From positions 1 through 64,000 of the forward strand of contig JAETRR010000011.1 of NCBI GenBank assembly GCA_021770065.1: DNA of 64,000 bases, given 5' to 3'. Below the pieces are notes generated by a model that ran no database searches, was not told where the DNA came from, and worked only from the letters and a program-made list of their open reading frames with translations. A program made the position numbers and the translations under genes. Positions 1 through 64,000 of the stretch are shown here, piece by piece. This DNA is from Lachnoclostridium sp. GTDB lineage: Bacteria; Bacillota; Clostridia; Lachnospirales; Lachnospiraceae. The stretch's first letter is position 1; each line of letters opens with the position of its first letter.

Positions 1-206
1 TTCGTAATACCACTCATTTGTGCTTGAAAAGACAGAACTTACACTGATTTTTATGCTGTCTAAAACGAAGAAAGTTTTTACAACTCCTCCTGCCGTGCTT
101 TGTAGTATAGCTTCTTGGGAATTATTATATCGCACAAAGTAGAGGTTCGGAAAACTTTCATTACTATTTGTGCTGCCAACTGAAAGGCGGCGGAATGGAG
201 ATTTTT

Positions 207-608
207 ATGAAAAAACTAATGAACCAGATTATGAAATTCGGAGCAGTGGGATTCCTGTGCTTTTTTATTGACTACGGTATCATGGTAGGTCTGGTGGAAC
301 TGGCAGGCTTTCGGGATCTCTGGGCCAGTGCCTGTTCTTTTACTGTATCTGTGGTAGTGAATTACATCTTAAGTATAACAGTGGTGTTTGATACGGACAA
401 AGATGTAGACAAAGTAAAGCAGTTTGCGGTGTTTGTGATCTTAAGCCTTATCGGCCTCGGAATTAATCAGCTGATTATGTGGGGCGGGGTGGCATGGCTT
501 AAGCAGTATATGAAACGAGCTTATATGGTGGTGAAGATTTTTGCCACAGGGGTGGTAATGGTTTATAATTTTATCAGCCGCAAGATGTTTATTGAGAAGA
601 AAGCTTGA
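207..608 (+). CDS. GtrA-like membrane protein
   Basis: A 133-residue integral membrane protein of the GtrA type, a family thought to help move lipid-linked sugars across the membrane for surface glycan building. The sequence shows four hydrophobic segments (about residues 8-30, 35-58, 72-95 and 105-125) and the family-typical N-terminal pattern MKFGAVGF followed by a hydrophobic stretch. The start at 207 is preferred over upstream codons because GGAG lies six bases before the ATG. It stands first in a surface-polymer locus, 56 bases before the first CotH gene, so flipping of a lipid-linked sugar fits, although the substrate cannot be read from sequence. The family call is good; the role is inferred. 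Confidence 0.8.
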   Translation: MKKLMNQIMKFGAVGFLCFFIDYGIMVGLVELAGFRDLWASACSFTVSVVVNYILSITVVFDTDKDVDKVKQFAVFVILSLIGLGINQLIMWGGVAWLKQYMKRAYMVVKIFATGVVMVYNFISRKMFIEKKA

Positions 609-664
609 GAATGTCCGCAGCAGGGGCCTGAAAAGACAAGATATGCAGTTTTTGGAGGAACGCT

Positions 665-2245
665 ATGAGAAAAAAAAGGATGATGCTGGGAATAAGCTTG
701 CTGCTGCTTGTTCTGACGGGTCTCTCTTTTCTGTTTTTCCCGGTCAGAGAGCCGGCCTTAAGTAACGGACTTTTTGACGGCCGGAAAGAATGGCTGGATA
801 CTCTCAGGCCTACACAGGAAGAGCTCCTTACAGAGCTGTGGTTTGCAGGAGAATCCCTGCCTTGTGACCGTGAAAGCGGAACCTTTTATCTTCCGGTTGA
901 TATGGATACCGGGGAGTGGGAGAGGGGAAGCTTTACTTCCGGACAGAAAGGCGTGAAGGTCTATCTCCTTGACAATCCCCTGGAAGATGAAAAGGAACAG
1001 TCTGTCCGTGAGGGAAAAAGCTATCGCCTGCTTGCAGTCCGGGGAGAGGTCTGCAGGGAATATGCTGTGATTTTTACCGGGCTTCCCGTTCTGAGCATTG
1101 AGACGGATGAGGAGATCCGCTATGAAGAGGTTTATGGGACTATGCGTTTTCTTCTGGCAGATACCAAGAAGGACTGGGCTTTTGAGAGTGCTATGAGCGG
1201 ACATATCAGGGGCGGAAGCAGTCGGCTCAATCCTAAAAAATCTTATAAGATGACGCTTTACAGGCAGAATCAGACAGGAATCGGAGGCCCGAAGAGAAAC
1301 AAAGTCTCTTTTCTGGATATGCGTAAGGATGACGAGTGGATTCTGTATGCAATTTACAGTGAGGATACCAAGCTAAGAGACAAGCTTTCCCTGGATATAT
1401 GGAACGAATCCGGGGCATTGGGTATTGAATCCAATGGGCACTATGGCTATCATATGGAATATATAGAGCTGTTCCAGAATGGAAAATACCGGGGCCTCTA
1501 TGGCCTGATGGAACCTGTGGACTATAAGCAGCTTGATTTGACAAAAGAGGGGGAGGCGCAGCCGGAGGAGTTTTTGTATAAGCAGAAGGATGCGGATGTA
1601 TTTGAACTGAAAGGAAGTCATATTATCCAGGATGAAGCACACATGGAGGTGCTGAACCGGTATCTAGAGCTTTTAAATGAGGGAGATGCCGTTTTCGCAC
1701 GGGAAATTCCCAAGCTGATAGATGTGGACAGCGCTCTGGAGGTCTGGGTTTATCTGCAGGCAGTTCTGGGAATGGATAATATAGAGCGGAATATTTTTTA
1801 TCCTGTGCGTTATGAGGACGGGCAGTACCGCATGTATTTTATGCCCTGGGACATGGATTACAGCTGGGGAAATGTCCATGATTTTGACGCATTGAACAGG
1901 AGCCGGTTTTCGGAAGAGATCTGGACGATGCGGATTGCCTGGCGGCTGGGCGACCGCCTTGTGGAGCTTGATGTGGAGGGCGCCAGGGAAAAGGTATCCC
2001 GGCGCTTTCGGGAGTTAAGGCAGACGGTGTATTCGGACAGCTATTTAAGAGAGCATATCCGGTCTTACGCCCATCAGCTCATTGATTCCGGGGCATTCTG
2101 GAGAGACGAAGCCCTCTGGTATGACAGTCAGCACAGCGAGGATTTTGACGGGCTTGCAGATCTGGCCTGCGGGCGCATGCGTTTTTTGGACACATGGCTT
2201 GCAGATCCGCTTAAATATCTTGAATTAAAGGAGTATCGGGAGTGA
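665..2245 (+). CDS. CotH kinase-family protein (copy 1)
   Basis: A 526-residue protein of the CotH family, atypical secreted or surface protein kinases first known from Bacillus spore coats. An N-terminal hydrophobic segment (about residues 7-25) looks like a signal anchor, so the body is probably extracellular. The CotH signatures are visible: HIRGGSSR followed by PKKSYK near residue 180, and PWDMDYSWG near residue 393, the latter holding the acidic metal-binding residues. The start has GGAGG eight bases upstream. The next gene is a paralogue overlapping by four bases (GTGA), so the two are translationally coupled. The setting (VTC, DUF4956, glycosyltransferases) points to surface polymer modification rather than spore coat work. 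The substrate is unknown. Confidence 0.85.
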   Translation: MRKKRMMLGISLLLLVLTGLSFLFFPVREPALSNGLFDGRKEWLDTLRPTQEELLTELWFAGESLPCDRESGTFYLPVDMDTGEWERGSFTSGQKGVKVYLLDNPLEDEKEQSVREGKSYRLLAVRGEVCREYAVIFTGLPVLSIETDEEIRYEEVYGTMRFLLADTKKDWAFESAMSGHIRGGSSRLNPKKSYKMTLYRQNQTGIGGPKRNKVSFLDMRKDDEWILYAIYSEDTKLRDKLSLDIWNESGALGIESNGHYGYHMEYIELFQNGKYRGLYGLMEPVDYKQLDLTKEGEAQPEEFLYKQKDADVFELKGSHIIQDEAHMEVLNRYLELLNEGDAVFAREIPKLIDVDSALEVWVYLQAVLGMDNIERNIFYPVRYEDGQYRMYFMPWDMDYSWGNVHDFDALNRSRFSEEIWTMRIAWRLGDRLVELDVEGAREKVSRRFRELRQTVYSDSYLREHIRSYAHQLIDSGAFWRDEALWYDSQHSEDFDGLADLACGRMRFLDTWLADPLKYLELKEYRE

Positions 2246-3906
2246 AAAGACAGACAGCCCTTGCTTTAAACTGTATACTGCTTTGCCTGGTTCTGGGATA
2301 TCTGTTTTTCGTGCCGGCACTTGGCGGCCCTATCCGGTATCAGCAGATAGACAGCAATGAGGCCGCTCTGCTGAGAGAGAATTATGCAGAGGCGGAGGAG
2401 CCTTTTTTTGCAGAGCTGCTTTTTTCCGGAGAGAAGCTGCCCTTTGACAGGAATACCTCTACCTTTTATCTTCCTCTGAATATGGAAACGGAACAGTGGG
2501 AGACAGGAGAGCTCTCCAGCGGTTCGGGGGAGGTCCGCTTGCTTTTTGAGGATGATTTTACGAAAACATCCAAGAAGGAAGCGATTCGTGAGGGGAAGGC
2601 ATTCCGCTTTTATGCTTTGTGGGGATCAGAGTATCAGGAGTGCTGTCTGACTGTTACAGGGCTTCCTATCCTTTCCATTGAAACGACAGAGACGGCGGAT
2701 ACAGGCGTCTTTGGGGGAATGCTCTATTACTGGGATGCAGACAGCAAGCAGAACTGGACGGGCTCCAATATTCTGGAAGCGCACATCCGGGGCAATACCA
2801 GCCGTACCTATCCCAAAAAAGGCTATAAGCTTACTTTAAAAACCCAGAATAAGAAGGGGGAAGTTGTTCCCGACAAAAAGTCTCTTTTCGGCCTGCGCAC
2901 GGACGATGAGTGGATTTTAAATGCCATGTACAGCGATTCCTCTAAGATCCGTGACAAACTTTCCGTGGATCTCTGGAATGGCTATGGATCCAGGGTGTCT
3001 GAATATCCGGAGGCAAAGTTTGCCTCTGATCTGGTATATGTGGAGGTCTTTTTTAATCAGGAATACTGGGGACTTTACGGCCTTATGGAACCAGTGGATT
3101 CCAAGCAGCTTGATCTGGCAAAAGAAGAAGGCGGGGCGCCCGAGTATTCTTATAAGGCAGTGGGACTTCAAGGCGGCGATGATGAGAGGCTGAAAAACGC
3201 CTCTCCCCTTGAGAGAAGCCTGGCCGGCTTTTCCCTGAAAGGAAATCGTGACAGTACGGATGCAGCTTCCTGGGAACCGCTGATTTCCTACCTTGCCTTC
3301 CGGGATCAGGAGGATGAGGAAGCCTTTGCACGGGAGGCTTCCGATATGATAGATATAGACGGCGCTCTGAATGTCTGGATTCATTTCCAGGCGATCCTTG
3401 GAATTGACAACCGGGCAAAAAACATGTATTATGTCGCAAAGAGAAACCATGAGGGTTATCGCATTTATTTTGCTCCCTGGGACATGGATCTTACCTGGGG
3501 AGATGCTTTGAGCGAGAAGGATCCGGCGCAGTTAAAAGGAGAGGCGGACGAATCTGTCTGGGATGTGGGAATGAATACCGCACTTTATTCCGAGCGCATT
3601 AACTGGGAACCGGGAGATCGGCTGATAGCTCTGGATGTGGAGCACGCAAGGGAGCGGGCAGCGGAAAAATGGCAGCTTCTCAGGGAAGGGCTGTTTTCCG
3701 ATGAGAGCCTTACAAAACGTGTGGACAGCCTGGCCGGCACGCTTCAGGCTTCAGGAGCTCTTGCCCGGGATGCGGGGCGCTGGCCGGACAGCAATTACGG
3801 GGAGGACTATGAGCGGTTCAAGCGGATGGCCCTATACCGTATGAATATTCTGGATTACTATTTTGACGGGAATCTGGAGGCTTATCTGGGTCTTGGATAC
3901 CAGTAA
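2242..3906 (+). CDS. CotH kinase-family protein (copy 2)
   Basis: A 554-residue CotH-family paralogue of the preceding gene, starting with GTG inside its stop codon. It has a similar N-terminal membrane anchor (about residues 5-24), HIRGNTSR plus PKKGYK near residue 180 and PWDMDLTWG near residue 411. It carries an insertion of about 25 residues around position 310 that copy 1 lacks. The tandem pair probably arose by duplication, and both copies keep the acidic PWDMD motif, which argues that both are active. The 3' end is followed by the VTC-domain gene 77 bases on. Kinase activity is family knowledge; substrate and partners are not visible. Confidence 0.85.
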   Translation: MKRQTALALNCILLCLVLGYLFFVPALGGPIRYQQIDSNEAALLRENYAEAEEPFFAELLFSGEKLPFDRNTSTFYLPLNMETEQWETGELSSGSGEVRLLFEDDFTKTSKKEAIREGKAFRFYALWGSEYQECCLTVTGLPILSIETTETADTGVFGGMLYYWDADSKQNWTGSNILEAHIRGNTSRTYPKKGYKLTLKTQNKKGEVVPDKKSLFGLRTDDEWILNAMYSDSSKIRDKLSVDLWNGYGSRVSEYPEAKFASDLVYVEVFFNQEYWGLYGLMEPVDSKQLDLAKEEGGAPEYSYKAVGLQGGDDERLKNASPLERSLAGFSLKGNRDSTDAASWEPLISYLAFRDQEDEEAFAREASDMIDIDGALNVWIHFQAILGIDNRAKNMYYVAKRNHEGYRIYFAPWDMDLTWGDALSEKDPAQLKGEADESVWDVGMNTALYSERINWEPGDRLIALDVEHARERAAEKWQLLREGLFSDESLTKRVDSLAGTLQASGALARDAGRWPDSNYGEDYERFKRMALYRMNILDYYFDGNLEAYLGLGYQ

Positions 3907-3983
3907 AAGCAGTTTCTTCCGCAGGTATTCTTCCGGCAGGTAAAATAGTTACAGAACCAGAAGTGAAAGATAAGGAGCAGGAG

Positions 3984-4679
3984 ATGGATTACAGGCATGA
4001 ACTGAAATATGTGGTGACGGAAAAGGAGATGGCCCTTCTGGAAAACCGTATCCGGGGCCTGGTTTCCCTGGATGTCCATGCAGAGGAAGCCGGTATGTAC
4101 CGCATCCGCAGTCTCTATTTTGATGATTACTACAATAGCTGTTATCTGGAAAATGAGACGGGAACAGACCCCAGGGAAAAGTTCCGTATCCGCATCTACA
4201 ACGGGGATAAGGGCCGGATTAATCTGGAACTGAAGTGCAAAGAGCATGGAATGACCCGGAAGCTGTCCTGCATTCTTACGGAAGACCAGTGCAGGACTCT
4301 GATGGCGGGCCGGCTGCTCCCCATGAACGGAAATGATCCGCCGCTGCTTAAGAAGCTGAATCTGCTTATGCGGACCAGATTCTTAAGGCCCAGGGTGATT
4401 GTGGAGTATGACAGAGTTCCCTTTGCGGATAAATTGGGAAATACCCGGATTACTCTCGATCGGAACATAACATCATCGGATGCTCCCTTACGTTTTCTGG
4501 AAGCGGAACTGCCAAGGCGGCCCATTCTGGCGGCCGGACGGCATATTCTGGAAGTGAAGTATGATGAATTCCTTCCGGACTATATCTATCAGAACCTGCA
4601 GCTTGCAGACTTAAGGCAGACAGCATTTTCAAAATATTATTTGTGCAGACGCTACAGTTTAAAAGGCGTTTTATTGTGA
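3984..4679 (+). CDS. VTC domain (polyphosphate polymerase-like) protein
   Basis: A 231-residue protein that is essentially one VTC domain, the tunnel fold that makes polyphosphate in eukaryotic Vtc4. The basic and acidic strand motifs of the family are present in order: YRHELKY at the N terminus, RSLYFDDYY, KFRIRIYN, NLELKCK, VIVEYDR and ILEVKYDEFLP. The ATG at 3984 is chosen because AAGGAG lies six bases upstream; a GTG at 3963 would lack this. The neighbours CotH and DUF4956 form a known bacterial association with VTC domains. There is no membrane segment, so it would act in the cytoplasm, presumably beside the DUF4956 membrane protein. Polymer synthesis here is inference. Confidence 0.85.
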   Translation: MDYRHELKYVVTEKEMALLENRIRGLVSLDVHAEEAGMYRIRSLYFDDYYNSCYLENETGTDPREKFRIRIYNGDKGRINLELKCKEHGMTRKLSCILTEDQCRTLMAGRLLPMNGNDPPLLKKLNLLMRTRFLRPRVIVEYDRVPFADKLGNTRITLDRNITSSDAPLRFLEAELPRRPILAAGRHILEVKYDEFLPDYIYQNLQLADLRQTAFSKYYLCRRYSLKGVLL

Positions 4680-4692
4680 TAAAAAGAGGGTA

Positions 4693-4712
4693 TACGGAAC
4701 TGGAATAGGAGG
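4693..4712 (+). repeat. Solo tail of the structured repeat (RBS module)
   Basis: A tail identical to the 3' end of the hairpin repeat family (GGAACTGGAATAGGAGG, preceded by TAC) sits eight bases before the DUF4956 start and supplies its ribosome binding site. No hairpin arms are present here. It may be a deletion relic of a full element or the ancestral leader the element grew from. Confidence 0.7.
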
Positions 4713-4720
4713 ATAAAAGT

Positions 4721-5395
4721 ATGGGATTTCAAGACGTTTTTAAAAAATCATTTCTGGAGGGCTTCACAAGCATGGATATTTCCGCAGGGCGCATTATGGC
4801 TGTCTTTGCGGTAACCTGCATTCTGGCCTGCTACATTTTTGTGATATACCGGCTGATGACAAGGAAGTCTTTTTACTCCAAGGGCTTTAATGTGTCCCTG
4901 GCGGCACTTTCCGTGATTACGGCAGCAATTATCCTGGCCATGCAGTCGAACCTGGTGATCTCCCTCGGTATGGTGGGAGCTCTCTCCATTGTCCGTTTCC
5001 GTACAGCCATTAAAGATCCCATGGATCTGGTATTTCTGTTCTGGTCCATCAGTGTGGGAATTATCTGCGGAGCCGGTCTCTTTGAAGTGGCCCTGCTGAC
5101 CTGCCTGGTAGTGACGGTGCTGGTACTGGTTCTGGAAAATATTCCGTCCTCCAGAGCGCCTATGATGCTGGTGGTGAATCTGTCCGATACGGACAGTGAA
5201 GGACAGGTCCTGGATGTGGTGAAGAAGTTCAGCCGGTTCCATAAGGTGAAGTCCAGAAATATATCCGGAGGAAGTATGGATATGGTGGTAGAGGTCCGGG
5301 TGAAGGAAGAGGGAGCTTTTGTAAAAGAGGTATCTGCCCTTGGGAAGGTACAGTCCGTCTCACTGATTTCCCATGACGGAGAAGTAACCTTTTAA
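4721..5395 (+). CDS. DUF4956 membrane protein
   Basis: A 224-residue protein of the DUF4956 family. About four membrane segments occupy residues 20-145, including the conserved stretch SLGMVGALSIVRFRTAIKDP that marks the family; residues 145-224 form a soluble ferredoxin-like tail. Members are commonly encoded beside VTC-domain proteins, as here, which suggests a membrane complex working on an anionic polymer such as polyphosphate. It is translated from an AGGAGG that belongs to the dispersed repeat tail. The biochemical function is not established. Confidence 0.85.
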   Translation: MGFQDVFKKSFLEGFTSMDISAGRIMAVFAVTCILACYIFVIYRLMTRKSFYSKGFNVSLAALSVITAAIILAMQSNLVISLGMVGALSIVRFRTAIKDPMDLVFLFWSISVGIICGAGLFEVALLTCLVVTVLVLVLENIPSSRAPMMLVVNLSDTDSEGQVLDVVKKFSRFHKVKSRNISGGSMDMVVEVRVKEEGAFVKEVSALGKVQSVSLISHDGEVTF

Positions 5396-5419
5396 GTAAA
5401 TCATCCTGCAGGAGCTTAT

Positions 5420-6877
5420 ATGATTCAGATATTCAGGCTGTGTGGGCGCGGACTGCGTTATGTGAGGCAGTACGGGCCCATACAATTATATTACAAAATA
5501 AAAGAACGCAGTGAGAGAAACCAGGCGGAGGCCGGGTATGAGACATGGCTTGAGGAACAGATGGAAGAGGAACAGGAAGCGTCTTCCCGGGCAGCAGAAT
5601 TGTCAGAGACCGGACCTCTTTTCAGTATTCTGGTGCCGGCCTACGAAACGCAGCCTCTTTTTCTGTGCCAGATGATAGAATCGGTGCTCGGGCAGAGTTA
5701 TAAGAATCTGGAACTCTGCATTGCGGACGGCAGCCTCTCCGACCGGGTGAAGCTGATTGCAGAGGAGTACGCCGGGAAAGACTTTCGTGTACATTATAAA
5801 AAACTGGAACAGAATCTTGGGATCTCCGAGAATACCAACGCAGCCCTGTCCATGGCAGAGGGAGACTATGTGGGGCTTCTGGATCATGACGATCTCCTGC
5901 TGCCCGGCGCTCTGTATGAGACGGCAAGAGCGCTTAAGGAGTCGGGAGGCGCAGATGCAGCGTACACGGATGAGGATAAGGTGAATATGGATCTTTCCCG
6001 TCATTTTCAGCCGCATTTTAAGCCGGATTTTAATGCCGAATATCTTCTCAGCAACAATTATATCTGCCATTTCTTTGTGGTGAAGCGGGGGCTTGCCCTG
6101 GAAATCGGGGGATTCCGGAGTGATTTTGACGGGGCACAGGACTATGACTTCATTCTGCGATGTACAGAAAAAGCGGAAAAGGTACTGCATATTCCAAGAA
6201 TCCTTTATTCCTGGCGCTGCCATGAGCAGTCCACGGCGGCCAATCCGGAGAGCAAGCTTTATGCCTATGAGGCGGGAAAACGGGCCGTGAATGCCCATTT
6301 GAAGCGTATGGGAATCCCGGGAGAAGCGCTCGATACTTCCAGCTATGGTTTTCACCGGATCCGCTTCTTTGGGAAAGGTTCGAAAATCTTAATAAATTCT
6401 TTTGCAAATTTAAATGGACAAACGGGCATAAAAGTTGTATATTATGATAAAGCATGTAACAATTCTGTAACAATTCCGCAGAATAGTGATTATGTGCTTT
6501 TTACGTGCGTCCGGAACGAAAAGCTCTCCGGGAACTTCCTGGAAGAACTTCTGGCCTGCTGTGGGCGGCCGAAGATAGGCATTGTCTGCGCAAGAGTGTA
6601 TGACAGGAAGGGAAGGCTTTCCTCAGACATCCGTATGGCGGGTGTACAGGATCCTTTCGGAGGGAGCATAAAGGGCCTTAAGGAGGGAGAAACCGGATAC
6701 TTTCACAGGGCTGTGCTTCACCAGGAAATTACGGCTCCCACAGACTGCTTTCTTGTAAAGGGAAGGCTTTTGGAAGGGGCAGGGAAGCTTACCGTGAAAG
6801 AGCTATGTGCATATATCAGAAAACAGGGATATCGGATGGTTTACAATCCGTGGGCGGTAGTGTATGAAGGCAGATAA
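5420..6877 (+). CDS. Family 2 glycosyltransferase, two-part
   Basis: A 485-residue GT2 (GT-A fold) glycosyltransferase. After about 65 residues of lead, the nucleotide-sugar domain starts with FSILVPAYET, followed by the metal-binding acidic motif LLDHDD near residue 157 and a QDYDF acceptor/catalytic region near residue 240. Residues 320-485 look like a second, degenerate GT-like domain without a clear DXD motif. The layout resembles rhamnan or exopolysaccharide chain enzymes. There is no membrane segment, so it should act on the cytoplasmic face on a lipid-linked acceptor. It overlaps the next GT2 gene by 14 bases, implying coupled translation. Donor and acceptor cannot be assigned. Confidence 0.85.
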   Translation: MIQIFRLCGRGLRYVRQYGPIQLYYKIKERSERNQAEAGYETWLEEQMEEEQEASSRAAELSETGPLFSILVPAYETQPLFLCQMIESVLGQSYKNLELCIADGSLSDRVKLIAEEYAGKDFRVHYKKLEQNLGISENTNAALSMAEGDYVGLLDHDDLLLPGALYETARALKESGGADAAYTDEDKVNMDLSRHFQPHFKPDFNAEYLLSNNYICHFFVVKRGLALEIGGFRSDFDGAQDYDFILRCTEKAEKVLHIPRILYSWRCHEQSTAANPESKLYAYEAGKRAVNAHLKRMGIPGEALDTSSYGFHRIRFFGKGSKILINSFANLNGQTGIKVVYYDKACNNSVTIPQNSDYVLFTCVRNEKLSGNFLEELLACCGRPKIGIVCARVYDRKGRLSSDIRMAGVQDPFGGSIKGLKEGETGYFHRAVLHQEITAPTDCFLVKGRLLEGAGKLTVKELCAYIRKQGYRMVYNPWAVVYEGR

Positions 6878-7823
6878 CAGGGTATCTATAGTGGTGCCAA
6901 ACTACAATGGGATGGCATTTGTGGAGCGGTGCTTAAAGGCACTGACAGAGGATGCGCCGGCGGCCGAAATCCTTTTGGTGGACAACGGTTCTACAGACGG
7001 AAGCCGGGAGTTCGTAACGGAACATTTTCCGCAGGTCCGTGTAATTGCCCTCGAAGAAAATTACGGTTTCTGCCGGGCAGCCAATGAAGGAATGAAGGCG
7101 GCCGGGACGCCTTATGTGATTCTGCTGAACAATGACACAGAGGTACTTCCGGGTTTTACAGAGGCACTGGTGTCGGCGCTCCAGCTTGAGCCCGGGGCGT
7201 TTTCAGCCGGAGCGAAGATGATTCAGCTTTATCATCAGGAAAAAATTGACGATGCTGGCAATTTTTACTGCGCTCTCGGCTGGGCTTTTGCGAGAGGAAA
7301 AGATAAGTCTGTGGAATACTATGAAAAGCCGGATGAAATTTTTGCGGCCTGCGGCGGCGCCGTAATCTACCGGAAAGCCCTGCTGGAGCGGATCGGATAT
7401 CTGGATGAGGCCCATTTTGCCTATCTGGAGGATATTGATCTGGGCTGGAGAGCCAGGATCGCGGGCTGGAAGAACATTTACGTTCCCGGGGCAAAAGTCC
7501 TTCATGTGGGGAGCGGAACCAGCGGTTCCAGGTACAATGAATTTAAAGTGTCTTTAAGTTCCAGAAACAGTGTTTATCTGGCTTATAAGAATATGCCGTC
7601 GCTGCAGATTCTTTTAAATCTTCCTTTCCTGCTGGCCGGATTTGGCATAAAATATCTCTTTTTTGTAAAAAAAGGTTTTGGAAAAACCTATCGAAAAGGA
7701 TTGAAAGAGGGGTTTTCTATGTGCCGCAGGGAGAAGAAAGTAAAGTTTTGTTGGAAAAATCTTCCCTGTTATGGTAAAATCCAAATAGAACTTTGGATAA
7801 ATATTGGGAAGAGATTTAGGTGA
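6864..7823 (+). CDS. Family 2 glycosyltransferase (rhamnosyltransferase-like)
   Basis: A 319-residue GT2 enzyme with VSIVVPNYNG at the N terminus, VDNGSTDGS near residue 38, the metal site LLNNDTEV near residue 92, and YLEDIDLGWR near residue 191. This pattern is typical of rhamnosyl- and related transferases of polysaccharide clusters. A hydrophobic, basic C-terminal stretch (about residues 245-275) could hold it on the membrane. It starts inside the upstream GT2 gene and ends six bases before the sugar-phosphate transferase, so all three probably share one transcript. The sugar is not assignable. Confidence 0.85.
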   Translation: MKADNRVSIVVPNYNGMAFVERCLKALTEDAPAAEILLVDNGSTDGSREFVTEHFPQVRVIALEENYGFCRAANEGMKAAGTPYVILLNNDTEVLPGFTEALVSALQLEPGAFSAGAKMIQLYHQEKIDDAGNFYCALGWAFARGKDKSVEYYEKPDEIFAACGGAVIYRKALLERIGYLDEAHFAYLEDIDLGWRARIAGWKNIYVPGAKVLHVGSGTSGSRYNEFKVSLSSRNSVYLAYKNMPSLQILLNLPFLLAGFGIKYLFFVKKGFGKTYRKGLKEGFSMCRREKKVKFCWKNLPCYGKIQIELWINIGKRFR

Positions 7824-7829
7824 GAGAGA

Positions 7830-9239
7830 TTGATAAAGGATAACCAGCGGCATTTTAACAGGCTGCATGTACTGATAGACGCCCTTGTAATCGTGGCATC
7901 CTGGATGCTTGCCTGGGTGATACAGTTTCAGATTTTAGATGAGATCACGGGACTTACCTTTGGACAGTATATGATTGTTCTGGCTTTTCTGGTGCCTGTG
8001 TATCTGCTGCTTTATATGGCCTTTAGTCTGTACACCACCAAGAGCGTCCGGAGAAAACGGGTAGAGCTGGGGAAGATTGTAGAAGCCAATACCATCGGCC
8101 TGGTGCTGTTCCTGGCAGGCATGTACCTTATGCGGACTGCGCCGGATGTTACAGACAATTATTCCAGAATGATGTTGTTTTACTTTTATGTAATCGACAT
8201 TCTGCTGGAGGGCCTGGTCCGCACACTGATCCGTTTCGGCCTTCAGAGGCTCCGCCGGAAGGGTTTTAATCAGAAGCATATGATCCTGGTAGGCTACAGC
8301 CGGGCAACGGAGGAATACATTGACCGTATCAAGGCCAATCCGGAATGGGGATATGAGATTATGGGCATTCTGGATGATAACGTAGAATGCGGCATGCGTT
8401 ACCGGGGAGTACAGGTATTCGGAAGGACAGAGGAGATTGAGGATCTGCTTGCACGGACATCTCCCGATGAGATTGCCATTACCCTGGGCTTAAGCGAATA
8501 TTCCAAGCTGGAGCATATTGTTGCGGTCTGTGAGAAATCCGGCGTGCATACAAAGTTTGTTCCTGATTACAATAATATTATCCCCACCCGTCCATACACC
8601 GAAGATCTGATGGGCCTGCCGGTAATCAATATCCGCCATGTTCCATTAACCAATACCTTTAATGCGGTAGTGAAACGGACCATGGATCTTGTGGGAGGTC
8701 TGGGAGCAATCGTGCTCTTTTCCCCGGTCATGCTGATTACGGCCATTGCCATAAAAGCTACCTCCCCCGGGCCGCTTATTTATGCACAGGAGAGGGTGGG
8801 GCTTCACAATAAGAATTTCAGGATGTACAAGTTCCGCTCTATGGATGTACAGTCACCCAAGAAGGAACGCGGGGCCTGGACCGTACCGGATGATCCCAGA
8901 GTCACATCCGTGGGAAAAATTATCCGTAAGACAAGCATTGATGAATTACCGCAGCTCTTTAATATTTTAAAAGGCGATATGAGCCTGGTAGGTCCCCGGC
9001 CGGAGCGCCCCTTCTTTGTGGAGAAGTTCCGGGAGGAGATTCCCAGATACATGATTAAACACCAGGTGCGTCCGGGTATGACCGGATGGGCCCAGATCAA
9101 CGGCTACCGGGGAAATACTTCTATCCGGAAGCGTATTGAATATGATTTATATTATATTGAAAACTGGACGCCTGGGTTTGATATAAAAATCTTATTTCTG
9201 ACTATATTTAAGGGATTTGTCAACAAAAACGCTTATTAA
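7830..9239 (+). CDS. Undecaprenyl-phosphate sugar-1-phosphate transferase
   Basis: A 469-residue polyprenol-phosphate glycosyl-1-phosphate transferase (WbaP/CpsE type), the priming enzyme that loads the first sugar phosphate on undecaprenyl phosphate. Four to five membrane segments cover residues 10-135, a nucleotide-binding-like middle domain follows, and the catalytic C-terminal domain shows KRTMDLVGG, GPLIYAQERVG, YKFRSM and the signature DELPQLFNILKGDMSLVGPRP. It starts with TTG six bases after the previous stop, with AGGTGAG upstream. It commits this locus to making a lipid-linked polymer. The first sugar (glucose, galactose or an amino sugar) cannot be told from sequence. Confidence 0.92.
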   Translation: MIKDNQRHFNRLHVLIDALVIVASWMLAWVIQFQILDEITGLTFGQYMIVLAFLVPVYLLLYMAFSLYTTKSVRRKRVELGKIVEANTIGLVLFLAGMYLMRTAPDVTDNYSRMMLFYFYVIDILLEGLVRTLIRFGLQRLRRKGFNQKHMILVGYSRATEEYIDRIKANPEWGYEIMGILDDNVECGMRYRGVQVFGRTEEIEDLLARTSPDEIAITLGLSEYSKLEHIVAVCEKSGVHTKFVPDYNNIIPTRPYTEDLMGLPVINIRHVPLTNTFNAVVKRTMDLVGGLGAIVLFSPVMLITAIAIKATSPGPLIYAQERVGLHNKNFRMYKFRSMDVQSPKKERGAWTVPDDPRVTSVGKIIRKTSIDELPQLFNILKGDMSLVGPRPERPFFVEKFREEIPRYMIKHQVRPGMTGWAQINGYRGNTSIRKRIEYDLYYIENWTPGFDIKILFLTIFKGFVNKNAY

Positions 9240-9300
9240 GGAATTGTTCCGTGATAACTGCGGATAATTTCAGATGTCAGAGAGCAGAAAGGGTTATGTT

Positions 9301-10413
9301 ATGGCAGCCAATACAAAAGCAAGAAATACAAGAGGGAGACAGGAGCACAAGCTGAGCAGAAAGCAGAAAAAGATCAGGCGCAGAAGAAAACTGATCGGAA
9401 TACTGGCCGCAGAGCTTTTGCTTCTTCTGGTTCTGGGCATCGGAGTCTGGGGACTTGGAAAGCTGGATAAGTTCCAGGATCTGGGGGTAAAGCCGGACGA
9501 GGTAGAGATGAATGATATGGATGATGCTACAGAAGAGGTGTTAAAGGGTTATACTAATATTGCGCTCTTTGGCCTTGACACACGCAAGATGGGGGATCTG
9601 GGAGCAGGGAACCGGAGTGACACCATTATCATTGCCAGTATCAACAATGAGACCAAAGAGGTTAAGCTGGCCTCCATATTCCGTGACACTTACCTGAACC
9701 GTGCCGATGATACCTACGGAAAATGCAATGCTGCGTACAAGGCAGGCGGGCCAAACCAGGCTATGGCTATGCTGAATACGAATTTTGATCTGAACATCAA
9801 GTACTTTGTCAGTGTGGATTTCCTGGCACTGATTAAGACCATTGATCTGCTGGGCGGGATTGATGTGGATGTGAAGGACAATGAGTGGGAATGGATTAAC
9901 AATTACATGTACGAAACGACAGCTGTGACCGGAGAATACGGTGTATTTGTGGAAGGACCGGGACTTCAGACTTTAAGCGGCATCCAGGCTACGGCTTACT
10001 GCCGTATCCGTGCTGTGGGCAATGACTATGGACGGACGGAGCGTCAGAGGACGGTGATCTCACTGATTGCGCAGAAGGCCAAGTCTGCGAGCCTTGGAAC
10101 GATCAACAAGATTATTGACGAAGTGTTTCCTCTGATTGCCACAAATATTCCAAAGGCAGAAATGATCAAGATTGCTGCCAGCATGATGTCCTATGAGATG
10201 GGGGAGACAAGCGGATTTCCTACTTTGAGAGAGGATGTAAAGATCAATAAGGCAGATGTCGTTGCGCCGGCTGATCTGGAGGCCAATGTAAGAGAGCTGC
10301 ATAAATTCCTCTTTGACGAGGACGATTACTATCCCTCGCCGACTGTAATCCAGTTTAATGATGAGATCTGCAGTCAGACGGGTGTATACGCAAAGGAAGA
10401 CAGCGGCACATAA
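9301..10413 (+). CDS. LytR-CpsA-Psr (LCP) family ligase
   Basis: A 370-residue LCP protein, the family that transfers undecaprenyl-linked glycopolymers to peptidoglycan on the outer face of the membrane. A very basic N terminus precedes one membrane segment (about residues 37-58). The LCP core shows GNRSDTI, the FRDTY basic site, NAAYKAGG, and the late arginine cluster RIRAVGNDYGRTERQR. ATG 9301 was chosen because AAAGGG lies at usual spacing; an in-frame ATG at 9274 is possible. It is followed by a strong terminator, which closes this transcription unit. It is the natural last step for the polymer started by the upstream priming transferase. Confidence 0.9.
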   Translation: MAANTKARNTRGRQEHKLSRKQKKIRRRRKLIGILAAELLLLLVLGIGVWGLGKLDKFQDLGVKPDEVEMNDMDDATEEVLKGYTNIALFGLDTRKMGDLGAGNRSDTIIIASINNETKEVKLASIFRDTYLNRADDTYGKCNAAYKAGGPNQAMAMLNTNFDLNIKYFVSVDFLALIKTIDLLGGIDVDVKDNEWEWINNYMYETTAVTGEYGVFVEGPGLQTLSGIQATAYCRIRAVGNDYGRTERQRTVISLIAQKAKSASLGTINKIIDEVFPLIATNIPKAEMIKIAASMMSYEMGETSGFPTLREDVKINKADVVAPADLEANVRELHKFLFDEDDYYPSPTVIQFNDEICSQTGVYAKEDSGT

Positions 10414-10424
10414 GACGGAAACTA

Positions 10425-10459
10425 AATGGACGAGGGAGTCAGAGCCTCGTCCATTTTTT
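10425..10459 (+). terminator. Rho-independent terminator after the LCP gene
   Basis: An 11-bp perfect stem (AATGGACGAGG with CCTCGTCCATT) around a nine-base loop runs into a T tract. It lies 12 bases after the LCP stop and 15 bases before the next start, so it separates the LCP unit from the following glycosyltransferase or attenuates into it. Confidence 0.9.
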
Positions 10460-10473
10460 GGAGACAGAGGTAT

Positions 10474-11379
10474 ATGAAGATTGATGTAATAATTCCGACC
10501 CACAGCCCCGGAAGAGAATTTGAAGAGCTTTTAAGGAGGCTGGAATCCCAGACCCGGGCGATTCATAAAATAGTGATTATGAATACACAGACGGGAATTT
10601 TTCCGGAAGAAGAGGTAAAAGCATATAAGAATACAGAGGTTCATCATCTTAAGCAGGAAGAGTTTGACCATGGAGGTACCCGGAACGCAGGCGCATCGTA
10701 TTCAGAGGCCGAATATCTGCTGTTTATGACCCAGGATGCCCTTCCGGCGGATGTGCATATGGTGGAACGGCTCGTTAAGTCCTTTGAAAATCCGAAGGTT
10801 AAGGTTGCCTACGCCAGGCAGATTCCCAGGAAGGACTGCCGGGAGCTGGAGCGGTACAGCCGCAGTTTTAATTATCCGGATGAAAGCCGGATCAAGACAA
10901 AAGAGGATCTGGACACTCTTGGGATCAAAGCGTTTTTCTGTTCGGATGTGTGTGCTATGTATGAGAGGGAAACATTTCTTAAGCTGGGCGGATTTGTGGA
11001 TCACGCTATTTTTAATGAAGACATGATCTATGCGGGAGGGCTGATAAAGAACGGTTACGGGATTGCCTATGTGGCAGAGGCCCGGGTGATTCATTCCCAT
11101 AATTACAGCGGTCTGAAGCAGTTTAAGCGCAATTTTGACCTGGCGGTTTCCCAGACAGACCATCCGGAGATTTTTTCCGGAGTTGTCTCTGAGCAGGAGG
11201 GGATCCGCCTGGTAAAGGAAACCGCGGCCCACTGTCTCAAAATAAAGAAACCGTGGCTTATATTTAGTCTTGTGTTTTTCAGCGGATGCAAGTATATTGG
11301 TTATAAGCTGGGAAGAAATTATAAGAAACTGCCCATGTGGCTGGTACGGCACTGTACAATGAGTCAGTGGTACTGGTAA
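10474..11379 (+). CDS. Family 2 glycosyltransferase
   Basis: A 301-residue GT2 enzyme beginning MKIDVIIPTHSPG, with FDHGGTRNAG near residue 65, TQDALPAD at the metal site near residue 87 and FNEDMIYAGGL near residue 180. The FDHGGTRN and TQDA motifs are those of rhamnosyltransferase-type enzymes. The ATG at 10474 is preferred to an upstream in-frame ATG that lies inside the terminator stem, since AGAGG sits just before it. It probably belongs functionally to the upstream polymer locus although a terminator intervenes. Acceptor and donor are unknown. Confidence 0.85.
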   Translation: MKIDVIIPTHSPGREFEELLRRLESQTRAIHKIVIMNTQTGIFPEEEVKAYKNTEVHHLKQEEFDHGGTRNAGASYSEAEYLLFMTQDALPADVHMVERLVKSFENPKVKVAYARQIPRKDCRELERYSRSFNYPDESRIKTKEDLDTLGIKAFFCSDVCAMYERETFLKLGGFVDHAIFNEDMIYAGGLIKNGYGIAYVAEARVIHSHNYSGLKQFKRNFDLAVSQTDHPEIFSGVVSEQEGIRLVKETAAHCLKIKKPWLIFSLVFFSGCKYIGYKLGRNYKKLPMWLVRHCTMSQWYW

Positions 11380-11384
11380 GAATA

Positions 11385-11422
11385 ATACGGAACTGGAAAC
11401 TACGGGACTGGAATAAGAGGAG
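11385..11422 (+). repeat. Double tail remnant of the structured repeat before glmS
   Basis: Two imperfect copies of the repeat tail follow each other (GGAACTGGAA, then GGGACTGGAATAAGAGGAG), the second giving the glmS ribosome binding site. No hairpin arms lie between them. This looks like a tandem element that lost its hairpin, or two nested tails. Confidence 0.6.
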
Positions 11423-11429
11423 ATTATCT

Positions 11430-13256
11430 ATGTGTGGAATTGTTGGTTACATCGGAAGTGAACAGGCGGCGCCCATTCTGCTGGACGGACTGTCCAGGCT
11501 GGAATACAGAGGTTATGACTCGGCAGGCGTAGCCGTATACAACGGAGAAAAGATCAAGGTCGTAAAAGCCAAGGGACGGCTGAAGGTGTTAAGCGAGATG
11601 ACCCATGACGGCGCATCCCTGCCGGGAACCATCGGTATCGGCCACACCCGCTGGGCGACACACGGCGCACCGTCGGACACGAATGCCCATCCGCATTACA
11701 ATCAAGATGAATCCATCGTGGTGGTACATAACGGTATCATTGAAAACTATTTAAAGCTGAAGAAAAAGCTGGTGGAACGCGGCTATACCTTCCGCTCGGA
11801 TACGGACACCGAAGTAGTAGCCCATCTTCTGGACTATTATTACAAAGGCGATCCCTTAGAGGCCATCGGAAAGCTGATGCACCGGGTGGAGGGTTCCTAT
11901 GCTTTTGGAATTCTGTTTGCCGATCATCCGGGAGAAATTTATGCGGCGCGCAAGGACAGTCCCCTTATCGTAGGAAGCTCCGAGAGCGGCAATCTGATTG
12001 CCTCCGATGTGCCGGCAGTTCTGCGCTATACCAGAGGTGTTTACTATATTCAGAACCAGGAGATTGCCAGGCTGACCAGGGACTCCATGACCTTCTACAA
12101 TATCGATGAGGAAGAGATTGAGAAGGAGCCCGTCACCATTGAATGGGACATCAATGCGGCGGAAAAAGGCGGCTATGAGCATTTTATGCTGAAGGAGATT
12201 TATGAGCAGCCTGGGGCTGTGAGGGACACTTTCAGCCCGAGATTGAAAAACGGGGAGATTGTCATTGAAGAGCTGGGAATGACGGACGAGGAGCTGCTGT
12301 CCGTGAAAAAGCTCTGCATTGTGGCCTGCGGTTCGGCTTACCATACAGGCATGACCTGCAAATATGTATTTGAGGGACTGGCAAGAGTTCCGGTGGAGGT
12401 AGATCTGGCCAGCGAATTCCGTTACCGTAATCCCATTCTGGAGGAGGGAACTCTGGTAGTCGTTATCAGCCAGTCGGGGGAGACGGCAGATTCTCTGGCG
12501 GCTCTGCGTGAAGCAAAGTCCCAGGGAAGGAAGGTTCTTGCCATTGTAAATGTAGTGGGCAGCTCCATTGCCCGCGAGGCGGATAACGTGATGTATACCT
12601 GGGCCGGACCGGAGATTGCCGTTGCCACGACCAAGGCGTACAGCACCCAGCTTATTGCCCAGTACCTTCTGGCCATGAAGCTGGCAAGGGTAAGGGGAAC
12701 CATAACGGATAAGACATTTAAGGAGATGCTCTCGGATCTGGAGCGTCTCCCGGCGCAGATTGAGCTGCTTCTGGGAAATAAAGAGCGGATTCAGCGGTTT
12801 GCTAACCGGTATCTGGCGGCCAAAGAGGTATTTTTCATCGGACGCGGCATTGACTATGCGATTTCCATGGAGGGCTCACTTAAGCTGAAGGAGACTTCCT
12901 ATATCCATTCGGAGGCGTGCGCTGCCGGAGAGCTGAAACACGGAACCATCTCTCTGATTGAGGAGGGAACGCTGGTAGCGGCCGTCTCCACCCAGGAGCA
13001 CCTGTTTGCCAAGATGATCAGCAATATTGCGGAGGTCCGCACCCGCGGAGCATTCGTGATGGCTGTCACCAATGTGGGAAATGTAGAGATTGAGAAAAAT
13101 GCGGATTATGTGATATATATACCCAGAACCAATCCGTACTTTACCAATTCCCTGGCAATCATTCCCCTGCAGCTGTTTGCCTACTATATTTCCCTTGGCC
13201 GCGGCTGTGATGTAGATAAGCCCAGAAATCTGGCCAAATCAGTAACAGTGGAGTAA
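11430..13256 (+). CDS. glmS: Glutamine-fructose-6-phosphate aminotransferase
   Basis: A 608-residue GlmS, the first step of UDP-GlcNAc synthesis (glutamine plus fructose-6-phosphate to glucosamine-6-phosphate). The N-terminal class II amidotransferase domain starts MCGIVGYIG, so Cys2 is available as nucleophile after Met removal, and has GHTRWATHG near residue 73. Two SIS domains follow, with CGSAYH, SQSGETADSL and the C-terminal DKPRNLAKSVTVE end typical of the enzyme. Length is normal. Only 50 bases separate it from the previous gene, too short for a glmS ribozyme, so that control is absent. Its cytoplasmic product feeds peptidoglycan and the surface polymers encoded upstream. Confidence 0.97.
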   Translation: MCGIVGYIGSEQAAPILLDGLSRLEYRGYDSAGVAVYNGEKIKVVKAKGRLKVLSEMTHDGASLPGTIGIGHTRWATHGAPSDTNAHPHYNQDESIVVVHNGIIENYLKLKKKLVERGYTFRSDTDTEVVAHLLDYYYKGDPLEAIGKLMHRVEGSYAFGILFADHPGEIYAARKDSPLIVGSSESGNLIASDVPAVLRYTRGVYYIQNQEIARLTRDSMTFYNIDEEEIEKEPVTIEWDINAAEKGGYEHFMLKEIYEQPGAVRDTFSPRLKNGEIVIEELGMTDEELLSVKKLCIVACGSAYHTGMTCKYVFEGLARVPVEVDLASEFRYRNPILEEGTLVVVISQSGETADSLAALREAKSQGRKVLAIVNVVGSSIAREADNVMYTWAGPEIAVATTKAYSTQLIAQYLLAMKLARVRGTITDKTFKEMLSDLERLPAQIELLLGNKERIQRFANRYLAAKEVFFIGRGIDYAISMEGSLKLKETSYIHSEACAAGELKHGTISLIEEGTLVAAVSTQEHLFAKMISNIAEVRTRGAFVMAVTNVGNVEIEKNADYVIYIPRTNPYFTNSLAIIPLQLFAYYISLGRGCDVDKPRNLAKSVTVE

Positions 13257-13277
13257 ATTTTGAGAAGGAACTGGAAA

Positions 13278-13506
13278 CAGTAATATCCTTTTCAACGCAC
13301 AAATCAATTTACAGACGCAGATTTTTGCGGCTGGAAATTGATTTAGGCTTAGGTGTGTTGGAAAGGATATTACGGAACTGGAAACAGTAATATCCTGACA
13401 ACGCACAAATCAATTTACAGACGCAGATTTTTGCGGCTGGAAATTGATTTAGGCTTAGGTGTGTTGGAAAGGATATTACGGAACTGGAATAGAACTGGAA
13501 TAGGAG
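13278..13506 (+). repeat. Structured hairpin repeat, tandem pair upstream of pyrF
   Basis: Two copies of the dispersed hairpin element in tandem with a 107-base period. Copy one pairs GTAATATCC (13280-13288) with GGATATTAC (13365-13373), copy two 13387-13395 with 13471-13479. Inside, AAATCAATTT pairs with AAATTGATT, leaving the conserved unpaired TAGGCTTAG on the 3' side, and CAG-CGCA/TGCG-CTG closes the apex. The second copy ends in a duplicated tail (GAACTGGAATA twice), then TAGGAG five bases before the pyrF ATG. Confidence 0.85.
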
Positions 13507-13511
13507 AAGTC

Positions 13512-14438
13512 ATGATTAATAAACTTATTGCAAAAATCGAAAAGACAAAGGCACCCATCGTAATCGGTTTAGACCCCATGCTGAACTATATTCCGGAGCA
13601 TATCCGGAAAAAAGCATTTGCAGAATACGGGGAGACTCTTGAGGGTGCTGCAGAAGCTGTCTGGCAGTTTAACAAAGAGATTGTGGATAAAACCTGGGAT
13701 CTGGTTCCGGCCGTGAAGCCCCAGATTGCCATGTATGAGCAGTTTGGAATCGAGGGTCTTAAGGCATATCAGAAAACGGTGGATTACTGCCACACAAAGG
13801 ATCTGGTAGTCATCGGCGATATTAAGCGCGGGGATATCGGTTCCACCTCTGCCGCCTATGCGGCGGGACATCTGGGGAAAATCCAGGTAGGGAGTAAATG
13901 CTATACGGCTTTTAATGAGGACTTTGCCACTGTGAATCCGTATCTGGGAAGTGATGGCGTAAAGCCTTTTATCGAGGTATGCCAGGAGGAGAATAAGGGC
14001 ATCTTTGTTCTGGTAAAAACTTCCAATCCTTCCAGCGGAGAGTTCCAGGATCGGCTGATTGACGGCCGTCCTCTCTATGAACATGTGGGAGAAATGGTTG
14101 CCCGGTGGGGCGAAGAGCATATGGGAGATTCCTACAGCTATATTGGCGCAGTGGCAGGCGCCACCTACCCGGAGATGGGAAAAGTTCTGCGCAGACTGAT
14201 GCCCAAAACCTTTATTCTGGTACCGGGCTACGGCGCCCAGGGCGGAACCGGTAAAGATCTCGTTCATTTCTTCAATGACGACGGACTGGGAGCAATCGTG
14301 AATTCTTCCAGAGGAATTATCGCGGCATATAAGCAGGAAAAATACGCTTCCTTCGGCCCGGAGCATTTTGCAGACGCTTCCAGGGCAGCTGTGGAGGATA
14401 TGGCGGCTGACATCCGTCAGGCGCTGGAGGGAAGATAA
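13512..14438 (+). CDS. pyrF: Orotidine 5'-phosphate decarboxylase, type 2
   Basis: A 308-residue OMP decarboxylase, which makes UMP from OMP in pyrimidine synthesis. The substrate-binding strand PIVIGLDPML lies near residue 14, and the catalytic lysine/aspartate strand reads VVIGDIKRGDIG near residue 97, the longer type 2 spacing. VPGYGAQGG near residue 237 binds the phosphate. The ATG at 13512 follows TAGGAG from the repeat tail; longer upstream frames run through the repeat and are not credible. It starts a pyrF-pyrK-pyrD operon. Confidence 0.95.
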   Translation: MINKLIAKIEKTKAPIVIGLDPMLNYIPEHIRKKAFAEYGETLEGAAEAVWQFNKEIVDKTWDLVPAVKPQIAMYEQFGIEGLKAYQKTVDYCHTKDLVVIGDIKRGDIGSTSAAYAAGHLGKIQVGSKCYTAFNEDFATVNPYLGSDGVKPFIEVCQEENKGIFVLVKTSNPSSGEFQDRLIDGRPLYEHVGEMVARWGEEHMGDSYSYIGAVAGATYPEMGKVLRRLMPKTFILVPGYGAQGGTGKDLVHFFNDDGLGAIVNSSRGIIAAYKQEKYASFGPEHFADASRAAVEDMAADIRQALEGR

Positions 14439-14459
14439 GGAAAATAAGAGGGACTGATT

Positions 14460-15233
14460 ATGAAGTACAAAGAGACGGCAGTGATCACAGAGCAGCGGGA
14501 AATAGCCCCGGATATATTCAGCATGTGGCTTCAGACGGATGCAATTGCAAAAGAGGCTGTACCGGGACAGTTTATTTCCCTGTACAGCCATGATAAAAGC
14601 AGAATGCTTCCAAGACCCGTCAGTATCTGTCAGATTGACGGGACGAAGGGAAGAGTCCGTCTGGTATACCGGATTGCCGGAAAGGGCACAGAGGAATTTT
14701 CCGGCTACGGAAAAGGGGATACCCTGGAAGTAGTGGGGCCTCTGGGCAACGGCTTTCCTCTCAATCGGGAATATGACAGGGTTTTTCTCGTGGGCGGCGG
14801 AATCGGAATACCTCCCATGGCAGGGCTTGCAGAAAGGCTGCCGGGTGAAAAGCTGATTGTAGCAGGTTACCGGAACAGCGAGGTTTTTTTGAAGGAAGAA
14901 CTGGAGAAAAACGGGAAGCTGTATCTTGCTTCCGAGGACGGAAGCGTAGGAACAAAGGGAAATGTGCTGGATGCCGTCCGGGAAAATCATTTAACTGCCC
15001 AGGCTCTTTTCGCCTGCGGTCCTGCCCCCATGCTCCGGGCATTAAAAGCCTATGCGGCAGAGCAGGGGATGGACTGTTATCTTTCCCTGGAGGAACGTAT
15101 GGCCTGCGGCGTGGGGGCCTGCCTGGCCTGTGTGTGCCGCTCGATGGATGTGGATGCCCATACCCACGTTAAGAATAAGCGGATCTGCAAAGATGGGCCC
15201 GTATTTTCGGCGGATGAAATTGATTTAGGCTAA
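14460..15233 (+). CDS. pyrK: Dihydroorotate dehydrogenase B electron-transfer subunit
   Basis: A 257-residue PyrK, the FAD and [2Fe-2S] subunit that passes electrons from dihydroorotate dehydrogenase to NAD. The FAD domain shows RPVSIC near residue 46 and GKGTEEFS near residue 75; the NAD-binding GGGIGIPP follows near residue 118. The iron-sulfur cysteines are in ERMACGVGACLACVC near residue 212 with a fourth cysteine in KRICKDGPVF. It sits 21 bases after pyrF and 22 before pyrD, as expected. Its last codons and stop coincide with a 25-base match to the dispersed repeat. Confidence 0.95.
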   Translation: MKYKETAVITEQREIAPDIFSMWLQTDAIAKEAVPGQFISLYSHDKSRMLPRPVSICQIDGTKGRVRLVYRIAGKGTEEFSGYGKGDTLEVVGPLGNGFPLNREYDRVFLVGGGIGIPPMAGLAERLPGEKLIVAGYRNSEVFLKEELEKNGKLYLASEDGSVGTKGNVLDAVRENHLTAQALFACGPAPMLRALKAYAAEQGMDCYLSLEERMACGVGACLACVCRSMDVDAHTHVKNKRICKDGPVFSADEIDLG

Positions 15234-15240
15234 GGTGTAC
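15216..15240 (+). repeat. Half-copy of the structured repeat at the pyrK stop codon
   Basis: Twenty-five bases from GAAATTGATTTAGGC through AAGGTGTAC are identical to the 3' arm of the hairpin repeats (for example at 50463-50482). They encode the final residues of PyrK and its stop. The 5' arm is not present. Either part of an element inserted at the gene end, or this junction donated sequence to the element. Confidence 0.65.
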
Positions 15241-15255
15241 CGAGAGGAGATGTAT

Positions 15256-16167
15256 ATGGAATTCAGAACAAGTGTAAATCTGGCAGGCGTGGAGCTGAAA
15301 AATCCCGTTATGACAGCATCGGGTACTTTTGGTTCCGGTGCGGAATACAGTGAATTTTACGATCTCGGGGCTCTCGGGGCAGTGGTCACGAAAGGCGTGG
15401 CGAATGTCCCCTGGCCGGGCAATCCCACCCCGAGAATTGCAGAGACAGCCAGCGGCATGCTCAATGCCATCGGCCTTCAGAATCCGGGAATCGATGTGTT
15501 TATAGAGAGAGACATTCCCTTTCTGCGCCGGTTTGATACGAAGATTATAGTGAATGTCTGCGGAAAAACCATTGCCGATTACTGCGAGGTGGTGGAAAAG
15601 CTTTCCGATCAGCCCGTGGACATGCTTGAGATCAATGTATCCTGTCCGAACGTCAAGGAGGGTGGGATTGCTTTCGGGCAGAAGCCGGAGGCTTTGGAGA
15701 CAGTGACAAGGGAAGTAAAGAAATATGCAAGGCAGCCGGTGATTATGAAGCTCAGCCCGAATGTGACGGATATCACAGAGATGGCCCGTGCCGCGGAGGC
15801 CGGCGGAGCGGATGTACTTTCGCTTATCAATACCCTTACGGGAATGAAAATCGACATTCACAGGAGGACTTTTGCCATCGCGAACCAGACAGGAGGACTT
15901 TCCGGCCCGGCTGTGAAGCCGGTGGCTGTGCGTATGGTATACCAGGCGGCCAGGGCGGTTTCCCTTCCGGTTATCGGTATGGGCGGGATATGCAATGGCG
16001 AGGATGCCATGGAGTTTATTCTGGCCGGAGCAGCGGCAGTGTCTGTGGGGACGGCTAATTTTAACAATCCCTATGCGGCGAAGGAGACGGCAGAGGGAAT
16101 CCAGGCCTATATGGAAAAATATCAAATAGGGGATATCAAAGATTTGATTGGAGCAGTACACTTATAA
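15256..16167 (+). CDS. pyrD: Dihydroorotate dehydrogenase B catalytic subunit
   Basis: A 303-residue class 1B dihydroorotate dehydrogenase (dihydroorotate to orotate, with FMN). Motifs: NPVMTASGTFG near residue 15, the catalytic-cysteine loop EINVSCPNVKEGG near residue 125, IMKLSPNVTD, and the FMN phosphate site GMGGI near residue 240. It pairs with PyrK upstream. ATG 15256 is chosen because GAGAGGAG lies six bases before it; in-frame ATG 15250 and GTG 15235 are less likely. The pyrE and pyrB genes are not in the window. Confidence 0.95.
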   Translation: MEFRTSVNLAGVELKNPVMTASGTFGSGAEYSEFYDLGALGAVVTKGVANVPWPGNPTPRIAETASGMLNAIGLQNPGIDVFIERDIPFLRRFDTKIIVNVCGKTIADYCEVVEKLSDQPVDMLEINVSCPNVKEGGIAFGQKPEALETVTREVKKYARQPVIMKLSPNVTDITEMARAAEAGGADVLSLINTLTGMKIDIHRRTFAIANQTGGLSGPAVKPVAVRMVYQAARAVSLPVIGMGGICNGEDAMEFILAGAAAVSVGTANFNNPYAAKETAEGIQAYMEKYQIGDIKDLIGAVHL

Positions 16168-16367
16168 AGACATCAGCCGCCGCGTGTTCCTCCGGGATAA
16201 TCAATGTGTTTGAACCGAGACACCGGCGATACGGACGAATCCGCACTCCTCCCGGAACTGACGCCGGGATTATTATAATGCCAAACGGAAAATAATGCAA
16301 GATAAGCACCCGTACTCTTCTCTCTGCATATCTTAGATCGTAAGAAAAAATGCAAAAAGGAGAGCTT

Positions 16368-17243
16368 ATGGCAACAAAGATTGTAGTAGATGCAGGACAC
16401 GGAGGAAGCAATCCGGGAGCCGTGTTTGAGGGCCGCAGGGAGAGCGATGACGCTCTGCGCCTTGCAATGGCAGTGGGAAAGATTCTGGAGTCAAACGGGT
16501 ATGACGTAACCTACACGCGAACAAGCGATGTGACCCAGTCCGTGGGGCAGAAAGCGGCAATTGCCAATGAGGAGGGAGCGGATCTTTTTGTATCCATCCA
16601 TCGGAATGCGGCGGAGTATCCGGGGCAGTACTCGGGGATTCAGACTTTAATTTATAATGACTCCGGAATAAAAAAACAGATGGCGGAAAATATCAATTCC
16701 AATCTGGAAGCGCTGGGCTTCCGGAACGCAGGCGTAAGCATCCGTCCCAATCTGGTTGTACTTAACAGCACGCAGATGCCGGCTCTTTTGGTAGAGGCGG
16801 GCTTTATCGACAGTGACACGGATAACCGTCTCTTTGACAGCCGTTTCCAGGCCATGGCCCAGGCCATTGCAGACGGAATCATGGAGACGCTGGAGGGCAC
16901 CCGTGTAACCTCAAGCAATGTGCCGGAGGAGGAACCGCAGGTGGAAGAACGGCATCGTCCGCCTCACCGTCCGCCGATGATGCGTCCCCCCATGCCTCCC
17001 ATGCAGCCCATGCCGCCCGAGGAGCCGGAGGAGCTTTACCGGGTTCAGGCGGGAGCATTCCGGGAGCGGCAGAATGCGGATAATCTTCTGCAGCTTCTGG
17101 AAAACGACGGATTTCCGGCCTTTATTGTGTACCAGGACGGCCTTTATAAGGTGCAGGTGGGAGCCTTCAGCCGTCTGAGCAATGCCATTGCCATGGAGCG
17201 GGAAGTACGTGAAAAAGGGTATAATACGTATATTACTACCTGA
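16368..17243 (+). CDS. N-acetylmuramoyl-L-alanine amidase with SPOR domain
   Basis: A 291-residue Amidase_3 enzyme that cuts the amide between MurNAc and L-Ala in peptidoglycan. Zinc ligands appear in DAGHGG near residue 10, in the glutamate of GRRESDD and in SIHRN near residue 72; the catalytic glutamate is in LVEAGF. A proline/methionine-rich linker (about residues 195-222) leads to a C-terminal SPOR domain (LYRVQAGAF ... LYKVQVGAFS), which binds denuded glycan at septa. No signal peptide is visible before the catalytic domain, so export is unexplained. AAAAAGGAGAG precedes the ATG. A terminator follows. Confidence 0.93.
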   Translation: MATKIVVDAGHGGSNPGAVFEGRRESDDALRLAMAVGKILESNGYDVTYTRTSDVTQSVGQKAAIANEEGADLFVSIHRNAAEYPGQYSGIQTLIYNDSGIKKQMAENINSNLEALGFRNAGVSIRPNLVVLNSTQMPALLVEAGFIDSDTDNRLFDSRFQAMAQAIADGIMETLEGTRVTSSNVPEEEPQVEERHRPPHRPPMMRPPMPPMQPMPPEEPEELYRVQAGAFRERQNADNLLQLLENDGFPAFIVYQDGLYKVQVGAFSRLSNAIAMEREVREKGYNTYITT

Positions 17244-17273
17244 GTATACAGATAATTAACAGTTATAGAAAAT

Positions 17274-17320
17274 AAAGCTGCTGTTCTGGAAACCGGACTG
17301 GTAATCAGAACGGCAGTTTT
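17274..17320 (+). terminator. Terminator after the amidase gene
   Basis: An A-rich start, CTGCTGTTCTG paired with CAGAACGGCAG (one G-U pair) around a 17-base loop, then TTTT. It lies about 30 bases after the amidase stop. Confidence 0.75.
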
Positions 17321-17396
17321 ATACTTTTCTTATGGATAATAGTTGAAAAAAGATGTGGTATCATATACCATAAGAAAGCAGGAGAAAATAAGACCA

Positions 17397-18368
17397 ATGA
17401 GATTCGCGTATGAGATACAAAATGAAACGGCAAAAATCTGGCGCTGCTTTGACTATGGAGAGGAAATAGAGATACCGGGCAGCCTGGAAGGGTATCCCGT
17501 GACGGAGCTGGCGCCTTATATATTCTCGGAGCATATGGATGAACAGAAGCTGGAAAAAAGGATTGCGGCAGGACAGGTGTTTCTCTCAGAGGGAAGTGAG
17601 GCTCCCGCGCTGTGCGGATCTGGTCTGAAAGGTGTGCATCTGCCGCCGGCCCTTCAAAAAATAGGAGCCTATGCTTTCTATAACTGCGGCAGACTGGAAG
17701 TCTTTTCTTTCCATGGCGGTCTTAAGGACTTAGGGCCGGGATTGTTCACGGGATGTCATCATGTGAGGCAGCTGAAGCTTACCCTGGATCATACGGGCAC
17801 TTCCTGTCTCCAGGAGATCCTGATGGAACTGAATGAAGAGCTGCGTCTTACCCTTTGCCGGGATGGACGGGAGGCCAGGCTGGTATTTCCGGAGTTTTAC
17901 GAGGAGGGCGTGGAAAACACACCGGCCCGGATTCTGATGACACAGATGCACGGAAGCGGCATGCACTACCGGAACTGCTTTTATCAGAAACGATTTGATT
18001 TCCATGCTTATGACAACTGCTTTTTCCGGGCAAAGGCCCAGGAGAGGGAGATGCTGGTACTGGAGCTGGCTATAGGCCGCCTGCGCTTTCCGCTTGGCCT
18101 GGGGGAACAGGAAAGGGCGGTGTATGAAAGCTATCTTATGGAACACCTTCCGGAGGCCGGACAGCGGGCGGTGAACCAGAGAGATATGGAGCTTCTGATC
18201 TGGCTTATCCGGGAATTTCTTTTTGCAGGAGATTATCCCGGAGAGAAAGAGCTTCTGCGCCGTATTCTCGGACAGGCATCGGAACAGGGTTTTACGGAGG
18301 GAAACGCTTTTCTTCTGGATACACTGCACCAGCGCTTCCCGTCCGGGGAAGAGAGGTTTGATTTTTAA
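17397..18368 (+). CDS. Leucine-rich-repeat (LRR_5-like) protein
   Basis: A 323-residue cytoplasmic-looking protein. Residues 25-125 carry BspA/LRR_5-type features: IPGSLEGYPVTEL, the repeat LKGVHLPPALQKIGAYAFYNCGRL, and a second partial repeat ending GLFTGCHHV. The rest (about 130-323) is a helical region without a recognised fold. No signal peptide or anchor is seen, unlike surface BspA proteins. It precedes the VWA and MoxR-type ATPase genes in the same direction and is probably co-transcribed, so it may be their partner. The start is uncertain: AGGAG lies 12 bases before ATG 17397, and an upstream TTG at 17343 is in frame. Confidence 0.7.
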   Translation: MRFAYEIQNETAKIWRCFDYGEEIEIPGSLEGYPVTELAPYIFSEHMDEQKLEKRIAAGQVFLSEGSEAPALCGSGLKGVHLPPALQKIGAYAFYNCGRLEVFSFHGGLKDLGPGLFTGCHHVRQLKLTLDHTGTSCLQEILMELNEELRLTLCRDGREARLVFPEFYEEGVENTPARILMTQMHGSGMHYRNCFYQKRFDFHAYDNCFFRAKAQEREMLVLELAIGRLRFPLGLGEQERAVYESYLMEHLPEAGQRAVNQRDMELLIWLIREFLFAGDYPGEKELLRRILGQASEQGFTEGNAFLLDTLHQRFPSGEERFDF

Positions 18369-18437
18369 TATTGCCATGCAGGACACGGGCAGCAATCTTT
18401 CACGGTAATATGCTGACATTTAGGAAAGGGAAAGGCA

Positions 18438-19751
18438 ATGGTAATTTACAGAGAACAGGAATTGCATCTGAAGCAGGAAATGCTCGGAGCCAGGATCTTA
18501 AGCCAGGCCCGGAATGAATTGTACCTGCATATGCGTTTTCTGGATCTGGCTCTTGGAAGCCTTTTGGTCCGCCCGGGAGAGGGAATTCATCCGGCCGGTA
18601 CGGACGGGGGCGTCCTCTTTTTTGACCCGGAGGAGCTGTTAAGACTTTACCGGACAGGCCGGGTCCATGTCACACGTCTGTATCTCCACAGTCTGTTTCA
18701 CTGCCTGTTCTGCCATCCGTTTTACCGGAAAGAACGGGATCCGAAAACCTGGAATCTGGCCTGTGACATTGCGGCAGAATCCATTCTGGACGGCCTGGCG
18801 CTGAAATGTGTGCACATCCCCGGCACCTTCCGCCAGTCTGTGTATGCCGGGCTTTTGGAGAACATTTCCGTGCTGACGGCCGGAGGCATATACCGGGAGC
18901 TGTCCCGTATGAACTTAAGCGGGCCGGAGCTTATGAGGTGGGAGCAGGCGTTTCATGTGGATGATCATACTCTCTGGGAACGGGAGCAGCCCCCGGCCCG
19001 GATGGAGCAGAGCCGGAAGCAGTGGGAGAACCTCCGCGAGCGGATGGAGATGGACATGGAGACATTTTCCAGGGAGGCGGCAGAAGGAAGCAGGGGGCTT
19101 GCAGATCAGCTTCGGATTGAAAACCGCCGCCGCTATGATTACCGGGAGTTTCTGCGCCGGTTTTCCGTCCCAAAAGAAGAAATGCAGGTAGATATGGATA
19201 CCTTTGACTATATTTTTTATAACTACGGCATGTCTCTTTACGGAAACATGCCCCTCATTGAGCCCCTGGAGACAAAGGAAGTTCAAAAGATAGAGGAGTT
19301 TGTAATCGTGATCGATACCTCCATGTCCTGTAAGGACACACTGGTGCGGCGCTTTCTGGAGGAGACCTGCAGTATTCTTAAAGAGTCTGAGAGCTTTTTT
19401 AGGAGTATTCACATACGGATTCTTCAGTGTGACGATCGCGTTCAGTCGGATGTGGAGATTACCGGAGCGGAGGGCCTCCGGGATTATATGGAGCATCTGA
19501 CCATTCAGGGGCAGGGAGGGACAGACTTTCGCCCGGCCTTTGCCTATGTGGAGGAGCTGCTGGAAAGGAAGGCGTTTTACCGCCTGCGGGGGCTGATTTA
19601 TTTTACCGACGGATACGGCACCTTTCCCGTGAAAATGCCTTCTTACGAGACGGCATTTGTATTTTTACAGGACAATTACCGGGACATAGATGTGCCGCCC
19701 TGGGCGATTAAGCTTATTTTAGGGCCGGAGGAACTGATTTACGATAGGTAA
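18438..19751 (+). CDS. VWA-like/DUF2201 putative metallopeptidase-domain protein
   Basis: A 437-residue protein of the DUF2201 type: an N-terminal putative metallopeptidase domain and a C-terminal VWA-like domain. The N-terminal part has LYLHSLFHCLFCHPF near residue 90, where a protease-like H-x3-H spacing is kept but the catalytic glutamate is serine; this may be normal in Clostridia. The C-terminal domain has a MIDAS-like start FVIVIDTSMSC near residue 290 and GQGGTDFRPAF near residue 358. The next gene is a MoxR-like ATPase, the usual partner of such VWA proteins. Function unknown; complex remodelling is inferred from the pair. Confidence 0.8.
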   Translation: MVIYREQELHLKQEMLGARILSQARNELYLHMRFLDLALGSLLVRPGEGIHPAGTDGGVLFFDPEELLRLYRTGRVHVTRLYLHSLFHCLFCHPFYRKERDPKTWNLACDIAAESILDGLALKCVHIPGTFRQSVYAGLLENISVLTAGGIYRELSRMNLSGPELMRWEQAFHVDDHTLWEREQPPARMEQSRKQWENLRERMEMDMETFSREAAEGSRGLADQLRIENRRRYDYREFLRRFSVPKEEMQVDMDTFDYIFYNYGMSLYGNMPLIEPLETKEVQKIEEFVIVIDTSMSCKDTLVRRFLEETCSILKESESFFRSIHIRILQCDDRVQSDVEITGAEGLRDYMEHLTIQGQGGTDFRPAFAYVEELLERKAFYRLRGLIYFTDGYGTFPVKMPSYETAFVFLQDNYRDIDVPPWAIKLILGPEELIYDR

Positions 19752-19787
19752 ACGGATTTTTGGTTTGAGGAAGGAGAAATCAGATAC

Positions 19788-21308
19788 ATGAACATAAAAC
19801 GGGCAAAGCAGGAGATAAAAGATACAGTCAGCGCCTATCTTTTGAAGGATGCCTGCGGCGAATATGAGATACCGTCCGTCCGTCAGAGGCCTCTTCTGCT
19901 TCTGGGGGCGCCGGGAATCGGAAAGACCCAGATTATGGAGCAGACTGCCAGGGAGTGCGGCATTGCCCTGGTATCCTACACCATTACCCACCATACCCGC
20001 CAGAGCGCCATCGGTCTTCCCTTTATTCAGGAAAAGGATTTCGGAGGCAGGAAAAAGGCGGTCACGGAGTACACCATGAGCGAGATTATAGCCTCTGTCT
20101 ATGAGAAAATGGAGAAGACGGGCTTAAGGGAAGGGATTCTCTTCATTGATGAAATCAACTGTGTTTCCGAGACTCTGGCTCCGGCCATGCTCCAGTTTCT
20201 CCAGTGCAAGACCTTCGGGGCCCATAAGGTGCCGGAGGGCTGGATCATTGCGGCAGCGGGAAATCCCCCGGAGTACAATAAATCCGTCCGGGAGTTTGAC
20301 GTGGTGACTATGGATCGGGTGCGCAAAATCGAGGTGGAGCCGGATTTTGATGTCTGGAAGGAATACGCGGTTTCCGTGGGAGTTCATCCGGCCATTCTTT
20401 CTTATCTCAGTGTCCGCCCGTCTCATTTCTATCAGATGGAAAATACGGTGGACGGCAGGCAGTTTGCCACACCCAGGGGATGGGAAGATTTGTCCCGGAT
20501 GCTGGAGGTCTGTGAACAGATTGGAAAGACCGTAGACAGGGAGGTGGTCGTCCAGTATCTTCAGCATGAGCGGATTGCCGGGGAATTTGCTAATTATCTG
20601 GAGCTTTATCACAGGTATCAGAAGGATTACGGAATAGAAGAGATTTTGAAAGGAACGATCCGGGAGACAATGCTGAAAAAACTGGCCCATGCCTCCTTTG
20701 ATGAGCGTCTCAGCGTGGTAAGCCTGTTGCTGTCCGGATGTAAGACAGGCTTTCGGGAAGAGCAGCTTCAAAAGAGATTTGTAGAAGGGCTGTTTGGAAA
20801 AATGAAGGAGGCCAGAAGGCTTCTGACAGGTGAGCATGAGGGGAAACAGATGCCCTTTGAGGTTCTGGAGGAGCTGTACCGGGAGAATGAGGCTTACAGA
20901 AAGCGGCAGAAGGAGGCGGAGCTTCTGACAAGAGAGCAGGAACGGGAGCTTTCACGCCTGTCTGTGACCTTGAACGCCTATGGGATGGAGCTTAAAAAGG
21001 CGTCGCCTGCTGCGGGAGAGGAAGCACTGGAGCTCTTGAGGGAGCTGTTTGCAAAGGAGCGGATGGATTACGAGGAGGATAAGGCAAGGAGCGCCGCTTA
21101 TCTGGAGAATGTCTTTGATTTTCTGGAGCTGGCTTTTGGGGACAGCCAGGAGACGGCTGTTTTTGTCACGGAGCTGAACAGCGATCCGGCGGCGATGGCA
21201 TTTCTGGAGGACTATCCCTGTGAGCGGTATGACAGGTATAATCAGCGGCTTCTGTTTGAACAGGGGGATCAAGAGATCCTGGGAGAGATTGATGAGCTCT
21301 TGAAGTAA
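19788..21308 (+). CDS. MoxR-like AAA ATPase
   Basis: A 506-residue AAA+ ATPase. Walker A is GAPGIGKTQ near residue 42, Walker B is ILFIDEINC near residue 118, and sensor 1 is AAAGNPPEYN near residue 162. The C-terminal 250 residues are charged and helical with coiled-coil potential (about 345-405). ATPases like this work with VWA proteins, here the gene 36 bases upstream, in metal insertion or complex assembly. AAGGAG precedes the start. The client is unknown. Confidence 0.88.
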   Translation: MNIKRAKQEIKDTVSAYLLKDACGEYEIPSVRQRPLLLLGAPGIGKTQIMEQTARECGIALVSYTITHHTRQSAIGLPFIQEKDFGGRKKAVTEYTMSEIIASVYEKMEKTGLREGILFIDEINCVSETLAPAMLQFLQCKTFGAHKVPEGWIIAAAGNPPEYNKSVREFDVVTMDRVRKIEVEPDFDVWKEYAVSVGVHPAILSYLSVRPSHFYQMENTVDGRQFATPRGWEDLSRMLEVCEQIGKTVDREVVVQYLQHERIAGEFANYLELYHRYQKDYGIEEILKGTIRETMLKKLAHASFDERLSVVSLLLSGCKTGFREEQLQKRFVEGLFGKMKEARRLLTGEHEGKQMPFEVLEELYRENEAYRKRQKEAELLTREQERELSRLSVTLNAYGMELKKASPAAGEEALELLRELFAKERMDYEEDKARSAAYLENVFDFLELAFGDSQETAVFVTELNSDPAAMAFLEDYPCERYDRYNQRLLFEQGDQEILGEIDELLK

Positions 21309-21376
21309 AAAACTGTCTCAAAATAACCTGCGCAGACTGCGGCCGTTCCTGAGAAAGGTAAGGGGAGAGAAGCTAT

Positions 21377-22183
21377 ATGGAAAAATTAATTATTTTAGGC
21401 ACGGGAAATGCCAATGCGACGAAGTGCTACAATACCTGCCTGGCCCTTCAAAATGAACGGGGGTATTTCCTGGTGGATGCAGGAGGCGGAAACGGGATTC
21501 TGGTTCAGCTTGAGAAGGCGGGAATCCCCCTTGACGAGATACATGAGATTTTTTTAAGCCATGAGCATACGGATCACATCCTCGGCATGGTCTGGGTGAT
21601 CCGGATGATCGCGGCCAGGATGAAGCAGGGAAAGTATGAAGGAAATCTTGATCTTTACTGTCACCGGGAGCTGGTGGAAACTCTGCTGACTATTGTGAAA
21701 CTTACGGTTCAGGGAAAATTTGTGAAGCTGATTGGCGAGCGCATTTTTCTTCATCCCCTGGAGGACGGGGACGAGAGGGAGATTCTGGGGTATAACATCC
21801 GGTTCTTTGATATCCGGTCTGTGAAGGCAAAGCAGTATGGATTTACGCTGACTCTGCACAGTGGGAAGCGTTTCACCTTTGCTGGGGATGAGCCTTACCG
21901 GGAGTGCGAGTATACATATGTGAAAGATGCGGACTGGCTGCTCCATGAGGCGTTCTGTCTGTACAGCGAGAGGGAGCGTTTTAAGCCCTATGAGAAGTGC
22001 CATACCACTGTCAGAGATGCCTGTGAGACGGCAGAGAAGCTTGGGGTGAAGAACCTGGTTCTGTATCACACGGAGGATAAAAACATCGCTCAGAGAAAAG
22101 AGCTTTATCTGGCGGAGGGGAAGCCCTGCTTTTTAGGGAAGCTTTATGTGCCGGAGGATTTGGAGGTATTTGACCTAGATTAA
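21377..22183 (+). CDS. MBL-fold metallohydrolase (RNase Z-like)
   Basis: A 268-residue metallo-beta-lactamase-fold protein. The di-metal motif LSHEHTDH lies near residue 59, an FAGDEP aspartate site near residue 171, and a late histidine in LVLYHTED near residue 230. The arrangement resembles the RNase Z/arylsulfatase branch rather than beta-lactamases. It may be an RNA 3'-processing enzyme or a small-molecule hydrolase. It lies alone, 68 bases after the AAA gene, and could be last in that transcript. Confidence 0.85.
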   Translation: MEKLIILGTGNANATKCYNTCLALQNERGYFLVDAGGGNGILVQLEKAGIPLDEIHEIFLSHEHTDHILGMVWVIRMIAARMKQGKYEGNLDLYCHRELVETLLTIVKLTVQGKFVKLIGERIFLHPLEDGDEREILGYNIRFFDIRSVKAKQYGFTLTLHSGKRFTFAGDEPYRECEYTYVKDADWLLHEAFCLYSERERFKPYEKCHTTVRDACETAEKLGVKNLVLYHTEDKNIAQRKELYLAEGKPCFLGKLYVPEDLEVFDLD

Positions 22184-22427
22184 TCCGGAAATATATTACT
22201 GATGTCCCTGCATTTCTTATGGATGGAGAACAGAAGTTTTTTTTGCAGGAACTTATTTTCCGCTTCATACAAATGCCCGGCAGATAGGCCTTATAGAGCT
22301 TTTGGAGGCTTTTTCCGGAAAAAAGCAGGTCGGGCAAAATAGTGCTCGACTTGTATTCGGTTTCGGGGTAGAATAAAAGACAGGAATTTGGTTTTTGGAA
22401 AAGCCAGGAAAAGGAGTGGAGAAAAGG

Positions 22428-23606
22428 ATGAATAATTTTCAATATTTTACCCCTACGAAGGTGGTATTCGGAAAAGATACGGAGAAGCAGACCGGTGAGC
22501 TGATAAAAGAGCAGAAGTGCGGAAAGGTTCTGGTGCATTATGGCACGGGAAGCGTAAAGAAAAGCGGACTCCTGGATCGCGTGTGTGCGGCGCTGGATTC
22601 AGCCGGCATTTCTTATGTGAGCCTGGGAGGAGCAGTCCCCAATCCCCGGCTGTCTCTGGTGTATGAGGGCATAGAGCTGTGTAAGAAGGAAGGTGTGGAT
22701 TTTATTCTGGCCGTGGGAGGCGGAAGCGCTATTGATTCGGCCAAGGCCATTGCCCTGGGAACGAAGTATGAAGGGGATGTGTGGGATCTGTATCTGAAAA
22801 AGGCTTCTGCCGGGGATGCGCTGCCTCTGGGCGTGATTCTGACCATTGCCGCTACGGGGAGCGAGATGAGCGATTCTACCGTGATTACTAATGAAGAGGG
22901 ATGGCTCAAGAGGGGACTTCACAGCGATCTTATCCGGCCCCGTTTTGCCGTTATGAATCCGGAGCTGACCTATACTTTACCGGAATATCAGACCATGAGC
23001 GGCTGTACGGATATTCTGATGCACACTATGGAGCGGTATTTTTCCCATGAAATGGATACGGATCTGGTGGACGGCATGGCGGAGAGCCTTCTGAAATCCG
23101 TGATGCGCGCGGCAAAGGTACTATTAAAGGATCCGAAGAATTACAATGCAAGGGCAGAGGTCCTCTGGGCGGGAAGCCTGTCGCACAACGGTCTGACCGG
23201 CTGCGGCCGTTCCGGTGACTGGGCATGCCACCAGCTGGAGCACGAGCTGGGAGGCATGTTTGATGTGGCCCACGGAGCAGGGCTTGCGGCTGTGTGGGGA
23301 AGCTGGGCCCGGTATGTGTACAAGGACGATACGGCCCGTTTTGCCAAGTTTGCTGTGAATGTGATGGGGATTGCTTATGACTATGCGGATCCGGAAAAGA
23401 CGGTTCTTCTGGGGATTGAGGCTATGGAGGATTTCTTCCGGTCTATTCATATGCCGGTGAGCATCCGTGAGCTTGGAGTGGAATTGACAGACGAACAGAT
23501 AAAGGAGCTGGCTTATAAATGTACTTATATGGATCAGAGGACGATTGGCGGTATCAGAAAGCTTGGGAAAGAAGACATTGCTAAGATTTATGAGATGGCG
23601 AAATAG
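22428..23606 (+). CDS. Iron-containing alcohol dehydrogenase (butanol dehydrogenase type)
   Basis: A 392-residue Fe-ADH. It begins NNFQYFTPTKVVFG, typical of the NADH/NADPH butanol dehydrogenase (BdhA/YqhD) group. The dinucleotide loop is AVGGGSAIDSAK near residue 93. Metal ligands are an aspartate in GCTDILMHTMERY with its histidine, and histidines in HQLEHELGG and VAHGAG. ATG 22428 has GAAAAGGA before it. The enzyme reduces aldehydes to alcohols in fermentation; the exact substrate is not predictable. The 244 bases upstream hold no gene. Confidence 0.93.
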   Translation: MNNFQYFTPTKVVFGKDTEKQTGELIKEQKCGKVLVHYGTGSVKKSGLLDRVCAALDSAGISYVSLGGAVPNPRLSLVYEGIELCKKEGVDFILAVGGGSAIDSAKAIALGTKYEGDVWDLYLKKASAGDALPLGVILTIAATGSEMSDSTVITNEEGWLKRGLHSDLIRPRFAVMNPELTYTLPEYQTMSGCTDILMHTMERYFSHEMDTDLVDGMAESLLKSVMRAAKVLLKDPKNYNARAEVLWAGSLSHNGLTGCGRSGDWACHQLEHELGGMFDVAHGAGLAAVWGSWARYVYKDDTARFAKFAVNVMGIAYDYADPEKTVLLGIEAMEDFFRSIHMPVSIRELGVELTDEQIKELAYKCTYMDQRTIGGIRKLGKEDIAKIYEMAK

Positions 23607-23706
23607 CGTATGACGTCAGCCTGTTTTGCTCCTTGCTCTGGAAGTAAAGCGGAGTATTCCTTAATAAGATAATTTAAAAGTTCTGATTTAGAAAGAAGTG
23701 GAGAAA

Positions 23707-25056
23707 ATGGAAGATACAAGAACAGATCTGGGAACAGAGAAGGTCAGCCGCCTGCTGGTGCGGCTGGCCATTCCCACGATTACCGCTCAGATTGTAAACA
23801 TGCTTTACAATATTGTGGACCGCATTTACATCGGGCATATCCCGGGTGAGGGGGCGCTGGCGCTTACCGGCCTCGGCTTATGTTTTCCGGTGCTGATGCT
23901 TGTGACGGCATTTTCAAGCCTGGTGGGAATGGGAGGTGCGCCCCAGGCTTCTATTAAGATGGGGCAGCAGGATTCGGAGGGCGCCGAAAGAATTCTGGGG
24001 AACTGCTTTACTATGCTGATGATTCTGGCGGTTGTCCTGACAGTGGTGTTCCGCCTCAACGGACGGGCGCTTCTGTTTCTCTTTGGGGCCAGTGAGGATA
24101 CCATCGGCTATGCGCTGGATTATCTGAATATTTATATTCTGGGGACGATTTCGGTGATGTTTTCCCTGGGACTCAATGCCTTTATCACTACCCAGGGCTT
24201 TACGAAGATCAGCATGCTGACCGTGGTAATCGGGGCGGCGGTCAATATTGTACTGGATCCGGTTTTTATCTTTGGATTTGGAATGGGTGTCCGGGGGGCC
24301 GCGCTTGCCACCATTATGGCTCAGACGGTTTCGGCGGTATGGGTTTTGAAGTTCCTTTTGGGGAATAAGACTGTTTTAAGGATTAAAAAGGAAAATATGA
24401 GAGTTCGAGGCTCGGTGATTCTGCCGGTACTGGCTCTGGGACTGTCTCCCTTTATTATGACCAGTACAGAGAGTCTTCTGAATATCTGCTTTAATACGTC
24501 TCTGCAAAAATACGGCGGAGATCTGGCGGTTGGGGCTATGACCATCCTGTCGAGCTGCATGCAGGTGTGCAGTCTGCCGCTCCAGGGCCTGGCGCAGGGA
24601 GCGCAGCCGATCATCAGCTATAATTACGGTGCAAAGAATATGTCCAGAGTGAAGGAGGCGTTTAGGCTGCTGTTTATCAGCGCTGTCTGCGCTTCCGCGG
24701 TGATGTGGCTGATTGCCGTTTTTGTTCCCGGTTTTTTCCCGTCGCTGTTTTCCGGGGACGAGGAACTGATTACCTATGCATCCTGGGCGATCCGGATTTA
24801 TCTGGGAATGGTCTTTGTGATGGGTGCCCAGATGTCCTGCCAGCAGACCTTTGTGGCTGTCGGGGAGGCAAAGATTTCTCTGTTCCTGGCGCTGTTTCGG
24901 AAGATTATAGTGTTGATTCCGCTGATCTATCTTTTGCCGAATTTTTTTGCGGATAAGGTGTTTGCGGTATTTCTGGCAGAGCCTGTAGCGGATACTATAG
25001 CAGCGCTCACGACCACCATATTGTTTTTTTGGAAATTTCGGAAGCTGTCCCGGTGA
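23707..25056 (+). CDS. MATE-family efflux transporter
   Basis: A polytopic membrane protein of about 449 residues with twelve predicted membrane helices in two similar halves, typical MATE length. The N-terminal half starts LAIPTITAQIVNMLYNIVDRIYIGHIPG, the family signature region, and the second half has a matching QGLAQGAQPIISYNYGA. MATE proteins export cationic drugs or metabolites using Na+ or H+. The start could be GTG 23698 or ATG 23707. No regulator gene sits beside it, and the substrate is unknown. Confidence 0.92.
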   Translation: MEDTRTDLGTEKVSRLLVRLAIPTITAQIVNMLYNIVDRIYIGHIPGEGALALTGLGLCFPVLMLVTAFSSLVGMGGAPQASIKMGQQDSEGAERILGNCFTMLMILAVVLTVVFRLNGRALLFLFGASEDTIGYALDYLNIYILGTISVMFSLGLNAFITTQGFTKISMLTVVIGAAVNIVLDPVFIFGFGMGVRGAALATIMAQTVSAVWVLKFLLGNKTVLRIKKENMRVRGSVILPVLALGLSPFIMTSTESLLNICFNTSLQKYGGDLAVGAMTILSSCMQVCSLPLQGLAQGAQPIISYNYGAKNMSRVKEAFRLLFISAVCASAVMWLIAVFVPGFFPSLFSGDEELITYASWAIRIYLGMVFVMGAQMSCQQTFVAVGEAKISLFLALFRKIIVLIPLIYLLPNFFADKVFAVFLAEPVADTIAALTTTILFFWKFRKLSR

Positions 25057-25136
25057 GGGCAGAGGTTCCTGACCGGAGCCTGTGCAGGCTTGCGGAACTT
25101 AACTTTATGATACCAGCTGGGAGAGACAGGTGGATA

Positions 25137-26186
25137 ATGGAGACACAGATTAGAAAACTTGACTATGAAGCGATAGATATGAATACGATTGAGGAGGCAG
25201 GAAGGGTGCTTAAGGAGGGCGGCCTCGTTGCATTTCCTACGGAGACGGTATACGGACTGGGCGGAGATGCGCTGAATCCGGCATCCTCGGAGAAAATTTA
25301 TGCGGCAAAGGGACGGCCCTCGGACAATCCGCTGATTGTACATATTGCGGAAAAGGCCGATGTATACCGGATAGCAGAGGAGGTTCCGGAGCAGGCAGAG
25401 CGTCTGATGGAAGCGTTCTGGCCGGGACCGCTGACACTGATTTTCTCCAAAAAGGATCTGGTGCCGGATAAGACTACCGGGGGGCTTTCTACGGTAGCAG
25501 TGCGGATGCCGAGCGATAAGATTGCGGCAGCTTTTATCCGGGCATCCGGAGGCTTTGTGGCAGCTCCGAGCGCCAATGCTTCCGGCCGGCCCAGTACGAC
25601 TACGGCGGCTCATGTGGCGGAAGATCTGAACGGACGGATTGAGATGATTCTGGATGGAGGACAGGCTGTGATTGGTCTGGAATCCACGATTGTGGATGTG
25701 AGCGGGGACCTTCCGGTGATTTTGCGGCCGGGGGTGATTACCGGGACTATGATAGAGGCTGTAATCGGGCCGGTGGAGACAGACCGGGCCGTGATTGCGC
25801 CGGATTCCCATGTGAGGCCGAAGGCTCCGGGGATGAAGTACCGTCATTATGCGCCCAGAGCGTCCCTGACCATTGTGGAGGGGGAGACGGCTGCCGTAGT
25901 TGCGGCTGTGAACGAACTGACGGCCAAAGCAGAGGCAGAAGGAAAACGGGTTGGAATTATTGCTGCAGATGAGACGGCCGGGTGTTATGAAAAGGGCCTG
26001 GTGAGGAGCCTGGGGGCGCGCAGCCGGGAGGAGGAGATTTCCAGGCATCTTTTCGAGGTGCTCAGAGGTTTTGACGAGACGGATGTGGACTGTATTTATT
26101 CGGAGTCTTTCGGAGATGCCGCCATTGGGCAGGCGATTATGAACCGGCTTCTTAAAGCGGCCGGGCACCGGGTGGTGCGGGTTTAG
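25137..26186 (+). CDS. L-threonylcarbamoyladenylate synthase (Sua5 type)
   Basis: A 349-residue Sua5/YwlC enzyme that makes threonylcarbamoyl-AMP from threonine, bicarbonate and ATP for tRNA t6A37 modification. The YrdC fold covers residues 18-205 with AFPTETVYGLGGDA, KGRPSDNPLI, PGPLTLIF and the ATP/threonine site SANASGRPS. A C-terminal Sua5 domain (about 220-349) follows, as in the long form. ATG 25137 follows AGGTGGATA; the upstream frame overlaps the MATE gene and is not needed. The gene is a housekeeping one. Confidence 0.93.
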   Translation: METQIRKLDYEAIDMNTIEEAGRVLKEGGLVAFPTETVYGLGGDALNPASSEKIYAAKGRPSDNPLIVHIAEKADVYRIAEEVPEQAERLMEAFWPGPLTLIFSKKDLVPDKTTGGLSTVAVRMPSDKIAAAFIRASGGFVAAPSANASGRPSTTTAAHVAEDLNGRIEMILDGGQAVIGLESTIVDVSGDLPVILRPGVITGTMIEAVIGPVETDRAVIAPDSHVRPKAPGMKYRHYAPRASLTIVEGETAAVVAAVNELTAKAEAEGKRVGIIAADETAGCYEKGLVRSLGARSREEEISRHLFEVLRGFDETDVDCIYSESFGDAAIGQAIMNRLLKAAGHRVVRV

Positions 26187-26247
26187 AGGGGCAGTTTTTT
26201 ATTGTGATTTGTTCTGTTTTCCAAGAGAAGGTATTATTTTGATAAAG

Positions 26248-26594
26248 GAAGTTATCCTTAGCTGCACAGAAGGAAAAGCAAAAGGCTGCATTGCTGCACA
26301 TTCTATTTCAAATATCTTTTTGTATTAAGGAAAGATTATGATGAAGGAGAGAGACGGGAAATATTGGCTGGCTTATGTACAATTTTTGATGTTGAAGGGA
26401 TAGACAGGAATAAATTACTGTCAGGACTTCGGAATGAAGATTTCTCTGGCTTTGAGGACTGTTTACAGATGGAATGTGCAAAAGCATATGTAGCAGAATA
26501 TATTGTGGCAAGGAATATGATTGATTATAAAAAATCAGAGATAAAGGCAATTTTACCGAAAGATTACCTGGAATTATTCTGTGAACCGGAATTT
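26248..26594 (+). pseudogene. VapC-like PIN toxin remnant, truncated and frameshifted
   Basis: Two frames together encode the body of a PIN-domain toxin. The first (26248-26325) reads CTEGKAKGCIAAHSISNIF and meets TAA at 26326. The second continues from 26322 with VLRKDYDEGERREIL, then IDRNKLL, FEDCLQMECA and the C-terminal acidic/arginine motif YIVARN. Loss of one T in the five-T run near 26317-26321 explains the break. The N-terminal DTN motif is missing. It resembles the intact PIN gene at 60690 in layout. The end runs into the 3' end of the opposite-strand DHFR-like gene. Confidence 0.75.
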
Positions 26595-27123
26595 ATCTGC
26601 GTGTATAGATTAAGTCTGTCATACCATTATATGACTGTGTATTAAGTAATCTTAACGGAATCTCTTGTTTTGCATTTTCAAAAAGCCGAATACCAGCGCC
26701 TAAAAGTGTTGGAACTACAGTAATATAATAGCTGTCAATTAAATCCTCATTTACTAACTGTTGTACAAGATTGGCTCCGCCGCATATCCATATATCTTTT
26801 CCGTTTTTTTCTTTTAGTTCTTTTACCAGATAAACAGGATCTATATTTACAAATCGAATTTTTTCAGAGGAAGCCTGCTTATTATGTGTAATAACATAAG
26901 TCGTAAAATCTTTATATACCCACTCTTTTGGTGAAAGTTCAGTAACAATCTGATGATAAGTATTCCACCCCATTAAAATTGTATCAATATTTTTTACAAA
27001 TTCAGAATAGACATCAATATTCTCATTATCGCTGCCTTGCCCTTTCAACCAATCGACACTGCCTTTACTGTCCGCAATATATCCATCAAGGCTCATTGCA
27101 ATAAATAAGCTAATTTTTCTCAT
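26593..27123 (-). CDS. Dihydrofolate reductase-family protein (RibD C-terminal type)
   Basis: A 176-residue RibD_C/DHFR-like protein starting MRKISLFIAMSLDGYIAD, with TILMGWNTYHQI near residue 48, IWICGGANLVQQL near residue 111 and VPTLLGAGIRLF near residue 136. Such single-domain members are NADPH-dependent reductases of uncertain substrate and are common near mobile elements. The gene is AT-rich compared with its neighbours, which suggests transfer. A run GGAGAGAAAGCAGC precedes the ATG on this strand, and a TATAAT-like box lies at 27184-27189. Its 3' end abuts the PIN remnant. Confidence 0.88.
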   Translation of the reverse strand: MRKISLFIAMSLDGYIADSKGSVDWLKGQGSDNENIDVYSEFVKNIDTILMGWNTYHQIVTELSPKEWVYKDFTTYVITHNKQASSEKIRFVNIDPVYLVKELKEKNGKDIWICGGANLVQQLVNEDLIDSYYITVVPTLLGAGIRLFENAKQEIPLRLLNTQSYNGMTDLIYTRR

Positions 27124-27698
27124 GCTGCTTTCTCTCCTTAGATACCGATTTATCGAATCAATGAACTATGATTTACCGATTTGATTATATCATATCTTTA
27201 TAAGGAATCGTACAATTATTTTAAATGCTGATATCCCTGTTACGCTTCGTAAGATCACAAGGAATCCACCAAGCAAAGCTTGGTCCCCCTTATGATAACT
27301 GATGCACAGAAATCGCAAAAAGATGCGATTTCGCGCTGAAAAACTCAGTATTTCCGCACAAAAATGTGCGGAAATACCTCACGGAATAGTGGCGTGTGAA
27401 CAGTAACACCTAAATACCGAAAAAAGAAATTATTCGGTCAGTTGAAGCTGACATCCGGAGCAACAAAGCGAATGGAATAAAGCATTTTGGGCAAGAGTTT
27501 CGGAAAGAAGAAAGTGAGGGAGCTGCTTTTTAGCGGCAGGTAATATAAGCTTGCGATACCCGCCTTTCAGGAGGGCAGTGACAGAGCTCTTGGGGGGAAT
27601 ATGTGAGACAGTATATGTAGGTTAGAGTTGTAATATGGGAATAGTTGGAGGGCATTTTCGTACTAATATAAAAGATAGTATGAATCTATTGAAATCCA
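27124..27698. other. Hairpin-rich intergenic stretch without a gene
   Basis: No credible coding frame. Visible structure: an 8-bp hairpin at 27309-27332 (GAAATCGC/GCGATTTC), a perfect 12-bp hairpin at 27348-27377 (GTATTTCCGCAC/GTGCGGAAATAC), a short ACCGA/TCGGT stem at 27416-27438, and a GGAGCTGC/GCGGCAGG-rich area near 27519-27542. Base composition shifts inside the stretch. It looks like the edge of a former mobile element or a structured RNA, but I cannot name it. Confidence 0.5.
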
Positions 27699-27727
27699 TT
27701 GACGTACGTGAATGCGTACGGTATAAT
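27699..27727 (+). promoter_or_regulatory. Promoter with palindromic operator for the YefM/YoeB pair
   Basis: TTGACG at 27699-27704 and TATAAT at 27722-27727 are exactly 17 bases apart. The spacer holds the inverted repeat CGTACG-TGAATG-CGTACG (27703-27720), a good fit to an autoregulatory site for the antitoxin. The start codon follows 23 bases after the -10 box, with AAAGGAGATG upstream. Confidence 0.8.
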
Positions 27728-27750
27728 AAATAAAGAAAGGAGATGATTAT

Positions 27751-28005
27751 ATGACAGCAATTAGCGTGACAAAGGCAAGGGAAAATATATATCAAATACT
27801 ATCCGAAGTTAATAGCAGCAGTCAGCCAATTACCATTACTAATAATCGCGGTAAAAATGGTGTTCTCATATCAGAAGAAGATTGGAACGCAATTCAGGAA
27901 ACATTATATTTAAATTCCATACCAGGTATGACAGAGAGTATTATTGAAGCGGGAAAAGAGCCGCTGGAAGAATGCTCTGTATATAATTCGGATGAGGAAT
28001 GGTAA
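27751..28005 (+). CDS. yefM: Type II antitoxin, Phd/YefM family
   Basis: An 84-residue antitoxin starting MTAISVTKARENIYQIL, the Phd/YefM DNA-binding fold, followed by ITITNNRGKNGVLISEEDW and an acidic C-terminal tail (residues 58-84) that would wrap the toxin. It directly precedes the YoeB-like toxin with no gap. It should bind the palindrome in its own promoter, alone or with toxin. AT-rich codon use differs from the core genes around it. Confidence 0.9.
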   Translation: MTAISVTKARENIYQILSEVNSSSQPITITNNRGKNGVLISEEDWNAIQETLYLNSIPGMTESIIEAGKEPLEECSVYNSDEEW

Positions 28006-28302
28006 ATGTATATAATCAGATTTAGTAAACAAGCTGACAAAGATAAAAAACTGTTAAAGGGGGCAGGGCTTGTCCCAAAAGCAAAAAAATTGTTGGCTAT
28101 TATAGCGGAGAATCCTTTTCAAGATCCACCACCATATGAGGGATTGTTAGGAAATCTGAATGGCTATTACTCCAGAAGAATTAATATCCAGCATAGATTA
28201 GTTTATCAGGTATATAATGAGCCGGTTGTTATTGATGGAGTAAAATATGAAGGAACAATAAAAATTGTTCGTATGTGGTCACATTATGATGCTGTAAGAT
28301 AA
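28006..28302 (+). CDS. yoeB: Type II toxin, Txe/YoeB family mRNA interferase
   Basis: A 98-residue YoeB/Txe-type ribosome-dependent mRNA interferase. Family features: KQADKDKKLL near residue 8, PYEGLLGNLNGYYSRRINIQHRLVY in the middle, and the C-terminal RMWSHYD with catalytic-site His and Tyr. It starts the base after the antitoxin stop. An insertion of about 12 residues (EPVVIDGVKYEG) before the last strand is seen in the Txe branch. It is likely active, being full length. Confidence 0.92.
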   Translation: MYIIRFSKQADKDKKLLKGAGLVPKAKKLLAIIAENPFQDPPPYEGLLGNLNGYYSRRINIQHRLVYQVYNEPVVIDGVKYEGTIKIVRMWSHYDAVR

Positions 28303-28324
28303 AGATGAAGTACCAACGGATGAA

Positions 28325-28800
28325 TCAATCATCTGAAGGTGCTTCTTTTATGTCCTGCTGTTTATTATGGATTTCGGTAACAGCTTTTTGGAGATATATA
28401 TTTTTCCAATTTTGTTTGATTGTTTCCTGTTGTAGTTGGAAAATGCGCTTGTTTAGATATTGTTCCACCCACTCCATGAGCCAGTGAGGAATAAGGTGTT
28501 CCGGCGGTTTTTGGATGATGGAAAATATGAGATCTTCTAATCTGCTTTGTGGTTTGTGGAAAAAATCTTTTATTCGGCGGTATCCCGTATAGTAATCGCT
28601 CGCCTTTTCGCTGGAAAGAATAAAGTCGCTGTCTATCGACAGACGGCGGCCATGTTTTGCAGGTCTGCCCCTTTTGCCTGCGGGCTCAGGCGCAGGGCCG
28701 GCCTTGAGGTAACATTCATAAAAACAGAGCAGTCCGCTTTTGCATAAGAGCAGGCATAATAAAAGGCATTGAGCGATTTTGCGGTTATGCCGGACAACAA
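28325..28800 (-). pseudogene. Transposase remnant (DDE type), internally deleted
   Basis: Read on the minus strand, one frame from about 28800 gives LSGITAKSLNAFYYACSYAK and FMNVTSRPALRL, which resembles the start of an IS4-like DDE transposase, ending at a stop near 28637. A second frame then gives GRPAKHGRRLSIDSDFILSS and YYTGYRRIKDFFHKPQ through a C-terminal helix-rich end at 28325. No complete start is present. The family match is from memory, so confidence is moderate. It explains this 600-base stretch between the TA pair and the tRNA genes. Confidence 0.5.
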
Positions 28801-28929
28801 GGTATTAAATGCTTTAGCATCTCAAAATTATACAAAAAGTGCTCAAAGTGACCAGAATATTATTCCATTCACAAAAAGAAAAAGAACCGAAAACCTTGAA
28901 AAATCAACGTTTTCAGTCCTCTAACCCAC

Positions 28930-29013
28930 TGCGGAAGATGGGACTTGAACCCACACGGCACGAATGCCACAAGATCCTTAGTCTTGCTCGTCTGCCAGTT
29001 CCGACACTTCCGC
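28930..29013 (-). tRNA. tRNA-Leu (anticodon AAG)
   Basis: An 84-base class II tRNA on the minus strand. The acceptor stem is GCGGAAG with CTTCCGC, the anticodon stem CAAGA/TCTTG encloses CTAAGGA (anticodon AAG), a long variable arm follows, and the T loop reads GGTTCAAGTCC. Discriminator A; CCA is not encoded. Confidence 0.93.
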
Positions 29014-29167
29014 ATAACTTTCCGCCTTCAAGTTCTTATCTCAAGGCGCTTAATTATACTACCATTTTCGAAGGAAAAAGTCAAGTGCTAAGTTCATAAA
29101 AAAATGTCAAAATTTTAGAAAAAGGTGTTGACATTTGAACTGAAATTCGGTAGAATACTATTTGTTC

Positions 29168-29250
29168 GCAGGAGTGGCGGAATGGCAGACGCGCAGGCTT
29201 CAGGTGCCTGTAGTCGCAAGGCTGTGTGGGTTCAAGTCCCATCTCCTGCA
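29168..29250 (+). tRNA. tRNA-Leu (anticodon CAG)
   Basis: An 83-base class II tRNA. Acceptor GCAGGAG pairs with CTCCTGC, the anticodon stem CAGGC/GCCTG encloses TTCAGGT (anticodon CAG), with long variable arm and T loop GGTTCAAGTCC. It is divergent from the tRNA-Leu(AAG) gene 154 bases away. A TTGACA-like box lies upstream near 29129, and a terminator follows. Confidence 0.95.
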
Positions 29251-29260
29251 TATGGAGTAG

Positions 29261-29300
29261 AAAAAAGAAGCCGATAGTATCAAGGCTTCTTTTTTATTTT
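29261..29300 (+). terminator. Terminator after tRNA-Leu(CAG)
   Basis: AGAAGCC (29266-29272) pairs with GGCTTCT (29284-29290) and is followed by a T run, ten bases after the tRNA. Confidence 0.88.
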
Positions 29301-29355
29301 TAGAGATGTACTTTCTTTTGCCTGCGAATGGCTGACACCTCAAAAGGCTTATTAT

Positions 29356-29898
29356 TCAACGAACCTGTTCATCTTGCAGCCATTTCACCAAAGGCCGGAT
29401 ATATTCTTCGGAAGAGATGTCATAAGAAGATGCAATGCTCTTGGCAAAGCGGCTCTCATCAAGACTTTTCCCCTTTTTATGCTTCATCATAAAAGCAAAC
29501 ATCTTCATCATAGTTTTATCAAAAAATCCCATTTTTTCATAGCAAAGTCCGCTCTGCATATAAAAATGAGGCAGGCCGGCTAATTCCTCTGCCGTCAGAT
29601 TATTCTCCCACATCTTAGTAATGGTCTGTGTTTCCGTATTTGGCATGGCGCCTGTCACAAAAAGGGCGGAGGGCTTTAAGCCGCATTTTTGGAACAGATT
29701 TCGTGCATCATCAAGACCGTCAATCCGGCCGGCATGCATACGGCTGCCAAAGATAATTGTATCAAAGGAAGAGAAGACAGCAGGCGCTGCCTTTTTAATA
29801 TCCATGGCCGTTCCGCCTGTTTCTGCAGCGATGAGCTCTGCATATCGTTTCGTAAATCCGGTTTTGCTTTTGTATAGAATCAGCGTTTTCTTTTTCAT
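29356..29898 (-). CDS. Flavodoxin-domain protein
   Basis: A 180-residue flavodoxin-fold protein. It starts KKTLILYKSKTGFTKRYAELIA, the FMN-phosphate loop in the Y-x-S-x-T-G-x-T form, with TIIFGSRMHAG near residue 48 and FVTGAMPN near residue 80. The C-terminal third is charged. This branch includes protoporphyrinogen-oxidase-like flavodoxins but the role is open. It overlaps the upstream TetR gene by four bases, so it is probably controlled by that regulator. Confidence 0.85.
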   Translation of the reverse strand: MKKKTLILYKSKTGFTKRYAELIAAETGGTAMDIKKAAPAVFSSFDTIIFGSRMHAGRIDGLDDARNLFQKCGLKPSALFVTGAMPNTETQTITKMWENNLTAEELAGLPHFYMQSGLCYEKMGFFDKTMMKMFAFMMKHKKGKSLDESRFAKSIASSYDISSEEYIRPLVKWLQDEQVR

Positions 29899-30467
29899 AT
29901 ATCCTCATCCTCCTCTGAAATCTGCGCTAAAAATGCCTGGCAGGCGCCTTCCTGCATGCCAAAGATTTCTTCCGGCGAGATCCCGGGCCTGGAAACGGAA
30001 AAAACAGTACCGAGGCCGATGGTGTAGATCAGCATATTCAAATGAAGCTGCCGGGCTTTGGAAAGCGGGAGGCCGTACTGTCTGGCGATGGCCGGAGCGG
30101 TCTCGGAACCGGCTTCCGCTTCATATAATTCCCAGATGGAAGAAATATGTTCCCTTTGCTGCAGAATAAAGAGCTTGAACAGATGCGGTTCCTCCCGGGC
30201 AATGCTGATATAAGCCTTCCCCGTACTGCGGAATAAATCCTCCTGGTCAATATGGGAGGCCAGGTAATTCTGAATAAAGTTCCTGGCCCTGGCCTCAATA
30301 TCCCGGCGCAGCTCCTCCATATTTTTGTAATAGCTATAAATAGGCTGAACAGAGCAGCCCAGCTTCCCTGCAATTGTCTTCACCAGAACCTGTTCCATTC
30401 CTCCGGTACGGGCCAGTTCAAAGGCTGCATCTACAACCATTTCCTTTGTGATTCTTTGTTTTGGCAT
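29895..30467 (-). CDS. TetR/AcrR-family regulator
   Basis: A 190-residue TetR-type repressor. Residues 1-48 form the helix-turn-helix domain (RITKEMVVDAAFELARTGG, then IAGKLGCSVQPIYSYYKNM), followed by a helical ligand domain. It is first in a two-gene unit with the flavodoxin gene on the minus strand. A strong promoter overlaps a perfect palindrome just upstream, so autorepression is likely. The inducer is unknown. Confidence 0.9.
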   Translation of the reverse strand: MPKQRITKEMVVDAAFELARTGGMEQVLVKTIAGKLGCSVQPIYSYYKNMEELRRDIEARARNFIQNYLASHIDQEDLFRSTGKAYISIAREEPHLFKLFILQQREHISSIWELYEAEAGSETAPAIARQYGLPLSKARQLHLNMLIYTIGLGTVFSVSRPGISPEEIFGMQEGACQAFLAQISEEDEDI

Positions 30468-30495
30468 ACATAGTTTCTCCTGCTGATTTATAAAA

Positions 30496-30557
30496 TAATC
30501 TATTTATATAAATGATTTATATAAATAGATTATATATAAAAGCTTCCATGCTGTCAA
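30496..30557 (-). promoter_or_regulatory. Promoter and TetR operator
   Basis: On the minus strand TTGACA (30552-30557) and TATAAT (30529-30534) are 17 bases apart, a full-consensus promoter. Downstream and overlapping the -10 box is a perfect palindrome, two 17-base arms (TAATCTATTTATATAAA and its complement) around TGA, at 30496-30532. It ends about 28 bases before the TetR start. Confidence 0.88.
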
Positions 30558-30770
30558 CAGAGATATGAGAGAATATTAAGCCCGTATATAAAAAGGTAAA
30601 AGAGAAATCCGGTTTCCGGTTCTGGTTTTGGCTCTGCAGAGGGGTACCCGAAGGGTATGATTTTTCTTGCATTCTCACGCAGGTTTTTATAGAATAGAAA
30701 GATGAAGCAGAAGCCTTCTATAGATAAAAGTCTACCGGCTAAGTTCTGCTGGATTGGAATGGAGAGAAAT

Positions 30771-31238
30771 ATGAGACTAAAGAACATATTAATTGTAGTA
30801 GAAGATATCGAGCGCTCCAAAAGATTTTACCGTGATCTGTTTGGTCTTAGAACCACAGCCGATTTTGATGGCAATGTGGTTTTGACAGAGGGCCTTGCTT
30901 TACAGGACAGACGTGTCTGGGAACGCCTGGTGCAAAAAGAAATCGTCTATGGAGACGGAGATAAGGAACTGTACTTTGAAGAAAATAATCTGGATGCTTT
31001 TCTGAAAAAACTGGAAGCATATCCGGAGCCGATCCGTTATTTTCATAAACCCATGGAACATACCTGGGGGCAGAGGGTAGTCCGCATCTGCGATCCCGAC
31101 GGCCATGTCATTGAAGTAGGAGAAGCCATGGATTTTGTTGCAAGACGCTTCTATGAAGCCGGAATGTCTCTGGAAGAGGTCTCGGAAAAAACACAGCTCC
31201 CTCTCGATCAGATAAGGAGAATCTGCCGGGGTGAATAG
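30771..31238 (+). CDS. VOC-family (glyoxalase/bleomycin-resistance fold) protein
   Basis: A 155-residue vicinal oxygen chelate protein. It has ILIVVEDIERSKRFYRDLFGL at the start and WGQRVVRICDPDGHVIEVGE near residue 105, the paired motifs of the fold with a possible metal glutamate in the second. Residues 128-155 form a helical tail (LEEVSEKTQLPLDQIRRIC) that looks like a small helix-turn-helix add-on. ATG 30771 has GGAG six bases before it. Substrate unknown. Confidence 0.85.
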   Translation: MRLKNILIVVEDIERSKRFYRDLFGLRTTADFDGNVVLTEGLALQDRRVWERLVQKEIVYGDGDKELYFEENNLDAFLKKLEAYPEPIRYFHKPMEHTWGQRVVRICDPDGHVIEVGEAMDFVARRFYEAGMSLEEVSEKTQLPLDQIRRICRGE

Positions 31239-31315
31239 AAATACCTGCATGCGCATGTCCGCCTGGTTTTCTGCCGGAAGGAATGGCGGGACATGAGGAC
31301 AGAAGAAGGACATTT

Positions 31316-33250
31316 ATGATTAATCGAAAAAAACTGATACAATTTTATATCGAACAATACGCGGAAGAAAGCAAAAAGAAAGAAAAAAAGATTCCCAGAT
31401 TCACAGACGTCTCCGGGCGGACGAAGAATCTGCAGAGAGCCTTAAGAAGAGCCAGGCCTTCCCGGGTCCCTCTGGAAAATCTGGAGGATTATCACCGTCA
31501 GATTAAAAACTTGAGTATCTATGCATTTCGGAAAAAACGGGAGGATCTGACCCTTGTCATTAACGCAGAGCTGCTTCCTAAGCTGACGGATCTGGATCTG
31601 GGCCTTCTGCTGAAAGAGCAGAAAGAGCGGATCGATGGTGAGTTCCTTTCTTACTTAAGACGCAGGCTGCCGGGAGCCCTCTGTCAGGAAACCCTTTTCA
31701 CCCTGTACCCGAAATTCCGTCAATACAAGGTGAAAAATAAGATTCTGGAGCTTGTGCCTTCCCGTCCGGAAATGGAATTCCCCGAAGTGCGCCGGATTCG
31801 CCGCCATTTTATCCTCCACATCGGCCCCACCAACAGCGGTAAGACCTTCCACTCCCTGGAACGTCTGAAGACAGCCGAAAAAGGTGTTTATCTGGGGCCT
31901 TTGCGCCTCCTTGCCTTAGAGGTCTATGAGCAGATCAATGCTTACGGCATTCCCTGTACCATGCTCACCGGACAGGAATACATCGAGGAAGAGAACAGCC
32001 GGATCACGGCTTCCACCATAGAAATGGCGGATTTTGACGAGGAATACGACATTGCCGTCATAGACGAGGCACAGATGGTAGCAGACACCGACCGGGGACA
32101 TTCCTGGACCAAGGCCATTCTGGGTCTGCGTGCAAAGGAGATCCACATCTGCATGAGTCCGTCGGCAGAGCCGGCCATGGTGCACCTGATTGAGCTCTGC
32201 GGTGACGATTACGAGATAGAGCGGTATGAACGAAAAACTGCCCTGCTCTGCGAGGAACAGCCCTTTGCATTTCCCGAGGATGTACAGTCCGGCGATGCCC
32301 TGATTGTATTTTCCAAAAAATCAGTCCTGGATGTGGCGGGCCGCCTGGAGGAACAGGGCATAGATGCCAGCGTGATTTACGGCAGCCTTCCGCCCGAGAT
32401 ACGCCGCCGTCAGATGCATCTGTTCAACAAAGGAAAAACAAGGGTCGTAGTCGCCACGGATGCTATCGGTATGGGCTTAAACCTTCCCGTCCGCAGAATC
32501 GTATTTCTCCAGACGGAAAAATTCGACGGTGTCGGAAGACGTCCCTTAACCGTATCCGAGGTGCGCCAGATTGCCGGGCGGGCCGGGCGGTTCGGCATCT
32601 ACAACTCCGGCTACGTAAACGCCATGGGTGAGGAAGAGCTGGAATTCATCCGGGAGAGCTATGAGGCCCGGGAGCAGCCCATAGAGGAAGTGAACTTAGG
32701 CTTCCCGCAGCTGCTTCTGGATATCGACGGCCCCTTAGACGAGATATTGAAAATCTGGCATTCCGTAACACCCTCTGCTCCTTTCGTGAAGGAAAACATC
32801 GACGAGGCTCTTACCCTGTACGATCAAGCGAAGAAATGGAAGGATCAGATAGACGGCTTCGAGGACAAGCGCATCCTCTACCGGATGATCACCTGCCCCA
32901 TCGACATCAAGGATAAAAAAGTGGTATCTCTCTGGCTGTCCTACTGCAGAAACTACACGGCAGACGTATCCTTAGAGCGTCCCAGGCTGGAGTACGGCAG
33001 GCGAAAAGGTATCCAGCAGTACGAGACCTATTACAAACAGCTGGACCTCTACTACCAGTTTTCCCACCGGATGCAGAAGGTCATTGAGGAAGACTGGCTG
33101 AACGAAGAACGTAACCGTACCGAAATGATGATTATGAAATACCTAACCAAAGGAAAGACCGACTACATTGCTAGATGCCGCTACTGCGGAAAGCTGCTGC
33201 CTCTGGGCACGCCCTTCCAGGTCTGTGACCGCTGCTTCCACCGAAAATAA
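31316..33250 (+). CDS. SUV3-like RNA/DNA helicase with zinc ribbon
   Basis: A 644-residue superfamily 2 helicase of the SUV3 kind, best known as the mitochondrial RNA degradosome helicase. Walker A is GPTNSGKT near residue 172, the DEAQ box near residue 247, motif V/VI region VVATDAIGMGLNLP near residue 378 and QIAGRAGRFG near residue 418. The end carries CRYCGKLLPLGTPFQVCDRC, a four-cysteine zinc ribbon. An N-terminal region of about 160 residues is highly charged. ATG 31316 follows AAGGA. It is expected to unwind RNA in turnover; the bacterial role is not defined. Confidence 0.88.
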   Translation: MINRKKLIQFYIEQYAEESKKKEKKIPRFTDVSGRTKNLQRALRRARPSRVPLENLEDYHRQIKNLSIYAFRKKREDLTLVINAELLPKLTDLDLGLLLKEQKERIDGEFLSYLRRRLPGALCQETLFTLYPKFRQYKVKNKILELVPSRPEMEFPEVRRIRRHFILHIGPTNSGKTFHSLERLKTAEKGVYLGPLRLLALEVYEQINAYGIPCTMLTGQEYIEEENSRITASTIEMADFDEEYDIAVIDEAQMVADTDRGHSWTKAILGLRAKEIHICMSPSAEPAMVHLIELCGDDYEIERYERKTALLCEEQPFAFPEDVQSGDALIVFSKKSVLDVAGRLEEQGIDASVIYGSLPPEIRRRQMHLFNKGKTRVVVATDAIGMGLNLPVRRIVFLQTEKFDGVGRRPLTVSEVRQIAGRAGRFGIYNSGYVNAMGEEELEFIRESYEAREQPIEEVNLGFPQLLLDIDGPLDEILKIWHSVTPSAPFVKENIDEALTLYDQAKKWKDQIDGFEDKRILYRMITCPIDIKDKKVVSLWLSYCRNYTADVSLERPRLEYGRRKGIQQYETYYKQLDLYYQFSHRMQKVIEEDWLNEERNRTEMMIMKYLTKGKTDYIARCRYCGKLLPLGTPFQVCDRCFHRK

Positions 33251-33334
33251 GTATTTTTTGCAGCCGGAAACAATTGTCAGAGAAAAATGATTTTTATATA
33301 AATCCAATTACCAGCAGGAAAGGAGAAAAACATT

Positions 33335-34822
33335 ATGGAACGATTACTCATTGCCCACGATCTTGGAACATCGGGAGACAAAGCAACTCTGTTTACGACA
33401 AAGGGCCGGCAGATCCGCAGCTTCACCGTACCCTATGACGTACATTTCTTCAACGGAAACTACGCGGAGCAGGATCCGGAAAACTGGTGGGATGCCGTAT
33501 GCGATGCCACCAAAGCCGTACTGGAGGGAGAGGATCCGTCCAGGGTAGCCGCCATGTCCTTCAGTGCTCAGATGCAGGGCTGCCTGGTAGTGGATAAGAA
33601 CGGCGTTCCCCTTCGCGATGCCATTATCTGGGCGGATCAGAGAGCCGTAAAAGAGGCGGAGCATCTGGAAAAAGAAATCGGAGCAAAAAGAATGTATCAG
33701 ATCACCGGCCATCGGGTAAGCCCCAGCTACAGTATTGAAAAGCTGATGTGGCTGAAAAAGAATGAACCGGATGTGTATAAGAAAACCTATAAGATGCTCC
33801 AGGCCAAGGATTACATCATTGCAAGAGCTACAGGAAGATTTGTGACAGACTATTCCGACGCTTCCGGAACCAACGCCCTGGATCTGAGAAAGCTGGAGTG
33901 GTCAGAGGAGATCTTAGAGGCGGCAGGAATAGACCGGGACAAGCTGCCGAAGCTGAAAAAATCCACAGACATAGCCGGTTATATTGAGGATCGTGTGGCA
34001 GGCGAGATCGGCCTTCTGGCAGGAACGCCCGTAGTCTGCGGAGGCGGCGACGGCCCCTGTTCGGCAGTAGGCGCTGCGTGCATTAAGGACGGGGAATTCT
34101 ATCTTACCTTCGGAACTTCCGCCTGGATCGGCGGGACTACCACAGACCCGTTTATAGACGAGGATCAGACCCTGTTCTGCTTCGCCCATGTGATTCCCGG
34201 AAAATATATGCCCTGCGGCGCCATGCAGGCGGCAGGAAGTTCTTATTCTTACATCCGCCGGGCTTTATGTGATGGCGCACCCTATGAAGAACTGAACAGA
34301 ATGATTGAAAAATCTCCCGTGGGAGCCAAAAATCTCATCTTCCTTCCCTACCTTCTGGGTGAGCGCAGCCCGCGGTGGAATCCGGATACCAGCGGAGCCT
34401 TTCTGGGAATTAAGCCGGAGCATGACAAAAAAGATTATGTACGGGCCGTCATAGAGGGAATTGCCATGAATATGGAACTGATTCTGAAATCCTACCGGAA
34501 GCAGGCCGGGATAGGGGAGATGTGTCTCACCGGAGGCGGAGCCAGGGGGGATGTGGCAGCTCAGATATTATCCGATGTATTGAACGTGGAATTTCGGATG
34601 CCCGACTGTGTGGAGGAGGCCACGGCCATCGGCGCTGCAGTGATCGCGGGCGTAGGTGCAGGCGTCTTTGACGAGTTTGATGAGGTGAAGCGGTTCTTGA
34701 AGTTTGAGAAAACCGTAAAGCCGGTGCAGGCGCACAGGGAGGAATATGAGAAGCTGATGCCTGTTTTTGATGAGGCTTATCACTGTATGCTTCCTTTGTA
34801 TAAGAAGATGGCGAAGCTGTAA
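33335..34822 (+). CDS. FGGY-family carbohydrate kinase (xylulokinase-like)
   Basis: A 495-residue FGGY sugar kinase. It begins LIAHDLGTSGDKATLF, the phosphate loop of the fold, with WADQRA near residue 98, GGGDGPCSAVGA near residue 235, TFGTSAWIGG near residue 258 and LTGGGARGDVAAQIL near residue 392. The pattern is closest to xylulokinases, but no pentose genes are nearby, so another ketose or polyol is possible. AAGGAG lies upstream. It converges on htpG across a shared terminator. Confidence 0.88.
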   Translation: MERLLIAHDLGTSGDKATLFTTKGRQIRSFTVPYDVHFFNGNYAEQDPENWWDAVCDATKAVLEGEDPSRVAAMSFSAQMQGCLVVDKNGVPLRDAIIWADQRAVKEAEHLEKEIGAKRMYQITGHRVSPSYSIEKLMWLKKNEPDVYKKTYKMLQAKDYIIARATGRFVTDYSDASGTNALDLRKLEWSEEILEAAGIDRDKLPKLKKSTDIAGYIEDRVAGEIGLLAGTPVVCGGGDGPCSAVGAACIKDGEFYLTFGTSAWIGGTTTDPFIDEDQTLFCFAHVIPGKYMPCGAMQAAGSSYSYIRRALCDGAPYEELNRMIEKSPVGAKNLIFLPYLLGERSPRWNPDTSGAFLGIKPEHDKKDYVRAVIEGIAMNMELILKSYRKQAGIGEMCLTGGGARGDVAAQILSDVLNVEFRMPDCVEEATAIGAAVIAGVGAGVFDEFDEVKRFLKFEKTVKPVQAHREEYEKLMPVFDEAYHCMLPLYKKMAKL

Positions 34823-34904
34823 GAGAGATGAATCGGCTCTGATTCAAATGCCGGTAATTATGCCTGCGGGCGGACATCCGGCTTTAGAATTCAGTGAATT
34901 GTTT

Positions 34905-34977
34905 GGGGCTGTCGGGAAATAAAACAGCAGACTTTTCTGATACCCTGTGTCCGGCTGTTTTATTTCCCGGCAGCCCC
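34905..34977. terminator. Bidirectional terminator between kinase gene and htpG
   Basis: A long inverted repeat: GGGGCTGTCGGGAAATAAAA plus CAGC pairs with GCTG plus TTTTATTTCCCGGCAGCCCC across a 25-base loop, with one G-T mismatch. Its place between converging genes suits transcription stop from both sides. Confidence 0.8.
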
Positions 34978-34986
34978 GATATTTTT

Positions 34987-37044
34987 CTATTTTGCCAGAA
35001 GCATCATAATCTCATTGCTTCGTGCAATAAACTTCGTCATAGCCTCAGGAGCCAGCGGCTTGTGGCTGATAAGAGCCAGATCGTAAAGCTGTTCACAGAA
35101 CATGTTCACATGCTCGGAATCACTGTGATTCAGAATATACTGCACCAGCCGGTTATTGGCATTGAGCACCAGAGTCTCACCGCCGCCTCCGAACATATTC
35201 GGATCCATGCCATACATATTGTACATCTTCATCATTTCCTGCATCCGGCGGCTTTCCTCAGAAAGTGTGATCATGGAAGAAATGCTCTCATTCTTGATCT
35301 TCTCCACCTTTACGTCCAGCTTCTCATTGTTCAGAGCCTTGCGGAAAATCTCGGTAAGGGAGTCTGCTGTCTCCTTCAATTCCTCCTCGGAGGCTGTCTC
35401 CACAAAGTCCTCTGTCAGATCCGCATCGATTCTCTGGAACTTCACATGCTCATTCTTCATCTCCAGATGAGAGATAAAGGGAGAATCAATGTTGTGCTTC
35501 AGGATAACGGCGTTCTTGCCCTCTTCCTTGAACATGTTGATGTACTGGCTCTGCTGGATCTCGTCGGTCACATAGAAGATGGTTGTCTTTTCCGGCTCCT
35601 TCTCCTCAGCGCTTTCGTCCCCGGACTCGTCGGGATTCTCCACCACGTCAACCTCGGGAGCCTCCTCCTCGGGAACCAGATCCTTGATCGTCTGATATTT
35701 GCCGTCCAGATCCTTAAAGAGCAGGTAATCCATCATCTTTTCACAGAACTTATCATCCTTTAAGCAGCCGAATTTGATAAAGGGATTAATGTCGTCCCAG
35801 TATTTTTCATAGTCCTCGCGCTCTGTCTTGCACATTCCCGTAAGCTTGTCGGCCACCTTCTTGGTGATGTAATCGGAAATTTTCTTCACAAAGCCGTCAT
35901 TCTGCAAAGCGCTTCTGGAAACATTGAGAGGCAGATCCGGACAGTCAATGACACCCTTAAGAAGCATCAGGAATTCCGGAATCACTTCCTTGATATTATC
36001 TGCAATAAATACCTGGTTGTTGTACAGCTTAATGGTACCCTCAATGGAATCGTACTCCGTGTTGATCTTGGGGAAGTACAGAATTCCCTTCAGGTTAAAC
36101 GGATAATCCATGTTCAGATGAATCCAGAACAGCGGCTCCTTGTAGTCCATAAATACCTTGCGGTAGAATTCCAGATACTCTTCCCTGGTGCACTCATTGG
36201 GATGCTTTGTCCACAGAGGTGCCGTATCGCTTAGGGAAACGGGGCGCTTATTGATCTTTACACGGTCTCTGGCCGGGGAGATCTCCTTCGTCTCCTTGGT
36301 GCCGTCCTCATTTTCTACTTCCTCGGTCTTGGCTTCTTCATGGATGCGCTCTACTACAACATCGTCATCCTTCAAATCCGCTTCGTCAATGGTCTCGTAT
36401 TCCTGCTCCGCATTTGCCTTCTCAAGGAAAATCTCAACAGGCATAAAGGAACAGTACTTACCGATAACCTCACGTGCCCGGTACTCGTTGGCAAATTCCA
36501 GGCTGTCCTCATTTAAGAACAGGGTGATTTCCGTGCCGACCTCTGTGCGGCTGCCCTCGGACATCTGATATTCCGTGCCGCCGTCGCACTCCCAATGCAC
36601 CGGCTTAGCGTCCTTCTGATAGGAGAGGGTATCAATGTGCACCTCATCCGCCACCATAAAGGCAGAGTAAAAGCCCAGTCCGAAATGCCCGATAATCTGA
36701 TCTTCATTGGTTTTATCCTTGTATTTCTCCAGGAAATCCGTAGCGCCGGAGAAGGCAATCTGGTTGATATACTCCTGTACCTCGTCTGCAGTCATTCCAA
36801 GACCTGTGTCGATGAATTTCAGAGTTTTTTCTTCGGGATTCACTACTACCCGTACCATGTTTTTGAAATCTTCGGGATAGGTATACTCGCCGATGAGACT
36901 AAGCTTCTTCAGCTTGGTAATCGCGTCGCATCCGTTGGAGATAAGCTCCCGGAAGAAAATGTCGTGGTCGGAATAGAGCCACTTTTTGATAATCGGAAAA
37001 ATATTTTCGCTGTTAATGGAAAGACTTCCATGCATTTCAGCCAT
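34987..37044 (-). CDS. htpG: Chaperone HtpG (Hsp90)
   Basis: A 685-residue bacterial Hsp90, slightly longer than the E. coli protein. The ATP-binding domain shows FFRELISNGCDAI near residue 30, IDTGLGMT near residue 76 and GHFGLGFYSAFMVAD near residue 118. The middle domain has SDTAPLW and LPLNVSRSALQ. An acidic insertion (about residues 465-495) and a C-terminal dimer region with NMYGMDPNMFGGGGE follow. It is transcribed from a CIRCE-associated promoter, so HrcA control of heat-shock type is expected. Confidence 0.97.
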   Translation of the reverse strand: MAEMHGSLSINSENIFPIIKKWLYSDHDIFFRELISNGCDAITKLKKLSLIGEYTYPEDFKNMVRVVVNPEEKTLKFIDTGLGMTADEVQEYINQIAFSGATDFLEKYKDKTNEDQIIGHFGLGFYSAFMVADEVHIDTLSYQKDAKPVHWECDGGTEYQMSEGSRTEVGTEITLFLNEDSLEFANEYRAREVIGKYCSFMPVEIFLEKANAEQEYETIDEADLKDDDVVVERIHEEAKTEEVENEDGTKETKEISPARDRVKINKRPVSLSDTAPLWTKHPNECTREEYLEFYRKVFMDYKEPLFWIHLNMDYPFNLKGILYFPKINTEYDSIEGTIKLYNNQVFIADNIKEVIPEFLMLLKGVIDCPDLPLNVSRSALQNDGFVKKISDYITKKVADKLTGMCKTEREDYEKYWDDINPFIKFGCLKDDKFCEKMMDYLLFKDLDGKYQTIKDLVPEEEAPEVDVVENPDESGDESAEEKEPEKTTIFYVTDEIQQSQYINMFKEEGKNAVILKHNIDSPFISHLEMKNEHVKFQRIDADLTEDFVETASEEELKETADSLTEIFRKALNNEKLDVKVEKIKNESISSMITLSEESRRMQEMMKMYNMYGMDPNMFGGGGETLVLNANNRLVQYILNHSDSEHVNMFCEQLYDLALISHKPLAPEAMTKFIARSNEIMMLLAK

Positions 37045-37086
37045 AAATGTTCACTCCTTCGTATGTGTTTTCGTATTCTGAGACAT

Positions 37087-37149
37087 ATTGTAATATGAGA
37101 GGAATAAAAAGTCAATAGAAAATTAGCACTCCATGGAAGCGAGTGCTAA
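37087..37149 (-). promoter_or_regulatory. htpG promoter with CIRCE operator
   Basis: A perfect CIRCE element, TTAGCACTC-N9-GAGTGCTAA, occupies 37123-37149. On the minus strand TTGACT (37110-37115) and TACAAT (37087-37092) follow it with 17-base spacing. CIRCE is the HrcA repressor site; here it lies just upstream of the -35 box. Confidence 0.93.
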
Positions 37150-37384
37150 CAAATTTCTATAAACTTTCTAAAATTTTTATAAAACGGGATGCGGACTGGC
37201 TTGCAAATGAGCCTGCCACTTGTTTTCGTCCGCTTTTCCCGAACATGTAAACTGTATCCCACTGCCTTCTGAGGGCACTATAAATTATGAAAAAATTAAT
37301 AGAAATATACTGGATTTGCATGTAGAGGGGTGTTATTATATAAATTGGCAGGCCCGTGAAGGCCGGAGAACTATATTTTGTGAC

Positions 37385-37532
37385 TTTACCCTTTAGTGCT
37401 GCCTGGCAGCGACTTAAAACAGTAATATTCTTCACAGTGCACAAATCGATTTACAGACGCATGTTTTTGCGGCTGGAAATTGATTTAGGCTAAAGTGTAC
37501 TGTGAGGAATATTACGGAACTGGAATAGGAGG
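37385..37532 (+). repeat. Structured hairpin repeat, long form, upstream of SGNH gene
   Basis: Long form with a 5' module (TTTACCCTTTAGTG, then a GCTGCC/GGCAGC mini-hairpin) before the main hairpin. The main stem pairs GTAATATTC (37422-37430) with GAATATTAC (37507-37515), a compensated change from the GTAATATCC/GGATATTAC of other copies. TTCACAGTGCAC pairs with GTGTACTGTGAG. The tail GGAACTGGAATAGGAGG ends six bases before the GTG start. Confidence 0.88.
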
Positions 37533-37538
37533 AACAGG

Positions 37539-38321
37539 GTGAGGCAGAGTAGGAAAGGAGCTCTGTATCTGCTTTTGGCAGTGGCCCTTTTAGCAGGATA
37601 TATATTAAATCTGGAGCAGGGCAGCTCCCCGGGCAGTGAGGATTTCCCGGCAGTAGAATGGATTCGGGTCCAGGAGCGCTCCGATGTGGGGGAGATTGAA
37701 CAGGCCCTTTTAAGACGTGACCAGGAGGAAGCAGCAGAACAGATTAAAGAATCAGCTCCCAAAGAGACGGAGGAAAAACCCATGGACAGGCAAAGCCTGC
37801 GGCGCAGGCTGGGCTCTGCCATAATTGTGGGGGATTCCGTAGCAGAGGGATTCCTGGATTACGAATTTCTGGAGGCGGACTCCGTTATAGCAGAAAAAGG
37901 ACTGCGCGCCGACTCGGCGGGCGAGGAGATACGCAAGGCGCTGGATCTGCAGCCGACACAGCTTTTTCTGTCCATAGGCCTTAACGATCTGGAGTACTGC
38001 CGGGGAGACAGCGGACGATTCGTCAGATATTACAGGGAACGGATTCGGGAGATACGGGAAGAATTTCCGGAGCTTCCTGTCTATATCAACGGAATTCTTC
38101 CTATCCTGCCGGAAGCGGTGGAGGAAAAGGCGGAGCTGGGATATGTGGACGAATTCAATGAAGCCCTGCGGCAGATGTGTGAGGAACTTAAGCTTACCTT
38201 TATTGACAGCAGCGATCTCTTAGAGGGCAGAGAGGAATGGTATCAGAAGGATGCCATACATCTGAAATCACAGTTTTATCCCCTGTGGCTCAATCGGATG
38301 GAAGAAACGGCAGGACTATAG
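37539..38321 (+). CDS. SGNH/GDSL-family hydrolase
   Basis: A 260-residue exported SGNH hydrolase. A signal anchor spans residues 7-24. The catalytic blocks are VGDSVAEGF (Ser) near residue 93, GLNDLEY near residue 147 and DAIHLKSQFYPLW (Asp/His) near residue 238. Residues 30-85 are a charged linker. GTG 37539 follows AGGAGG supplied by the repeat. It leads an operon with DUF4358, MBOAT and DHHW proteins, which together look like a system for O-acetylating an extracellular glycan. Confidence 0.88.
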   Translation: MRQSRKGALYLLLAVALLAGYILNLEQGSSPGSEDFPAVEWIRVQERSDVGEIEQALLRRDQEEAAEQIKESAPKETEEKPMDRQSLRRRLGSAIIVGDSVAEGFLDYEFLEADSVIAEKGLRADSAGEEIRKALDLQPTQLFLSIGLNDLEYCRGDSGRFVRYYRERIREIREEFPELPVYINGILPILPEAVEEKAELGYVDEFNEALRQMCEELKLTFIDSSDLLEGREEWYQKDAIHLKSQFYPLWLNRMEETAGL

Positions 38322-38807
38322 ATGAACAGATGGGATATTTTACTAAAGCTGGCCAAGGTTTTACTGGCGGGCCTGTTAGTTGTGATGCTGGCAGGCCTCA
38401 TCCGGGGAAGCGCACGGAACCCGGATTTTGCCGTGTTGAAAGCAAATGTGGAGGCGGAACTGGATCTGTCCTGTATGCGGCAGGGAGATGAACAGCTTCT
38501 CAGGAGGCTCTACGGGTTAAATGGAGGAGAGCTGAAGCACTGGGTCCTCTATACGGCCCGGGATAATATGGATGTAGAGGAACTGCTCTTAGTGGAAGCG
38601 GCAGAAGAGGGACAGGTGTCTCAGATACGCCAGGCTGCAGAGAAACGGGCGGAAACACAGAAGAACAATTTTGAAGGGTATGGGCCGGAGCAGCTGAAGC
38701 TGATTGAAAAGTATGTGCTGTGGGAGTCGGATCCCTACCTGCTTTTTGTGATTTCGGAAAATGCAGAGGCAGTCAAATCCGGATTTGTAAAGGGCTTATA
38801 TGAATAA
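38322..38807 (+). CDS. DUF4358-like membrane-anchored protein
   Basis: A 161-residue protein with one N-terminal membrane segment (about residues 8-28) and an extracellular helical domain. LRRLYGLNGGELKHWVLYT, DVEELLLVEA and FEGYGPEQLKLIEKYVL match my memory of DUF4358, a Clostridia family often near MBOAT genes. It starts one base after the SGNH stop and lies 30 bases before the MBOAT start. The function is unknown; a subunit of the acetylation machine is plausible. Confidence 0.72.
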   Translation: MNRWDILLKLAKVLLAGLLVVMLAGLIRGSARNPDFAVLKANVEAELDLSCMRQGDEQLLRRLYGLNGGELKHWVLYTARDNMDVEELLLVEAAEEGQVSQIRQAAEKRAETQKNNFEGYGPEQLKLIEKYVLWESDPYLLFVISENAEAVKSGFVKGLYE

Positions 38808-38837
38808 CAGAAAGAACCTTAAGGAAAGGCAGCGATT

Positions 38838-40232
38838 GTGGTTTTCAGCAGTATATTTTTTATCTGTACTTTTCTTCCGGTGACGATTGCGCTGTATTAC
38901 CTGGCGCCTCATCGGATGCGCAACGGGATTCTGCTCCTGGCAAGTCTCTTTTTCTATGCCTGGGGCGAGCCTGTATATCTGTTTTTAATGCTGTACAGCA
39001 TTTTATTTAACTATGTGATCGGAATTGACATTGCCAGAAAAAAGGCAGGGAGAAAAAGGGCAGGCATCAGTCTGTTTTTTGGTGTCTTGATCAATCTTCT
39101 GATTCTGGGATTTTTCAAATATTACGGTTTTGCGGCAGAAAATATCGAAGCGCTGACAGGATGGCAGTTTCCAAAGCTTACCCTGCCTCTTCCTATCGGA
39201 CTGTCGTTTTACACATTTCAGTCTCTTTCCTATCTGATAGATGTATACCGGGGAAAGGCACAGCATCAGAGGAATATTCTCTCTTTCGGACTGTATATTT
39301 CCATGTTTCCTCAACTGGTGGCAGGCCCTATTGTCCAGTATGCAGATATTGACGCCCAGCTTAAAAACCGGGAGGAGTCCATGGACAAGTTTGGCCAGGG
39401 CGTCCAGTACTTTATCTGGGGACTGGCAAAGAAGGTGCTTCTGGCCAATAATCTGGGGGCAGTGCATGAGGCAGTGACAGCCCTGCCCTCCCTGTCGGTG
39501 CTCTCGGCCTGGACAGGCGCTCTGGCTTATACCTTTCAGATATACTACGATTTCAGCGGATATTCCGATATGGCTATCGGATTGGGAAAGATGTTCGGCT
39601 TTGACCTGAAAGAAAATTTTGCTCATCCCTATTGCGCGCGCAGTATTACGGAATTCTGGCGCAGGTGGCACATTTCCCTCGGCTCCTGGTTCCGGGAATA
39701 TGTTTACATTCCCCTGGGAGGCAACCGGACGGGAGTGTTCCGCCATATCTTAAATCTTCTGATTGTGTGGGCGCTGACAGGCCTGTGGCATGGGGCAAGC
39801 TGGAATTTTGTTGTGTGGGGCCTGTATTACGGAGTGCTTCTGATTCTGGAAAAATATGTATTAAAACAAAGGACAGAGCGGATTCCTGTTCTGGGAACAA
39901 TTTATACCATGCTGCTTGTAGTTGTGGGATGGGTGTTTTTTTTCAGTCCTACGCTCACTGCGGCCTGCAGCTATCTGGGGATGATGTTTGGAGCGGGCGC
40001 GGCGGGAATTACGGATGATGCAGGCATGTATTACCTCCTCACCAGCCTGGTGCTGTTCTGGTTTTCCTGGATTTTTGCGGTTCCTGCGGCCTCACGGATA
40101 TTCAGGGAGAGTATGGAGCGTCCGGGCAGATTCACGCCTCTGCTGATTGCGGTTCATATGGGGTTTTTTTTGACGGCCATAGCGTATCTGATTCACGACA
40201 CCTACAATCCGTTTTTATATTTTCGATTTTGA
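38838..40232 (+). CDS. MBOAT-family O-acyltransferase
   Basis: A 464-residue polytopic MBOAT protein (AlgI/DltB/PatA group) that moves acyl groups across the membrane. It has about eleven hydrophobic segments. The typical block YCARSITEFWRRWHISLGSW lies near residue 265, and the catalytic histidine is in GLWHGASWNFVVWG near residue 317. It starts with GTG after AAGGAAAGG. With the following DHHW protein it parallels AlgI-AlgJ/X of alginate acetylation, so extracellular polymer acetylation is likely. Confidence 0.92.
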   Translation: MVFSSIFFICTFLPVTIALYYLAPHRMRNGILLLASLFFYAWGEPVYLFLMLYSILFNYVIGIDIARKKAGRKRAGISLFFGVLINLLILGFFKYYGFAAENIEALTGWQFPKLTLPLPIGLSFYTFQSLSYLIDVYRGKAQHQRNILSFGLYISMFPQLVAGPIVQYADIDAQLKNREESMDKFGQGVQYFIWGLAKKVLLANNLGAVHEAVTALPSLSVLSAWTGALAYTFQIYYDFSGYSDMAIGLGKMFGFDLKENFAHPYCARSITEFWRRWHISLGSWFREYVYIPLGGNRTGVFRHILNLLIVWALTGLWHGASWNFVVWGLYYGVLLILEKYVLKQRTERIPVLGTIYTMLLVVVGWVFFFSPTLTAACSYLGMMFGAGAAGITDDAGMYYLLTSLVLFWFSWIFAVPAASRIFRESMERPGRFTPLLIAVHMGFFLTAIAYLIHDTYNPFLYFRF

Positions 40233-40249
40233 GGAGCTGAGATACGAAG

Positions 40250-41416
40250 TTGAGACGAAAAAGAGAGAGAAGACAGCTGTCTGCTTATTCCTGGCTCGGC
40301 CTGTTGTTCCTTATCTGCCTTGTTTCCTTTGGAACACTGAATCTGCTCTGTGAAGACAGGGTGTTTTCCGAGGCAGAGAACCGCTATCTGGAGCAGCGGC
40401 CCGTCCTGCGGCTTGCAGGAATTATGGACGGGAAGTTCATGAGCAATTATGAAAAATATCAGACGGATCAATTTTTTGCCCGTGATACCTGGATTAAATT
40501 CCGTTCCGGAGCTGATCGTTTTCTTGGAAAAAATGAATCAGGCGGTGTGTACCTGGGAAAGGATGAGCGGCTTTATGAGAAACCGGCACAGCTCAAAGAA
40601 CAGGTGTGGATGAATCTGGATTCCATACAGGCTTTTGCCGGAAGACATGACGGGACAAATACGTACCTGCTTCTGGTTCCGGGAGCGGCCGGGGTGAATC
40701 CGGAGGGACTGCCGTCCTTTGCCCCGGTGGAGGATCAGGCAGATCAGTTAAGCCGGATCGGGGAATATCTCAATGGAACGATCCGGGAAATTCCGGTTTA
40801 TAAGACGCTCCGGGAACACCGCACCGAATACCTGTATTACCGGACGGATCACCACTGGACCACACTGGGAGCCTGGTATGCTTTTTGCGAGGCACAGAAG
40901 GTGATGGATCTTGAGGCTGTTCGGGAAATGAACATTTATCCTGTTACAAACCGCTTCCAGGGGACACTGGCTTCCAGAAGCGGCTATCAGGTGCCTTCGG
41001 ATACGATTTCCGTCTATTGGCCAGAGGAGGAAGAGCAGCTGGTCGTTACCTATGTGGAGGAACAGAAGAAATCCCCTTCTCTGTACGCCTCAAAGAAGCT
41101 CAATGGCCGTGACAAATACGGTGTGTTTCTGGACGGAAACCATCCTGTTGTGAAGATCCGCACCATGGCTCCGGGCGAACGGCGTCTTCTGCTTCTGAAG
41201 GACTCTTATGCCAACTGCTTTGTGCCGTTTCTGACTTCCTCTTTCAGAGAGATAGTATTGGTGGATCCCAGGTATTACTATGGGAATCTGGATACCTTTA
41301 TGCAGGAACAGGAATTTACGGATATTCTGTTTCTGTACAATCTCAATACTTTTCTGGAGGATGATGTGCTCCATTTTGTCCTGGAGGAACCGAAACAGAG
41401 TGCTACAGAAGGGTAA
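40250..41416 (+). CDS. DHHW-family (AlgJ/AlgX-like) protein
   Basis: A 388-residue exported protein with a signal anchor at about residues 13-33. Its DHHW motif, YRTDHHWTTLGAWYAF near residue 202, gives the family name and holds catalytic Asp/His; KDSYANCFVPFL near residue 318 supplies the serine block of the SGNH-like fold. Such proteins finish the acetyl transfer from an MBOAT partner, here 17 bases upstream. The TTG start has GAGGAG 13 bases away, so the exact start is uncertain. The 3' end overlaps a convergent gene by 14 bases. Confidence 0.87.
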   Translation: MRRKRERRQLSAYSWLGLLFLICLVSFGTLNLLCEDRVFSEAENRYLEQRPVLRLAGIMDGKFMSNYEKYQTDQFFARDTWIKFRSGADRFLGKNESGGVYLGKDERLYEKPAQLKEQVWMNLDSIQAFAGRHDGTNTYLLLVPGAAGVNPEGLPSFAPVEDQADQLSRIGEYLNGTIREIPVYKTLREHRTEYLYYRTDHHWTTLGAWYAFCEAQKVMDLEAVREMNIYPVTNRFQGTLASRSGYQVPSDTISVYWPEEEEQLVVTYVEEQKKSPSLYASKKLNGRDKYGVFLDGNHPVVKIRTMAPGERRLLLLKDSYANCFVPFLTSSFREIVLVDPRYYYGNLDTFMQEQEFTDILFLYNLNTFLEDDVLHFVLEEPKQSATEG

Positions 41417-41906
41417 AAGCAATGTTCTGCCGGAGCAGGAACTTCTGAACCATCTGATCCCAGGAACGTTCCAGAGATTTGTCCATGGTAAAAAGACTTA
41501 AGGACACAGCGGTGGTGCAGAAAAGGCCTGCAGAATCATAGTGGATGTTGAGAACCAGGCCGTTTATATCCTGTATGGAAAAGACGCTTTCTGTCTGTTT
41601 CAGCAGCTTTTCGGTGTTGCCGGGGGAAAGCTGGAAGGTAAAACGGAAATTCAGAGGAGTGCGTTTCCCTTTGATAAGTTCCAGACAAAAAGGGCGTATC
41701 TCCTGCCAGAGGGAAAAGCGGCGGTTCATAAGGCCGAGGGCTTCCTGCTCTTCTTTTGAATAGTAATCGGGCTTTATATGTCCGTCTATATGGAAGGTGT
41801 TTGAGGTGGTGACTGTGCCTTCCACAAGCAGGAAGGCATCGAAGTCAGGCTGAAGGAGCAGCCTGTTCATAAAAGATTTGATGTCTTTAATCTGCAGTGA
41901 TATCAT
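41403..41906 (-). CDS. DUF5721-family protein
   Basis: A 167-residue cytoplasmic protein starting MISLQIKDIKSFMNRLLLQ, with FDAFLLVEGTVTTSNTFHIDG near residue 20 and FRFTFQLSP near residue 88. I recognise it as the DUF5721 type found in Lachnospiraceae; its function is unknown. On the minus strand AGGAGG lies seven bases before the ATG. It converges on the DHHW gene with overlapping 3' ends, and no terminator separates them. Confidence 0.78.
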   Translation of the reverse strand: MISLQIKDIKSFMNRLLLQPDFDAFLLVEGTVTTSNTFHIDGHIKPDYYSKEEQEALGLMNRRFSLWQEIRPFCLELIKGKRTPLNFRFTFQLSPGNTEKLLKQTESVFSIQDINGLVLNIHYDSAGLFCTTAVSLSLFTMDKSLERSWDQMVQKFLLRQNIAFTLL

Positions 41907-42091
41907 AGAATACCTCCTGGGCGCTGCTGGTGTTATGACCGGACGGGAACAGGCTTTCCCGGTGCCGGAACAAGGTGTTTTTAGTATACATGGAAACAGC
42001 CGGAAATGCAATCGCGTAAGTGTTCAAACTGTGGAGCGTGCTGCCGGTGTTACGGAGTGGGCAGATATTAAATGAAAGGAAGGAATTGAAG

Positions 42092-43384
42092 ATGAATACA
42101 AATACATATGCAGAGGATCTGCTTCAGCTTGTGGAGGAGGGAACTTCTCCCTTTCATGTGACGGCCAGTGTGGAGCGGCAGCTTGTGAAGGCAGGATTTA
42201 CAAAGCTCTCTATGGGACATGACTGGAGCCTTGATAATGGAGGCAGGTACTATGTGGTGCATAACGGCTCCAGTCTGATTGCGTTTACGATAGGGAGGAA
42301 GCTTCAGTTTGGTGATTCCTTCCGGATTGCGGCAGCACATACGGATTTTCCGGGGCTTCGGGTGAAGCCTTCTCCTGAGCTTGTGAAGGACGGATACCGG
42401 CAGCTTAATGTAGAGGTGTACGGCGGCGCCATTTTAAATACCTGGCTTGACAGGCCTTTGTCCGCAGCAGGAAGGGCAGTGCTGCGTAGCGGTGATATCT
42501 TTCACCCGGAGGTCAGGCTTATAGATTTCAGAAAGCCGTTTCTGACGATTCCCAATCTGGCCATTCACATTAACCGGGATGTGAATAAGGGCGTGGAGCT
42601 GAATAAACAGACGGATATGCTGCCCGTTCTGGGCCTTTCCGGGGAAGAACCGGATGAAGTGTATTTCCGGAAATATCTGGCCGGGGAACTTGAGGTGGAG
42701 CCGGAGGATATTCTGGAGTATGAGCTTGGACTTTACAATTCGGATGCCGGGGATTTCCTGGGTCTTTCCGGGGAGTTTATTTCTTCTCCCAGGCTTGATA
42801 ATCTGACCTCTGTGCAGGCGGTGGTGTCGGGGCTGATTGCAGGGGAAAGGGAAAGCGGATTTAATGTGGGCGCCTTTTTTGATCATGAGGAAATTGGCAG
42901 CCGTACCAAGCAGGGGGCCGGTTCGGTGCTTTTTCCGGCGGTTCTGGAGAGAATCTTTTTGTCCTACGGAAGGGGCAGGGAGAAGTTTTTTGAGAGCTTT
43001 GCTGACAGTATGATGCTGTCGGTGGATGTGGGGCATGCCCTTCATCCCAATAAGGCGGATAAGAATGATCCTACGAATAAGGATATTCTGGGTAAAGGGA
43101 TCTGTATTAAGGAGGCAAGCGGGCAGTCTTATGCCACGGACAGCGAGGCTGTGGCAGTAATGCAGCAGATTTGTGAAGCGGAAGGGATTCCTTATCAGAA
43201 GTTTGTGAATCGCTCGGACGGGACCAGCGGAAGTACGCTCGGGTCTATTGCTTCTGCGTTTTTTCCGGTTCGGACGGTGGATGTCGGGGTGCCGCTTCTT
43301 GCCATGCATTCCAGCAGGGAACTGATGGGGACGGCGGATCAGGAGAGTCTGGTGCGGGCGGTTAGGGCGTTTTATTCTTTGTAG
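42092..43384 (+). CDS. apeB: M18-family aminopeptidase
   Basis: A 430-residue M18 zinc aminopeptidase. Metal ligands are in AAAHTDFPGLRVKP near residue 81, FDHEEIGSRTKQGAG near residue 263, and VDVGHALHPN near residue 310, with a late histidine in LLAMHSSREL near residue 405. The length is normal. It removes N-terminal residues, often acidic, from peptides in the cytoplasm. AAAGGAAGGAA precedes the ATG. A large palindrome follows ten bases after the stop. Confidence 0.95.
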   Translation: MNTNTYAEDLLQLVEEGTSPFHVTASVERQLVKAGFTKLSMGHDWSLDNGGRYYVVHNGSSLIAFTIGRKLQFGDSFRIAAAHTDFPGLRVKPSPELVKDGYRQLNVEVYGGAILNTWLDRPLSAAGRAVLRSGDIFHPEVRLIDFRKPFLTIPNLAIHINRDVNKGVELNKQTDMLPVLGLSGEEPDEVYFRKYLAGELEVEPEDILEYELGLYNSDAGDFLGLSGEFISSPRLDNLTSVQAVVSGLIAGERESGFNVGAFFDHEEIGSRTKQGAGSVLFPAVLERIFLSYGRGREKFFESFADSMMLSVDVGHALHPNKADKNDPTNKDILGKGICIKEASGQSYATDSEAVAVMQQICEAEGIPYQKFVNRSDGTSGSTLGSIASAFFPVRTVDVGVPLLAMHSSRELMGTADQESLVRAVRAFYSL

Positions 43385-43394
43385 GACGGACGTT

Positions 43395-43573
43395 CAGCCA
43401 GTCTGCGGCGGAAGCTTCTCTCCGGCTTTTCCATATCAGTGTTCGGACGGTTCTCGTACAGGAAGTCTGCTCTTATCGGACTAAAGTCCGCTAATATCAG
43501 ACGTCCTGTACGCGAACAGCCGGACACTTGATATTGGAAAAGCCAAAGAGAAGCTTCCGCCGCAGACTGGCTG
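43395..43573. repeat. Large palindromic element (copy 1) after apeB
   Basis: A 179-base inverted repeat. The outer arms match perfectly for 27 bases (CAGCCAGTCTGCGG... with its complement), then GGCTTTTCCA pairs with TGGAAAAGCC. The core carries GTTCGGACGGTTCTCGTACA on one side and TGTACGCGAACAGCCGGACA on the other, and ends in an apical GGACT-AA-AGTCC. The core recurs inverted at 48029-48225; the outer arms do not. Confidence 0.85.
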
Positions 43574-43603
43574 AACTGGTATTGGGGGGATTGCAGGAAG
43601 TGC

Positions 43604-43972
43604 TTGACAAATCTTCTGATTTTGCATATTCTAAAGCATAGATGGATGCAGAGTGTATTTGGAAATAGTGGGTATGAAATTGGAATAGGGAAAGGCGGAG
43701 AACGGAAAAGTAATTCATTTCCGAAGCAGCAGAGAGAAGCTGTCGATGGCTGAAAGCAGCTTTTGTGAAGGGATGGATGAAGTGCATCCGGGAGCTGATC
43801 CGGTGAGTGGAAAGGCGGCAGGGGCTGTTTTGTGACAGGTATTCTGCAGTGCGGGAACATAAGCCGGGTACGTGGCGCGCGTTAAGCGGATGAGTGGAAG
43901 GGCAGTCTGCCCTTTTAGAAGAGTGGAACCGCGGATTATTTCGTCTCTTGGAGACGGGGTAGTCCGTTTTTT
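43604..43972 (+). promoter_or_regulatory. Cysteine T-box leader with promoter and terminator
   Basis: TTGACA (43604-43609) and TATTCT (43627-43632) are 17 bases apart. The transcript would hold a stem I with a GAAGTGCATCC bulge, giving TGC (Cys) as specifier codon, then the T-box sequence GAGTGGAACCGCGG at 43921-43934. A terminator (CGGATTATTTCGTCTC with GAGACGGGGTAGTCCG, then six T) competes at 43932-43972. Uncharged tRNA-Cys should allow readthrough into cysE-cysS. Confidence 0.88.
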
Positions 43973-44079
43973 ATGCACGGGCCCGTGCAGAGGAAGTATG
44001 CCGTTAAAGTGGCGCACGGGCTGCGCGGTGGGCAGGGAAGAGGTCTTTCCTGCTCGATTAGATGGAGGAGGGATATATT

Positions 44080-44793
44080 ATGGGTATTATTTGCTATGTT
44101 AAGGAAGAATTCAGGGTGATTACAGAACGGGATCCTGCTATTAAAAGTCCTATGGAGGTCTTGCTATACCCCAGCTTTCGTGCTATCTTAAGTTACAGGC
44201 TGGCACATAGGTGGTATGAGAGGGGGCACTATTTTCTTGCCAGATGGCTGTCTCAGAGAACGGTGCGGAAAACGGGCATTGAGATTCATCCCGGGGCTAA
44301 GATAGGAAAGGGTCTGTTTATTGACCATGGTTCCGGTGTGATCATTGGGGAGACGGCGATTATCGGCGATAATGTGACTCTTTATCAGGGAGTGACGTTA
44401 GGCGGTACAGGCAAGGAAAAGGGCAAGCGTCATCCTACTTTGAAGGATAATGTGATGGTGAGCGCCGGAGCCAAGATTCTGGGTTCCTTTACCATCGGGG
44501 AGAATTCCAAGATCGGTGCGGGATCTGTGGTGCTTAAGGAGGTACCGCCGAACTGTACGGTGGTCGGCGTTCCGGGCCGCATTGTGAAACGGGGAGACGT
44601 GAAAGTTCCCAGAAGCGATATGAACCAGGTGGATCTTCCGGATCCGGTTATGGACAGTCTCACGGAGCTTCGCCGTGAAAATGAGCGGCTTCATGCGGAA
44701 TTGGCGGAATTGAAGAAAAAGAAAGAAAAAAAGGAAAAAGATAAAAAGGACAAGGAAAAAGCAAAAAAGGAGAAACAGAATGAAAATCTATAA
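44080..44793 (+). CDS. cysE: Serine O-acetyltransferase
   Basis: A 237-residue CysE that makes O-acetylserine for cysteine synthesis. The left-handed beta-helix is clear: [21 protein letters not shown] near residue 67, then [16 protein letters not shown] with catalytic residues and [10 protein letters not shown]. The C terminus ends in about 30 residues of nearly pure lysine/glutamate, an unusual tail that also carries the ribosome site of cysS. It overlaps cysS by 14 bases. Control is by the cysteine T-box upstream. GGAGGAGGG precedes the ATG. Confidence 0.96.
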
Positions 44794-46186
44794 TACCATA
44801 ACGAAGAAAAAAGAACCTTTTGTTCCTCTGGAGGAGGGAAAGGTGAAAATGTATGTCTGCGGCCCTACCGTGTACAATTTTATCCATATCGGCAACGCAA
44901 GGCCTATGATTGTTTTTGACACTGTCCGCCGTTATATGGAGCATAAAGGCTATGAGGTCAACTATGTGTCCAATTTCACGGATGTGGATGATAAAATTAT
45001 CAAAAAGGCCATTGAGGAGGGCGTGTCTGCCCAGGAGATCTCCGAGCGCTATATTGCCGAGTGCAAAAAGGATATGGAGATGATGAATGTAAAGCCTGCC
45101 ACTACCCATCCTTTGGCTACCCGGGAGATCGGCGGCATGCTGGAGATGATTCAGGAGCTTATAGACAAGGGCTATGCTTATGCGGTCAATGGAACCGTCT
45201 ATTTCCGCACCCGGAAGTTTGCAGACTACGGAAAGCTTTCTCACAAGAATCTGGACGATCTGCGCAGCGGCAGCCGCTCTCTTTTGGTGTCCGGGGAGGA
45301 TGAAAAGGAGGATTCCCTGGATTTTGTTCTCTGGAAGCCGAAAAAGGAAGGAGAGCCGTTCTGGGAGTCACCCTGGGGCGAGGGACGGCCGGGCTGGCAT
45401 ATTGAGTGTTCGGTGATGTCTAAGAAATATCTGGGTGAGCAGATCGACATTCACGCCGGCGGCGAGGATCTGGTGTTTCCCCACCATGAGAATGAGATTG
45501 CCCAGAGTGAAGCATGCAATGGCAAGGAATTTTCCAGATACTGGATGCACAATGCATTTTTAAATATTGATAATAAGAAAATGTCCAAATCTCTGGGAAA
45601 CTTTTTCACTGTCCGGGAGATCAGTGAGAAATACGATCTCCAGGTTCTGCGTTTCTTTATGCTGAGCGCCCATTACCGCAGCCCTCTGAACTTTAGTGCC
45701 GAGCAGATGGAATCCTCAAAGAACAGTCTTAACCGGATTGTGACGGCGGCGGAGAATCTGAAACATCTTCTTGGCAGTGCACCGGAGGGTTCGATGACCG
45801 AGAGCGAGACGGCTCACTATGAAGCTTCCGAGGAATTTGTGAAAAAGTTTGACGAGGCCATGGATGATGACTTCAATACGGCCGATGCCATTGCTGCCGT
45901 ATTTGAACTGGTAAAATATCTGAATACTCACACAAGCGGGGAGAATACAAAGGACTATCTGGAAAAATGTCTCGACCGTTTAAAAACACTCTGCGATATT
46001 CTGGGCCTGATTGTGGAGAAAAAGGAAGAGCTTCTGGATACGGATATTGAAATCCTGATTGCAGAACGCCAGGAAGCCAGGAAGGCAAAGAATTTTGCCC
46101 GTGCCGATGAGATAAGGAATCTTCTTCTGGAAAAAGGCATCGTACTGGAAGATACGCGCGAGGGTGTGAAATGGAAACGGGCGTAA
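44780..46186 (+). CDS. cysS: Cysteinyl-tRNA synthetase
   Basis: A 468-residue CysRS. The zinc/HIGH region reads [18 protein letters not shown] near residue 27, [10 protein letters not shown] and [11 protein letters not shown] hold further zinc ligands near residue 210-240, and the KMSKS loop is at [10 protein letters not shown] near residue 267. Length is normal. It is the second gene of the T-box unit, so its level should follow the charging of tRNA-Cys. It overlaps both cysE and mrnC. Confidence 0.97.
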
Positions 46187-46620
46187 CAAATCTGATGGAA
46201 GAGATCCGCAGGACATTTGCTCTGAATGACGTGGATATCCGCAGCTATTCGCCCCTGGTACTGGCCTACATCGGAGACGGGATCTATGAGCTGGTGATCC
46301 GCTCCCTTCTGGCGGGACGTGGAAATGCCCATGTATCCGCACTGCACAAAAAGGCAAGCAGCCTGGTCAATGCAGCGGCCCAGTCGGCTATGTCGGGGCG
46401 GATCAAAGAGCGGCTTACGGAAGAAGAGCAGCAGATATTCCGCCGTGGACGTAATGCCAATACTGCCACTATGGCAAAGCATGCCTCCATGTCCGATTAC
46501 CGGAGGGCTACCGGGTTTGAGGCATTGATGGGGTATCTGTATCTTACAGGACAGACGGAGCGTCTGCTTGAGCTGGTAAAACTGGGACTGGAGGAAGAAC
46601 TGTGCGGTACGAAGAACTGA
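46171..46620 (+). CDS. mrnC: Mini-ribonuclease 3
   Basis: A 149-residue Mini-III, an RNase III-like dimer without the RNA-binding domain that matures 23S rRNA in Firmicutes. The catalytic block is [15 protein letters not shown] near residue 30, and the second acidic helix is [16 protein letters not shown] near residue 110. It sits after cysS, the same place as in Bacillus, and overlaps both neighbours. Confidence 0.94.
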
Positions 46621-47348
46621 CCATAGAGGGAAGAAATGCGGTCTTAGAGGCATTTCGATCCGGAAAAACCATAGACAAGCTGTTTGTGCAGGACGGATGC
46701 CAGGATGGAATTGTAAATACCATTAAGCGAGAGGCACGAAAGCAGGACACAATTATCAACTTTGTTAAAAAAGAGCGCCTGGATCAGATATCGGAAACAG
46801 GGCATCACCAGGGAGTGATTGCCTTTGCCGCAGCCTATGCTTACGCAGAGGTGGAGGATATTCTGGCGGCTGCCAGGGAAAAGGGAGAGGATCCGTTTAT
46901 CTTCCTTCTGGATAATATTGAGGATCCTCATAATCTGGGGGCCATTATCCGGACAGCCAATCTGGCCGGAGCCCACGGGGTGATTATCCCGAAGCGGCGG
47001 GCCTGCGGCTTGACGGCTGCGGTTTTAAGAGCCTCCGCCGGGGCATTGAATTACACTCCGGTTGCCAAGGTGACAAATCTGGCCGCAGCGATCGAAGAAC
47101 TCAAGAAGGAAGGCATCTGGTTTGTCTGTGCGCAGATGGGGGGAGAGAGCATGTACCGCCTGAAGCTCACAGGACCCATCGGCCTGGTGATTGGAAATGA
47201 GGGGGACGGTGTAAGCCGCCTTGTGCAGGAAAAATGTGATTTTACGGCATCCATTCCCATGCGTGGAAATATTGATTCTCTGAATGCTTCGGTGGCTGCA
47301 GGCGTTCTGGCCTATGAAATTGTGAGGCAGAGGATGAACGAAGAGTGA
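46602..47348 (+). CDS. rlmB: 23S rRNA 2'-O-ribose guanosine methyltransferase, TrmH family
   Basis: A 248-residue SPOUT methyltransferase. The N-terminal substrate domain starts [19 protein letters not shown]. The knotted C-terminal domain shows DNIEDPHNLGAIIRTA near residue 105, LVIGNEGDGVSRLV near residue 195, and SIPMRGNIDSLNASVAAGV, the SAM-binding motif 3. It starts with GTG inside mrnC after GGAGG. The order mrnC-rlmB is conserved in Firmicutes. Confidence 0.95.
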   Translation: MRYEELTIEGRNAVLEAFRSGKTIDKLFVQDGCQDGIVNTIKREARKQDTIINFVKKERLDQISETGHHQGVIAFAAAYAYAEVEDILAAAREKGEDPFIFLLDNIEDPHNLGAIIRTANLAGAHGVIIPKRRACGLTAAVLRASAGALNYTPVAKVTNLAAAIEELKKEGIWFVCAQMGGESMYRLKLTGPIGLVIGNEGDGVSRLVQEKCDFTASIPMRGNIDSLNASVAAGVLAYEIVRQRMNEE

Positions 47349-47451
47349 AGCATGAAATCCGTGCTTTCAGCAATCGGAAAATTTGCAAAGCTGCGCAAAG
47401 GGTGCAATAGACTGTGTGAGCGGCGGACGTGCCGGATATGGAGAAAGGGAC

Positions 47452-48030
47452 ATGGAAAAAAGAGAACGGCTTACAGATGAAGAGCTGATAGAAAAAATCA
47501 ATGCAGGGGAGAATGCCTGTATGGATGTGTTGATTGAACGCTATAAGCGCCGAGTCCGCAATCAAGCCAGGCCTTTGTATCTCATCGGCGGAGACAGTGA
47601 CGATCTGATCCAGGAGGGAATGCTTGGGCTGTTTAAAGCCATCCGTGATTACCGCCCGGAGAAATCGGACTCCTTTGAGGCATTTGCAGTTCTATGTATC
47701 TCCCGTCAGCTCTACAGTGCAATCCAGGCGGCAGGGCGCTTAAAGCATGCGCCCTTAAATTCCTATGTAGAGCTTTCACCGGAGCTCGGGGAGCATGCAG
47801 AGGGGCTGAAAGGAAAAAGTCCCGAAGAACTTCTCATTGATCAGGAGAATATTGAAAGTCTCAAGGCAGAGATTCTTAAAGTAGCAACACCCCTGGAGCA
47901 GGAGATTCTGACAGCCTATTTAAACGGACAGAGCTATACGGAGATCGCCCAGCGGTTGAATAAGGAACCGAAATCCATTGACAATGCCCTGCAGCGGATT
48001 CGCAGGAAGCTGCGAAGGACAAACGGATAA
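47452..48030 (+). CDS. sigH: RNA polymerase sigma factor SigH-like
   Basis: A 192-residue sigma-70-family factor. Region 2 shows YLIGGDSDDLIQEGMLGLFKAIRDY near residue 44, and region 4 near residue 160 has SYTEIAQRLNKEPKSIDNALQRIRRKL. Its position after cysS-mrnC-rlmB equals that of sigH (Spo0H) in Bacillus, though yacP is missing. That context supports the transition-state sigma role over other small sigma factors. ATG 47452 follows GAAAGGGA. The stop codon lies within the arm of a long palindrome. Confidence 0.88.
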   Translation: MEKRERLTDEELIEKINAGENACMDVLIERYKRRVRNQARPLYLIGGDSDDLIQEGMLGLFKAIRDYRPEKSDSFEAFAVLCISRQLYSAIQAAGRLKHAPLNSYVELSPELGEHAEGLKGKSPEELLIDQENIESLKAEILKVATPLEQEILTAYLNGQSYTEIAQRLNKEPKSIDNALQRIRRKLRRTNG

Positions 48031-48225
48031 AATTGGAAGCAGACAGACCGGGCGCAGCGGCCCTCCGGCTTTTCCGATATCAGGTGTCCGGCTGTTCGCG
48101 TACAGGATGTCTGATATTAGCGGACTTTTGTCCGATAAGAGCAGACATCCTGTACGAGAACCGTCCGAACACAGATATGGAAAAGCCGGAGGGCCGCTGC
48201 GCCCGGTCTGTCTGCTTCCAATTTT
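48029..48225. repeat. Large palindromic element (copy 2) after sigH
   Basis: A 197-base inverted repeat starting at the sigH stop. The outer arms match perfectly for 47 bases (from AAAATTGGAAGCAGACAGAC through GGCTTTTCC), so this end is A-stem-T like a two-way terminator. The core is the copy 1 core in reverse orientation, with an apical GGAC-TTTT-GTCC. The outer arms share no sequence with copy 1. Confidence 0.88.
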
Positions 48226-48303
48226 ATTCACAAAAAATTAATGATTTAAAATCCCTTTTTTCCCTATTCCATGTTATAATCTAAACGGGAAGGAGGGGAT
48301 TTT

Positions 48304-49917
48304 TTGTCGAATTATGTAATGGGCACCGGTCCTTACCTGTTGGCCGGCTTTCTGACATATCTGGTTTTTCGGGCGGTTATCTGGCTTTTGTATTATAAGG
48401 GAGAGATGCGTGTACCTATTCTGCACGAAGCAGGATTTGCCCTGCTTGCATTTCTGTTCCTTGCCCTGTTTGCATCCTCTGTGTCACCGGCCCTTGGCTT
48501 TTCTTTAAAGCCGGATTGGAAGACAATCTCTTTTATTCCTGTAAAGGGAAGCATTGATTTGGTAAAGAGCCAGGGTATAGGGGCTCTCTTCGGGGCGGTT
48601 GCCAGGTTTATACCATTCGGCTTTCTGATTCCCCTTTTATTCCGTCGCTATCAGCGGTTTTTTAAGGTGCTTTTTCTGTGCGGAGGAGTATCTTTTATTA
48701 TAGAAGTGTTCCAGATTTTTCTTACAGGCGTAACGGCCAGTCTGGATGAATTTCTTTTAAGCCTGGCAGGGATTTTTCTCGGGTATTTCCTGTTCGGAAT
48801 CGTAAGAATTTATTTTCGTGAAATTGAGCGTATGGGGACAGTAAAGCGTTCACGAAGGAGAGACGTTCCCTTTATAGTGAAAAAGGAACTGGAATTTCTG
48901 GTGGTTCTTCTGTTTGCGGCAGTTATGGCGACAGGAACCCGGATGGAGGTTCAGCGTGTAAAGGAGGAAAAGGCAGCCCGGGCGGAGCTGGAAAAGAAGC
49001 AGGAAGAGGAGCGCAGGGCTGCACAGGAAGCCGAGGAGGCACGGATTGCAGAGGAAGAAGCCAAGAAGCTGAAGGTGTCGGATCAGATGCCGGAGCTTTC
49101 CCTGGAAGCAGGGACGGCCTGCCTGTTTTCATTGGATGACGATATGATTCTCTATGAGAAAAACGGGACAGAACGGGTGGTTCCGGCTAGTACCGCCAAA
49201 CTTCTCACGGCTTTGACGGTGCTGAAATATTGCGGAGCGGATGAAGTTCTGACGGCAGGCGAGGAAATCAGCCTGATCAGCCAGGGAGCATCCACTGCAA
49301 GCCTGAAAACGGGAATGCGGGGGAGTGTCCGGACGTTCCTGGGAGCCATGCTGATCCCTTCGGGCAATGATGCGGCTTATTCCCTGGCCAATTATACGGG
49401 ACATAAGATTCTGGGGGATGAAAATGCTTCCACGGCCGATGCGGTAGCGGCATTTGTGGAGGCCATGAATGCGTATGGGGCAGAACTGGAGCTGGAGGAT
49501 TCTAACTTTGTGACACCGGACGGAGACCAGGCAGATAACCAGTATACCACGGCCAGGGATATGGTGCGGATCGCAAAGGCCTGCATGGGGAATGAGACCA
49601 TAATGGAGATTGTTAAGGGCAAGTCCTTCCGCGCTCTTTTTGAAAATGCGGATATTACCTATCAGAACAGCAATCAGCTTGTCCGTCCCGGAGATACCTA
49701 TTATTATGAGGGGGCTGTGGGTCTGAAAACCGGCAGTGTTGATGATGCCAAATGTCTGGTGGGAGCTTTGGAGGCAGACGGCCGCCGCTACGTGGCCGCC
49801 GTGATGCAGGATACGGACGAGGGGCGGTATAAAGATATGAAGATTCTGTTTGACCATGTGACAGGAGGCGGCAGTGAAACGCCTGAGACAGAAGGTGAAG
49901 GCGGGGAGGAAGAATAG
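48304..49917 (+). CDS. VanZ-like domain fused to D-alanyl-D-alanine carboxypeptidase
   Basis: A 537-residue fusion. Residues 5-165 form a VanZ-like membrane domain with five hydrophobic segments, and another segment spans about 197-215. A charged coiled coil (about 217-255) leads to a peptidase S11 (DacA/PBP5-like) domain with the three catalytic motifs: STAKLL near residue 298, SGN near residue 353 and LKTGSVDDAK near residue 478. The S11 part would trim D-Ala from stem peptides outside the cell. VanZ proteins can lower teicoplanin binding. TTG 48304 follows GGAGGGG. TATAAT at 48275-48280 marks its own promoter. Confidence 0.88.
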   Translation: MSNYVMGTGPYLLAGFLTYLVFRAVIWLLYYKGEMRVPILHEAGFALLAFLFLALFASSVSPALGFSLKPDWKTISFIPVKGSIDLVKSQGIGALFGAVARFIPFGFLIPLLFRRYQRFFKVLFLCGGVSFIIEVFQIFLTGVTASLDEFLLSLAGIFLGYFLFGIVRIYFREIERMGTVKRSRRRDVPFIVKKELEFLVVLLFAAVMATGTRMEVQRVKEEKAARAELEKKQEEERRAAQEAEEARIAEEEAKKLKVSDQMPELSLEAGTACLFSLDDDMILYEKNGTERVVPASTAKLLTALTVLKYCGADEVLTAGEEISLISQGASTASLKTGMRGSVRTFLGAMLIPSGNDAAYSLANYTGHKILGDENASTADAVAAFVEAMNAYGAELELEDSNFVTPDGDQADNQYTTARDMVRIAKACMGNETIMEIVKGKSFRALFENADITYQNSNQLVRPGDTYYYEGAVGLKTGSVDDAKCLVGALEADGRRYVAAVMQDTDEGRYKDMKILFDHVTGGGSETPETEGEGGEEE

Positions 49918-49961
49918 ATTTTATACGTTGGAAAATTTTGATTTGGCTTATCTGTTATACC

Positions 49962-49998
49962 AAAAAGGGGCTGCCGGGATATAAGGCAGTCCCTTTTT
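49962..49998. terminator. Terminator between the VanZ-carboxypeptidase gene and the small convergent gene
   Basis: AAAAAGGGGCTGCC pairs with GGCAGTCCCTTTTT around a nine-base loop. A and T tracts at both ends suit use from either strand. Confidence 0.88.
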
Positions 49999-50003
49999 GA
50001 AGG

Positions 50004-50186
50004 TTATTGCTTTTGCGCGGCTTTGGGCTGGTAATGATAGACTTCCTCATAGGATTCCCTTTCGGCTTCCGTCGCAGGCGCGCTTGGAATCAGGCCGGTA
50101 CAATCCATGGCAGAGCAGGAATTTCCCAGGTAGTCGTAGCCTTCAATTATTTCCTGATTGTTATTTTTGTTTTTTTCTTTCATCAT
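50004..50186 (-). CDS. Small conserved-looking protein, 60 residues
   Basis: A 60-residue acidic protein on the minus strand, starting MMKEKNKNNNQEIIEGYDYLG and containing CSAMDCTGLIPSAP followed by a charged YEEVYHY tail. AGGAG lies six bases before the first ATG, and a shared terminator follows. I recall small clostridial hypotheticals with a similar DCTGLIP motif, but no function is known. There is no signal peptide. The two cysteines could bind a metal or form a modification site. It fits the gap between dacF-like and htrA genes. Confidence 0.65.
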   Translation of the reverse strand: MMKEKNKNNNQEIIEGYDYLGNSCSAMDCTGLIPSAPATEAERESYEEVYHYQPKAAQKQ

Positions 50187-50390
50187 ACATCTCCTATTCA
50201 TTTTCCTGTATTCAGATTTTTTTATTGTTTGCAAAATGCGTGGAAACATGCGGCAGGACACAGAAAAAACACAGGAAGATCACATATTTTCCATAGAAGC
50301 GCCACAATTGCACCATAATTTTTGCTTACAATAAGCACAGTAAAACAAATGAAGTTCAAATTTAAACACAGCAGGATTTTTGTGTATTGC

Positions 50391-50621
50391 GGAACTGGAA
50401 AACAGTAATATCCGGACAGTGCACAAATCAATTTTCAGACGCAAGTTTTCTGCAGCTGGAAATTGATTTAGGCTAAGGTGTACTGGAAGGATATTACGGA
50501 ACTGGAAACAGCAATTTCCTTTTCAACACACAAATCGATTTACAGACGCAGTTTTTTGCGGCTGGAAATTGATTTAGGCTAAGGTGTGTTGAAAAGGAGA
50601 TTGCGGAACTGGAATAGGAGG
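50391..50621 (+). repeat. Structured hairpin repeat, tandem pair upstream of htrA
   Basis: Two tandem hairpins, period 106. The first pairs GTAATATCC (50405-50413) with GGATATTAC (50489-50497). The second pairs GCAATTTCC (50511-50519) with GGAGATTGC (50596-50604), and TTTTCAACACAC with GTGTGTTGAAAA perfectly, so changes in one arm are matched in the other. Both keep AAATTGATTTAGGCTAAG. The tail GGAACTGGAATAGGAGG ends nine bases before the htrA ATG. Confidence 0.88.
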
Positions 50622-50630
50622 TCTCAAGAA

Positions 50631-51824
50631 ATGAAAAAAGGATTAAAAACCATAGCCCTGGCGTTGGTATTCGGTGTGACGGCCAGCGCAGCATTTCAAG
50701 GAAGTAATTTATTAATAGAGCAGTGGACAGGAGAAGAAGCGCAGACAGAGATAACGGGAGGCGTTCAGCTGAATCAGACTTCCGGTCAGACAGCAGGAGG
50801 AGAAGTGAATACGAGCAGCACTGCAGGCGCAGCAAAGGACATTTCCGGAATTGCCAGCCAGGCAATGCCTTCGGTAGTCTCTATCACCAACAAGAGCGTA
50901 CAGGAAATGCGTCTGTTCGGACAGTCCCAGGCATTTGAGAGCGAAAGCCGGGGAACGGGAATCATTATCGGCCAGACAGATACGGAACTTCTCCTTGTAA
51001 CGAATCATCATGTAGTAAATGGTGCAAATGAAATCAGTGTGGGTTTTGTGGATGGTGAGATAGCGGAGGCGAAGCTCAAAGGTTCCGACACAGGCAGGGA
51101 TCTGGCAGTCCTGTCTGTGAAAATGGAAGAGATTCCCGCAAAAACAAAGGAAGAGATTCGTGTAATAGAACTTGGAAAATCCTCCGAACTCAAGGTAGGA
51201 GAGCAGGTGGTGGCTATCGGCAACGCCCTTGGCTACGGACAGTCTGTAACTACAGGAATTGTAAGCGCTCTTAACCGGGAAGTGACGATTGAGAATAACA
51301 CAAATACACTGATTCAGACAGACGCAGCCATCAACCCGGGCAACAGCGGCGGTGCGCTTCTGAACATGAACGGCCAGCTTATCGGCATCAACTCTGCAAA
51401 ATATTCCGACACGAATGTGGAGGGTATGGGGTATGCCATTCCGGTGGACGATGTACTGGATATAATCGAAGGACTTATGAACCGGACCTTACGGGAAGAG
51501 AAGGCTCCGGAGGGTGAACAGGGCTTCCTGGGAATCACCGGACAGGACGTGACCACGGAAGTATCAGATGCCTATGATATGCCGAAGGGAGTTTATATTA
51601 CTTCTGTGGAAGAAGGCTCCGGAGCGGCAGCGGCAGGACTTAAGAAAGGGGACATTATTACAAGATTTGACGGCAGCAGCGTAAGCACACTGGCGGAACT
51701 TAAGGAGCAGCTTTCTTATTACAAAGAAGGCGAGCAGGTGAAGCTTACTGTGAGCATGGCGGCAGAAGGAGAATATCAGGAACAGGTTGTAACAGTGACT
51801 CTTGGAGAGAACAAGGGACAATAA
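50631..51824 (+). CDS. HtrA/DegP-like serine protease
   Basis: A 397-residue membrane-anchored S1C protease for extracytoplasmic protein quality control. A signal anchor covers residues 6-24, then a low-complexity Gln/Thr/Gly linker. The catalytic triad appears as TNHHVVNGA (His), GRDLAVL (Asp) and NPGNSGGALLN (Ser, near residue 238). A single PDZ domain (about 300-390) has VEEGSGAAAAGLKKGDII. Length and order are those of Firmicutes HtrA. Its ribosome site is within the repeat tail. The next feature is palindrome copy 3. Confidence 0.94.
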   Translation: MKKGLKTIALALVFGVTASAAFQGSNLLIEQWTGEEAQTEITGGVQLNQTSGQTAGGEVNTSSTAGAAKDISGIASQAMPSVVSITNKSVQEMRLFGQSQAFESESRGTGIIIGQTDTELLLVTNHHVVNGANEISVGFVDGEIAEAKLKGSDTGRDLAVLSVKMEEIPAKTKEEIRVIELGKSSELKVGEQVVAIGNALGYGQSVTTGIVSALNREVTIENNTNTLIQTDAAINPGNSGGALLNMNGQLIGINSAKYSDTNVEGMGYAIPVDDVLDIIEGLMNRTLREEKAPEGEQGFLGITGQDVTTEVSDAYDMPKGVYITSVEEGSGAAAAGLKKGDIITRFDGSSVSTLAELKEQLSYYKEGEQVKLTVSMAAEGEYQEQVVTVTLGENKGQ

Positions 51825-51845
51825 CAGATAAGAAACAGGAGATAG

Positions 51846-51957
51846 AAGGGGCTCCCTAAACAGGGCAGCAGGCTTTTCCGGTATCCGTCGTACGCGAATC
51901 ACCTGGACGCGGATATCGGAAATAAATGTCTGCTGCCCTGTTTTTAGGGAGCCCCTT
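51846..51957. repeat. Large palindromic element (copy 3, short) after htrA
   Basis: A 112-base inverted repeat: AAGGGGCTCCCTAAACAGGG plus CAGCAG pairs with its complement near 51957, apart from a two-base insertion. Inside, GGCTTTTCCGGTATCCG and CGGATATCGGA resemble the flanks of the core, and GTACGCGAA plus CCTGGAC match its right half. The left half of the core is missing, so this looks like a deletion form. Confidence 0.75.
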
Positions 51958-52054
51958 GATCTTGATTTTACTAATTATAAGAAATCTGAAGCGCGAAAAG
52001 AAAGAGAAAAAGCTTGATACATCGAAGAATTCTATGATATGATAAAATTATCTG

Positions 52055-52135
52055 ATTGATATATCAATATTACAATTTTTCAAAAAACTATTGACATAAA
52101 CAAGCAATTGAGCTAATATATTGATATATCAATAT
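52055..52135 (+). promoter_or_regulatory. GntR-gene promoter with two palindromic operators
   Basis: TTGACA (52091-52096) and TAATAT (52114-52119) are 17 bases apart. ATTGATATATCAAT occurs twice, at 52055-52068 upstream and inside 52118-52135 across the start site. Two identical palindromes around one promoter fit repression by the GntR protein encoded next, perhaps with looping. Confidence 0.85.
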
Positions 52136-52170
52136 ACCGTTATACTAATATAATAGAAAAGGTGATTGAT

Positions 52171-52887
52171 ATGATTGACAAGACAAGTCCAATTCCAATG
52201 TATTTTCAGCTTAAAGAGATGCTGAAGGGTATGATCAAATCCGGGGAGCTGAAGCCGGGTGATCGTATTTATTCGGAGAATGAGCTGTGTGAGATGTATG
52301 ATGTGAGCCGGATTACTGCCAAGCGCGCACTGGATGAGATGGTGAGGGAGGGGTATCTGTACCGCCTGCCAGGCAGAGGAAGCTTTGTCCAGGGCAGAAA
52401 GATTGATCACACATTATCCAATTTCTACTCATTTACCGAGGAGGTTAAAAAACAGGGAATGACACCCTCTTCCAGGATTATTGAGCTTAAGGTGGTTCCG
52501 GCGGACGAGCTGGTCAGCGAGGCGCTTGGGATTGAGGAGGGAGCGGCCGTAACTTTTGTCCAGCGCCTGCGTATGGCAGACGACAGCGTTATTGCCCTGG
52601 ATCATTCCTACATACCCCTTTCTGTCTGTGAGCGTATTACATTCGAGGAATTGGAGAACAATTCATTGTATCAGGTACTAAGGGAAAAAGGAATCACACC
52701 GGATCGTGCAACGGAATCCTTTTTTGCCGAACCGCTTATGGAGAAAGATGCCGGACTTTTGAATATGGAAACGGGAACGGCGGCATTGAAGGTATGCCGG
52801 CTTACCTACAGCAATGACAGGCTCATTGAATTTAATTACCGTTATTATAAAGGCCAGCAGTATCGCTACACCATAGAGCTAAAATGA
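52171..52887 (+). CDS. GntR-family (HutC/UbiC-type) regulator
   Basis: A 238-residue GntR repressor. The winged helix fills residues 1-70 (PMYFQLKEMLKGMIKSGELK, then SENELCEMYDVSRITAKRAL and LYRLPGRGSFV). The C-terminal UTRA domain has FVQRLRMADD and IEFNYRYYKGQQYRY. UTRA members sense sugars or amino-sugar phosphates. It leads the importer-NanE-kinase unit and has palindromic sites in its own promoter, so it likely controls the operon by an amino-sugar signal. Confidence 0.92.
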   Translation: MIDKTSPIPMYFQLKEMLKGMIKSGELKPGDRIYSENELCEMYDVSRITAKRALDEMVREGYLYRLPGRGSFVQGRKIDHTLSNFYSFTEEVKKQGMTPSSRIIELKVVPADELVSEALGIEEGAAVTFVQRLRMADDSVIALDHSYIPLSVCERITFEELENNSLYQVLREKGITPDRATESFFAEPLMEKDAGLLNMETGTAALKVCRLTYSNDRLIEFNYRYYKGQQYRYTIELK

Positions 52888-52984
52888 ATCTGTCCGAAAT
52901 CTTCCGCAGATACGGTACAGATTTCGGGCGGGATTTAGGGAGAGGTACTTGATCCAATACGTAATTTTGCGAGAAGGAGAAAGT

Positions 52985-54007
52985 ATGAAGAGAAAAAGTT
53001 TATTGCTGGCATTTGTTTTATGTACTGTCTTAGTTTTTACGGCCTGCGGCTCCGGGAAGGAGGCAGAGACGCCTGCTGCGCCGGAACCGGCTGCGGAGGA
53101 CGGCGGTGGGGAACAACCGGAAGGAGAGACTGCTCCCGAAGGTGAAAAGAAGCTGAAGATCGCCTACACCTGCCAGGATCTGACCAATACCTATTTTGTC
53201 GATGTGGCAAACGGTGTGAAAGACAGGTGTGAAGAACTGGGCATAGAAGTAAACATTCTGGACGGCAGAGCAGATGTTACCAATCAGATTACGGCTTTTG
53301 AGAATCTGACAGCAGAGGGCATTGACGGCATTATTGTGAGTCCCATTGATCAGACAGCCTTAGAGCCTTCTGTGGCAGCAGCCATTGAGGCAGGAATCCC
53401 GGTTATTTCCGGAAACCAGCTTGTGGAAGGCAGCCAGGCATTTGTAACTGTGCCGGAGTATGATTACGGGTTTGCAATCGGCGAAGAAGCCGGAAAGTGG
53501 ATTAAAGAAAATCTGGACGGAAAGGCAAAAGTAGCAATTTTTGACTATCCGGAGCTTGAGTCCATCATTGACAGAGGAAACGGAATCGAAGAGGGAATCT
53601 TAAGCGTAGCTCCTGATGCGGAGATCGTAGCAAGACAGAGCGCAAACAGTACGGAGAAGGGTATGACCAATATGGAAAATATTCTCCAGGCCAATCCGGA
53701 TGTGGAAGTGGTTGCCTGTGTAAATGATGCGGGCGCTCTGGGCGCATATGAGGCCATGATGGCGGCCGGCAAGGAAAGCGACCGGGTATTCATCGGCGGA
53801 CTGGATGCCATTTCGGAAGCACTCAACAAAATCAAAGAGGGTGGAATTTTCCGGGCAACCGTGGATATTCAGCCTTATGAGACAGGTAAGCTGTTTGTAG
53901 ATACGCTTCTTGAGGTGAGAGAAAGCGGCCCCATCGAAGATACCATTGTAATTCCCATGAAGGTTGTGAATGCGTCCAATATTGGCGATTATACCTTAAC
54001 GGATTAA
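52985..54007 (+). CDS. Sugar ABC transporter substrate-binding lipoprotein (RbsB-like)
   Basis: A 340-residue lipoprotein receptor. The signal peptide ends in the lipobox VFTACGS, so Cys21 or nearby is lipidated, and a Pro/Glu/Gly linker follows (about 24-52). The type I binding fold starts LKIAYTCQDLTNTYFVDVA with GIIVSPIDQTALEP near residue 105 and PEYDYGFAIGEEAG near residue 158. The closest known group binds ribose, galactose or similar. Its 3' end lies in a duplicated hairpin region before the ATPase gene. Ligand is inferred from NanE and the kinase downstream. Confidence 0.92.
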   Translation: MKRKSLLLAFVLCTVLVFTACGSGKEAETPAAPEPAAEDGGGEQPEGETAPEGEKKLKIAYTCQDLTNTYFVDVANGVKDRCEELGIEVNILDGRADVTNQITAFENLTAEGIDGIIVSPIDQTALEPSVAAAIEAGIPVISGNQLVEGSQAFVTVPEYDYGFAIGEEAGKWIKENLDGKAKVAIFDYPELESIIDRGNGIEEGILSVAPDAEIVARQSANSTEKGMTNMENILQANPDVEVVACVNDAGALGAYEAMMAAGKESDRVFIGGLDAISEALNKIKEGGIFRATVDIQPYETGKLFVDTLLEVRESGPIEDTIVIPMKVVNASNIGDYTLTD

Positions 54008-54119
54008 ATCCGCCAGCCTTGAAAGGGCATGTATTAATGGGGTACCCGAAGGGTATACCTTAACAGATTAAATCCGCCAGCCCCGAAGGGGCATGTGTTA
54101 ATGGGATACCCGCAGGGTA
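53992..54119 (+). repeat. Tandem 64-base duplication with hairpins after the binding-protein gene
   Basis: Two 64-base units (53992-54055 and 54056-54119). Each holds two small hairpins. In unit A GCCTT-GAA-AGGGC, in unit B GCCCC-GAA-GGGGC: the loop is the same and the stem changes are compensated. The second is TACCC-GAA-GGGTA or ATACCC-GCA-GGGTAT. The first unit covers the stop codon. A hairpin like the second also occurs at 30640-30657. Confidence 0.82.
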
Positions 54120-54271
54120 TGAATAAGAAAAAGGAACCTGACGGTTATTTTAAATAAGGCTCCTAAGGGGAAAGGGCTGTCTTGAAAGAAGTTTCGGGGC
54201 AGCCCGAATTTATAAAGAACACTCTCGAAAACAGATTTTTGGGAGTGCGCAAAAAATAAGTGGGTGAAAAG

Positions 54272-55750
54272 ATGGCAGAAAAACTGCTCGAATTAAAAAA
54301 TATAACAAAAAAGTTTTCCGGCGTTACCGCACTGTCAGACGTATCCCTGGAGATTGAACAGGGAGAAATCCTCACACTGGTGGGAGAAAACGGCGCAGGA
54401 AAATCAACACTGATCAAAGTGATCACAGGGGCGCATGAACCCACCTCTGGGGAATTCTGGTTTGAGGGAAAGCGTATAGAGCATAACTCGCCGGTGCTGT
54501 CCAAGCAGCTGGGGATCGGGGTGATTTATCAGGAACTGAATCTGATGCCCCAGCTTACGGTGGCAGAAAATATTTTCTTTGGTAAGGAATTAAAGAAAGG
54601 GCTGATTCTTGATAAGCAGGCGATGCAGAAAAGCTGCAGGGAGCTGATTGCCGAGCTGGGGGTAGAAATAGATCCGCAGGCAAAGGTTTCCAGCCTATCC
54701 ATTGCAGAGCAGCAGATTGTCGAGATTGCAAAGGCGGTCTCGGATGATATCAAATTCCTCATTATGGATGAGCCCACCGCGCCCCTTACCAACAATGAAA
54801 TTGATAAAATGTTTGAAATCATAGGAAAGCTTCAGAAAAAGGGAGTTGCCATTCTCTATATTTCCCATCGTCTGGAGGAGGTGTTCCAGATTTCAGACAG
54901 GGTATGTATCCTCCGGGACGGAAAGCATATTGTTACCCTGCCCATACAGGAGATAGACAAGCAGGGGCTGATCCGCCATATGGTGGGACGGGAGCTGGGG
55001 CAGGATTACCCTGAGCGGACGGAAGAACCCGGCGGGATTGTACTTTCGGTAAAAGGGATTACCAACAACCGGGTACACGACTGCAGTTTTGACGTAAGGG
55101 CCGGGGAGCTCGTCGGACTGGCCGGACTGGTCGGAGCAGGAAGGACAGAGCTTGCCCGGGCGATTTTCGGTGCGGATCCGGTGAAGGAGGGAACGGTGTT
55201 CCTGAACGGACAGAAACTTAAGATAAACTGTCCTCAGGATGCGATTCGCTACGGAATCGGCCTGATTACGGAGGATCGGAAGAACCAGGGGCTGCTTCTT
55301 AATAAGAGTATTGCTTTTAACACCGTCTATGCCAGCATGAGAAGTGTCTGCCGTATGGGAGTGATTAACAGTGCAAAGGAAAAGAAAATGGCCCGGGAAT
55401 ATATGGATGCCATGGATATTAAGGCATGGTCCCAGGAGCAGACAGCCAAGACACTGTCCGGCGGCAATCAGCAGAAGGTGGTGCTTGCAAAATGGCTGGC
55501 GACCAATTCCAAAGTACTGATTTTTGACGAGCCTACCCGTGGTATTGACGTGGGAGCAAAGGCAGAGATTTATCAGCTTATGCGGAAACTGGCACAGGAA
55601 GGGAAGGCGATCATTATGATCTCCTCCGAGATGCCGGAGCTGATCGGAATGAGCGACCGCGTTCTCGTTATGCGCGGCGGAAAGATCATGGGTGAACTGT
55701 CAAAGGAGGAAGTGACCCAGGAGGGAATCCTTACCCTGGCAACAGATTAG
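54272..55750 (+). CDS. Sugar ABC transporter ATP-binding protein, double ATPase (RbsA/MglA-like)
   Basis: A 492-residue protein with two ABC ATPase halves. The first has Walker A GENGAGKSTLIK near residue 35, a signature VSSLSIAEQQ and LIMDEPTAPL. The second starts near residue 255 with a degenerate Walker A (GLVGAGRTEL) and an intact LSGGNQQKV signature and FDEPTRGID. That asymmetry is normal for this family. The start follows AAGTGGGTGAAAAG. It powers the importer with the next permease. The 264-base gap from the binding-protein gene contains hairpins. Confidence 0.94.
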   Translation: MAEKLLELKNITKKFSGVTALSDVSLEIEQGEILTLVGENGAGKSTLIKVITGAHEPTSGEFWFEGKRIEHNSPVLSKQLGIGVIYQELNLMPQLTVAENIFFGKELKKGLILDKQAMQKSCRELIAELGVEIDPQAKVSSLSIAEQQIVEIAKAVSDDIKFLIMDEPTAPLTNNEIDKMFEIIGKLQKKGVAILYISHRLEEVFQISDRVCILRDGKHIVTLPIQEIDKQGLIRHMVGRELGQDYPERTEEPGGIVLSVKGITNNRVHDCSFDVRAGELVGLAGLVGAGRTELARAIFGADPVKEGTVFLNGQKLKINCPQDAIRYGIGLITEDRKNQGLLLNKSIAFNTVYASMRSVCRMGVINSAKEKKMAREYMDAMDIKAWSQEQTAKTLSGGNQQKVVLAKWLATNSKVLIFDEPTRGIDVGAKAEIYQLMRKLAQEGKAIIMISSEMPELIGMSDRVLVMRGGKIMGELSKEEVTQEGILTLATD

Positions 55751-55854
55751 CGCAGCTCTGTAGGAATAACAGTGTATATTGTGCTTGAACGGGTAAGAGC
55801 GTTGCTGTGTGTGACAGTAACGTAGGAGCTTCTATTGGAAAGGGGTAAGTGAGA

Positions 55855-56823
55855 GTGAGTGACACAAAGAAAGGAAAGAAAATAAAAACACAGGGGATGT
55901 CAAAATTCGCCATATGGATTGCGCTGGTTGTGCTGATGGTATTTTTTTCCGTTGCCTCGGACGGATTTCTGACATCCACAAATCTGTTTAATGTACTGCG
56001 GCAGGTTGCGGTGAACGGAATTGCCGCAGTAGGAATGACGATGGTAATTATCACCGGAGGAATTGATATCAGCGTGGGAGCGATTATGGGTGTGGCTTCC
56101 GTAGGCTGTGCGCTTTTAATGGGAACGGGGCTTCCGCCGGCAGCGGCTGTGGTTCTGGTATTACTGCTTGGCCTGGTGATCGGCATCTGCAACGGATTTT
56201 TTGTCTATGAGATAGAACTGCCTCCCATGATTGCCACACTAGCGGTACAGACCATTCTGCGCGGTGCGACTTATATTATGACAGGAGGGCTTCCGGTGTA
56301 CGGACTGCCCAAAAGTTTTAATATTGTCGGACAGGGCTACTTAGGGCCCATCCCTGTGCCGGTCATTCTGATGGCAGTATGCGTTGCCGTCGGCTGGTTT
56401 ATTCTGGAGAAAATGGCTTTTGGACGATACATATACGGTGTCGGCAGTAATATGGAGGCATCAAGACTCAGCGGTATCCGCGTGCGCCAGGTGATGTACG
56501 GGGTATACGGAATGTGCGGCGCTTTTTCGGCACTGGCGGGAGTCGTGCTTCTAAGCCGAGTAAACAGCGGACAGCCCAAGGCCGGCGAAGGATATGAGAT
56601 GGATATTATTACGGCGGTGGTTTTAGGCGGTGTCAGCACAAGCGGAGGCGAAGGAAAGATTGTGAATGTTCTCATAGGCCTTCTGCTGATCGGCGTTCTG
56701 CTGAACGGAATGACAATTATGAATATATCCGATTATTACCAGAGAGTGGTAAAGGGCGTGGTCCTTTTAATGGCGATCAGCTATGATAAGCTGAGCCAGA
56801 AGAGGGCGAAGAAGGCGGTTTAA
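55855..56823 (+). CDS. Sugar ABC transporter permease (RbsC-like)
   Basis: A permease of about 322 residues with eight to ten membrane segments from residue 18 on. It shows VAVNGIAAVGMTMVIITGGIDISVG near residue 45, the RbsC signature, and MDIITAVVLGGVSTSGGEGK near residue 245, the loop that docks on the ATPase. GTG 55855 was chosen because AAAGGGG sits nine bases before; GTG 55849 is possible. It likely forms a homodimer. Confidence 0.93.
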   Translation: MSDTKKGKKIKTQGMSKFAIWIALVVLMVFFSVASDGFLTSTNLFNVLRQVAVNGIAAVGMTMVIITGGIDISVGAIMGVASVGCALLMGTGLPPAAAVVLVLLLGLVIGICNGFFVYEIELPPMIATLAVQTILRGATYIMTGGLPVYGLPKSFNIVGQGYLGPIPVPVILMAVCVAVGWFILEKMAFGRYIYGVGSNMEASRLSGIRVRQVMYGVYGMCGAFSALAGVVLLSRVNSGQPKAGEGYEMDIITAVVLGGVSTSGGEGKIVNVLIGLLLIGVLLNGMTIMNISDYYQRVVKGVVLLMAISYDKLSQKRAKKAV

Positions 56824-56870
56824 AAAAATAGCAGAATCCGGGAACCGGAATAGAAAGGAGCAAAGTGAAT

Positions 56871-57578
56871 ATGAAGATAGAGGAATTAAAAAAGGGACTG
56901 ATTGTTTCCTGCCAGGCTACATCAGAGGAACCTATGAGAGACAGCGCGATTATGGGAAGATTTGCATATGCGGCACAGATGGGAGGCGCGGTAGGCGTCC
57001 GGGTCAATGGGATTGCGGATATCCTGGCATGCAGGCAGATGGTAAAAATACCGGTGATTGGGATTGTCAAGCATGTATATCCCGGATATTGGAGTTATAT
57101 TACGCCTACGCTCCATGATGTGGAAACCGTATATATGACCGGAGCAGAGATTATAGCCATAGATGCCACAAAGCTTCCAAAGCCCGAAGGCAAGACCACG
57201 GAGGAGCTGTTTACGGCAGTCCGGAAAGAATTTCCCGATGTCCTGCTCATGGGTGACGTGTCTACCCTGGAGGAGGGACTGGCGGCCGTGGAACTTGGAT
57301 GCGATCTGGTGTCTACCACGCTGGCCGGATATACGGAGTACACAAGGAATCATGAGGATACCCGTATCATTGAGTTGCAGGCTCCGGATGTGCAGCTGGT
57401 AAGAGATCTGGCTGAACGGGTGAAAATTCCGGTGGTGGCAGAAGGAAGATACTGGGATGACACGCTGGCCGCGGAAGCCTTCCGGGCAGGAGCCCATAAT
57501 GTGGTGATCGGGGCAGGAATTACAAGACCTCAGATTATTACAAAGAAGATTGTTGACAATATACAGGCGTATCTGTAA
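56871..57578 (+). CDS. nanE: N-acetylmannosamine-6-phosphate 2-epimerase
   Basis: A 235-residue NanE, a TIM barrel that turns ManNAc-6-P into GlcNAc-6-P. The start KGLIVSCQATSEEPM, the strand GVRVNGIADI, IIAIDATKLPKP with a catalytic lysine/aspartate region near residue 100, and VVAEGRYWDD near residue 188 mark the family. ATG 56871 has AAAGGAG ten bases upstream. With the ROK kinase downstream it makes a ManNAc route. The lyase NanA that would make ManNAc from sialic acid is not in the window. Confidence 0.93.
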   Translation: MKIEELKKGLIVSCQATSEEPMRDSAIMGRFAYAAQMGGAVGVRVNGIADILACRQMVKIPVIGIVKHVYPGYWSYITPTLHDVETVYMTGAEIIAIDATKLPKPEGKTTEELFTAVRKEFPDVLLMGDVSTLEEGLAAVELGCDLVSTTLAGYTEYTRNHEDTRIIELQAPDVQLVRDLAERVKIPVVAEGRYWDDTLAAEAFRAGAHNVVIGAGITRPQIITKKIVDNIQAYL

Positions 57579-57613
57579 AAATTATTTCTTGCTGGACGGT
57601 AAAGTCGAAGCTG

Positions 57614-57762
57614 CTTTACCCTTTAGTGCCATCGCGCAGCGATTTTGAACAGTAATATCCTTAACAGTGCACAAATCAATTTGCAGGCACAGCTTTAGGG
57701 GACTGGAAATTGATTTAGGTTAAAGTGTACTGTCAAGGATATTACGGAACTGGAATAGGAGG
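57614..57762 (+). repeat. Structured hairpin repeat, long form, between nanE and the ROK kinase
   Basis: Long form inside an operon. The 5' module is CTTTACCCTTTAGTGCC with the TCGC-GCA-GCGA mini-hairpin (57632-57642). The main stem pairs GTAATATCC (57652-57660) with GGATATTAC (57737-57745). The apex differs from other copies but keeps CAG/CTG. The conserved bulge is TAGGTTAAA here. The tail AGGAGG ends eight bases before the kinase ATG. A GGTAAAG/CTTTACC hairpin overlaps its 5' end (57598-57620). Confidence 0.88.
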
Positions 57763-57770
57763 TAGAAAAT

Positions 57771-58670
57771 ATGTCGATAGCAGCAGCGATCGATACGGGC
57801 GGAACAAAGATAGTGGGAGCGGCAGTAGATGATTCCGGAAATATTTTAAAGGAGATCCGCGTCCCGAATACGGAGAGAGACGGCGAATTTATCCTGCGTA
57901 CCTATATGGATCTGGTAAAAACCCTCCGGGAAGAATACCCGGTATCCGCCATTGGAATCGGTGCAGGCGGCAGACTGGACGAGGAAAAGGGTACGGTTTT
58001 GTACGCGGTAGATATCTACCGCAATTATATCGGACTGAAAATCAAAGCCCGGATGGAAGAAGCCTTCGGGCTTCCCGTCCGGATAACCAACGACTGCCGG
58101 GCTGCCGTCCTTGGAGAGCAGTGGATGGGCGCGGCAAAGGGCTGCAGGAATATTTTCGGAATTATTCTGGGAACCGGCGTGGGCGGAGGTTACTACAGTG
58201 AGGGAAAAATCATTGGCGGCGTCCGGGGCGGAACGGGTGAAGTGGGTCATGTTATTTTACATCGGGGAGGGCGCAGATGCCTGTGCGGACAGCGCGGCTG
58301 TGCGGAGCAGTATATTTCGGGCACGGCTCTCTGGAGCATCTACCGGGAACGCTGCCCGGAATCTTCCATTACGTCCGGTTATGAATTCTTTGAGCTTTAC
58401 AAACAGGGAGATCCAGATGCTGCCCGGGTACTGGAAGGCTTTGTGGACGACCTGGCGCAGTGTGCGGTAAACTGCGCAAATCTCTTTGATCCGGAAATGA
58501 TTCTTATAGGAGGCGGCCTGTCGGATACGGCAGAGGATTGGTGGGAGGAGCTGTTAAAGACCTATGAAGCCATGGGAAATGTCCATACCCGTAAGATTCC
58601 TCTCGTCAAGGCAGAATGCGGAAACCGGGCAGCGCTGCTCGGAGCGGCGAGGTTTGCTTTTGACCGGTGA
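57771..58670 (+). CDS. ROK-family kinase, probable N-acetylmannosamine kinase
   Basis: A 299-residue ROK kinase. It starts AAAIDTGGTKIVGAAV (phosphate loop), with ITNDCRAAVLGEQW near residue 103, LGTGVGGGYY near residue 134, EVGHVILH near residue 160 and the zinc motif CLCGQRGCAEQY near residue 171. The pairing with NanE argues for ManNAc as substrate; GlcNAc or glucose is possible. Its translation starts from the repeat tail that separates it from nanE. Confidence 0.87.
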   Translation: MSIAAAIDTGGTKIVGAAVDDSGNILKEIRVPNTERDGEFILRTYMDLVKTLREEYPVSAIGIGAGGRLDEEKGTVLYAVDIYRNYIGLKIKARMEEAFGLPVRITNDCRAAVLGEQWMGAAKGCRNIFGIILGTGVGGGYYSEGKIIGGVRGGTGEVGHVILHRGGRRCLCGQRGCAEQYISGTALWSIYRERCPESSITSGYEFFELYKQGDPDAARVLEGFVDDLAQCAVNCANLFDPEMILIGGGLSDTAEDWWEELLKTYEAMGNVHTRKIPLVKAECGNRAALLGAARFAFDR

Positions 58671-58692
58671 GCGGTCAAAAAATGCTTACAGT

Positions 58693-58750
58693 TTTACCTT
58701 TATACTTCAGTGTACAAGGGGCAAATGACTCCTTGTGCATTGAGGGTAAA
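58693..58750 (+). terminator. Probable terminator of the amino-sugar operon
   Basis: TTTACC with GGTAAA at the base, then CAGTGTACAAGG with CCTTGTGCATTG around a short loop. It lies 22 bases after the kinase stop, where the base composition turns AT-rich. No long T run follows, so the call is tentative. Confidence 0.6.
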
Positions 58751-59034
58751 GTAAATTTTACAATTCAATCCCTTTCTAAAATGATGTTTGCTTTTTCTTA
58801 TGCTCCATTTTTTCTTCTTTAGCATATTTTCAATTCTTCGATATCTGCAAGTACATTCCTGTCATTTTTGAGGTTCTGTTGAGTTAAGTGCATTTGTATT
58901 GCATTATTATATTATTAAAGCTTAAAATTTATTTTTTATTATAATATATTTGCTTTAATATTATTTTTATATTGACATAATATTTGTTTAAGTTGTATAA
59001 TTATATTTAAATAAAAAGAGGGAGGTAAATCCAA
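58751..59034. other. AT-rich leader region
   Basis: No coding frame. It is far more AT-rich than the flanking operon and marks the edge of an accessory patch. A TTGACA at 58972-58977 and TATAAT at 58997-59002 (19-base spacing) could drive the small ORF and the permease that follow. Confidence 0.55.
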
Positions 59035-59142
59035 TGCGCAAGAAAATAAAGCTTTAAAAAATAGGATTTTATAATTGTAATTATCAAAGATGGTTAGAAA
59101 AATATTTTTCAAATGAAAACTCAGATATAACTACAGGATAAC
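59035..59142 (+). pseudogene. Possible small peptide ORF with an in-frame stop
   Basis: A strong GGGAGG sits seven bases before ATG 59035. The frame reads MRKKIKL, stops at TAA 59056-59058, then stays open as KIGFYNCNYQRWLEKYF and SNENSDITTG to TAA at 59140, eight bases before the permease ATG. One base change would restore a 35-residue peptide. Either a broken small peptide gene or a short translated leader. No family is recognised. Confidence 0.4.
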
Positions 59143-59149
59143 AAGGCAT

Positions 59150-60271
59150 ATGAAAAAACTATATTCTAAAATCAATAAAAAAGTAAAAATAGTATTAAAC
59201 TCTTCTTTCCGACTGGCTGGTTTTTTTGTAATATTGCTTTTATTATCTGGCTTTTTTAAATTATACATATTAAATGAAAATGAAGAAAGCATGGGTAATA
59301 ATCGTGTCTATTTTGCGCTGCAGCAGGAAAGCAGTCCTTTTTCCGTTCCTTTAGAAAAATATTCTGAATTATATTCCCGGCTCTCTGATAATTCAAGATA
59401 CGATTATTATGAATGCTATCTGCAGTATTTGGAAGGGCTGCCTGCTTCGCAAAGCTTTTTTCATTATGAGACGCAAGTTTTATCTGAAAATTGTGAGGCT
59501 GCTTTATGCATTCAAATCAGCGAGAATTTACAAAAAGACAGTGATTTTAAATGTTATGCCGGAAGGCTCTTGAACAGTGGGGATTTTTCGTTTAACGGAG
59601 GCACGATTCCAATTATTGCCGGATATGAATATCGGAATTTATTGCCGTTAGGAACGCAATTTTCTGCAACATATTTATATAATGTGTATACATTTGAAGT
59701 TGTGGGAATTTTGGAAGAAAATTCAAAGATTTATAATCCGGCCCAAATTGTATATTTAGATAAATATATAATCATGCCGAGTTTCCACGCATTAAAATTA
59801 CCCGAAAATATGAAGGGATTAAGTATTCATTATGCCAATAGGACAAGCGGTATACTTGTATCCCCAATAGACGATTTTGCATATGCATCCGGCCATATCA
59901 AGCAGCTGTTATCAAATGCAGAATGCGGAGAGTACTCTGTTAATATTTCCCCTGTAAAATATGCGCTCCTGGAGGAAACAGGGATTCGTCTGGAATGGGT
60001 TATTATCTGTTTATCAGCAGCTGCGTTAATTTCCGGTATATTATATATAAAATATATTAGAAAAGAAAAGGGGTATATTGCACAGAATCTGTTTTTATTC
60101 ACCTGTGCCGAATTTGCAGGCAGTTCTCTGCTTTTCGTTATATTGTACAGACTGATCTTATATCTGTTCATTATAAAAATTGATATTAAAATATTCTTAA
60201 TATGTGAAATATTTGTATTTGTTGTACGGGATTTGGTAATTATATTTCACAAAAAGCTATTGAAGTCTTAA
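59150..60271 (+). CDS. MacB/FtsX-like permease without a visible ATPase
   Basis: A 373-residue membrane protein. One membrane segment near residues 21-40 is followed by a large extracellular domain (about 45-275) and three C-terminal segments (about 280-300, 310-335, 340-362), the topology of MacB/FtsX-type permeases. GTIPIIAGYEY and FEVVGILEEN in the ectodomain resemble the MacB core. Codon use is AT-rich, unlike the operons on both sides, pointing to transfer. No ABC ATPase gene is near. Bacteriocin-linked membrane proteins of this kind exist, but function is not assigned. Confidence 0.65.
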   Translation: MKKLYSKINKKVKIVLNSSFRLAGFFVILLLLSGFFKLYILNENEESMGNNRVYFALQQESSPFSVPLEKYSELYSRLSDNSRYDYYECYLQYLEGLPASQSFFHYETQVLSENCEAALCIQISENLQKDSDFKCYAGRLLNSGDFSFNGGTIPIIAGYEYRNLLPLGTQFSATYLYNVYTFEVVGILEENSKIYNPAQIVYLDKYIIMPSFHALKLPENMKGLSIHYANRTSGILVSPIDDFAYASGHIKQLLSNAECGEYSVNISPVKYALLEETGIRLEWVIICLSAAALISGILYIKYIRKEKGYIAQNLFLFTCAEFAGSSLLFVILYRLILYLFIIKIDIKIFLICEIFVFVVRDLVIIFHKKLLKS

Positions 60272-60417
60272 TGAAACGTGTATGATTCTTTTAACAGCAG
60301 CCAGAGCGTGTTTGAAAATTCATTCTTGCCATCTGTACACTTGGTTTTATTGTATCTTTGGACCAAATCTTATCGAACGAATTTTGATATTTATTTTCCT
60401 TATTTCGCACGATTTTG

Positions 60418-60446
60418 TTGATTTTATCCTTAAAATCGCATATAAT
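60418..60446 (+). promoter_or_regulatory. Promoter of the Phd/VapC pair
   Basis: TTGATT (60418-60423) and TATAAT (60441-60446) are 17 bases apart. CGATTTT (60408-60414) and AAAATCG (60433-60439) form an inverted repeat across the -35 box and spacer, a possible antitoxin site. Confidence 0.7.
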
Positions 60447-60478
60447 AAAATTAATTCTAATAAAAGGAGGATTTAGCC

Positions 60479-60706
60479 ATGGTTGTTACCGCAACGGAAT
60501 TTAAAGCTAATTTCGGAAAGTACCTTGAATTAATTACTAAGGAAGATGTCTTTATTACCCGTAATGGAAAAATGGTTGCTAAAGTTGTAAATCCACAAGT
60601 TTCTGCTGTGGACTCCCTGCGTGGAATGCTCAACGGAATTTCTTCTGGTGTTGACAGAGATTCTTTACGAGAGGAGCGTCTGTTAAAGTATGAAAATAAT
60701 GTGTGA
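60479..60706 (+). CDS. Type II antitoxin, Phd/YefM family
   Basis: A 75-residue antitoxin: VVTATEFKANFGKYLELI is the Phd-type DNA-binding start, FITRNGKMVAKVVNP the second strand pair, and a charged tail (about 48-75) would bind toxin. AAAGGAGG lies nine bases before the ATG. Its last 17 bases overlap the PIN-toxin gene. It differs in sequence from the antitoxin at 27751. Confidence 0.88.
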   Translation: MVVTATEFKANFGKYLELITKEDVFITRNGKMVAKVVNPQVSAVDSLRGMLNGISSGVDRDSLREERLLKYENNV

Positions 60707-61103
60707 TACAAACGTAATCATTGATGTATTATTGGAAAGAGAACCTTTTGTAGAGGATTCTTATAAGGTTCTGAAGCTTTGTGAAGAACATAAAATAGAC
60801 GGTTTTGTATCAGCATCTTCTGTTACTGACATCTTCTATCTTGTTAGAAAATATACTCATAGCACAGAACTGGCCTATAAGGCAGTTGGAAAACTTTTGG
60901 AAATTGTCAAGGTGTGCAGCGTTACGAACAATGATATTCTTGTTGCATTTCAGAAAAAGGCAAAGGATTTTGAGGATTGTCTTGCTGCTGTCTGCGCCAA
61001 ATCTATACATTGCGATTATATTGTTACCCGAAACAAAAGGGACTTTGAGGGCTTTGGTATTCCTGTGCTTACCCCGGCTGAGATTCTTTTAAAAATCATA
61101 TAA
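60690..61103 (+). CDS. Type II toxin, VapC-like PIN-domain ribonuclease
   Basis: A 137-residue PIN-domain RNase. The acidic metal sites are visible: CDTNVIIDVLLEREPF at the start, the SSVTDIFYL helix, KDFEDCLAAVCA and CDYIVTRNKRDF near the end. It is full length and overlaps its antitoxin. Its layout matches the broken PIN remnant at 26248, suggesting several TA families of the same type passed through this genome. Confidence 0.9.
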   Translation: MKIMCDTNVIIDVLLEREPFVEDSYKVLKLCEEHKIDGFVSASSVTDIFYLVRKYTHSTELAYKAVGKLLEIVKVCSVTNNDILVAFQKKAKDFEDCLAAVCAKSIHCDYIVTRNKRDFEGFGIPVLTPAEILLKII

Positions 61104-61639
61104 CACATCTTTCACAGAAAATTTTCTTATCTCCCGGCTGTAGAATGGGATTATGATCGACATAATCCGATGACGCTGTTTCTATGGAGAACATCACAAA
61201 CCTTTAACATAATTTTGGGTTTTATTCCTATCTTGTTTCACTCATAAAACATAATTAGAAAAGAAAAAGGATATATTGCACAAAATATACTTTTATTCAG
61301 TATTTTTGGGCCCAATTTAGGTTACATAGCTCGCTATGTGCCCTTTATTTGGCCCAAATTTCCCATATCTTGCCCTTTAGGTGCAAATTGTGACGCACAT
61401 TTGTCAAAAAGCAATTTTCAAAGATGCTCTGGGGGGTGTCGGGAAAGAAGCAGAATGGGTAATAGGGAATAGAAACCTGGTAATAGTGCACAAAAAATAA
61501 GAATGATTTTCTGTAATAATGTAGAAAATAAGTTTGAGATTTGAAACTGTATTGACATGCTTCAAGGATAGTCGTAAACTGTAGATGTGACATAAGTTAT
61601 ATAATATTACAAATGTAACAGCGAGGAGGTGAAGAAAAG
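61104..61639. other. AT-rich intergenic region
   Basis: No intact gene. It holds a fragment resembling the permease gene (61251-61300), a hairpin ACATAG-CTCG-CTATGT at 61325-61340 inside a GGGCCCAA/TTGGCCC repeat, and a possible promoter TTGACA (61552-61557) with TAAACT (61575-61580) for the PTS genes. An opposite-strand frame at 61345-61593 looks spurious. Confidence 0.5.
61251..61300 (+). pseudogene. Fragment of a second MacB-like permease gene
   Basis: About 50 bases closely match 60052-60101 of the intact permease, encoding IRKEKGYIAQN in both. The surroundings do not match, so this is a leftover of a related copy. It suggests the patch once held two permease genes. Confidence 0.6.
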
Positions 61640-62050
61640 ATGGGAAAGGTAATCGTGGTTACACATGGGGGACTTGCCGAAAGTTTTTATGAAACAGCCG
61701 GAATGTTTATTGCAGAACGCAGTGGTCTGGCAGTACTTGGGCTTGGTGTTGATTTGGAGGAATTCAAAAATGAATTAAGATCAGAAGTTATAGGGAGTGA
61801 AGAGACCGAATTTTTAATTCTGGCAGATTTATTTGGTGGAACTCCGTTTAATTTGGCGGCAGCACTGTGCAGAGAAGCGAGGATGGCCGGAAAGCAGATT
61901 GAGATTCTGACAGGGCTGAATCTGCCGATGCTGTTGGAGATTCTTCCTTTTGCGGAGAATCTGTCCTGCTCAGAATTAAAGGAAATGGCGCTTCGGGCCG
62001 GACGTGAAGGTATCCATGATTTGATGGAAGAGCTTAGGAACTCAGGCTGA
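61640..62050 (+). CDS. PTS mannose-family EIIA component
   Basis: A 136-residue EIIA of the mannose/fructose/sorbose PTS. The phosphorylated histidine is in VVTHGGLAESF near residue 9, and FLILADLFGGTPFNLA near residue 55 is the family helix. It takes phosphate from HPr and passes it to EIIB. GAGGAGG precedes the start. It is the first gene of an EIIA-EIIB-EIIC-EIID set. Confidence 0.92.
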   Translation: MGKVIVVTHGGLAESFYETAGMFIAERSGLAVLGLGVDLEEFKNELRSEVIGSEETEFLILADLFGGTPFNLAAALCREARMAGKQIEILTGLNLPMLLEILPFAENLSCSELKEMALRAGREGIHDLMEELRNSG

Positions 62051-62135
62051 ATGAGCAATGCTTTACTCCTGTGGGCAGCGGGCCGGGCGGACAACAGGAA
62101 GGAATTTCACAGACAGATTGGGGTGGTAAAAGAAT

Positions 62136-62594
62136 ATGGAAACAGTACTGTATCGGATTGATGAGCGTTTGATTCATGGGCAGATTATGACTGCGTGGCA
62201 GGGAAGAACGGGTGCAGAAACGGTTGTGATTGTAGACGATACTGCGGCACAGGATGAGTTTATGATACAGATTTACCGGCTTGCCGCACCACAGCTTCGC
62301 GTAGAAGTGGTGGACACTGCAAAATTTCATGAGATGGCGGAGGATGCGGACACCGGACGGACGATTGTCTTATTTAAAGGTCCGGCTGAAGCCTTAAAGG
62401 CTCTGGAAGAAAAGATTACGCCGGATGAATTGATTGTAGGAAACGTAGCTACAGCTCCCGGGCGGAAAAAGTATACAAAATATGCTTATCTGAGCGAAGA
62501 GGAGAAAGGGATGCTGGAAAAACTGCAGAATTTGGGATGGAAGGTAAATATGCAGCTTTTACCGGATGATGCAAAAAGCAGATTTGAGAGATAA
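62136..62594 (+). CDS. PTS mannose-family EIIB component
   Basis: A 152-residue EIIB. The active histidine is in RIDERLIHGQIMTAWQ near residue 14, VVIVDDTAAQDEF follows, and GNVATAPGRKKYT is near residue 107. It transfers phosphate to the incoming sugar. GGGGTGG lies upstream. A repeat element separates it from EIIC. Confidence 0.93.
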   Translation: METVLYRIDERLIHGQIMTAWQGRTGAETVVIVDDTAAQDEFMIQIYRLAAPQLRVEVVDTAKFHEMAEDADTGRTIVLFKGPAEALKALEEKITPDELIVGNVATAPGRKKYTKYAYLSEEEKGMLEKLQNLGWKVNMQLLPDDAKSRFER

Positions 62595-62607
62595 TAGAAA
62601 TATTCAA

Positions 62608-62756
62608 TTTACCCTTTAGAGCCATCGCGCAGCGATTTTAAAACAGTAATATCCCTCACAGTGCACAAATCGATTTACAGACGCATGCATCTGCGGCTGG
62701 AAATTGATTTAGGCTAAAGTGTACTGTTAGGGATATTACGGAACTGGAATAGGAGG
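62608..62756 (+). repeat. Structured hairpin repeat, long form, between PTS EIIB and EIIC
   Basis: Long form within the PTS operon, 13 bases after the EIIB stop. The 5' module is TTTACCCTTTAGAGCC with TCGC-GCA-GCGA. The main stem pairs GTAATATCC (62646-62654) with GGATATTAC (62731-62739), and CTCACAGTGCAC with GTGTACTGTTAG. The tail GGAACTGGAATAGGAGG ends eight bases before the EIIC ATG. Confidence 0.9.
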
Positions 62757-62764
62757 TTTGAAGA

Positions 62765-63520
62765 ATGAATCATGTTGTACTTGCGTTAGTAATTGCGTTC
62801 ATCACATGGTATGTGGCGACAGCAATGCCGATGTTCCTGCGCTGGTCCTGTTACCTGGGAGGTCCCCTGGTAGGAGGCTTTGTGTGTGGAATTTTGTTTG
62901 GGGATATTACATATGGTCTGGAGGTAGGCGCAACGATCCAGCTTGCTTATCTGGGGGCTATTGCAGTGGGAGGAACCCTTCCCAGTGAGCTGGCAATCGC
63001 AGGCTATCTTGGGACGGCTCTTACCATGTCGGCGGGACTGTCCGCAGAGGCAGGACTGACAGTGGCAGTAGCGCTCGGCTCTCTTGGTTTACTGTGCAGA
63101 AATGCTTATATGACGCTGAACTCCATTGTTGTGCATAAAGCAGATCAGTATGCCGCCGAGGGAAATGCGCGGATGGTCCGCCTTATGAACCAGTATGGTT
63201 CCCAGGTGGTCCCCTTCCTTTGCTATTTCATTCCCGGTTTTCTGGCTATGTATTTTGGCTCTCAAGCCATTGAAAGCCTCATGGCTGTAATCCCGGCAAA
63301 GGTGATCACAGCTCTTGGGGTAACGGGAGGATTGATTCCTGCTCTGGGAATCGGGCTCTTGCTTACGTATGTCTGGGACAAGCGTTTCCTGCCGTATGCA
63401 TTTATAGGATTTTTCCTTGTAGCATATTTGAATCTCAGTATTATGTTTATTGCAATTCTCGGGGCATGCATTGCAGTACTGTACATGTTTGCCGCTGACA
63501 GGAGGGAGGATTCCAAATGA
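62765..63520 (+). CDS. PTS mannose-family EIIC component
   Basis: A 251-residue membrane subunit with about eight hydrophobic segments. GGPLVGGFVCGILFGDITYGLEVGA near residue 32 and LGAIAVGGTLPSELAIAGYLGTAL near residue 68 are family motifs. It forms the sugar path with EIID. Its stop overlaps the EIID start (ATGA). Its ribosome site comes from the repeat tail. Confidence 0.94.
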   Translation: MNHVVLALVIAFITWYVATAMPMFLRWSCYLGGPLVGGFVCGILFGDITYGLEVGATIQLAYLGAIAVGGTLPSELAIAGYLGTALTMSAGLSAEAGLTVAVALGSLGLLCRNAYMTLNSIVVHKADQYAAEGNARMVRLMNQYGSQVVPFLCYFIPGFLAMYFGSQAIESLMAVIPAKVITALGVTGGLIPALGIGLLLTYVWDKRFLPYAFIGFFLVAYLNLSIMFIAILGACIAVLYMFAADRREDSK

Positions 63521-64000
63521 CTGAAGAAAAGACGATGGTTACAGCTGAAAACGGAAACAGGATTTTAAAGAGGCGCGATCTGATCCGCACCTGGTTAAGA
63601 TGGATCTGCTGGGCACAGCGCTGCTACAATTATGAGCGTCTGATGGGCCTGGGTTTCTGCCAGGCAATCAGTGCAGTGATAGAAAAGCTTTTTCCGGACA
63701 AAGAAGAACGTGCGGCAGCCTTAAGCCGTCATATGCGTTTTTTTAATACGGAGAACAACTGGGGAGCCATGATTCTTGGTGCAACAGTTGCACTGGAAGA
63801 AGAGCGCGCTATGGGACATTCCGTGACTACGGATGTAATTGACAGCATGAAGAATGCGCTGATGGGTCCTTTGGCAGGTATCGGTGATTCCATAACGCAA
63901 TCCATCGTAAAGGTGATTCTTCTTGGAGTATCTATTGAGCTGGCTGTCCAGGGAAATGTATTAGGGCCGGTTCTTTATCTGGCAGGATTTACCGTCTATG
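63517..64000 (+). CDS. PTS mannose-family EIID component (partial, cut by window end)
   Basis: The first 161 residues of EIID. RTWLRWICWAQRCYNYERLMGLGFC near residue 26, FFNTENNWGAMILGATVALEE near residue 88 and the conserved NALMGPLAGIGDSI near residue 128 identify it. AGGAGGGAGG precedes the start. Which hexose or amino sugar the set carries is unknown; mannose, sorbose, fructose or glucosamine-type substrates are all possible. Confidence 0.93.
   Translation, partial: MTEEKTMVTAENGNRILKRRDLIRTWLRWICWAQRCYNYERLMGLGFCQAISAVIEKLFPDKEERAAALSRHMRFFNTENNWGAMILGATVALEEERAMGHSVTTDVIDSMKNALMGPLAGIGDSITQSIVKVILLGVSIELAVQGNVLGPVLYLAGFTVY

Follow-up and report, generated by a model that had tools for sequence, protein, structure and literature searches.

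Family A, a hairpin unit of about 107 nt, is probably a non-autonomous, BOX-like mobile element that has inserted just 5′ of purine tracts resembling Shine-Dalgarno (SD) sequences and whose fold is under selection; we assign a probability of about 0.6 to this reading. The window, that is, the whole stretch of 64,000 nucleotides that was analyzed, opens contig C72 (its first 64 kb) in a draft genome of 4.14 Mb (G000). The copies of family A have a strict position and orientation before genes, covary in their stems, occupy sites in one species whose orthologs in another are empty, grow in tandem, and include truncated and internally deleted forms.

Copy number, fold, and covariation of family A

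Seven units of family A occupy five sites of the window, as the original prediction stated, and their coordinates were re-read (Table 1). The starts that had been placed at 37385, 57614, and 62608 lie inside truncated copies of a second hairpin family, family B, and are not starts of family A. The earlier count of seven copies gives way, genome-wide, to about 103 sense copies. A BLAST search of family A against its own genome gave 58 matches. The covariance-model search that had been proposed was performed with a model built from 46 own copies and gave 141 matches, which a hand count of the rows divided into 103 sense copies and 38 reverse-strand shadows of the same hairpins; the former number may be low because 150 of the 2287 candidates were scored. 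In contigs C142, C72, C56, C28, C93, and C17, a family A or B unit lies about 120 bases or less from a contig end; the repeats thus seem to interrupt the draft assembly, and the copy number may be underestimated. Using nhmmer on the fetched loci with their flanks, we obtained 117 sequence-distinct hits to family A (102 full length), of which a few may be double-counted because overlapping loci can give the same copy different hit ends. We found the tail GGAACTGGAATNGGAG 72 times in the genome and its reversed control 0 times. Thirty of the 72 tails have no adjacent match to the model, and 20 of these 30, on inspection, were 5′-truncated, internally deleted, or bare tails.

Table 1. Coordinates of the hairpin units, remnants, and tails in the window.
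Feature	Position	Strand	Remark
Family A unit 1 before pyrF	13276..13383	+	
Family A unit 2, tandem, before pyrF	13383..13489	+	then TAGAACTGGAATAGGAG, ATG 13512; PyrF by TIGR02127
Family B remnant, 5′-truncated (TTTACCCTTTAGTGC..GGCAGCGACTTAA)	37381..37417	+	
Family A unit before GDSL-lipase gene	37418..37525	+	GTG 37539
Older family A unit, partial 3′ end (GTGTATTGCGGAACTGGAA)	50382..50400	+	
Family A unit 1 before htrA	50401..50507	+	
Family A unit 2 before htrA	50507..50614	+	outer stem compensated GCAATTTCC/GGAGATTGC; HtrA-family matches
SD of htrA, AGGAGG	50616..50621	+	ATG 50631
Family B remnant lacking its middle (outer stem ends and linker kept)	57603..57647	+	
Family A unit between NanE-family and ROK-family genes	57648..57755	+	ATG 57771
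Family B remnant, 5′-truncated	62608..62641	+	
Family A unit between PTS IIB-like and IIC-like genes	62642..62749	+	ATG 62765
Solo tail GGAACTGGAATAGGAGG before DUF4956 gene	4696..4712	+	same tail in sister species G005
Double solo tail before glmS	11389..11420	+	slot has A or B hairpins in relatives
Family A internal remnant, junction of two pyrimidine-operon ORFs	15199..15247	+	
Probable decayed family A remnant, promoter/T-box leader interval	43646..43690	+	ends by eye; two full units in G005

Each unit is arranged in the order AACAG, outer stem, middle stem, inner stem, apex, inner stem, 8 unpaired nt, middle stem, outer stem, and CGGAACTGGAAT, and the last of these is mostly followed by AGGAGG and a start codon. 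The ends AACAG...CGGAACT(NNAAT) are fixed, and the three stems are free in sequence yet paired. About 8 nt on the 3′ side of the hairpin are unpaired. The conserved apex has the consensus AUUUACAGRC...GYCUGGAAAU and resembles a site at which a trans factor would recognize the element. The positions that are at least 90% constant in 63 aligned copies are those of AxCAGxA, AUUUxCxGxC...GxGxCxGGAAAU, and UxCGGxACU. Five leaders of the window, folded with one unit per site and including the SD and the start, gave z-scores of −5.7 to −9.1 against dinucleotide shuffles, and 0 of 200 shuffles were as stable. The AGGAG(G) motif lay outside the hairpin in all five leaders and was unpaired in four of the five centroid folds; the expression cassette or translation control that had been proposed is a conjecture.

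The paired changes that had been noted in the arms (GTAATATCC/GGATATTAC against GCAATTTCC/GGAGATTGC, and CAAC/GTTG against CAGT/ACTG) are present, and the pattern holds genome-wide. Among the 46 own copies, two-sided changes were found in 14 of 35 pairs (6.1 in shuffles) and 96.5% of the cells paired. We then ranked pairs by corrected mutual information in 144 distinct copies (102 own and 42 from relatives, the remainder of the 255 hits being partial, weak, or identical). The top 12 consisted of 11 predicted base pairs and 40/55, where A.G (90) and G.A (38) interchange; the 13th and 14th (14/89 and 16/87) lengthen the outer stem, and the first non-nested pair, which lies in the unpaired stretch, ranked 16th. 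In the 63 distinct copies, which come from several genera, 30 of 35 pairs varied on both sides, with 331 two-sided cells against 90.1 (s.d. 10.3) in shuffled alignments and at most 61 in slid controls; this alignment was fitted to the structure, which favors pairing, whereas the 46- and 144-copy alignments were made without it. The proposal that covariation keeps the structure is upheld by these counts. G.U cells numbered 257 and A.C cells 45 (77 and 45 without two habitual G.U columns), an excess that favors folding of the sense strand, as RNA or as top-strand DNA. We did not retain this asymmetry as proof of RNA, since it weakened once the two columns were left out.

Quasipalindrome correction can produce double changes in stems, and palindromic DNA repeats might be kept by such mutation mechanics without selection on structure. 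The arrays do change by local duplication, as this account would have it. However, the A.G to G.A swap at 40/55 restores no Watson-Crick pair, the other genera read retain the 3′-side unpaired stretch and the purine mismatches where correction would have made a perfect palindrome, the apex and the ends do not drift freely in the 63 rows, and the strict position is left unexplained. We therefore consider this origin of the stems very improbable.

The free stems and the strong covariation would also fit a host-selected RNA. In such a host cis-regulatory RNA, which on the whole we regard as unlikely, a trans factor at the apex would set the translation or stability of about 100 unrelated genes, and a useful leader would spread. 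The conserved apex and ends and the free but paired stems across genera argue for it. Among the private changes, 12 two-sided ones keep the pair and 8 break it, and 12 one-sided ones keep it and 28 break it; we estimate that independent hits would give about 0.1 to 0.5 two-sided private changes. However, source copies selected for mobility would yield the same private changes.

Position relative to ribosome-binding sites and family B

Of 114 copies with a complete 3′ end, 96 have a start codon on the same strand within 60 nt (90 of them at 10–22 nt). In 16 the next feature is another A unit and in one (L003) a further hairpin with B, and the last copy is at the end of its locus; seven of the 16 A-then-A cases and L003 were assigned by reading rows. 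Thus, 113 of 114 lead to a translation start, directly or via units. In a strict test that required a start 10–22 nt away, at least 50 codons, and an SD-like motif, 82 of 106 family A copies passed. The same test was passed by 0 of 100 copies when read outward from their 5′ end, by 795 of 20000 positions drawn at random from the window, and by 417 of 4000 positions in the first 100 nt past a gene end. Among non-tandem full copies, the SD core begins 5–8 nt past GGAACT in 74 of 81 from this genome and in 24 of 32 from relatives. These values agree with the expectation of a non-random orientation and distance to the start codon. For 77 of 90 copies, the 200 nt upstream contain the end of an ORF on the same strand (by a heuristic, for copies with sufficient upstream sequence and no tandem neighbor), which indicates that most copies lie between co-directional genes.

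The downstream genes are unrelated, as had been claimed. In 83 of the 90 downstream protein references (the other seven looked like duplicates or wrong reading frames), we found 135 Pfam families, each in at most three proteins. A metabolite riboswitch was rejected because the downstream genes are not functionally linked, and a single regulon was rejected because the proteins have no functional theme. The same lack of a theme speaks against the host-regulatory RNA, although the fixed spacing to the SD speaks for it. A promoter role was also discarded: at one filled site, in G005, the element lies 3′ of a recognizable promoter, TTGACA-17-TATTCT (hexamers by eye), and is therefore within the leader there.

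The original prediction held that the hairpin carries the ribosome-binding site, which is now doubtful and probably wrong: conservation stops at CGGAACT-NN-AAT, beyond which the SD takes varying forms. At the T-box site of G005, which has no AGGAGG, the unit ends in GGAACTGGAAT and host sequence AAGAAAAGG follows; this filled site in a relative suggests that the SD is probably the target and not the cargo. At the GDSL gene, the AGGAGG and its spacer resemble those of the hairpin-free site of G006, which has a tail-like sequence. At pyrF, the filled sites do not have the same SD as the empty ones; this difference would be consistent with an element that supplies its own SD. On balance, judging from these sequence comparisons, we hold with moderate confidence that the SD tract is the target rather than the cargo.

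The earlier description omitted family B, the solo tails, and the decaying copies. Family B consists of a hairpin GGTAAAGTCGC...GCGACTTTACC with the inner stem GAGAGGAACTTTCAT/ATGAAAGTTTCTCTC, a short hairpin GTCGCGCAGCGAC, and AATAGGAGG; the genome contains 98 copies of its linker. The fetched loci gave 75 B hits: 29 are followed by a start codon, 24 by an A unit (20 of these assigned by reading rows), and 20 by B; one is incomplete and one lies at the end of its locus. Two different hairpin families, A and B, use the same slot in the same orientation, and they have a common junction at AATAGGAG. A slot common to two families is as expected for insertion sites and not for one regulator, which again counts against the host-regulatory RNA. 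Homology of A and B through a common GCAC/GTGT stem was considered and dropped because the A copies of some other genera lack this stem.

All seven copies of another hairpin, TAGTCCAGC...GCTGGAC, among the fetched loci (L003, L050, L122, L148, L170, L172, and L175) directly adjoin B on its 5′ side; the L003 copy lies at 1608 on the reverse strand, and the reverse strand of this hairpin has a CTTGACA-like sequence. Upstream of htrA in G009, locus L152 has the same ends, AACAGCAATC..GATTGCGGAAC, with a different interior, and this variant is perhaps another family.

We can tentatively extend the picture to a mobile class that homes to ribosome-binding sites, in which a folded RNA or single-stranded DNA copy would be inserted in sense through AGGAGG pairing or microhomology and in which A and B would be convergent; this extension is possible, but we place it on the doubtful side.

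Occupancy, growth, decay, and taxonomic spread

The pyrF site contains two A units in G000 and a B remnant plus one A in G005, and none was found in the 260 nt examined in the other 14 genomes of the genus. At the glmS site, A is present in G006 and G015, a truncated A in G005, and B in G004 and G008, and G007 has none; tails were recognized by eye in G000 and G009, which the script scored as partial A and empty, respectively. The T-box site has two A units in G005 between the promoter and the leader and a decayed remnant in G000, and it is empty in G004, G006, G008, and G009 with both flanks recognizable. The T-box leader itself (RF00230, Rfam) lies at 43689–43951 in the window and at 6447–6908 in locus L168. 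Orthologous sites filled in one species and empty in another indicate that family A moves, and together with the about 103 copies they bear out the mobility that had been proposed. At pyrF, glmS, and the T-box gene, whose flanks have diverged between species, we saw no duplication of the target site; the exact junctions of the element rest on few sites.

We examined 44 genes of the window in as many as eight relatives, of which the least covered contributed 12 genes; bare tails are as the script assigned them. Full hairpins in more than one species occur at three genes: at pyrF two species have A, at glmS two have A and two have B, and at the gene at position 44780 G008 has A and G004 has B. 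The other genes vary. Hairpins in more than one species at 3 of 44 genes exceed the expectation of pure drift, which is a counterpoint to the mobile reading. The glmS slot, occupied in several species by A, B, or tails and by an A-like remnant in G286, which is of another genus, likewise favors a host-selected RNA. However, occupancy differs between sister species, and many copies are truncated or mere tails.

Tandem arrays contain two to three family A units. The members of an array have common private tail variants (AACTATAA and AACAGGAA), and AACTATAA is present in the partial, first, and second units of L013; these shared variants indicate that arrays grow in place. Among the 117 hits, 12 lack the 5′ end, three lack both ends, and none lacks the 3′ end alone, an asymmetry that is partly built in because the loci were chosen by full-length or tail matches. 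The remnant at the junction of the two pyrimidine-operon ORFs, found without such choice, has lost both sides. The last codons and the stop (..DEIDLG) of the ORF at 14460–15233 lie inside it, and a former 3′ arm of family A may have given rise to the SD of the following gene.

A constant 3′ junction with variable 5′ truncation would also result if synthesis switched template between AGGAGG tracts, on DNA or reverse-transcribed mRNA, and copied an upstream leader with a variable 5′ stop. The B remnants with an A unit directly after them (24 of the 75 B hits), the partial units that stand before full ones, and the junction common to A and B at AATAGGAG are consistent with such SD microhomology. 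On the other hand, a fold kept across genera asks for a factor that reads it, a plain deletion bias with the SD retained would give 5′ truncation as well, and the sampling of loci favored intact 3′ ends. We judge template switching to be quite improbable as the origin of family A.

Within the genus, family A was found in 8 of 16 genomes (the own genome and seven congeners). In a sample of the bacterial family, model R1 matched 6 of 397 genomes and the broader R2 matched 8 of 397, each in a different genus, and in a class-wide sample the single match in 391 genomes was the window's own genome; these two samples were searched with stricter filters and nine scored candidates per genome, so the counts are lower bounds. 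Diverged copies occur in seven other genera, of which five were read (G028, G188, G199, G286, and G295), leaving G260 and G385. Among named genomes, the DNA pattern was present in six stretches of four genomes (three “Clostridia bacterium” MGBC isolates and one “Bacterium 1XD21-13”). On a glmS tree, the carriers are scattered with at least four changes on supported branches; the carriers G199 and G260 had no glmS match at the cut-off, and this single gene is possibly transferred or paralogous. We did not retain the tree as a test of transfer against loss, which a single gene cannot decide.

Plasmids and phages had no match to one A and one B consensus, and viral contigs had none to one exact pattern for each family. 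The Y1 transposase family PF01797 is present in five of eight carriers and three of eight non-carriers of the genus (draft genomes, in which absence is soft), and a Y1 transposase was rejected as the mobilizer because this distribution does not fit, three of the eight carriers being without PF01797. Rfam models at the gathering score did not match the window elements or nine further loci, no Rfam intron matched in the window, and a relaxed search of 50350–50700 returned eight miRNA-, snoRNA-, or snRNA-type models, all with E above 1. In the open-licence literature, we found no description of the element, which is weak evidence of absence. In the window, 48304–49917 encodes a carboxypeptidase-like protein with D-type VanY resemblance and a weak VanZ-like match, both far below the NCBIfam cut-offs.

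Comparison with known repeats and implications

The nearest relative in style is BOX of Streptococcus pneumoniae. PMC3049150 describes short modular repeats, foldable if transcribed, with a tandemly repeated middle module and 86 copies in its Table 1. According to the same paper, nearby genes show no informative functional class, BOX is over-represented between convergent genes (16 convergent, 70 upstream of a CDS, P = 0.0017), its distance to genes decays gradually, and its placement is read as that of a parasite tolerated where selection is weak (PMC3049150). Family A is likewise short, interspersed, foldable, in part arranged in tandem, and without a functional theme. In contrast to BOX, all 113 placeable copies of family A lie upstream of genes in the sense orientation, with fixed spacing to the SD. 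The layouts, as read, also differ: BOX is boxA-boxB(n)-boxC, whereas family A is a single repeating unit and family B comprises three hairpins.

REP/BIME, ERIC, and Correia-type palindromes have many co-transcribed copies, some of them in tandem. The effects of such intergenic palindromes on transcripts are summarized in PMC3049150. Family A differs from them in its strict orientation and SD spacing, and, unlike the association of REP with RAYT, Y1 genes do not track its distribution. In Beggiatoaceae, TAACTGA direct repeats lie a few nucleotides upstream of the start codons of unrelated genes, and PMC4679880 suggests a translational role; family A, by contrast, is a 107-nt unit with a conserved fold that lies before a canonical SD. 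T-box and other leader riboswitches are also structured leader RNAs upstream of a start codon, but family A has no metabolic theme or Rfam match and its occupancy is polymorphic. As in MITE-like elements, the copies are many, short, and non-coding, with a strong secondary structure. In MITEs, inverted repeats extend to the termini; in family A the outer stem forms an inverted repeat, but the ends AACAG and CGGAACT are not mutually complementary over their length. Integron attC sites have R″/R′ boxes of the type AAC...GTT. An attC identity was rejected, since the ends of family A are AACAG and CGGAACT and its units abut without cassettes.

Under the preferred reading of a mobile hairpin, family A would insert one way round, directly 5′ of purine tracts that resemble an SD, both in transcribed leaders and in the gaps between genes of the same direction. 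A putative factor or enzyme would recognize a folded single strand with its fixed ends and apex, and the SD tract would serve as the insertion target. The inserted unit would become part of the 5′ leader of the downstream cistron, where the mRNA hairpin is predicted to stand about 11 nt 5′ of a mostly free SD; insertion would be tolerated since the hairpin pairs with itself and does not occupy the SD. Truncated copies are presumably decay products. The leader hairpin may stabilize or insulate transcripts, and a general regulatory role is probably absent.

Bacterial interspersed repeats are expected where they are least harmful, for example between convergent genes, as argued for BOX in PMC3049150. 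Family A does the opposite: it is found where such a parasite should be least welcome. If the hairpins were instead selected by the host, they would constitute a large unrecognized post-transcriptional regulon in gut bacteria. If a class that homes to ribosome-binding sites does exist, it would exploit one motif that most genes offer, and hairpin leaders would grow and shrink in tandem. If insertion is directed by the SD, it would be an unusual kind of target choice, and the same gene with the hairpin present, absent, doubled, or truncated would provide ready comparisons for the effect of the leader on expression.
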